IMG/VR virus record: IMGVR_UViG_3300010354_000525
Span: 1-26,668 of that record
Reading direction: 5' to 3' (one strand)
DNA from: a virus
DNA: 26,668 nucleotides
In this document: in pieces, positions 1 through 26,668 of the stretch
Layout: each line of letters begins with the position of its first letter
How positions within the stretch are numbered: position 1 is the first letter of the stretch
Program-made: the position numbers and the translations under genes
The notes under the pieces: generated by a model
Told to the model about the DNA's origin: nothing
What the model saw: the letters and a program-made list of their open reading frames with translations, nothing else
Databases searched by the model: none

Positions 1-222
1 GCTGCCTGTGTCACCAGTAGCACCTACAGGTCCTTGAATGCCAGTAGCACCTGTGCTACCTACAGGTCCTGTACTACCTTGTATGCCAGTTGCTCCTGTT
101 GGTCCTTGTATACCTGTCGCACCTGTATCGCCTTGTGGTCCTGTGCTACCTTGTATACCTGTAGCACCAGTTGGTCCTGCGATACCAGTAGCACCAGTAG
201 CACCTACTGCTCCTGTAGCACC
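1..222 (-). repeat. Collagen Gly-X-Thr coding repeat (second fibre gene)
   Basis: Degenerate 9-nt periodic repeats encode Gly-X-Y triplets dominated by GAT and GPT. The same motif at DNA level recurs in the neighbouring fibre gene (about 1545-1670, 3111-3212 and 3459-3602), so the two genes carry stretches of shared sequence where recombination could occur. Confidence 0.85.
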
Positions 223-324
223 TTGAGGTACTATAGCACGATCTACTTGTACTTGTACGACATCAGGCGGTTGTATGTTTACTTGTACAACACCGCTGCC
301 GTTTACGCTTACTTGATTAGCCAT
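1..324 (-). CDS. Collagen-like tail fibre protein, N-terminal part (cut by left window edge)
   Basis: The gene starts at the ATG at 324-322 and stays open to base 1, so only the first 108 residues are visible. A short N-terminal segment rich in Val and Gln (residues 1-34, beginning [11 protein letters not shown]) is followed from residue 35 by uninterrupted Gly-X-Y triplets, mostly [12 protein letters not shown] and GPV, which is the signature of a collagen triple helix. Such helices form trimeric shafts in phage tail fibres, and the N-terminal segment probably attaches to the virion. The start overlaps the stop of the upstream gene in the form TGATG, indicating translational coupling. It is a second collagen fibre besides the 837-residue one at 1209-3722. 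The receptor-binding C-terminus lies outside the window. Confidence 0.85.
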
Positions 325-1139
325 CAGTTGTATACTCCGTCACTATTGACGAGAAACAATAAGAAAATTGATTCATCATATGCTGGTGTAGTTCCATTTG
401 CTGGGAAACTAATTTTTATTCTACCAGTAAAACATGCTGGATCTGTTGCGTTTATGCCTAGATCAGGATCTCCTGGCAAACCACTATATGTGACTTGTAA
501 ACTGTCACGACCTATAGTTGCCCATGTTTCTTCATCTATAACTAATGTAAATGTTCCTGCGTCATCATCACGGTTAGTAATACTCAATGAGATAGGTAAC
601 GCTTCTATGCGATTCATAGTCATTGAACCACTTGCTGTTGATAATGCGAATACTGTGCCTGGCGTATATGTTGGAGAACCACCGCGAGTGTCGCTGATAG
701 TAAAAGTAGTGCTAGTAAGAACTTCTTTGACATAATATGTTGTGTTGATTTGTACACCACCAAATACTGTGCCACGAAATTGTACTGGCATGCCAACAAA
801 CAAGTCGTCTGTGTCGTCACAAGTTAGTACATTAGTACCAGTAGTTGTACTTGTAATTGTTGATATGAGGCTGACTAATGGATAATCTCTGATAGTAAAA
901 TTATATCCACCGCGACCATCATGGAAATTTGTGATTGCTCTACGAATGATCGTAGCATCTATAGTAGCACCTGCTAGATCAATAGGAGTCGTGCCTGTCT
1001 GCCAACCACTAGGATAACTAGTGATATTGCTCCATGCTAGATTCCAGAAATCTTTCTGATTATAGACAAGTTCTTGTGCTAACACTTGTCCATCAAAACC
1101 ACCTACTTGGTTCAACACCAATTGACTAAATTTCGCCAT
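324..1139 (-). CDS. Uncharacterised virion protein between two fibre genes
   Basis: A 271-residue protein with no signal peptide or membrane segment, rich in Thr, Ser, Gly and Asp and predicted to be largely beta, in the manner of phage structural proteins. The start chosen is the ATG at 1139 ([11 protein letters not shown]), preceded by a GGGAG sequence 8 nt upstream; an in-frame TTG at 1181 has no such site. The residues near [14 protein letters not shown] (about 80-93) and [15 protein letters not shown] (about 199-213) look like folded beta segments. It sits between two collagen fibre genes and its stop overlaps the next start, so it is probably a fibre-attachment or tail-tip component made with the fibres. 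I do not recognise a named family. Confidence 0.75.
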
Positions 1140-1160
1140 GCTCCGCTCTCCCGCGTTTTG

Positions 1161-1190
1161 ACGCAATCTGCTACCTCGCAATGATTGCGT
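1161..1190 (-). promoter_or_regulatory. Inverted repeats in the leader of the 271-residue gene
   Basis: On the minus strand ACGCAATC (1190-1183) pairs with GATTGCGT (1168-1161), an 8-bp stem. The first arm can instead fold locally as CGCAAT-C-ATTGCG. The two folds exclude each other. The hairpin lies between a TATAAATA box (1208-1201) and the GGGAG ribosome site. There is no T-run, so it is not an obvious terminator; it could protect or regulate the mRNA leader. Confidence 0.4.
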
Positions 1191-1200
1191 GCTATATGTT

Positions 1201-1208
1201 TATTTATA
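1201..1208 (-). promoter_or_regulatory. TATAAATA box, T4-type late promoter candidate
   Basis: The minus strand reads TATAAATA directly after the TAA stop of the 837-residue fibre gene and 61 nt before the ATG at 1139. TATAAATA is the consensus of T4-superfamily late promoters. A second exact copy lies upstream of the portal gene. The motif is AT-only, so chance cannot be excluded in this DNA. Confidence 0.35.
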
Positions 1209-3722
1209 TTATCCTACTCGCCATACTGTACCTGCGCTGTAAACAGGCACAATATTACTGCCTCCACCACCAACTACAGCACCAAAAGTAGTAGTGTTTG
1301 CGTCATATATTACTGTTCTAAAACCAATAATACCACCTGATATTGATGGTAATGACGCATAATTTATACCTTCAGTATATACAATATTTGCGTTGACTAG
1401 ATTTGCCACTACCGCTTTACCAGACATCAATAAGCCTGCGGTAGTAAATGTAGCAATATTGGCATTACCGCCGACGCTAACAGTAATGTTACCGTTACTC
1501 AAAATATTGATATTGCTAGTACCATTTGATATTGGTAATGATGCTGACCCAGCAGGACCTGTAGCACCAGTCAAACCAGTCGCTCCTGTAGGACCTGTCA
1601 ATCCAGTAGCACCTGTTGGACCACCGCTTGGACCAGTAGGGCCAGTTGCTCCTGTAGGACCAGTAGCGCCAACAGTACCCGATGCTATACCATAAGTGAT
1701 TTCGCCACTTGTTGGATTATACATCAATGTATTTGCCGCTGTAGCATTTCTAATTGGTTTGATCCACAATGAATTTGCTACAGTAGCGTCAATCGCTGTA
1801 GTACCTGATTTGATAACAATAGTATCGGCTGGTTGATTTGTAGTGCGTAACGCTGTAGATCCAATAGCGATAGAGCGATTTCCTTGTGATAATCCATTTG
1901 CCGCATTGTGACCTATTGCGATAACATTTTCTACTGTTGAATTTGCTTGGCTGGCAGCATAACCTAAAGCAACTGTGCCAGGCGCCTGTATAGCCATGTT
2001 ACCACCTATGACAACGATAGGTGTTCTATATGATAACAAACTATTGATTGCTGCCTGACTACCATTTCCTATTGCTATACTTTCTTCACCAGCAAACGAT
2101 CCTAAACCTATAGCAACACCATTATCTGTCGCTAATGCGCTTTTACCTATAGCGATAGGATTATTTTGTGTAACGACAGTACCATAAGCATTTGCTTGAT
2201 ATCCTATAGCAATAGAATAATCTTCACCTGTGCTAGGAACGACAGGTGCCGCACCACTACCAATAGCAATGTTATTACTATTCAATACTAGTTTACCATT
2301 GATAGTTACTATGTTTGATGTTTCATTGAAAGTAAACGCACTAGTACCAGCAAGATTACCATCGTCATTATATTGTATCTGTGTATTGCTACCGCCTGCT
2401 GTTTGAATATCATAAGGCGTGCCGTTAGCATATTGTAAATTATCTGTTTTTACAGCGTTCGCTACAACATTGCCGTTTGCTACAACATTGCCGTTCACTA
2501 CAACATTTGCTGTTGTTGTGATATCGTTTGCTGTTACGATAGGTATTTTGAAGTTAGCAACTAAATTTCCAGCCTCAAACTGTACTCTGTTTATGTTACC
2601 AATATTGAATCCTAATCCAGCACCATTGACATCTATACTTTCGCTGCCATACACATATGAACTACTTGATACATGTCCACCTGTGTTTGCTTGTAAATTA
2701 GCCGCACTTACTTTTGCGCTTACAGTAAGTTGTCCCATTATATCTAAATTACTTGCTGTCATCACAGCAAGATTAGGTGCGTTAGGATATACATTGAAAC
2801 TTATGTAACCATTACCAGCATAAACATTTGTGAGATTGTTGCTAGCGTTTGATAATTTACTAAAAAATGCGTCAGCATATACACCAGTTGGTGTCATTAT
2901 TATAGCATTGTTGACTCCATAACCACTGTATGTAAAATCATCGCCAACAAATTTGACATTTGCGTTGCCAACAATATTTGCGTTACCGTTATATAAACCT
3001 ACATTGCCTATTCTATTGTTAGCAAGATCATAGAAAAAATTGTCATTGCCAGTAAAAGTGCCAGCGTAATTATACTGTATAGTTTGTGCGCTACCGCCTG
3101 GAGTCACGCTTGCGCCTGTTGCTCCAGTTAGACCTGTAGCACCTGTTGCTCCTGTTGGACCGCCACTTGGGCCTGTCGCTCCAGTAGGACCTGTGCTACC
3201 TGTAGCACCGATAAGTCCCATCAAATCTACAATCCAACTGTTATAAACATTGCCTGCTCCAGGACCGACTACACGCTGTATGTCTACAGTCAATGATCCA
3301 TTATTAGGATTGTAACCATTTACAAGACCATAACAATTAGCATTAGTATTTGATAGTAATATTCCTTGACCAATAGTGTATGGTAGATTAGTTTCTACAG
3401 TAATATAACTGACGCCTAATTGTGCGCCCATATGACTGTTACTAAATGTCAGAAAATCTACACCAGTAGCACCAGTGCTACCTGTAGGTCCAATAACACC
3501 AGTAGCGCCTGTAGCGCCTATGCCTGTCGCACCTTGTGGTCCAGTTGCTCCTTGTATGCCAGTAGCACCAGTTGCTCCTATACCTGTAGCACCTGTTGCG
3601 CCAACATAACCATTGACGACATTCATGCTAATAGGCGTTACTGTAAATTCTAAACTAGAATTATCAGGCGTAATAGTAATATCGTATGGCTGTACGACAA
3701 TGTTGGCTTGTATATCTGACAT
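1209..3722 (-). CDS. Large tail fibre protein with collagen and YadA-head-like repeats
   Basis: An 837-residue fibre protein. Residues 1-40 form a short N-terminal anchor. Collagen Gly-X-Y blocks lie at about 41-88, 171-204 and 685-726, built mostly from GAT, GPT, GIQ and GLT. Between the second and third blocks is a long Asn/Val/Gly-rich beta region with repeats such as NGNVVANGNVVAN (about 410-422). Residues 484-626 carry at least seven AIG- or ALG-centred motifs (AIGSGA, AIGYQA, AIGKSA, AIGLGS, AIGNGS, ALGYAA, AIGHNA, AIGSTA), the pattern of trimeric autotransporter adhesin heads (YadA/Hep_Hag). A C-terminal beta domain with a GGGG stretch follows and may bind the receptor. Both repeat types are trimeric, consistent with a homotrimeric fibre. 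The start is preceded by TAAGG about 10 nt upstream, inside the upstream gene's end, 1 nt from that stop. Confidence 0.9.
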   Translation of the reverse strand: MSDIQANIVVQPYDITITPDNSSLEFTVTPISMNVVNGYVGATGATGIGATGATGIQGATGPQGATGIGATGATGVIGPTGSTGATGVDFLTFSNSHMGAQLGVSYITVETNLPYTIGQGILLSNTNANCYGLVNGYNPNNGSLTVDIQRVVGPGAGNVYNSWIVDLMGLIGATGSTGPTGATGPSGGPTGATGATGLTGATGASVTPGGSAQTIQYNYAGTFTGNDNFFYDLANNRIGNVGLYNGNANIVGNANVKFVGDDFTYSGYGVNNAIIMTPTGVYADAFFSKLSNASNNLTNVYAGNGYISFNVYPNAPNLAVMTASNLDIMGQLTVSAKVSAANLQANTGGHVSSSSYVYGSESIDVNGAGLGFNIGNINRVQFEAGNLVANFKIPIVTANDITTTANVVVNGNVVANGNVVANAVKTDNLQYANGTPYDIQTAGGSNTQIQYNDDGNLAGTSAFTFNETSNIVTINGKLVLNSNNIAIGSGAAPVVPSTGEDYSIAIGYQANAYGTVVTQNNPIAIGKSALATDNGVAIGLGSFAGEESIAIGNGSQAAINSLLSYRTPIVVIGGNMAIQAPGTVALGYAASQANSTVENVIAIGHNAANGLSQGNRSIAIGSTALRTTNQPADTIVIKSGTTAIDATVANSLWIKPIRNATAANTLMYNPTSGEITYGIASGTVGATGPTGATGPTGPSGGPTGATGLTGPTGATGLTGATGPAGSASLPISNGTSNINILSNGNITVSVGGNANIATFTTAGLLMSGKAVVANLVNANIVYTEGINYASLPSISGGIIGFRTVIYDANTTTFGAVVGGGGSNIVPVYSAGTVWRVG
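1545..1670 (-). repeat. Collagen-coding repeat, block 3 of the large fibre
   Basis: Encodes about 14 Gly-X-Y triplets (residues about 685-726), including a GPSGGPTG interruption that also occurs in block 2, suggesting duplication of a collagen cassette within the gene. Confidence 0.8.
1845..2273 (-). repeat. YadA-head-like AIG repeats in the large fibre
   Basis: Encodes residues about 484-626, where the tripeptide AIG or ALG recurs at irregular 14-28-residue spacing, the hallmark of the left-handed parallel beta-roll head of trimeric adhesins. The repeats are degenerate at DNA level. Confidence 0.7.
3111..3212 (-). repeat. Collagen-coding repeat, block 2 of the large fibre
   Basis: Encodes about 11 Gly-X-Y triplets (residues about 171-204) with the same GPSGGPTG interruption as block 3. 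Confidence 0.8.
3459..3602 (-). repeat. Collagen-coding repeat, block 1 of the large fibre
   Basis: Encodes 16 Gly-X-Y triplets (residues about 41-88) directly after the N-terminal anchor, mostly GAT with GIQ, GPQ, GPT and GST. Confidence 0.85.
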
Positions 3723-3723
3723 A

Positions 3724-4224
3724 TTATTGGTACCTTACAACAAATCCTAATGGTTCTTTGTTGATATCCATCAAAGCATTGCTATATGCGCTTTCTTTTT
3801 CTATCTCTAATGTGACGATACACAACACGCTATTGCTAGTGTTATTTGCTAGTGTGACATTAGGTACGCCATTAGCAAAGTTGTTTGTGATATCGCTACC
3901 AACATAAAGATATGCTTGACCATTTGCGCTGTTGACCCAGTTCGCGGTAACTGTATAGTTACCTGGAGCAGGTTGACTCAATAATGTTAGATTACCTAAC
4001 ACTACTTCTGTGTTGCTATCATTATACGAAATTTCTGATACAGTATAAAATTTAGCATCAGCACTAATTGACCAAAGATTTGGTATATTTGCGTTTGCTG
4101 GATTACCATTAGCATCTGTAAAATTTATAGGAAAAGTATATGCTTCGCCAGTATAAATCTCTAGGCAACTCATTTGAGTGCCTGCTAATGTCATTGTTTT
4201 TGCGCCGTTTAGTAATAAACTCAT
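3724..4224 (-). CDS. Small beta-rich structural protein, possible fibre adaptor
   Basis: A 166-residue protein with no membrane segment. Residues about 23-45 (YTGEAYTFPINFTDANGNPAN) resemble the start of Ig-like N-terminal domains in phage upper-baseplate and adaptor proteins, where a strand is followed by D-x-x-G-N-P. The segment PAPGNYTVTANWVNSANGQAYLY (about 85-107) also fits an Ig-like sandwich. It is placed between the J-like tip gene and the first fibre gene, so a role joining fibres to the tail tip is a reasonable inference. The start is supported by AGGA about 11 nt upstream. Similarity to the BppU type is by eye and weak. Confidence 0.7.
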   Translation of the reverse strand: MSLLLNGAKTMTLAGTQMSCLEIYTGEAYTFPINFTDANGNPANANIPNLWSISADAKFYTVSEISYNDSNTEVVLGNLTLLSQPAPGNYTVTANWVNSANGQAYLYVGSDITNNFANGVPNVTLANNTSNSVLCIVTLEIEKESAYSNALMDINKEPLGFVVRYQ

Positions 4225-4243
4225 ATTCGTGTTTTCCTATATA

Positions 4244-4251
4244 TATTTATT
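4244..4251 (-). promoter_or_regulatory. AATAAATA box before the adaptor/fibre genes
   Basis: The minus strand reads TAATAAATA overlapping the TAA stop of the J-like gene, 20 nt before the ATG of the 166-residue gene. It shares ATAAATA with boxes at 1201-1208, 19770-19777 and 24373-24380. The distance to the start codon is short, so any transcript would have a very short leader that still contains AGGA. Confidence 0.25.
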
Positions 4252-7200
4252 ATCTCTTTATTTCTTGTACTTGGATATATGCTTGTCCAACATATACCTG
4301 TCTACCTGCTAGATTACCTACTACAAGATAGTAAGTAGTTTCTTGTCCCTGTTCATAATCGCTATCAATAACGCTATAACTAAAGACCTGACTATTGAGT
4401 ACACGATTTTGTGCGCTTGGTAATGCTACGCTTTGTACATTTGGACCGCTACCAAAATAAGTCATGCGTGTCAAATCATATACTTCTGATGGATCTTGTT
4501 GATAAGTCAATACAGGTGTTATATTTGCTGATCCTGTGTTCAATAACAATGCTGTACCACCGATATTGAATTTATCGTATGTGCTTGTATAGTCAATAGC
4601 GACAAGATCACGGTCATAGATATTACCATATGACGCACCATTGTTCCAACTCAAGTTGCTAGTATCTACTTGTGTCCAGTTGTTTGCTAGTGCTATGTTA
4701 CCTGAATTCTTTACTATAACACCATCATCACCAACAGCAACCCATGTACCATTGCCATAACGAACAGCATTCAACGCTGATTCAACAGGACTTGTTACTT
4801 GTGTCCAACTGTCACCGTCATCTAAACTATATTGTATCATACCATATTGACCAACAGCGACCCACTTGCTTGTTGCGCTTTGTACGCTGTCATCACTTGC
4901 TACGCCATATAGATCACTCAACAAATTGGCGCTGGTATTACCACCAATATATGTTGGTCTTGCTGACCAAGTACCATTAGTGTTTAGTGTTCTAGTTGCT
5001 CTGACAATAGTGCCTGTCTGACCAACAGCGATAGCGGTATATTGAGTTCCATTTGCTGATCCAGCATATATGCTGTTATAACTCTTATACAATCCGCTGA
5101 CACCTTCTTGTGTGTTTGCGGTAGTGCTAAAGTCGCCACTAGGACTCCAGAAAATACTACCATTTTCTGCTGGACCTAATAATTCTCTGTTTGCTCCTGG
5201 ACCATTGCCACCTGTACCAGGTGCCATGACTAATCCAGCCATATCTAATTTCAAACTAGTTGTTGATAGATAAGGTAGATTTTGTTCAAGTCGCAATTGG
5301 CTAGCACTACCTGTGTTGCCCTGACGAGTACTAGCACAAACAGCAGGATTTTGCTGTAGATAACCTACTGTTGGAGCAATAGTATTTGCTAATTGACTAC
5401 CAAGTGCTATAGTGACCATACCAGTATATGTCAAATCTTCTGGCGCTATACTGCTATATGTGCCCCATGTATTACCGCCATCACTACTATATAAATCAAC
5501 TAGACCATAACCAATAGCATGTATTGTTTGTGTTCTACCAAATGTGCTGTCGTTGTAACTATGTTGTACGCTATTGAAGCCGCGATCAAAGCCTTGACTT
5601 GCGCCTGACTTCCATAACTCAATACAGTTATATTGATCCCAGTTACTTGCTGTTGGTTCAACATAAAATTTGACTGTGAAACCAACTTGTATTCTACTAC
5701 CTTCTTGGAACTCAATGTTTGCGCTAGTGTTTGGATCAGTTGTAGGTATGATCGTTACACCACCTGCTGGCACGATACATCTTGTATTGTCTGGCCATGC
5801 GTTACCAACATTAGTGAATGGTACAGGTTCTACTGTTGCTGATTGTATAGTGCTTCTTGCTTGCGTGACGCTACCAATCACTAACTGTTCAGTTGTGACT
5901 GTGTTTGCCTGTATCATTACAGATGTAATGCTATTGGCAGCGATCTTGTCTGATGTGATACTGTTGGCTGCGATCTTATCTGATGTGATTGCGTTTGCCT
6001 GAATAGTATTTGATGTGATCGCATTGGCTGCTATAGTATTTGCTGTTACTGCTCCAACCGCGATAGTACCTGCTGTTACCGCATTAGCGTCAATTTTACC
6101 TGCTGTGATAGCATTTGCTTGAATAGTATTTGCTGTGATCGCATTGGCTGCTATAGTATTTGATGTGACTGCTCCAGCCGCGATAGTACCTGCCGTGACT
6201 GCGTTCGCATCAATTTTACCTGCCGTGATTGCGTTTGCTTGAATAGTATTTGATGTGATAGCATTAGCCGCGATAGTGTTTGCTGTTACAGCACCGACAT
6301 CAATAGTACCTGCTGTTACTGCTCCTGCCGCAATTTTACCTGCGATTACAGCATTAGCCGCGATACTGTTTGCTGTTACCGCATCGGCAGCAATCTTGCC
6401 AGCAACTACAGAGTTAGCGGCAATAGTATTTGCTGTAACTGCGTCAGCCGCAATTTTACCTGCGATTACAGAGTTAGCGGCAATAGTATTTGCTGTAACT
6501 GCGTCAACCGCGATCTTGCCAGCAATGATACTGTTTGCCGCGATAGTGTTTGCTGTTACAGCATCGGCAGCGATTTTACCTGCTGTGATTGCGTTTGCTC
6601 TAATGTTATTAGAAATAATAGTATCAATCGCTATTTGTACATTAGTAACAGTTCCGTTTATGATAATATTACCGTTCGCTGTATTAGTAAGTATAGCATT
6701 ACCATTCAATGTATTAGCGATAATAACATTACCATTTACTGTGTTACCTATAATAGTATTACCAGGTAAAGTGTTAGGTGACACACGATTACCAGGCATA
6801 GTGTTAGGTACTATAGCATTACCATTGATACCGCCTCTGATAACTTGTATTGTTGCGTTTGCTAATGGTATGACAGGTGTTGGTGTGACAACAAAGTTTG
6901 CTGTAGGTGTTGTGCTATTGACAGATACGATATATGTGTTATTTGCTAACTCACCTGTTCCACCTGTCAAATATACATTAGCACCAACACTAATATTTGA
7001 TATAGCATTGTTACTAGTCAAAATATTACCATTACTGAAAACACCATTACCATCAATGATGTTTGCTGTATTGATGCCAGCGCCTACCCAAAAGAATAGA
7101 TTGCTAACATTACTTGTGTTACCACCAAAATCGTTTCTTGCTACAACGCTGAAATAATAGTTGCCTGCTGGTATGTCGTTGATGTCAATAATGACATTGT

Positions 7201-9022
7201 TTAGACCTATGCTGTTTGCTATGTCAATGCTATTCTCAAACTTTGTACCTGCCGCACTACTGATTGTTCTATACAATCTATGTAATTCTGTATTTGATGT
7301 GTTGCCATAGTTGATGTCCATATACAACACAGCACCAACTTCTGGCACAGCACTTGTCACATTGAAACTAGTGACAACACCTGCTGAATCTGGATTCTGT
7401 ACTACTGTTGGTTGTGATGGAGCATAGATGATATTAGGATCAGTTAGACCTGTGTTAGGGTCTGGTCTGAAATCTTCTATAGCGAAATCACTATAGATCG
7501 TACCATTATATTCCAGTGCCGCTATAGTAGTGCCCAAACTTCCATCAGGGTATTTTTCTTCATTTACGCTAGCGACACGGAACAGTTTACCTTTGCCACC
7601 ATTCAATACATCCCAACCATATTCTTCGTGCTTGACACGAATAACATCACCTGCTTCAATCTGTATACCGCTATAATCTAATTGGAAAGTGACAGTCAAA
7701 TCTTCTCTGCTCTGTAACAATCTGCGAATGCCTAGATATTTTGCTTGTACAGCATTATTGACTAATGGCAAGTCAACATCTAGTTTGTTGATTGCTTCGT
7801 TAGGACTCATTACTTCTGGTATGTAATCTGCTAACTCAATTATTTGATAATCAGTTTGATCTTTTATGCTATTGTTTGGATAAGCAACTTCTAATAAATT
7901 ATATGTTTCGTTTAGATTGATTGGTGCTATCTGTACGCCACCGACAAGATTGCTACTATCTACTAAAAATAAATCGTCAATGGTGACTGGTGGATCGCCA
8001 CTAGGTACCCAGTCATATGGATTGTTCATTACAACTTTCCATTTTGCTACTAGTTCGCTATATTGTAACCAACTATCGCAACTATCTACAAGTTCTTGTA
8101 GATTTGTTAGACAATTATTTTGTGTGCTTACTGTACCATTTATTGTATAACGATTTTGTGTATACGCAACACTTTCGTATTCGTAAGGTATTTGCTCATT
8201 ACTATATTCGTCTAATGCGTCTAAACTATCTGTGTCAATGCGTGACAAAGGTATAGCACAACCATATCTAGTGTTGAGCATGTAATCTTTTATAACAGCA
8301 CCAGGACTTGACAAACTATTTGTGATTTTACACATCAAGCCGCCTAGGCCAACTGTACCTGCTTTCTGATCGTAATCTACTCTGACTACTGCGAATGCGC
8401 AATTAGTCATAGTATCTGTTGCTGTCCATCTTTGATAGACAGGTATTCTTGGATCACTCAATACTTGTATTGCTGTTTGTGATGTGTTTACAGGACTATT
8501 GCTACCATTATCGTACAACCAGATATAAATCTTGCCACTCATCTTTGTGTCAATTTCTGTCTGGCTAGGTGTGTTTGTTATAAGACCAGTAACAACACCA
8601 TTGAAACCAAATTGTACTCTCTTGTTATCGTAATATATGTTTGACAAATCAAAAGTATAACCACTACCTGCTGTTGTATCTGTCACTTCTGCTAGTGCTA
8701 CAACATACCACATAGTTTTTAGATCGCTAGATATCTTTGCGTCCATGACAGGCCCGCCAGCAAATGCTGTACCATAAATTACAGGAATCTTGTTATCTGT
8801 TGCTGGTGGTAACTGTACACGACCACCACCTGTGCCACGACCTGCGCTTGCTGCCATCTTTTTAGCATACAAACTACTTGCTGTGATTGCTAATGTACCA
8901 GCAAGTACGCTAGTAGCAATACCTATAGCACTAAATGTACCTGCGGCGGCAAATGCTGCCGCAAAGCCTGCGCCAGTAAGACCACCTACAACTGCTGCCG
9001 CTATCGCTGTAAAAATTGCCAT
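4250..9022 (-). CDS. Tail tip / host-specificity protein, gpJ-like, with long decapeptide shaft
   Basis: At 1590 residues this is the largest protein in the window, in the place of lambda gpJ after the distal tail genes. Residues 1-52 are Ala/Gly-rich and strongly hydrophobic (two helix-length stretches), followed by a Gly-rich linker and the segment DNKIPVIYGTAFAGGPV (76-92), which resembles the N-terminus of J-like tip proteins. Hub-like domains follow, including about 440-500. A fibronectin-III-like domain lies at about 531-645. Six NGN-type decapeptides (about 733-792) and 25 tandem decapeptides (804-1053) form a shaft. The C-terminus has two Asp-box-like motifs (SSDGGNTW near 1178; SLDDGDSW near 1398) and WVAVG repeats, suggesting propeller-like blades that could bind a ligand. 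The start has GGAG 6 nt upstream, inside the GNAT gene. The protein probably controls genome release and receptor contact. Confidence 0.85.
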   Translation of the reverse strand: MAIFTAIAAAVVGGLTGAGFAAAFAAAGTFSAIGIATSVLAGTLAITASSLYAKKMAASAGRGTGGGRVQLPPATDNKIPVIYGTAFAGGPVMDAKISSDLKTMWYVVALAEVTDTTAGSGYTFDLSNIYYDNKRVQFGFNGVVTGLITNTPSQTEIDTKMSGKIYIWLYDNGSNSPVNTSQTAIQVLSDPRIPVYQRWTATDTMTNCAFAVVRVDYDQKAGTVGLGGLMCKITNSLSSPGAVIKDYMLNTRYGCAIPLSRIDTDSLDALDEYSNEQIPYEYESVAYTQNRYTINGTVSTQNNCLTNLQELVDSCDSWLQYSELVAKWKVVMNNPYDWVPSGDPPVTIDDLFLVDSSNLVGGVQIAPINLNETYNLLEVAYPNNSIKDQTDYQIIELADYIPEVMSPNEAINKLDVDLPLVNNAVQAKYLGIRRLLQSREDLTVTFQLDYSGIQIEAGDVIRVKHEEYGWDVLNGGKGKLFRVASVNEEKYPDGSLGTTIAALEYNGTIYSDFAIEDFRPDPNTGLTDPNIIYAPSQPTVVQNPDSAGVVTSFNVTSAVPEVGAVLYMDINYGNTSNTELHRLYRTISSAAGTKFENSIDIANSIGLNNVIIDINDIPAGNYYFSVVARNDFGGNTSNVSNLFFWVGAGINTANIIDGNGVFSNGNILTSNNAISNISVGANVYLTGGTGELANNTYIVSVNSTTPTANFVVTPTPVIPLANATIQVIRGGINGNAIVPNTMPGNRVSPNTLPGNTIIGNTVNGNVIIANTLNGNAILTNTANGNIIINGTVTNVQIAIDTIISNNIRANAITAGKIAADAVTANTIAANSIIAGKIAVDAVTANTIAANSVIAGKIAADAVTANTIAANSVVAGKIAADAVTANSIAANAVIAGKIAAGAVTAGTIDVGAVTANTIAANAITSNTIQANAITAGKIDANAVTAGTIAAGAVTSNTIAANAITANTIQANAITAGKIDANAVTAGTIAVGAVTANTIAANAITSNTIQANAITSDKIAANSITSDKIAANSITSVMIQANTVTTEQLVIGSVTQARSTIQSATVEPVPFTNVGNAWPDNTRCIVPAGGVTIIPTTDPNTSANIEFQEGSRIQVGFTVKFYVEPTASNWDQYNCIELWKSGASQGFDRGFNSVQHSYNDSTFGRTQTIHAIGYGLVDLYSSDGGNTWGTYSSIAPEDLTYTGMVTIALGSQLANTIAPTVGYLQQNPAVCASTRQGNTGSASQLRLEQNLPYLSTTSLKLDMAGLVMAPGTGGNGPGANRELLGPAENGSIFWSPSGDFSTTANTQEGVSGLYKSYNSIYAGSANGTQYTAIAVGQTGTIVRATRTLNTNGTWSARPTYIGGNTSANLLSDLYGVASDDSVQSATSKWVAVGQYGMIQYSLDDGDSWTQVTSPVESALNAVRYGNGTWVAVGDDGVIVKNSGNIALANNWTQVDTSNLSWNNGASYGNIYDRDLVAIDYTSTYDKFNIGGTALLLNTGSANITPVLTYQQDPSEVYDLTRMTYFGSGPNVQSVALPSAQNRVLNSQVFSYSVIDSDYEQGQETTYYLVVGNLAGRQVYVGQAYIQVQEIKR
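5864..6613 (-). repeat. 25 tandem 30-nt units encoding decapeptides in the J-like protein
   Basis: The units follow the pattern [AS]-x-[KT]-I-x-A-[ND]-[AS]-[VI]-T, for example AGKIAADAVT and ANTIAANSVI, with 25 exact-length units and no frame breaks. Several higher-order blocks (AGKIAADAVT plus ANTIAANSVI; AGKIDANAVT plus AGTIAAGAVT) repeat, so the array grew by multi-unit duplication. It likely forms a rigid trimeric shaft. Confidence 0.9.
6647..6826 (-). repeat. Six tandem 30-nt units encoding NGN decapeptides
   Basis: Encodes six units of the form [NP]-G-N-x-[IV]-x-x-N-[TG]-x, for example PGNTIIGNTV and NGNVIIANTL, just before the main 25-unit array and with the same period but a different consensus. 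Confidence 0.8.
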
Positions 9023-9023
9023 A

Positions 9024-9476
9024 TTATACTCCTGCTACCCACACTTCTTCTGTTTTCTTATAGCCAAAGCGTGAGAAATCAAGGTCAGGACTATTGACCA
9101 TTTTTGTCATAGTAAACAATTTTATTTTACCTTCTTCTACTAGTTTTTCTGCTTGCTTGTTATATTCTTTTAGTAATCTATAACCTGCTGTTGTGTTTCT
9201 GTGTTCTGGTTCTACCCAATACACAAGTTCACGCAATATCTTTAGTTCTGGATCCCATATATTTTGATCTTTGACGCCTATGATCATACCTATAGGTTTG
9301 TCTGTTTCAGCAATGATAGCGATGCCACCACCTAATATGATATGATGATATAATTTGTTGATGTAATCTTCGTTATCACAATTGCGCATCAACTCAATAG
9401 GAGTTTGTTCGCGGAAATGTCGCAACATATCGCAAATGTGAGGAAGATCAAATTTATTTGCTGTTCGTATTTTCAT
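9024..9476 (-). CDS. GNAT-family N-acetyltransferase-like protein
   Basis: A 150-residue protein with the GNAT layout: N-terminal MKIRTANKFDLPHICDML (strand and helix 1), the beta strand IAIIAETDKPIGMIIGV (52-68), strand 4 LVYWVEPEHR (84-93), then RNTTAGYRLLKEY (93-105) in the position of the acetyl-CoA pyrophosphate loop, and the C-terminal FSRFGYKKTE (134-143), which matches the usual 'GF' strand. The R-x-x-G-x-G/A loop is degenerate (RNTTAG), so activity is not certain. The substrate cannot be read from sequence. The gene overlaps the upstream tail gene by ATGA and carries the ribosome site of the J-like gene in its last codons, so it is made together with the tail tip. Lambda has gpK and gpI in this place. 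Confidence 0.8.
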   Translation of the reverse strand: MKIRTANKFDLPHICDMLRHFREQTPIELMRNCDNEDYINKLYHHIILGGGIAIIAETDKPIGMIIGVKDQNIWDPELKILRELVYWVEPEHRNTTAGYRLLKEYNKQAEKLVEEGKIKLFTMTKMVNSPDLDFSRFGYKKTEEVWVAGV

Positions 9477-10180
9477 CTGTCATTTTCTCTGAAGTCGTCA
9501 CCACTGCGACCGCCTCCGCCGCCTCCGCCACCACCGCCGCCTCCGCCACCACCACCTGGGCCGTAACTTGCGCCTGGTATGACTGTGCGACCTTTTGTAT
9601 CTTGTCCAAAGTCAAACTGTACGCCTGCGATACCATATACACGATCCATGCTAGTATCGCTTGGATTGAAGAACTTCCAACTCTCTTCGTTTGTCTTACG
9701 ACCTGCTATGCGATTTTGTAATACATTTTTATAACTGCTTGCTGATACTACAACTGTGTAATTATCTGTTGTGTCCGCTCTTTCTTCTGACACGCTATAA
9801 CTTGTGATGATGCCAGTAAAGCGCAAATATGTGTTGCCTAAAACACCATTGTTAGCATAAAAGCCGCGATATACTTCTACTTCGCTACCTCTAATCTTTG
9901 TGTCTAATACAAGTTGTATGTTTTGACCACCGATACCACTCAATGTTATCAATGTATCACCGCTCGTTACACGAATATCACGGTTCTGACTACCTACTGC
10001 TAATAAGCCGCCCATAGGCAAATATGTCGTGCCATCAATGATTTCATTTTGATATGCGCTACTAAAAGTATACACACTAGTGTTTGCTGTGTTACCATAT
10101 TCATTGAATATAGTAAGTTTTACAAACTCTGCTGAATTGATGCTACTTGTATCTTGTACTTCAACTATATTTTGTGACAT
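9473..10180 (-). CDS. Tail-tip protein (gpL/DUF2163-like) with poly-glycine tail
   Basis: A 235-residue protein. The middle region contains RGSEVEVYRGFY, then LRFTGIITSYSVSEE, then VVVSASSYKNVLQNRIAGRK and WKFFNPSDTSMDRV, an order typical of tail hub or minor tail proteins such as lambda gpL and DUF2163/DUF1833 types, in which a beta domain describes a surface and ends in an 'N-P-x-D-x-x-x-x-x-V' segment. Residues 209-224 are 16 consecutive glycines, followed by a charged end (RSGDDFRENDR) that is translated up to the TGA overlapping the next start. The start overlaps the upstream stop as TAATG and has GGAGAC in front. Placement between the tape measure side and the J-like protein supports a distal tail function. 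The exact family is uncertain. Confidence 0.75.
   Translation of the reverse strand: MSQNIVEVQDTSSINSAEFVKLTIFNEYGNTANTSVYTFSSAYQNEIIDGTTYLPMGGLLAVGSQNRDIRVTSGDTLITLSGIGGQNIQLVLDTKIRGSEVEVYRGFYANNGVLGNTYLRFTGIITSYSVSEERADTTDNYTVVVSASSYKNVLQNRIAGRKTNEESWKFFNPSDTSMDRVYGIAGVQFDFGQDTKGRTVIPGASYGPGGGGGGGGGGGGGGGGRSGDDFRENDR
9509..9556 (-). repeat. GGN repeat encoding 16 glycines
   Basis: Sixteen GGN codons in a row (GGT, GGC, GGA mixed) give a G-rich coding strand far from the AT-rich surroundings. It could form a G-quadruplex in mRNA or DNA and may vary in length. Confidence 0.85.
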
Positions 10181-10875
10181 TATGCGTCTCCAACATACTC
10201 GTATAATGTGAACGCATCGCTAAACTCAATCAAAGCATTGTTGATAGTAGTTCCTGCGCTGTTTTGTAAGTAGCCACCTGGATATAGTTTATATGTAGGC
10301 ATGTTTGGACAAAATAGTTTGAACTGACATGGATTGCCTACAGTTATACCTAACACATTTGGTGTTATAGGTGTGCTGATAATATTTGGTCTGTTTGTGT
10401 AAACTATTACTGTGCTACCACTACCACGCAATACTCTGCCTGTGCTAGTGAATGGAAATGGATATGTACCTATCTGTATCAAATCGTTTGGCTCAAATAA
10501 AACAGTACCACTTGGTACTGCTGGTAGTCCTGACAATACTAGTTGATTGCCTACGAAACTTTGTACTAATATAGCACTAATATTTCCAGCACTCATAGCA
10601 CCTTGATATCTAAAAATCCAACTCAAAGCACTATTGTTTGCGAATGTAACTACTTGTGGTGTATTTCTATCTAATGTATCTAATGCTTCTAATAAATCAC
10701 GCACTTGACTATACTGAAATCTTGCTGGCATAGTCAATTTCATACGCCAAGGTTGATATGTTGGTGTCACACTGGTGCGAGGTATCTCGTTGCGTGTGAT
10801 TTGTATACCAACAACCTTTCTGCGATCAATTTCTAAACTGTCGCAATTATCTATTATTGTTTGTAGTCCAGCCAT
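10180..10875 (-). CDS. Minor tail protein, distal tail-like
   Basis: A 231-residue protein, mostly beta, starting MAGLQTIIDNCDSLEIDRRK. Residues about 38-75 (PTYQPWRMKLTMPARFQYSQVRDLLEALDTLDR) are the most regular part. It lies directly after the tape measure and small membrane protein genes and before the hub-like gene, the position of lambda gpM or a distal tail protein. The start has AGGA about 8 nt upstream and lies inside the end of the preceding 65-residue gene (29-nt overlap). Function is inferred from position and overall character. Confidence 0.7.
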   Translation of the reverse strand: MAGLQTIIDNCDSLEIDRRKVVGIQITRNEIPRTSVTPTYQPWRMKLTMPARFQYSQVRDLLEALDTLDRNTPQVVTFANNSALSWIFRYQGAMSAGNISAILVQSFVGNQLVLSGLPAVPSGTVLFEPNDLIQIGTYPFPFTSTGRVLRGSGSTVIVYTNRPNIISTPITPNVLGITVGNPCQFKLFCPNMPTYKLYPGGYLQNSAGTTINNALIEFSDAFTLYEYVGDA

Positions 10876-11044
10876 GCTTATTTCCTGTTATCTCACTACC
10901 ATATCCTATGATATACATGAGAATTGTAATTGGAAGCCAGTAAAGTGATATCAAGTTTAGAAAATGTGCCCATGTGAATGATATAGCACCTAAACTGAAT
11001 ACATTGAGAACGCCTGCTCTATATGGATTGTTTTCTACTTTCAT
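10847..11044 (-). CDS. Small membrane protein after the tape measure gene
   Basis: A 65-residue protein with a hydrophobic stretch at about 16-49 (LGAISFTWAHFLNLISLYW then LPITILMYIIGYG), long enough for one or two membrane segments, and a polar C-terminus. The ribosome site AGGAG lies 6 nt before the ATG and falls in the 9-nt gap after the tape measure stop, which strongly supports it being real. The 3' end overlaps the next gene by 29 nt. It could be a tail-tip channel component or a holin-like protein; nothing in the sequence decides this. Confidence 0.7.
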   Translation of the reverse strand: MKVENNPYRAGVLNVFSLGAISFTWAHFLNLISLYWLPITILMYIIGYGSEITGNKHGWTTNNNR

Positions 11045-11053
11045 TTGTTACTC

Positions 11054-13648
11054 CTATCGTGGTAATTCTTTCTGCGCCATCTGTACTGTGCCTAACAATG
11101 TTTTGCGATTTTCAGCAAACAACTGTGCTACACTCTTACTGTCTAACGCACTTATTTGGTTAGTAATATAATTGTTAGTTATATTTTGTGGTGCTTGTAA
11201 CTGATTGTTAGCAGGTTTGTAATTCTGCGGCACAAAAAGTTCAGCACCTTTCTCACCAACTAAACTTGGCTTACCTACTGGTGGCATACCACCTTGAGCA
11301 AAGCCTTGTATCTTTAGTTTATTTAGTTCTTTTATGTTCTCTAAAACATCGTTTGGTATGATCGTACCTTTTACTTTAGGTACAAAGAGTTCGGGTCCTT
11401 TTTCACCAACAAGGCTAGGCTTATTGACAGGAGGTTCGCCACCTTCAGCAAATCCAAATATCTTGCTGAAGAAGCCCATGATGCCACTGCCACCGCTAGT
11501 CATTGGATTGAATATGCTTGCTATCATTTGCTGTATCTTGCTCTGTACAATTTGAGCAATGATATTGTTGATCAAATCTTTGAATGATAGTTTGCCTGTT
11601 TTAGCAAAGTTTACAAATACATCTGTTAGACCTTTTGTAAATGTATCAAATGCCATCTTACCTTGTTCAGCAACAGTAGGTATAGTGTTTACAAAGTCAC
11701 GGTATGCTGTTTTCCAACCTTCTAACCAAGTTGTAGGTGTGTTAGCATTAGCAAGTTTTTCTTCGCCATCATATTGTGCTTGTAATGTTTGTAATCTTGC
11801 TGCCGTTAGTTTTTGTAACTGATCTAACTCACGCTTGAAGTTTTCATCACCAAGTTGTGCTTGCTTTTGTTGTAGTTCTAATAGTTTGACTTCAAAATCA
11901 TATTGTACTTGGCGTACTTGTCTTTGATGCTCAATTGCTCTTGTGGCATCATCAAGTGCTTGTTTAGACAAGCCGATCAACGATAGATTTTCTGTTAGTT
12001 GCTGTCCTGCTTCGTCAAACTTGAATTTTTCAGCAAGCATTTCTACAGCATGTGCTTGCTTATCTGCTTCGTCTCTTTGTTTTTGCTGTAAGAGTACATT
12101 TTCTTCAGCGGCTTTCTTCAAGCCAGCATTACCAGCAAGTATGCGATTGATTGCTAATTCTATTTCTTTATATTTTTGCGGACCTAATACATCTAGCCAC
12201 TGACCAGTGCTAGTTTTTAGTTCGTTTTGTTGTTGTCGTAGATTTTCAACAGCCTTGATACTATTTTGTATTGCGTCACGCTTTGCGACTTCAACTTCTT
12301 TTTGATCATCGCTCAAATTTAGAATATCTTTATTGAATTGTATCTGATTTAGATATTCTTTGTTTTGTTTTCTTACATCGGCAACAACACTAGCAAGATT
12401 CTTTTTGTAATCTTCCATTATTTGAAGATTTTCTAAAGCAATTTTTGCTTTTTCTTTTTCTTTATCTGCTTGCTTTTTTGCTTCTTCTGCGGCTTTTTTA
12501 GTTGCGTCTGCTTCGTCACGCTTTGCTTGACTTGTGATGCCTAGAAAATCAGTAACGGCTTGTGCCGCTTTCTTCACATAGTTTATAAATTCGTCTATAA
12601 GATCAATATCAAACGCAAATTTGATTGCTTCGTTTAGAGCATAGAACGCCGCTGATACAGCGGCAATAAGAGGTATAAATCTAGCGAATCCTGCTAGGAA
12701 ATAGAATAATGTTTTTAGTTGGAAGCCTATGTGTCTGATTACTTCCCAAACTTTACCAAGTATTGATGTCGCTGATGCCCATGCTCTTTGGAAGCCTTTT
12801 ATTCTTGTCTCGCCAGCACCAACAGTATCGCCTAAAACTTTGACACCTTGTTTTGCTAACGCAAGATAACCTAATATACCTGCGACAGCACTACCGATAC
12901 CACTGAATACTTTGAACGCAACTGCTAAACTACCAATAGATTTTGCTAGTTCAATAAAACTTTCAATCAACTGATCAATTTTTTCTTGTGGTAAGGCAGC
13001 GATTTTTTCTGCTAATGGTTCTAATGCTTTTAGTATGCTAAATTGTAACTTGACAAAACTTTGATCAAGTTTATCTTGTAATCTTGCTACTGCTTGTTGC
13101 GCGGCTACATAATTTTGTGCTTCTCTTACAGCACTCTTGTAACTTTCGCTAACATTATCAAGGCTAGTAGTATCTAATGTCTTACTAAAGATATCTCTTT
13201 TGACAGTTTGTGCTAATTGAGCATTCTTTTTCTCAAGTTCACCTAATCTTTCAATAACTTTGTCAAATATTTGTGTAGTATCGCTATTGATTATTTCTTC
13301 AGTAGTAAATCCTAACTGTCTAAACGCATCATTGGCGGCTTTGCTACCATTATACAATTCACCTAGTGTATTGCTAAATCTAGTTGCTGCCTGTAATGCG
13401 CTGTCAAATGTACCACCATTTGCCGCGACTGTATTTGCGAATCCTATAAGTTCAGCATTTGCGATTCCAGTAACTTTTGCTACATCTTCTATGCTGTCAG
13501 CAAAATTCATTACATTACGGATCAAAGCACCTATAGCAAGACCTGCTAATGCTGATTTTAGACCGCCTAACGATTTGTTTAGCGCATCAACATTTTTCTG
13601 CGCTTGCTGTGTTAGTACCTCAATCGTAAGTGTTTCTTTTGCTGCCAT
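11054..13648 (-). CDS. Tail tape measure protein
   Basis: An 864-residue protein. The N-terminus (LTIEVLTQQAQKNVDALNKS, then a Gly/Ala hydrophobic helix) is typical of tape measures. Helical and coiled regions lie at about 120-225 and 370-590 (rich in Glu, Lys, Gln), and hydrophobic segments at about 237-270 and 305-350 could enter the membrane. The C-terminus contains two copies of a 25-residue motif with KPSLVGEKG-x-ELFVP, a well-known tape measure feature. By the usual 0.15 nm per residue it predicts a tail of about 130 nm. It follows the chaperone genes, as expected. The start at 13648 lies 4 nt after the upstream stop with GGG in front. Confidence 0.95.
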   Translation of the reverse strand: MAAKETLTIEVLTQQAQKNVDALNKSLGGLKSALAGLAIGALIRNVMNFADSIEDVAKVTGIANAELIGFANTVAANGGTFDSALQAATRFSNTLGELYNGSKAANDAFRQLGFTTEEIINSDTTQIFDKVIERLGELEKKNAQLAQTVKRDIFSKTLDTTSLDNVSESYKSAVREAQNYVAAQQAVARLQDKLDQSFVKLQFSILKALEPLAEKIAALPQEKIDQLIESFIELAKSIGSLAVAFKVFSGIGSAVAGILGYLALAKQGVKVLGDTVGAGETRIKGFQRAWASATSILGKVWEVIRHIGFQLKTLFYFLAGFARFIPLIAAVSAAFYALNEAIKFAFDIDLIDEFINYVKKAAQAVTDFLGITSQAKRDEADATKKAAEEAKKQADKEKEKAKIALENLQIMEDYKKNLASVVADVRKQNKEYLNQIQFNKDILNLSDDQKEVEVAKRDAIQNSIKAVENLRQQQNELKTSTGQWLDVLGPQKYKEIELAINRILAGNAGLKKAAEENVLLQQKQRDEADKQAHAVEMLAEKFKFDEAGQQLTENLSLIGLSKQALDDATRAIEHQRQVRQVQYDFEVKLLELQQKQAQLGDENFKRELDQLQKLTAARLQTLQAQYDGEEKLANANTPTTWLEGWKTAYRDFVNTIPTVAEQGKMAFDTFTKGLTDVFVNFAKTGKLSFKDLINNIIAQIVQSKIQQMIASIFNPMTSGGSGIMGFFSKIFGFAEGGEPPVNKPSLVGEKGPELFVPKVKGTIIPNDVLENIKELNKLKIQGFAQGGMPPVGKPSLVGEKGAELFVPQNYKPANNQLQAPQNITNNYITNQISALDSKSVAQLFAENRKTLLGTVQMAQKELPR
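11228..11302 (-). repeat. Tape measure 25-residue motif, copy 2
   Basis: Encodes FAQGGMPPVGKPSLVGEKG then AELFVP. It matches copy 1 (11378-11452) at 20 of 25 residues, but many third codon positions differ, so the duplication is old. Confidence 0.85.
11378..11452 (-). repeat. Tape measure 25-residue motif, copy 1
   Basis: Encodes FAEGGEPPVNKPSLVGEKG then PELFVP, the first of two copies at the C-terminal end of the tape measure protein. Confidence 0.85.
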
Positions 13649-13652
13649 GATA

Positions 13653-13943
13653 TTAGCCCTTTGCTATTTGTTCAAGTCGCTTTGCTATGAACTCTTGTGT
13701 TGGTTTAGTCATGCCATCAGGGCTTTGTTTTGACCAGCCCTCATCTAATCTAACAGCGTATGGATAGTTGGCAACGATACTTTCGCCTTTTCGTACTGTC
13801 TTGCGTCTTGCGTTGCCACTACGAATAGGCGTGTTTTCTACAACGACTTTATGTGCTTCTTTAGGTAAGTTAGCAATATCACGCTTCATCTTATCCAGAC
13901 GGCGATTGATATTATTAGTTGTCTTTACTTTGACTTGTATCAT
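13653..13943 (-). CDS. HK97 gp10-like head-tail/tail completion protein
   Basis: A 96-residue protein. The order 'helix with basic residues (RRLDKMKRDIANLPKEAHKVV), then ENTPIRSGNARRKT, then IVANYPYAVRLDEGWSKQSP' matches the HK97 gp10 family, in which a T-P-x-x-x-G-x-L/A-R motif is followed by Y-A-x-x-x-E-x-G. Family members connect head and tail or complete the tail tube. The gene overlaps the chaperone frame by ATGA, so it is coupled to it. Its place between chaperone and tape measure, rather than among the head-tail connectors, is unusual. Confidence 0.75.
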   Translation of the reverse strand: MIQVKVKTTNNINRRLDKMKRDIANLPKEAHKVVVENTPIRSGNARRKTVRKGESIVANYPYAVRLDEGWSKQSPDGMTKPTQEFIAKRLEQIAKG

Positions 13944-14194
13944 TTTTTATTCTTCTTGTAAATCTCTAATAATTGCTCTTGCGTTATATTTGGTATAAAC
14001 TGACCAGGCTTGCTATTCGCTTTTTTGTTCTGATAAGTTTCCCAACTCATAACTGCGTCCATCACATATAAATCAAAAGTATCTGCTCTCTGTAAAATTT
14101 CGCTAGGCAAAAGACCATATCTCTTACCTAGCCCATCAATCTGTAATAATGATAACATCTTTGGACTATCCACCTCGATGTTATCATTTGTTAT
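13940..14194 (-). CDS. Tail assembly chaperone, frameshift-only part (gpT-like)
   Basis: This frame is open from the slippery site at 14200-14194 to the TGA at 13942-13940 and lies exactly in the -1 frame of the preceding gene. After slippage it adds 84 residues to the 98 of the upstream protein (182 in total), like lambda gpGT. The added part, with IDGLGKRYGLLPSEILQRADTFDLYVMDAVMSWE, is compact and helical; this L-P-S-E-[IL]-[LI]-x-R pattern is common in small phage proteins encoded before tape measures. A GTG at 14173 is an alternative independent start, but it has no good ribosome site. The stop overlaps the next gene's ATG. It is a chaperone for tape measure and tail tube assembly, and is probably not in the mature virion. 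Confidence 0.75.
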   Translation of the reverse strand: MTNDNIEVDSPKMLSLLQIDGLGKRYGLLPSEILQRADTFDLYVMDAVMSWETYQNKKANSKPGQFIPNITQEQLLEIYKKNKK

Positions 14195-14200
14195 TTTCCC
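14148..14200 (-). promoter_or_regulatory. Programmed -1 ribosomal frameshift signal
   Basis: The minus strand has the slippery heptamer G-GGA-AAA in the zero frame (14200-14194) directly before the TAA stop, a 5-nt spacer TAACA, then a perfect 12-bp stem: AATGATAACATC (14188-14177) pairing with GATGTTATCATT (14159-14148) around a 17-nt loop. Slippery site, 5-nt spacer and stem is the standard -1 frameshift layout; lambda uses GGGAAAG at the same place in gpG-gpT. Confidence 0.8.
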
Positions 14201-14487
14201 AACAGTTCAGTCACCTTCGTAACAGCCTTCATCATAATAGGCATAGGTAATACATTTTTCTTTGTGATGATTTCCTTGCCTTGTTCATCTAGCAATAGAT
14301 GTTTGACAACATCAACAATGTTTGCTGTGTTGTTTGTATCTGTGTTTGCTAGTTTCATAAACACATCCATTGGCTGACGATCATAAGTCCAAAAGGTTAC
14401 TGGCTCACCATATTGTTTTATGGTGTCCTCGTCATCAAGTTTGAGTTCTATTAGTAGGGGTTCTGCTGAAAGTTGTGATAATTTCAT
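14191..14487 (-). CDS. Tail assembly chaperone (gpG-like)
   Basis: A 98-residue protein from the ATG at 14487 (MKLSQLSAEPLLIELKLDDE), chosen because AGGAG stands 7 nt before it; an upstream in-frame codon at 14514 lacks this. The sequence PVTFWTYDRQPMDVFMKLAN and VVKHLLLDEQGKEIITKKNVLPMPIMMK look like the small acidic-helical chaperones found before tape measure genes. It ends in LLGK* at the slippery site GGGAAAA, so part of the ribosomes should shift to make the longer fusion. The main product and the fusion together would load the tape measure and recruit tail tube protein, as gpG and gpGT do in lambda. Confidence 0.8.
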   Translation of the reverse strand: MKLSQLSAEPLLIELKLDDEDTIKQYGEPVTFWTYDRQPMDVFMKLANTDTNNTANIVDVVKHLLLDEQGKEIITKKNVLPMPIMMKAVTKVTELLGK

Positions 14488-14503
14488 TTGTTGTCTCCTT
14501 TTA

Positions 14504-14695
14504 TTAGTTACCACTATATTTAGTATATCTCTCTTCCAATAATTGGTTGAGAAGTGCTAAACGAAATGTTTGTTTTGATCTCATTTGACGAATTGTTTGT
14601 TCCATGTTGTTTAGCATTGGAAGAAGTTTTGCTTCGTCAGCAATTAGGCTGCGTAACTTCTCTTCGTCTGTTTTTAGCCATGTATTGTCACTCAT
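14504..14695 (-). CDS. Small helical protein between tail tube and chaperone
   Basis: A 63-residue protein from the ATG at 14695 (MSDNTWLKTDEEKLRSLIAD), preceded by GAGG 5 nt upstream; it is rich in Leu, Glu, Lys, Gln with heptad-like spacing (LIADEAKLLPMLNNMEQTI), so it probably forms a coiled coil. The gene is separated from the major tail gene by a hairpin terminator and lies 16 nt before the chaperone start. No family recognised; a role in tail assembly is suggested only by position. Confidence 0.6.
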   Translation of the reverse strand: MSDNTWLKTDEEKLRSLIADEAKLLPMLNNMEQTIRQMRSKQTFRLALLNQLLEERYTKYSGN

Positions 14696-14711
14696 TTTTG
14701 CCTCGTTCAAT

Positions 14712-14742
14712 AGTTAGAAAGGGGACATGTCTCCATGTCCCC
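14712..14742 (-). terminator. Hairpin terminator after the major tail protein gene
   Basis: A perfect 9-bp stem GGGGACATG / CATGTCCCC (14742-14734 with 14729-14721) closes a 4-nt loop and is followed on the minus strand by TTTCT. The weak T-run suggests partial read-through, which would lower expression of downstream assembly genes relative to the abundant tail tube protein. Confidence 0.75.
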
Positions 14743-14756
14743 CGTCTTTAGTACAA

Positions 14757-15230
14757 TTATACTGTACCTGTTGTCATGCTACCTGTTACAGCGATTGTAA
14801 GAGGGCTCACCCAAATTGGTGAATCCGGACTTACAGTCGGAGCAACGCTAGATAGATAACCAGTTCCTGAATAGTATGACGCACCATTTGCTGATGAGTT
14901 ACCATTCATTACTAGTTTCCAACTTACTTTGACTTTATTGTTTGACAAGCCAGAAATACCACGCTGTGTAGCATTTCCAGTACCACCTGTACCGAACCAT
15001 ACATCATCATCTAACACTATGTTAGTTGATAATTCATTGTCGGCTGGAGTTGTAATCTTGTTCATATCTGTTGAACAGAAATCTACCCAAGAAAAAATTC
15101 CAGTGCTATTGGTGATAGTAATATCTTGTAAGCAAGTAACATCCAAAGGTGCGTTTGCTACATTTCCTGTATCAGTACTGACATACAAGTGAGGTTGTGT
15201 ACCTGTTGTATTTACTGTTATAGTTGCCAT
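14757..15230 (-). CDS. Major tail (tube) protein
   Basis: A 157-residue protein that is Thr, Ser, Gly, Asn-rich and predicted beta, matching tail tube proteins in size and character. The start has a very strong ribosome site (AAGGAGG, 7 nt before the ATG), and a strong hairpin terminator follows the stop, both fitting a highly expressed gene. It comes after the head-tail joining genes and before the chaperone pair, the standard place for the tail tube. The segment DDDVWFGTGGTGNATQRG (74-91) is probably a loop between strands. No sheath gene is present next to it, which supports a non-contractile tail. Confidence 0.8.
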   Translation of the reverse strand: MATITVNTTGTQPHLYVSTDTGNVANAPLDVTCLQDITITNSTGIFSWVDFCSTDMNKITTPADNELSTNIVLDDDVWFGTGGTGNATQRGISGLSNNKVKVSWKLVMNGNSSANGASYYSGTGYLSSVAPTVSPDSPIWVSPLTIAVTGSMTTGTV

Positions 15231-15258
15231 CGCTAATCCTCCTTATGTGTTAGTGGCA

Positions 15259-15681
15259 TCAATCATTATAATCCAAGCGTTTCAAATTGAATGTATAGGT
15301 ATGTTTTTCACTTCGCTGACCAAGTACTTCTGTTTTAGTAAAAGTAACTTCGTAATAGCCATCAAAGAAATTGCTGTTTGCCGCGAGGTCATTGATATGA
15401 CCTAATACAACTAAACTTTGTGGATCATTTTGGAATGAAACATATAATATTTCAAATTGATCTGTGACAGTATAAACGCTGCCACAGATCGTTGTTCCAA
15501 GTTGATTCACTTCTCTACTAATAGGGTGACAATCTCTTACATAAACACCAAAAGCAACAACATCATCGTTACTAGGATAAACGCCATTGACTTCTACAAT
15601 AGGAGTCAATACATTACACACTTCTCGCATATATGCTTCAAGTGCTTCTTTTGTAACCATAGGTTGATGTCCTGATGCCAT
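15259..15681 (-). CDS. Tail terminator-like protein
   Basis: A 140-residue protein starting MASGHQPMVTKEALEAYMRE with an N-terminal helix followed by alternating strands (FEILYVSF, YYEVTFTKTEV, HTYTFNLKRL). This helix-then-beta layout and its place directly before the tail tube gene fit tail terminators (lambda gpU-like), which stop tube growth and join the tail to the head. The start overlaps the upstream stop as TGATG, with GGAGA about 8 nt before it. The assignment is by position and size. Confidence 0.6.
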   Translation of the reverse strand: MASGHQPMVTKEALEAYMREVCNVLTPIVEVNGVYPSNDDVVAFGVYVRDCHPISREVNQLGTTICGSVYTVTDQFEILYVSFQNDPQSLVVLGHINDLAANSNFFDGYYEVTFTKTEVLGQRSEKHTYTFNLKRLDYND

Positions 15682-16208
15682 CAGAAATATCTCCTGTCAT
15701 TGTTGAAATAGTCCACATCTGCTGTCCAATTTTCTTCTAACTTCGTTGTTGGTCCGTTAGGAGCATCTTGGTTCAGATCATACCAGTTCATCAATTGTAT
15801 TGCTTTTTCCCATTCACTCTGATATCTACGCAAGGCATGACTAAAGTTTGCTTGATCAACTTCATTGACATTACTAGTGTCAGTTACAATTGATTCATAG
15901 AAAACTTTGACAGCCATGAAAGTATCAAGTCGTATCAAAGTTTGATCATTTTTGATGAGCAAACTAGGATTGAATGATGAAATCATAGCACCATTAGGTA
16001 AGTTAGTGTAATAACTCGCACCAAATACAGTATCACAATACTTTGGCCACCAGCCCCACTCCATTTGATAAAGTATCTCCTGGCTTCCTACTTTGAAGTA
16101 GTCATCCCAGTTGACATTCATTTGAGCGGCGCGGCGTTCAGCGGCAGGATCATAAAAAATTATGTCCTGTACTGTGGCATTGCTTATTCTTTGATATGGT
16201 ACGCTCAT
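15681..16208 (-). CDS. Head-tail connector / neck protein
   Basis: A 175-residue protein between the major capsid gene and the tail terminator-like gene. Its helical C-terminal half (FSHALRRYQSEWEKAIQLMNWYDL, about 122-145) and aromatic-rich middle (ILYQMEWGWWPKYCD, about 45-59) are unlike scaffold or tube proteins. In related gene orders this slot holds the adaptor or stopper protein that caps the portal. The ribosome site AGGA lies about 10 nt before the ATG. No recognised named family. Confidence 0.6.
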   Translation of the reverse strand: MSVPYQRISNATVQDIIFYDPAAERRAAQMNVNWDDYFKVGSQEILYQMEWGWWPKYCDTVFGASYYTNLPNGAMISSFNPSLLIKNDQTLIRLDTFMAVKVFYESIVTDTSNVNEVDQANFSHALRRYQSEWEKAIQLMNWYDLNQDAPNGPTTKLEENWTADVDYFNNDRRYF

Positions 16209-16234
16209 GTGATTACTTTCCTATACTAGTTCAA

Positions 16235-17278
16235 TTAGGCCTGCTGGATATTGATTGCTCCACCACGACGAAGGTCAGCCACGCCTGAACCCATGTAGGC
16301 CAAGCCAGTGAGCCACATCTGTAAGCCGCCCGGTTTTTCGCCCATCTTTATTTGTAGGCCTTCTTTGATTACAGTAATCAATGCTGAATCGTGGAAGTAT
16401 GAACCTACCAAGCAAGATGTTGATGCGACACCATCAATTGTGCGACTTGCGCTTGATAAGAAAGTAGTGAATACCACGCGGCATCCATAAACATTCTCAA
16501 TTGCGCCAGTAGTTAGCAATTCGTTACCTAATGCTGACAAGTTGTTGTTTACAGCACCGCCAGTTAGTTCTTGTAACAAGCGTGTCTGTGTTGAACCTAC
16601 AACTCCGTCATCACCGTTGCTATCTAGTACGATAACTGGTACGCCTGGCAAACGAGCAACTTTATAGTTCTGTTTGACATTGCGAATCAATTCTAGTACT
16701 GTAGTTGAAGTAAAGCCTGCTGTGCTGTTGGCTGTAGTGTTTGATCCTGCTGGTAGCAATTCCATAGCACCTAACTGTAACGGACGATTGAAACCGTCTG
16801 CTGGAGTTACTGCGTAGTTTTGGTTACCTACAGTTGCCTTGAACTGTGTGAAGGCTTGGCAAACACGAATGTCTACCTTTTCGCCATATGACTCACCTAG
16901 TTCTTCACCTAGAGTTGCTGCCAACTGGAATGATGTAGTCCAAGCATAGAACACATCAAATGCTGTTGCGGCAACCGCTGGTGCGGCTGTGATTGAACGC
17001 TGTGCCAAAGCAGGGTTTTGTTCAAACGCTGCCGGGCTCGTACCGAAACCGTTACCATAAACTGCCGCGTTACCACCTTGGTAAGCATTTGGTTCATAGT
17101 CCTGATATGTAATCGGTGCGAAGTTTGGTACCAAGTACTCATTTCCTTGGTTTGGAGCCACAGTAGTAGTGAAATTTACTAAACCTGTGGACTCATGTAA
17201 GGCGCGCAAGGCGAAGTTTGCTATGGTTGCTGTAAAACCAAAATCTTCGGAACTTGGGCCGTCTAATGTATAAGCCAT
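16235..17278 (-). CDS. Major capsid protein
   Basis: A 347-residue protein beginning MAYTLDGPSSEDFGFTATIA. Position directly after a scaffold-like gene and the portal, the size, the Gly/Ala/Thr-rich composition, and an excellent ribosome site (AAAGGAGAGGATC before the ATG) indicate the main coat protein, presumably of the HK97 fold. The C-terminal segment GEKPGGLQMWLTGLAYMGSGV (about 312-332) is typical of the beta/helix ends of coat proteins. No protease gene and no cleavage motif were seen, so assembly probably uses a separate scaffold without maturation cleavage. Confidence 0.85.
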   Translation of the reverse strand: MAYTLDGPSSEDFGFTATIANFALRALHESTGLVNFTTTVAPNQGNEYLVPNFAPITYQDYEPNAYQGGNAAVYGNGFGTSPAAFEQNPALAQRSITAAPAVAATAFDVFYAWTTSFQLAATLGEELGESYGEKVDIRVCQAFTQFKATVGNQNYAVTPADGFNRPLQLGAMELLPAGSNTTANSTAGFTSTTVLELIRNVKQNYKVARLPGVPVIVLDSNGDDGVVGSTQTRLLQELTGGAVNNNLSALGNELLTTGAIENVYGCRVVFTTFLSSASRTIDGVASTSCLVGSYFHDSALITVIKEGLQIKMGEKPGGLQMWLTGLAYMGSGVADLRRGGAINIQQA

Positions 17279-17297
17279 GATCCTCTCCTTTTATGGG

Positions 17298-18077
17298 CTA
17301 TATAACTTTCTTGGAAAACGAACTGACGCTAGCACTTACTTTTGTATTTTTGAGACCGATACCTTTTCCTAATCCCATCTTTGCTGCCCACTGATTGAAT
17401 TCAGCAGGGTTGCGAGAATAGTCAGGTACTTGTTCCATAGTACTTCCAGCAAATTGCTGTTGTCCTGGTCGTAATCCAGAACCTGCTGATAGATTGCTTT
17501 GCTTTAGTAACTTTGGATTACCTTGAGCAACTTCCTCTATCAAACCTCTTATTGTGAGTGGATTACCATCCATTCCATAACGCTCTTGACCTTTATTATT
17601 GACAATCACATATGAGCCGTCCTTGCCAAACTTGATATTGCTTTTGATTTTTTGTAAAGCATAATCTTGTAAGTCAGGATCAAATTTATCACCCATAGTG
17701 CGCAAAATATCAGAATCAAGTTCCTTTACTCTCAATGCTCTATCTTTGCTAGCAAGATCACGCTGGAGTTTTAGGAATTGCTCACGGAGGTCGGTAGTAT
17801 CACTAGAAACTTCTTCACGCCCCATGCGTGAATCTGATAGTTCCTCGTCCACTGGCTGTGCGTTGCCACCGGTTTTTTGAGAACTCGTTCTTGCCACATA
17901 TGCTAATGCTGCCTCTACTGATTCAAATTGTTGACCGCTTGCTTGAGACAATGCGTTCAAAATAGAACTAGTAGTGCTTTTGCGAATAGCACCTGGATTG
18001 ATCTTGTTCTCTGTAGTGTTTTCACTTGTATCTACTTCAAGGGCTGTATCGTTGCCAGCGTTGTTTTCTATATTCAT
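17298..18077 (-). CDS. Scaffolding protein
   Basis: A 259-residue, highly charged and low-complexity protein. Residues about 1-90 are polar and probably disordered; a coiled coil runs at about 94-121 (TDLREQFLKLQRDLASKDRA); the C-terminus is basic (GLKNTKVSASVSSFSKKVI), as in scaffolds whose C-terminal helix contacts the coat protein. It lies between portal and coat genes, the usual place. The ribosome site AAAGAGG precedes the ATG. It would guide procapsid assembly and then leave. Confidence 0.8.
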   Translation of the reverse strand: MNIENNAGNDTALEVDTSENTTENKINPGAIRKSTTSSILNALSQASGQQFESVEAALAYVARTSSQKTGGNAQPVDEELSDSRMGREEVSSDTTDLREQFLKLQRDLASKDRALRVKELDSDILRTMGDKFDPDLQDYALQKIKSNIKFGKDGSYVIVNNKGQERYGMDGNPLTIRGLIEEVAQGNPKLLKQSNLSAGSGLRPGQQQFAGSTMEQVPDYSRNPAEFNQWAAKMGLGKGIGLKNTKVSASVSSFSKKVI

Positions 18078-18111
18078 AAGTCCTCTTTAGTTATGTCGTA
18101 ACAAACGATGT

Positions 18112-19722
18112 TTATCTACCTGTGTTGACACCCACAAGTTGTGTTGTCACAGCCTGTGGTGTTTCAAAACTCTGTCCTGTGAATGCGACAGGTGTACCTA
18201 CACCATCGCCTTCATCTTCACCTCCACTATCATATTCTGTGTCATCGCCATAGACACCTTCTTTCTCACCGAAATCTTCTGTTGTAGGTATTTGATCACC
18301 TAGATCACGGCTATTGACTTGAGTATTATCTTCTGTCATCAATGTTTTGACAGCAGGATCTGTGATAGTATCAATATAGGCTTGTTCGTATTGTGGAATT
18401 CTTTCAGCAGGAGCCAACATACCAATAATTTCTTTGGTGATGAGGCTATCAATGATAGGATTACTTGCGACCATTGTTTTTGCTTGTCCAAACAATGCTA
18501 ATCTATAATTAGTATCGTGTGCTTCATAATCTGTGTTGTAATGTACTTCACCTGCCCAACGCATGTTCATAAATCGTGCGGCATATGTAAAGATCATTTC
18601 TTCAACAACTTCCATCAATCGTGCTTTGCTTTTTGCTAATCTATGAAGTTGTTTGCGTTCTTCAATAATCGCTATTCCTGACGCTAACTGATTCTTTGAA
18701 TTACGCAAACCACCTAAACCAGTAAGTGCTTCAATTTGTTCTAATATATCTTGTTGTGCTTTCAATATCTTGTCAACATCACCTGTGTCAACAGGTATTG
18801 CTTCAACTTGTCCTGTAGTGCCACGAACGATAGCACCTGCGTGTACAGGTATTGCTATACCTTTATCAGCACGAATAATTGTCTTGGCAAATTGAATGCT
18901 TGTATATTTTTCGCATTCTAATTTATAGTGTTCACGCATTGCGTCACTTGCGCTATCAATGTCGCTGATACCAAAATCTAAACTTCTTGGATCTCTACGA
19001 CCATATGCTATGAACACAGGCACGCTCATGCCTGCTGGAAATTCGCCACGACCTATTTCTTCAACTTCATTCTTTGCTACATTCTTACTGACTTCGTAAC
19101 TGACCCAGTAACTTGGCATGTTATCTTCGCCAAGATGATAGCACTTGATATACCAACTGTCATCTTCTTCTGCTTCAAGTATTTTTACATACTTGACCAT
19201 AGGCTTACCGCCAAACCATTCCCACTCCCAGTCCCATACATTGAGTGGATTTATTGCTACCACATAGGGTCTACCTAGATTGCCTTCGCCTTCTTGTGGC
19301 ATGTCTACCGCGATCCAGCAATGTCCATAGATGCTAGTCAAGTCACCAACTTGTTCCATGAAACTATCTAAATTACGATTGTTTAGATCGCTATCTAATA
19401 GAAACAGTTCGCTCCACTCTATGTTGTCTGGGCTTATGGCTACACCGTTAGGTGTACAAAAACGCAATTCACGCTTGACACCTGGCTCAAACAACACATC
19501 ATTGATAGTATCTACAACATAACGACAGATTGGCTGTGCCACTGTGTTGCGTACTAGATCAATGTATAGGTTGCTATCTTCGCTAGGTCTTTTCTTGCGT
19601 ACATAAGTTTTGAAACTGTAGCCGCCAAGATATGATATCTGATAACTCAACATCTGTTCGTATGTTGCGTTATAGATTGGATTTTTCTTTATCAGTTCAT
19701 GTGCGTTCATATTTTTTCCCAT
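18112..19722 (-). CDS. Portal protein
   Basis: A 536-residue protein of portal size, between the terminase/HNH genes and the scaffold gene. Features include the N-terminal helical segment, TVAQPICRYVVDTINDVLF (about 68-86), the central beta domain around VAINPLNVWDWEWEW, and the long helical stretch about 320-390 (DKILKAQQDILEQIEALTGLGG then a charged helix) that would form the portal stem and crown. The last 70 residues are acidic and Gly-rich, probably disordered. Start 19722 gives MGKNMNAHE; the ATG at 19710 (MNAHELIKK) is an equally possible start, preceded by GGGA. The portal forms the DNA channel of the head. Confidence 0.9.
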   Translation of the reverse strand: MGKNMNAHELIKKNPIYNATYEQMLSYQISYLGGYSFKTYVRKKRPSEDSNLYIDLVRNTVAQPICRYVVDTINDVLFEPGVKRELRFCTPNGVAISPDNIEWSELFLLDSDLNNRNLDSFMEQVGDLTSIYGHCWIAVDMPQEGEGNLGRPYVVAINPLNVWDWEWEWFGGKPMVKYVKILEAEEDDSWYIKCYHLGEDNMPSYWVSYEVSKNVAKNEVEEIGRGEFPAGMSVPVFIAYGRRDPRSLDFGISDIDSASDAMREHYKLECEKYTSIQFAKTIIRADKGIAIPVHAGAIVRGTTGQVEAIPVDTGDVDKILKAQQDILEQIEALTGLGGLRNSKNQLASGIAIIEERKQLHRLAKSKARLMEVVEEMIFTYAARFMNMRWAGEVHYNTDYEAHDTNYRLALFGQAKTMVASNPIIDSLITKEIIGMLAPAERIPQYEQAYIDTITDPAVKTLMTEDNTQVNSRDLGDQIPTTEDFGEKEGVYGDDTEYDSGGEDEGDGVGTPVAFTGQSFETPQAVTTQLVGVNTGR

Positions 19723-19768
19723 TGACGATCTATTTCGTCAAAGCAAGGTTCGCCAATAGTATATTACA

Positions 19769-20242
19769 TTATTTATACATGGACTTTACAAACTCATAAT
19801 ATGAGTTCATCATTCCTGGATAACAATTTTTGTGTACTCTGCTAAACCATGTCACATGTGTTTCTCTTTTACAGTATTCACATGTCAATACAGGTACTTT
19901 TGGTCGCATCCATTGATTTCCATGCTTTTCCATGATGCGTTTGACTCTAGTTTTGCTATCGCCTAATACAAGATGATCTGGATTGACACATATGGTGTTC
20001 AAGCATGTATGTTGTACTTCTTTATGCTTGATATACAAGCCCTTATGTCTTGCCATTGCTCTATGTACAGTAACCATCTTGGGGTCACCTTCTTTGCTAT
20101 CGCCTTTGATCAAACCGTAGCCTGCGTTATTCACTGGTCCGGTCCATAACCAGCATTTACTTTGATCTTTAGGTATCTTTGTGCGCTCTAGTATGCGCTC
20201 ATGTATAGGTGTGCTTCTATTAGCATATTTTCTTTTGTTCAT
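19769..20242 (-). CDS. HNH endonuclease between terminase and portal
   Basis: A 157-residue protein with the HNH_3-type layout: CWLWTGPVNNAGYGLI (30-45), VTVHRAMARHKG (57-68), then H78-x-C80, C85-x-N87 and H90 in VQHTCLNTICVNPDHLVLG, giving the His-Asn-His site with supporting cysteines. A second Cys pair (C121, C124) with H137/C140 may form another zinc site. Free-standing HNH genes of this type occur as homing endonucleases, but HNH proteins beside TerL are also packaging partners in cos phages. The gene is in the same operon, with GAGG before the ATG and its stop overlapping a TATAAATA box. Confidence 0.85.
   Translation of the reverse strand: MNKRKYANRSTPIHERILERTKIPKDQSKCWLWTGPVNNAGYGLIKGDSKEGDPKMVTVHRAMARHKGLYIKHKEVQHTCLNTICVNPDHLVLGDSKTRVKRIMEKHGNQWMRPKVPVLTCEYCKRETHVTWFSRVHKNCYPGMMNSYYEFVKSMYK
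19770..19777 (-). promoter_or_regulatory. TATAAATA box before the portal gene, late promoter candidate
   Basis: The minus strand has TATAAATA over the end of the HNH gene (it includes the TAA stop), 47 nt before the portal start. It matches the T4-type late promoter consensus exactly and stands at a natural break where the structural genes begin. Confidence 0.35.
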
Positions 20243-20257
20243 ATGTTCCTCATTTGT

Positions 20258-21688
20258 TTAGTATGTCATGTAATCTTTTTCTTCTGGCGACATCAATTCT
20301 TCCCACGATGGGCCGCCTGGATATAATGGACTATCTGGCATATATTGATTTGCTGGATCATTCATTCTAGCATATCGTGGATCCATGCCTACATAGTCAG
20401 GGAAATTCTGTTCATGCGACACAGGGAACAAGTGATGTATACCATATCGTATACAGTCGCCTAATCCATCTATGTGTGCGTATTTTTGTTCTGTGTATTT
20501 TACAAGTTTCTTTCTTGTGCCATCTTCAAAGTGATATGTTTGTAATGCTTCAATCAATAGTTCGTCATCTTTGCGTAGTATCAAGCCACCACGATTGATA
20601 AAACTATTGCTACTGTTGTCTGTGTCACTAATCAATGGATTGCTCTTGCGATTGTTTATAATCGTAAAGCCATATTTTTCTAATATGATCTGATCGCTTA
20701 TACCAAATGGACTAGTTGTGTCACGGTTCAATTGACTGCCGCTCATGTCAATCACGCTAAACAATCTGCGTCTTGGAAAATCATTTCGTATAGCAAGTGC
20801 GATACCTTCTGTGCTACAGTCAGGTATAGCATAACTTTTCAATATTTCTATCGTGCCATTCTTTTCGCCTGCTTTTGTTACTTGCGCAACAACAGCACAC
20901 ATCCTACGCTTGTTGAAGTCATGGAAAGTATATAAGTCACTATTCTTGTCAATGATATATTCAACACTATGCTTATGTTTGTCAAATGTGTAAAACATCT
21001 GATCAGCCACGCTTTCCCAGGCACACATATAATCTTGCGCAAACTTCAATGGACTCAACAATCTTTTTTGTTCAGTAATAAAAGTTTTGTTGCCACTACG
21101 CATCTGCTCATAGTTGTAATGACGAACAACATATAAGTCACTACGATCTAGTGCCATTTTGAATAGATCGTATAGTGGACCTGTACCATTAGGCGTGCTA
21201 ATCACAATCAAGCGACCTGCTGTGTCAGGCTGACCTACTTTAGGACGCAAACGATTTGTGATTTCTTGTAGTGTATCTGCTGTGTACAATGCGGCTTCGT
21301 CAGCGATCCATACGCCAACATTGAGACCGCGTAAGTTTTCTCTTTGCTCTGCTGATTTACAACGAATGAATATACCATTTGGAAACTTTATAGTCATATC
21401 GCTGTTATTGATATCACTACCATCACGCAAACCAAAGTATGTCATACAACTTTTCTTCAGTGGCTCCCAGATCAATGATTTTATCATTGCGCCAGTTGGA
21501 GCCGAGTATATGATATCTTTGCCCTTGTGATATCTTTCATTGATAGCAAATATAGGTAATGCTACGCTAGCGAGAAATGTCTTGCCACTACCTACTGGTA
21601 ATATGTCAATACAATGCTTATCTGTGTTGAGCCAATCCATCAACACAGTTTGTTGCTCGCCGTATAGTGGTACCTCTACTGTATTCAT
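20258..21688 (-). CDS. Terminase large subunit
   Basis: A 476-residue packaging motor. The ATPase domain has Walker A PVGSGKT (31-37), Walker B VWIADEAAL with D130/E131, and motif III STPNG (164-168). The nuclease domain shows the acidic triad candidates D257 (FHDFNKRRM), D314 (SVIDMSGSQ) and D411 (DGLGDCIRYG). It translocates DNA into the procapsid through the portal and cuts concatemers. The start overlaps the small subunit's stop by ATGA, so the two are coupled. Sequence and order are standard; the packaging mode (cos or headful) cannot be told from this sequence. Confidence 0.95.
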   Translation of the reverse strand: MNTVEVPLYGEQQTVLMDWLNTDKHCIDILPVGSGKTFLASVALPIFAINERYHKGKDIIYSAPTGAMIKSLIWEPLKKSCMTYFGLRDGSDINNSDMTIKFPNGIFIRCKSAEQRENLRGLNVGVWIADEAALYTADTLQEITNRLRPKVGQPDTAGRLIVISTPNGTGPLYDLFKMALDRSDLYVVRHYNYEQMRSGNKTFITEQKRLLSPLKFAQDYMCAWESVADQMFYTFDKHKHSVEYIIDKNSDLYTFHDFNKRRMCAVVAQVTKAGEKNGTIEILKSYAIPDCSTEGIALAIRNDFPRRRLFSVIDMSGSQLNRDTTSPFGISDQIILEKYGFTIINNRKSNPLISDTDNSSNSFINRGGLILRKDDELLIEALQTYHFEDGTRKKLVKYTEQKYAHIDGLGDCIRYGIHHLFPVSHEQNFPDYVGMDPRYARMNDPANQYMPDSPLYPGGPSWEELMSPEEKDYMTY

Positions 21689-22035
21689 TCAGATTTTACG
21701 ATTACAGGTACTTCTATCCATTCGTTAGTTTCTTGTTTAGGAAACACGAATTGTGTATTGATATGCTCACCATTGCTAGTGATGTCAACTTTATCAGCAA
21801 TTACTTTTGCTAATATAGTTTTCTCATAATCTCTTACAGCATGCCAATCGTTCATAGTCATTGCTAGTTTATAGTGTTCTGCTAACAATTGCTCAAACTT
21901 CTTGCCTGTTGTTTTCTGTATCTGTTTCAACAGTTCGCTGCCACTCAATTTCTGTATGGCACCCTTCTTGCGTCCCGCTCCAGGACGAGCACCGCCTTTT
22001 GGCTTCTTCCCTGATATCTCTGCTATGTCTAACAT
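21685..22035 (-). CDS. Terminase small subunit
   Basis: A 116-residue protein with the N-terminal basic motif KPKGGARPGAGRKKG (11-25), seen in many small terminases, followed by a helical region (LSGSELLKQIQKTTGKKFEQ) and a beta-like C-terminus. Small terminases bind the packaging start site and hand DNA to TerL. The gene precedes TerL with an ATGA overlap and has GGAG 8 nt before its ATG. The motif and order make the assignment good even though the protein is short. Confidence 0.85.
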   Translation of the reverse strand: MLDIAEISGKKPKGGARPGAGRKKGAIQKLSGSELLKQIQKTTGKKFEQLLAEHYKLAMTMNDWHAVRDYEKTILAKVIADKVDITSNGEHINTQFVFPKQETNEWIEVPVIVKSE

Positions 22036-22049
22036 TTATGTAACTCCCA

Positions 22050-22961
22050 TCACTCTTTATTATTTTGAAGGTATTGTTCATATGCTGATTTGAATGATTG
22101 ATTACGCAACACAGGTAATAAGTTTCCTATCTTCATACCATGTACTGCTATGATGTTCAACACACCGCCATTGCCAAATATATTATAACTACTGTTGTTA
22201 TAATTGTTTGGATTGTAGTTTGCGCATGGAAACCAATATAATTTATAGTCCATTGCTGATAGCATGTCGTATATCTCATCTAGTTCAGTTCCATGTGCTT
22301 CATAAAAGATCACTGGTTTATATTCATGTATTGTCTTTACCATACCACGCAACACAGATAGTTCATGCCCTTCAACATCAATCTTTACTATGTCGGGTGG
22401 ATATAGTTCATCCATATCGTCAATACATACTGTCTCACAACTTTGACCAGGTACATTCAAGTACATCTCGCCATAATTGCCTGGAACAGTTGTGTCAAAA
22501 TCTTGTATCGTTGTAGTACCTTTTTTATCGCTTACAGCATATGGATATACCATAACATGTGGCATGTTCACAAGATTTTTCTTCAACAGTTCTAAATTCT
22601 TACTGTTTGGCTCAAATGCTTCAACATACTTACACCAACGAGCGAATGCTGTAGTATGATAGCCAATGTTTGCGCCTATGTCATAGATCACGCAATCATT
22701 ATTTTTTACAAAATGTTTTAGGCACTCTAATTCTAATTCTGTGTACTCACCATAGTAGGCAAGACTGCGACCTATGATCGTATCATTCTTATAGTAATAG
22801 AATGGGTGCTGATAGCGTGTGCGTGTGACACCTATAGTGTTATCTAACATGACTGGTTCAGTTAGCAATTTAGTATCTGGCACAGATATATCTAAAGGTG
22901 TTACCGTGATATCACTGGCTAAAGTAAATTTGCTATTATCGTAAATTGTTTCACTTATCAT
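22050..22961 (-). CDS. FkbM-family methyltransferase
   Basis: A 303-residue protein with the S-adenosylmethionine-binding motif VIYDIGANIGYHT (91-103), strand 2 with VEAFEPNS (113-120), and the FkbM signature DIVKIDVEGHELSVLRG (190-206). FkbM proteins usually methylate sugar hydroxyls. The first 90 residues and the Asn/Tyr-rich C-terminal stretch (about 245-263) are less conserved. The gene sits alone between the small genes and the terminase genes, with AAGGAG about 8 nt before the ATG. The target could be a host surface sugar, a virion glycan or something else; the sequence does not say. Confidence 0.9.
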   Translation of the reverse strand: MISETIYDNSKFTLASDITVTPLDISVPDTKLLTEPVMLDNTIGVTRTRYQHPFYYYKNDTIIGRSLAYYGEYTELELECLKHFVKNNDCVIYDIGANIGYHTTAFARWCKYVEAFEPNSKNLELLKKNLVNMPHVMVYPYAVSDKKGTTTIQDFDTTVPGNYGEMYLNVPGQSCETVCIDDMDELYPPDIVKIDVEGHELSVLRGMVKTIHEYKPVIFYEAHGTELDEIYDMLSAMDYKLYWFPCANYNPNNYNNSSYNIFGNGGVLNIIAVHGMKIGNLLPVLRNQSFKSAYEQYLQNNKE

Positions 22962-23148
22962 TGAATCGCTCCTTATATGCGTTATGTATTGCTATGAAGC
23001 GAGGATGGTCACTACATTGTAACGCAATGTTTGCGTATGTTGCTTGTGCCATAACCTCTTCATTAGTTTTGATAGCGTGTATCAAATTCTTTACAACTTG
23101 TGGGTTGTTCAATCTTTCAAATAGGTACATGTCTCTACTATGCGGCAT
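22951..23148 (-). CDS. Small conserved-looking protein of unknown function
   Basis: A 65-residue, mainly helical protein (MPHSRDMYLFERLNNPQVVK...). The start has AGGAGA 5 nt upstream, inside the end of the upstream gene (11-nt overlap), and its own end overlaps the methyltransferase start by 11 nt. Coupled translation supports that it is real. No motif recognised. Confidence 0.65.
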   Translation of the reverse strand: MPHSRDMYLFERLNNPQVVKNLIHAIKTNEEVMAQATYANIALQCSDHPRFIAIHNAYKERFNDK

Positions 23149-23365
23149 TATCTTCTCCTATCTTGCCTATTGTGAACTTACCACAGCAGGCTCTCTTGTA
23201 TTCGTAACCATACTTCAACAATTGTTTTTTGATGGCATCTTTGATACGGTTATAGTCCTCGTGCGTCATCATGGACCAACGCTGAAATGTTTTGGCCTTC
23301 AATAGTATTCTATGTTCGTCCATAGTTTCTATTTCATTGATCGCACTATCGGTAGGATAACTCAT
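23138..23365 (-). CDS. Small protein of unknown function
   Basis: A 75-residue protein, helical (AKTFQRWSMMTHEDYNRIKDA) with a C-terminal CCGKFTIGKIG segment. The ATG overlaps the upstream stop as TAATG, and GAGG stands about 10 nt upstream. It is part of a run of small coupled genes. No family recognised. Confidence 0.65.
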   Translation of the reverse strand: MSYPTDSAINEIETMDEHRILLKAKTFQRWSMMTHEDYNRIKDAIKKQLLKYGYEYKRACCGKFTIGKIGEDNAA

Positions 23366-23715
23366 TAGATATAGACCTCTACATAATCGCTAGGATTATC
23401 TTCTGGATCTAATCCATCCCATAATGTGCCATCACTAATTCTTTTTAGTTTACGCACACCATTTTCTTTGAGCATATGTTGATTCTTCTCGTTCCACATG
23501 CGTACTACATCCCAATAGCGTTCTGTGCCTAATATGATGCGCAATTGTGATTTACTGTCCTCAACAGTAGGGTTTATATCAAACTTACTTGTGCTGACCG
23601 TGCTACAAAACTCCACACACTTGTCTACCTCATAGTCATTCATGTAAGGCGATAGTTCAACTACCATTCGTTCAAAGTTTCGTAGATTATTAGTGGATAG
23701 TTTGGATGTTGACAT
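23365..23715 (-). CDS. Protein of unknown function
   Basis: A 116-residue soluble protein, helical in the middle and acidic at the end (DGLDPEDNPSDYVEVYI). The start at 23715 lies 26 nt inside the upstream gene with GAGG about 9 nt before it. The next start overlaps its TAA stop. Its place before the packaging genes suggests an early or middle function, but nothing in the sequence identifies one. Confidence 0.65.
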   Translation of the reverse strand: MSTSKLSTNNLRNFERMVVELSPYMNDYEVDKCVEFCSTVSTSKFDINPTVEDSKSQLRIILGTERYWDVVRMWNEKNQHMLKENGVRKLKRISDGTLWDGLDPEDNPSDYVEVYI

Positions 23716-23962
23716 TTTTCATTGCCTCTGTTGCTAATTGTACCTGCTCACGGACCTCATACTCACTCAATAGTCCGCCTAGAAAAACTGTTATGCTCTT
23801 CATGCCTAGTATCTGTAAGTCCAATTGTTTCACATCCTCTTCCGATAATTTTGATGTATCAATGTTTGATAGCATGTTGAGTACATCGTGTACATCGTTC
23901 ATCAAGGGTTTTACATCTACCCATACCTTATCTTCCATTTTTTTGAGCGTATAACGATTCAT
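23690..23962 (-). CDS. Small helical protein of unknown function
   Basis: A 90-residue protein from the ATG at 23962 (MNRYTLKKMEDKVWVDVKPL), one base after the upstream stop; a longer open frame to 24073 exists but the nearer start fits the operon spacing better. It contains leucine-rich amphipathic helices (LNMLSNIDTSKLSEEDVKQL), suggesting oligomerisation. No family recognised. Confidence 0.6.
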   Translation of the reverse strand: MNRYTLKKMEDKVWVDVKPLMNDVHDVLNMLSNIDTSKLSEEDVKQLDLQILGMKSITVFLGGLLSEYEVREQVQLATEAMKNVNIQTIH

Positions 23963-23963
23963 A

Positions 23964-24113
23964 TCATTTACCACCGTTGTGTTTGTATCCACTACTGTAG
24001 GCAGCACGCCCTTGTTTTTCAGCGTCCTCACGCTTACGATATACTTTTCCACGGTTACCCCACTGATAACCAATTATCTTACCACTGTTGTTTCTAACTT
24101 CTTTGACTGGCAT
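23964..24113 (-). CDS. Small basic protein, recurrent phage type
   Basis: A 49-residue protein from the ATG at 24113, with a perfect GGAGG 6 nt before it. It reads MPVKEVRNNSGKIIGYQWGN and continues with GKVYRKREDAEKQGRAAYSSGY. The pattern 'WG-x-x-GK-x-Y-x-x-x-x-x-A-x-x-Q-x-x-A-x-x-x-S-G' recurs in small phage proteins of unknown function. It is the second gene after the intergenic control region. No function can be given. Confidence 0.7.
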   Translation of the reverse strand: MPVKEVRNNSGKIIGYQWGNRGKVYRKREDAEKQGRAAYSSGYKHNGGK

Positions 24114-24114
24114 C

Positions 24115-24345
24115 TCAATCCTCCAAACTTTTTTTACTTTTAGGTCCTGTACAACTCTCAACATGACTATGAAAAGGTTTATTCACAGTGGCATAATGTT
24201 TTTGACAGTATGGACATTTGTATCCTACGATAAACCAACCGTTTTTTTTACGCTGGTAGAGGCGTACTGCGCACGGTGGAGCATCGTCGGTAAATTTTCC
24301 TGGCGTAACTGTGTTAGGCGCAAATTTTTTTTCATCTTTCTTCAT
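24115..24345 (-). CDS. Small zinc-finger-like protein
   Basis: A 76-residue protein with C44-x-x-C47 and H61-x-x-x-C65 in YKCPYCQKHY and HSHVESC, consistent with a C2HC zinc finger that may bind DNA, RNA or protein. The rest is charged (Lys-rich at both ends). It is the first gene after the 276-nt intergenic region. No clear ribosome site precedes the ATG, so a weakly translated or leader-dependent start is possible. A regulatory role is an inference from size and motif. Confidence 0.65.
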   Translation of the reverse strand: MKKDEKKFAPNTVTPGKFTDDAPPCAVRLYQRKKNGWFIVGYKCPYCQKHYATVNKPFHSHVESCTGPKSKKSLED

Positions 24346-24372
24346 TATTTACAACAAAATAGGTTCTAAATA

Positions 24373-24380
24373 TATTTATC
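24373..24380 (-). promoter_or_regulatory. GATAAATA box before the small-gene operon
   Basis: The minus strand reads GATAAATATA about 28 nt before the ATG at 24345, one base from TATAAATA, and shares ATAAATA with the other three candidate late boxes. Confidence 0.25.
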
Positions 24381-24432
24381 GTTGAAAAATTGAATGTTGG
24401 GAGAAAGAAGGCGTGCTATTTGCTCTGTAGCG

Positions 24433-24440
24433 TAGTGTAG
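24433..24440 (+). repeat. TAGTGTAG octamer, copy 1
   Basis: First of four TAGTGTAG octamers around the intergenic region (others at 24527-24534 and 24617-24624 inverted, and 24631-24638 direct). Here it extends to TAGTGTAGAT, the same ten bases as the copy at 24631-24640. Confidence 0.6.
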
Positions 24441-24526
24441 ATGCTATGCGTGTATATACATGAAAAAATAAAAATATATAAATAAATATACTCTTTTTTG
24501 TGCTCAAGTATTTTCTCACTACAGTA

Positions 24527-24534
24527 CTACACTA
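24527..24534 (-). repeat. TAGTGTAG octamer, inverted copy
   Basis: The plus strand reads CTACACTA within a run rich in CTAC units (CAGTACTACACTACTACTT), so partial copies flank it on both sides. Confidence 0.5.
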
Positions 24535-24591
24535 CTACTTTTCTACATTTCATCAAAAACCGTGTTCTAGGCGCCTATACGCAATTTTGAG

Positions 24592-24611
24592 CGTAGTACA
24601 GCCTTACTACG
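24592..24611 (-). repeat. Perfect 7-bp hairpin CGTAGTA/TACTACG
   Basis: CGTAGTA (24592-24598) and TACTACG (24605-24611) flank a 6-nt loop. It lies 3 bases from the next hairpin, making a tandem pair just after the DUF3987 gene. Confidence 0.65.
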
Positions 24612-24614
24612 GCA

Positions 24615-24640
24615 ATCTACACTATGCCTCTAGTGTAGAT
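24615..24640 (-). repeat. Perfect 10-bp hairpin ATCTACACTA/TAGTGTAGAT
   Basis: ATCTACACTA (24615-24624) pairs with TAGTGTAGAT (24631-24640) around a 6-nt loop and spans the stop codon of the DUF3987 gene. The arms are two of the TAGTGTAG octamers. There is no T-run after it on the minus strand, so it is not a standard rho-independent terminator; it may bind a dimeric protein or stabilise the mRNA end. Confidence 0.7.
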
Positions 24641-26208
24641 ACTGTAGTACTAGTGTTGTACTGATAAGTCATATACTTTCTACCATTGCTGTTAGTATGT
24701 TCAGTAGCAATCACAGTTTCGTTTTTGATTAGTTCCTCCAATAACTCACAAAATTGCTTGTCAGGCATGTTTTTTGGTTGAATTGTGATAGGTCCATTTT
24801 GTCTAACTTGACGCTTTGTAAACTCTTGCCCACATTTCTTTTTGAACCAACTCAACAGTAACTCGCTACCACTTGTCAAGTCAATGTCTTTATTGTTCAC
24901 GCCCAATTCTAAATTACATCTATGATCAATAAACATATTGATCAAGTCAATAGCGCATTGACTGTCATTCAACTTTACTGTGTTATGACCATTGTACACA
25001 GCAATCGTTGCCGCGATGCGTAATGTATGCTCATGTAAACGATTAGCAAAGCCCTCATACTTTTCTAATTTCGTTTGACCAATATTCTTGTTATCGTTAT
25101 AAAATTTCGCTAACAGATTATGACTGTCATCATCTAATTTGATGACGATAGGCTGTAACTCAAAATCTCTGTTCTCTACATAGTTTGCTCTTGTATGTAA
25201 TATTTCAGATAATCTATTCAGATAGAGTTGTAGATTCTGTCTTGCCTGTTTTGCTATATTGATCTTTTCTATATCGTCAGTACTGTACATGTCGGGCTTT
25301 TCAAAATCATCAATCTGACATATCAATATGCGATGCGTAAAGCCCTGCTCTTGGAACATTCTGTTGTTGAGTATGTCTTTGATCACATGACTTTGTACCA
25401 TAAACAATATATTGCCACGACGATTTTCTAATCGTACATAATCGTCTCTTGTACTGCGACTGATCATATCGCCATCCCACAATGAAGTTAGATTAGTTGT
25501 CATCTCTGTGCTACGACTGTTGTCTTGTTTCATGTTTTGAAACGCATGACTTGCGAAAAACTTGCCCGCTTCTGCGCTGATAATGCTGACATGTCCCTGA
25601 CTGATTAGTGTGTCAATAAGACCATTGACTGTGAACTTGTCTTGTATGTATCGTGCTGTCTCTACAGGCTTGGGCTTGTCTGGGAAAGGTGTATGTACGC
25701 CATTGTCTCTGTCATCTTCCCATTTCTTTATATCTTTCTTATACTTCTTATCTTCTGTTGTATAGCGCATATCTTCGTTAGATAATGCGTCAAACATATG
25801 CTTCTCGTAATCAACGATTGGACCTTTTAGTTCGCTATGTATCGTGCTTTTGCTGCCGCCAGTGCCCAACAATATAGTGATAAACAAACTGATTGGTCTG
25901 ACACCATACAAATTGCTATCAACATCATATAAATGCTGACAACTACTGTTAGCATATCCTAATAATGCTGATACACCGAACTCATAGGGTGTATTGTGTA
26001 ATGTCTTGAGGCTCTGTAGTGCGATTTTCATGGAAATTGGCAAGTTGCGACAAAAGTGTGGAAGATCGTTGAACTTGCTGTCATCATGCTGATAATTGTT
26101 GCTATCTTCGTTGACTTTTTGTACTACCTCAAAAACATCGTTTTTTGTTGGATTATTGATTTTGTTGCGTATCTCTATCAATTTGTCTGAAATTGGTGAA
26201 TTATTCAT
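24622..26208 (-). CDS. DUF3987-family P-loop replication protein
   Basis: A 528-residue protein of the DUF3987 type. Evidence: the variant P-loop LLGTGGSKST (113-122), where this family has G-x-S-G-x-R/K-K-S instead of a classical Walker A; the segment HVSIISAEAGKFF (about 206-218), resembling the family's 'S-x-E-x-G' strand; and GNILFMVQSHVIKDIL followed by EQGFTHRILI (about 265-295), like its 'V-Q-x-x-V-[IL] ... GF-x-x-R' part. The C-terminal 100 residues may be a winged helix-like domain. Family members are linked to phage replication as helicase- or primase-helicase-like proteins. The primase-like gene lies just upstream. The start has AGGAG 7 nt before it. The stop lies inside a hairpin. 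Confidence 0.8.
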   Translation of the reverse strand: MNNSPISDKLIEIRNKINNPTKNDVFEVVQKVNEDSNNYQHDDSKFNDLPHFCRNLPISMKIALQSLKTLHNTPYEFGVSALLGYANSSCQHLYDVDSNLYGVRPISLFITILLGTGGSKSTIHSELKGPIVDYEKHMFDALSNEDMRYTTEDKKYKKDIKKWEDDRDNGVHTPFPDKPKPVETARYIQDKFTVNGLIDTLISQGHVSIISAEAGKFFASHAFQNMKQDNSRSTEMTTNLTSLWDGDMISRSTRDDYVRLENRRGNILFMVQSHVIKDILNNRMFQEQGFTHRILICQIDDFEKPDMYSTDDIEKINIAKQARQNLQLYLNRLSEILHTRANYVENRDFELQPIVIKLDDDSHNLLAKFYNDNKNIGQTKLEKYEGFANRLHEHTLRIAATIAVYNGHNTVKLNDSQCAIDLINMFIDHRCNLELGVNNKDIDLTSGSELLLSWFKKKCGQEFTKRQVRQNGPITIQPKNMPDKQFCELLEELIKNETVIATEHTNSNGRKYMTYQYNTSTTVSTLEA

Positions 26209-26224
26209 GTATTTTCTCCTTTGT

Positions 26225-26668
26225 TCATATAATTCTGATTTTCTTATGTAAGTTTTTTACTGCTTGCTCTGTAGAAAGTTGTCGTGGCTTTCTCTCATAC
26301 TTGTGCTTACATTCTAGTTCATACATCTGTCTACTGTTGAGCCCACTCAACTTGATAAGTGTTGCTATCGTGGGACCTGTGTTTGCTTTATAAGCATGTA
26401 ATGTTTTTAGTTCTTTGTTTGTCTTATAGGGCCATAACATCTGTAACAATCGTGTTGCTTCACTCATTCCAAGTTCGCTAACAGTTGCCCAAGCAATAGT
26501 GCGCCATAGATCATAATCGCCCTGTAATGTACCAACACTAGTTCTGATCTTGTCGCATATGTCATATACGATGTCAAAACTATATTTGTTTCTGTCAACA
26601 TAATAACTTGACTCATGTTGTACATTGTCATACTTTGTATAGTCATTGAGTATAAGTTCTAACCAATA
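26225..26668 (-). CDS. Primase-like replication protein, C-terminal part (cut by right window edge)
   Basis: The frame is open from base 26668 to the TGA at 26227-26225, 147 codons, with no start visible; the internal ATG at 26467 is in frame but continuous coding sequence lies upstream of it (YWLELILNDYTKYDNVQHES, SVGTLQGDYDLWRTIAWATV). Segments like GDYDLWRTIAWATVSELGMS and LQMLWPYKTNK resemble the C-terminal helical domains that follow the catalytic core of phage and plasmid primases, but the identification is weak. The end lies 16 nt before the DUF3987 start, so the two genes form an operon. Confidence 0.65.
   Translation of the reverse strand, partial: YWLELILNDYTKYDNVQHESSYYVDRNKYSFDIVYDICDKIRTSVGTLQGDYDLWRTIAWATVSELGMSEATRLLQMLWPYKTNKELKTLHAYKANTGPTIATLIKLSGLNSRQMYELECKHKYERKPRQLSTEQAVKNLHKKIRII

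Follow-up and report, generated by a model that had tools for sequence, protein, structure and literature searches.

A programmed −1 ribosomal frameshift very probably joins a G-like tail assembly chaperone of 98 aa to a T-like extension of 84 aa in an uncultivated phage. The 98-aa protein would be the main product and a 182-aa fusion the minor one. We analysed a single window, a linear IMG/VR virus record of 26,668 bases taken at its whole length, in which every feature described below lies on the minus strand. Comparison with relatives shows that a slippery heptamer, the stop codon abutting it, a Shine-Dalgarno-like (SD-like) element upstream, and a hairpin downstream are each, in most of the family, more conserved than the proteins require. 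A sequence-only reading of the window had proposed a tail-chaperone −1 frameshift signal at this site, an interpretation that the relatives support. As judged from these comparisons, the locus is best filed as a tail-chaperone −1 frameshift of the lambda G/GT type, with a three-part signal like those of dnaX and IS911.

Gene order, relatives, and protein identity

The two ORFs are placed between the tail tube gene, recognised by position only, and the tape measure gene, with the second ORF in the −1 frame. The gene order recurs across relatives: the probable tail tube (major tail protein) gene (14757–15230 in the window, present in 98 relatives), a small ORF preceding the chaperone gene (14504–14695, in 107), the chaperone pair, a neck/tail-completion-like gene (13653–13943, phrog_169, in 112), and the tape measure gene (11054–13648, PF09718 and phrog_24, in 77). 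Family searches with the tail tube candidate gave no match. Neck and tail-completion genes usually come before the tail tube gene; the phrog_169 gene instead follows the chaperone pair and precedes the tape measure gene in those 112 relatives.

The upstream ORF (14487–14191) starts at an ATG with an AGGAG ribosome site and codes for 98 aa. It gave no Pfam match and no significant PHROG match, and its assignment as a G-like chaperone draws on synteny, a structural model, and a fold match. The model is confident (pLDDT 92.8); its top PDB match is the HK97 tail assembly chaperone 2ob9, a weak one (E 0.11), and it also matches a BFVD entry named “Tail assembly chaperone” (E 6e-8). Pfam scans of both ORFs returned nothing usable, and PHROG scans of the −1 domain found the uncharacterised phrog_6541 only, in seven of 12 relatives. 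The model of this domain is poor (pTM 0.40), and a fold search with it returned no named fold. A tail assembly chaperone pair is the likely annotation of the two-ORF locus.

IMG/VR holds at least 568 stretches related to the first ORF and at least 429 related to the second. We kept 80 per search, and with duplicates removed and the window included, the set comprised 114 distinct junctions. One relative (L091), the sole one from a genome collection, was found in the MAG of an uncultured beta-proteobacterium (Erken-D11 bin). The phage-record search gave a distant match only for the tape measure, to Methylophilaceae phage P19250A. Together these two findings hint at a beta-proteobacterial host. 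The fusion protein had no match among 50,697 phage records, nor did the DNA in the phage-record search, and an Rfam search gave no hit.

The slip site and the elements flanking it

The upstream ORF ends in CTG TTG GGA AAA TAA. Its heptamer GGGAAAA (14200–14194) reads G GGA AAA in the zero frame and stands directly before the TAA stop (14193–14191), so that the coordinates bear out the sequence-only reading on this point. Among the 114 junctions, the heptamer is GGGAAAG in 87, GGGAAAA in 26, and GGGGAAG in one; an X_XXY_YYZ heptamer of the form GGGAAAR thus lies in the zero frame at the end of the first ORF in 113 of 114, and every one of the 114 continues with TAA. Four additional loci, overlooked by the motif search, likewise read GGGAAAG followed by TAA. 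Relatives that keep the second frame without a slippery site, which had been named beforehand as evidence against a frameshift, were found neither among the 114 junctions nor among these four loci. The single deviant heptamer (L242, G_GGG_AAG) should slip poorly by the usual rules; its TAA still abuts, and the downstream fold is moderate.

Codon choice at the site is far from that elsewhere. The glycine codon at the slip site is GGA in 113 of 114 sequences versus 37 of 393 in the rest of the same ORFs, and the leucine before it has a G-ending codon in 114 of 114 versus 233 of 1227, which indicates that selection acts on the DNA. Without exception the −1 frame opens with GTA or ATA, codons used only about 40% of the time for Val and Ile elsewhere in that frame, so the stop beside the heptamer is held beyond the need of the fusion protein. 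In the sequence-only reading, the abutting stop may also promote slippage through termination delay. GGGAAAG is among the best slip motifs in E. coli (PMC4066793); according to the same paper, earlier studies reported GGGAAAA to be inefficient there. The window carries GGGAAAA, which counts against the frameshift reading given those reports.

Upstream of the heptamer we found an element absent from the sequence-only reading's list of signal elements. AAGGTGA (14217–14211) is a match to the anti-Shine-Dalgarno sequence of the 16S rRNA 3′ end, with 10 nt between it and the heptamer. SD-like elements normally lie 10–14 nt upstream of the heptamer, and the spacing in dnaX is about 10 nt. Family-wide, the predicted duplex between mRNA and anti-SD at the element averages −6.0 kcal/mol where synonymous shuffles average −1.9 kcal/mol, and no other place in the 84 nt scanned deviates as much. 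In addition, the lysine codon within the element is AAG in 101 of 114 sequences versus 181 of 884 in the rest of the ORF. The match is weak or absent in some relatives; by these comparisons, selection on the element goes further than the protein requires in most family members, probably because it acts as a 5′ stimulator. The sequence-only reading had called the signal complete, a description fairer than could be known from its own list because an SD-like stimulator is also present.

Downstream, the spacer TAACA (5 nt) separates the heptamer from a hairpin at 14188–14148, a putative 3′ stimulator. Its 5′ arm (14188–14177, AATGATAACATC) and 3′ arm (14159–14148, GATGTTATCATT) form a perfect 12-bp complement around a loop of 17 nt, all at the coordinates first proposed; a GTG that had been placed in the stem region (14173–14171) in fact lies in the loop. 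RNAfold gave −17.9 kcal/mol for the 54 nt from the stop, compared with −5.9 ± 2.1 for dinucleotide shuffles (z −5.6, 0/200). Against shuffles preserving the −1-frame protein, the window's first 60 nt past the heptamer gave p = 0.005, and across the 114 sequences, the same 60 nt had a mean z of −2.3 versus synonymous shuffles, with 77 below −2. The hairpin site is the strongest fold signal along both ORFs. A lesser fold peak occurs in the upstream ORF at codons −80 to −60 (14374–14434; mean z −1.55 versus synonymous shuffles, 46% below −2), where TGACGA (14434–14429) could pair with TCGTCA (14380–14375); an alignment fold of this region found no structure.

We examined covariation in two groups of relatives. 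The clade of the window, recognised by its peptide KM[LV]S, comprises 30 distinct sequences; 85.8% of the stem pairs are kept in it, and there are 26 compensatory cells versus 9.4 in shuffles and at most seven in slid controls. Changes on both sides occur at pairs 14186/14150, 14183/14153, and 14181/14155. Pair 14187/14149 is missing in 26 of the 30; the outermost A-U pairs are thus partly specific to the window, and the conserved stem has about ten pairs and begins 7 nt past the heptamer. Another large clade pairs in a register that lies further downstream, beginning 10 nt past the heptamer (columns 11–20 with 41–50), with 92.8% paired among 29 sequences chosen with that register in view, which favours this percentage, and 18 compensatory cells versus 6.7. 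When the signal region was left out of tree building, the variable stem pairs changed state five to 13 times on the tree. Compensatory changes thus exceed those in shuffles in both registers, the covariation that had been suggested as a check on the stem. In L087 and L088, a compact 10-bp hairpin (GTGATGCGAT...GTCGCATCAC) within the first 30 nt past the heptamer replaces the family stem at a similar or, in L087, closer distance.

The hairpin signal is absent in about 20 of the 114 relatives, and in most of these a good SD match is missing too; the family as a whole can therefore do without the stimulators. Since fold and covariation are found in most members and several relatives do without the stem, the comparisons indicate that it is real and selected in most of the family, neither invariant nor indispensable; the view that it is required is not supported. 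The SD match and the hairpin tend to be missing from the same sequences. An independent-pairs test on the tree was uninformative as to their correlated evolution, and because the tree holds few independent events, we claim no correlation between them. Members with GGGAAAA have stronger mean folds (−15.2 versus −10.2 kcal/mol), a difference that stays a lead because only about three supported independent contrasts underlie it on the tree. The window's weaker heptamer together with one of the strongest hairpins would fit compensation.

Alternative routes to the second frame

From 14194, the −1 frame is open to a stop at 13940, adding 84 aa (ITNDNIEVD...), and the claim that a second frame is open in the −1 register from the slip was confirmed over its 84 codons. 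It begins ATA ACA AAT GAT AAC ATC GAG GTG GAT, the first base being shared with the slip. Its first ATG is usually codon 13 (106 of 114). Codons 2–12, which precede this usual first ATG, vary mainly at third positions, with 13,877 synonymous versus 8,752 nonsynonymous single-base differences in pairwise comparisons, which neither of the other two frames shows. By this measure, constraint at the protein level extends through the −1 frame as far as the stop, ahead of the first ATG. This bears on translational coupling, in which the −1 ORF would be a separate protein started at ATG 14158 (or GTG 14173), with the hairpin hiding the start until opened by ribosomes terminating at TAA 14193 and AAGGTGA helping to retain the 30S. 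We considered coupling because the window's loop contains GAGGTGG; the 3′ arm contains the ATG, the frequency of the codon-13 ATG agrees with such a start, and a role in helping restarts has been proposed for terminal SD sequences (PMC5009743). However, just two of 114 sequences have an SD 4-mer suitably spaced before an ATG of the −1 frame, compared with 85 of 85 for the ATG of the upstream gene, so that a ribosome site of the second frame's own, also named beforehand as evidence against a frameshift, is nearly absent; in the window, the SD-like GAGG of the loop lies 14 nt from the −1-frame ATG. Moreover, a start at this ATG cannot explain constraint on the 12 codons before it, the ATG itself is missing in several relatives (KEL replaces KM), and the Gly GGA and Leu-G choices before the stop would have no role. 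We rejected coupling on the rarity of the SD 4-mer and the constraint upstream of the ATG, and regard it as highly unlikely. The same two observations indicate that the second frame is translated only as an extension, without an independent start.

Even with a genuine frameshift, the hairpin could simply reflect the protein sequence or conserved codons nearby, leaving the heptamer, perhaps with the SD-like element, as all that matters. Some relatives (L025, L053, L065, L078, L080, and L224) do lack a hairpin while retaining both ORFs and the heptamer, and to our knowledge the GGGAAAG site of lambda has no textbook stimulator. This explanation nevertheless seems very unlikely, as synonymous shuffles that preserve the protein fold more weakly, the partners of pairs 11/41 and 13/39 in alignment A3 vary jointly (nine and five state changes on the tree), and other regions of both ORFs show weaker signal or none. 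Production of the fusion by stop readthrough or transcript slippage rather than by ribosomal frameshifting has nothing specific in its favour beyond the fact that just a stop separates the two parts. Readthrough of TAA stays in frame 0 and so never enters the conserved frame. As for transcript slippage, the A run of GGGAAAA is short, 87 of the 114 heptamers have only three A's, and the X_XXY_YYZ phasing is exact in all GGGAAAR members. The chance that either process makes the fusion is extremely small.

Proposed mechanism and relation to known systems

Under the proposed −1 frameshift, most ribosomes would terminate at TAA and give the 98-aa product. While a ribosome stands at GGA-AAA, the AAGGTGA about 10 nt behind the heptamer would pair with the 16S 3′ end, and the hairpin 5 nt ahead would resist translocation. 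In a small fraction of cases, the Gly and Lys tRNAs would re-pair one base back, from GGA-AAA to GGG and AAA, AUA would be decoded next, and the UAA would be bypassed. The resulting 182-aa fusion may act like lambda gpGT and connect the tail tube protein with the tape measure protein. The sequences show the four elements and how they are conserved; the slippage, its frequency, the stimulation by each element, and the protein functions are what we infer.

The closest known system is lambda gpG/gpGT (G_GGA_AAG) and its homologues in long-tailed dsDNA phages, which occupies the same slot between tail tube and tape measure (PMC5009743). It shares the kind of heptamer (GGGAAAG in most relatives here) and the output of a short product with a minor −1 fusion, the latter predicted here; lambda makes G and GT at about 30:1 (PMC5009743). 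Unlike the lambda type, the stop here abuts the heptamer in every member, with an SD-like element on one side of the site and a covarying hairpin on the other. The distance from slip to stop, 0 here, averages 26 nt in the SEA-PHAGES set and 36 nt in the Xu set, the two phage sets of PRFect (PMC10885494). The signal resembles the −1 signals of E. coli dnaX and of IS911/IS3-type elements, which likewise combine an SD-like element, a heptamer, and a stem-loop (PMC4066793, PMC5009743). In particular, SD-like stimulators upstream of the slip motif have been described for dnaX and IS911, and stem-loops normally lie 5–8 nt downstream of the heptamer (PMC4066793); the stem-loop falls at such a distance in the window and its clade, and the SD-like element has its 10-nt spacing. 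In the dnaX of some bacteria, a zero-frame stop directly follows the shift site (PMC5009743). The genes differ from those of dnaX and IS911, however, as does the heptamer, GGGAAAR here and AAAAAAG there, and unlike in E. coli dnaX, the shifted ribosomes here are predicted to make the longer product. Phage SPP1 also has frameshifts in tail genes, at gp17.5/gp17.5* (−1, UUUUUUC) and gp17.1/gp17.1* (+1 at CCCUAA), the latter with a shift site that takes in the stop codon (PMC6316719); heptamer or direction differs from the present case, and so do the proteins.

We put forward only as a doubtful conjecture that the abutting TAA is itself part of the signal. Slippage with GGA-AAR in the E and P sites and UAA in the A site would then compete with release factors, release-factor supply or growth state would set the G:GT ratio, and lineages would tune efficiency by balancing the heptamer (AAG or AAA) against how strong the SD and the hairpin are.

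Frameshifting in tail chaperones has long been known. What is distinctive here is the combination of an SD-like element, a heptamer, an invariant abutting stop, and a covarying hairpin in one uncultivated phage family. A two-ORF chaperone without a Pfam match, and for its first ORF without a PHROGs match, gains a likely annotation. The family also provides a comparative series in which a near-invariant core of slip site and stop is found in lineages with both stimulators, with another hairpin register, or with neither. With it one can ask how a fixed protein ratio is tuned in phages, and whether slippage is stimulated by the very presence of a stop at the next codon.
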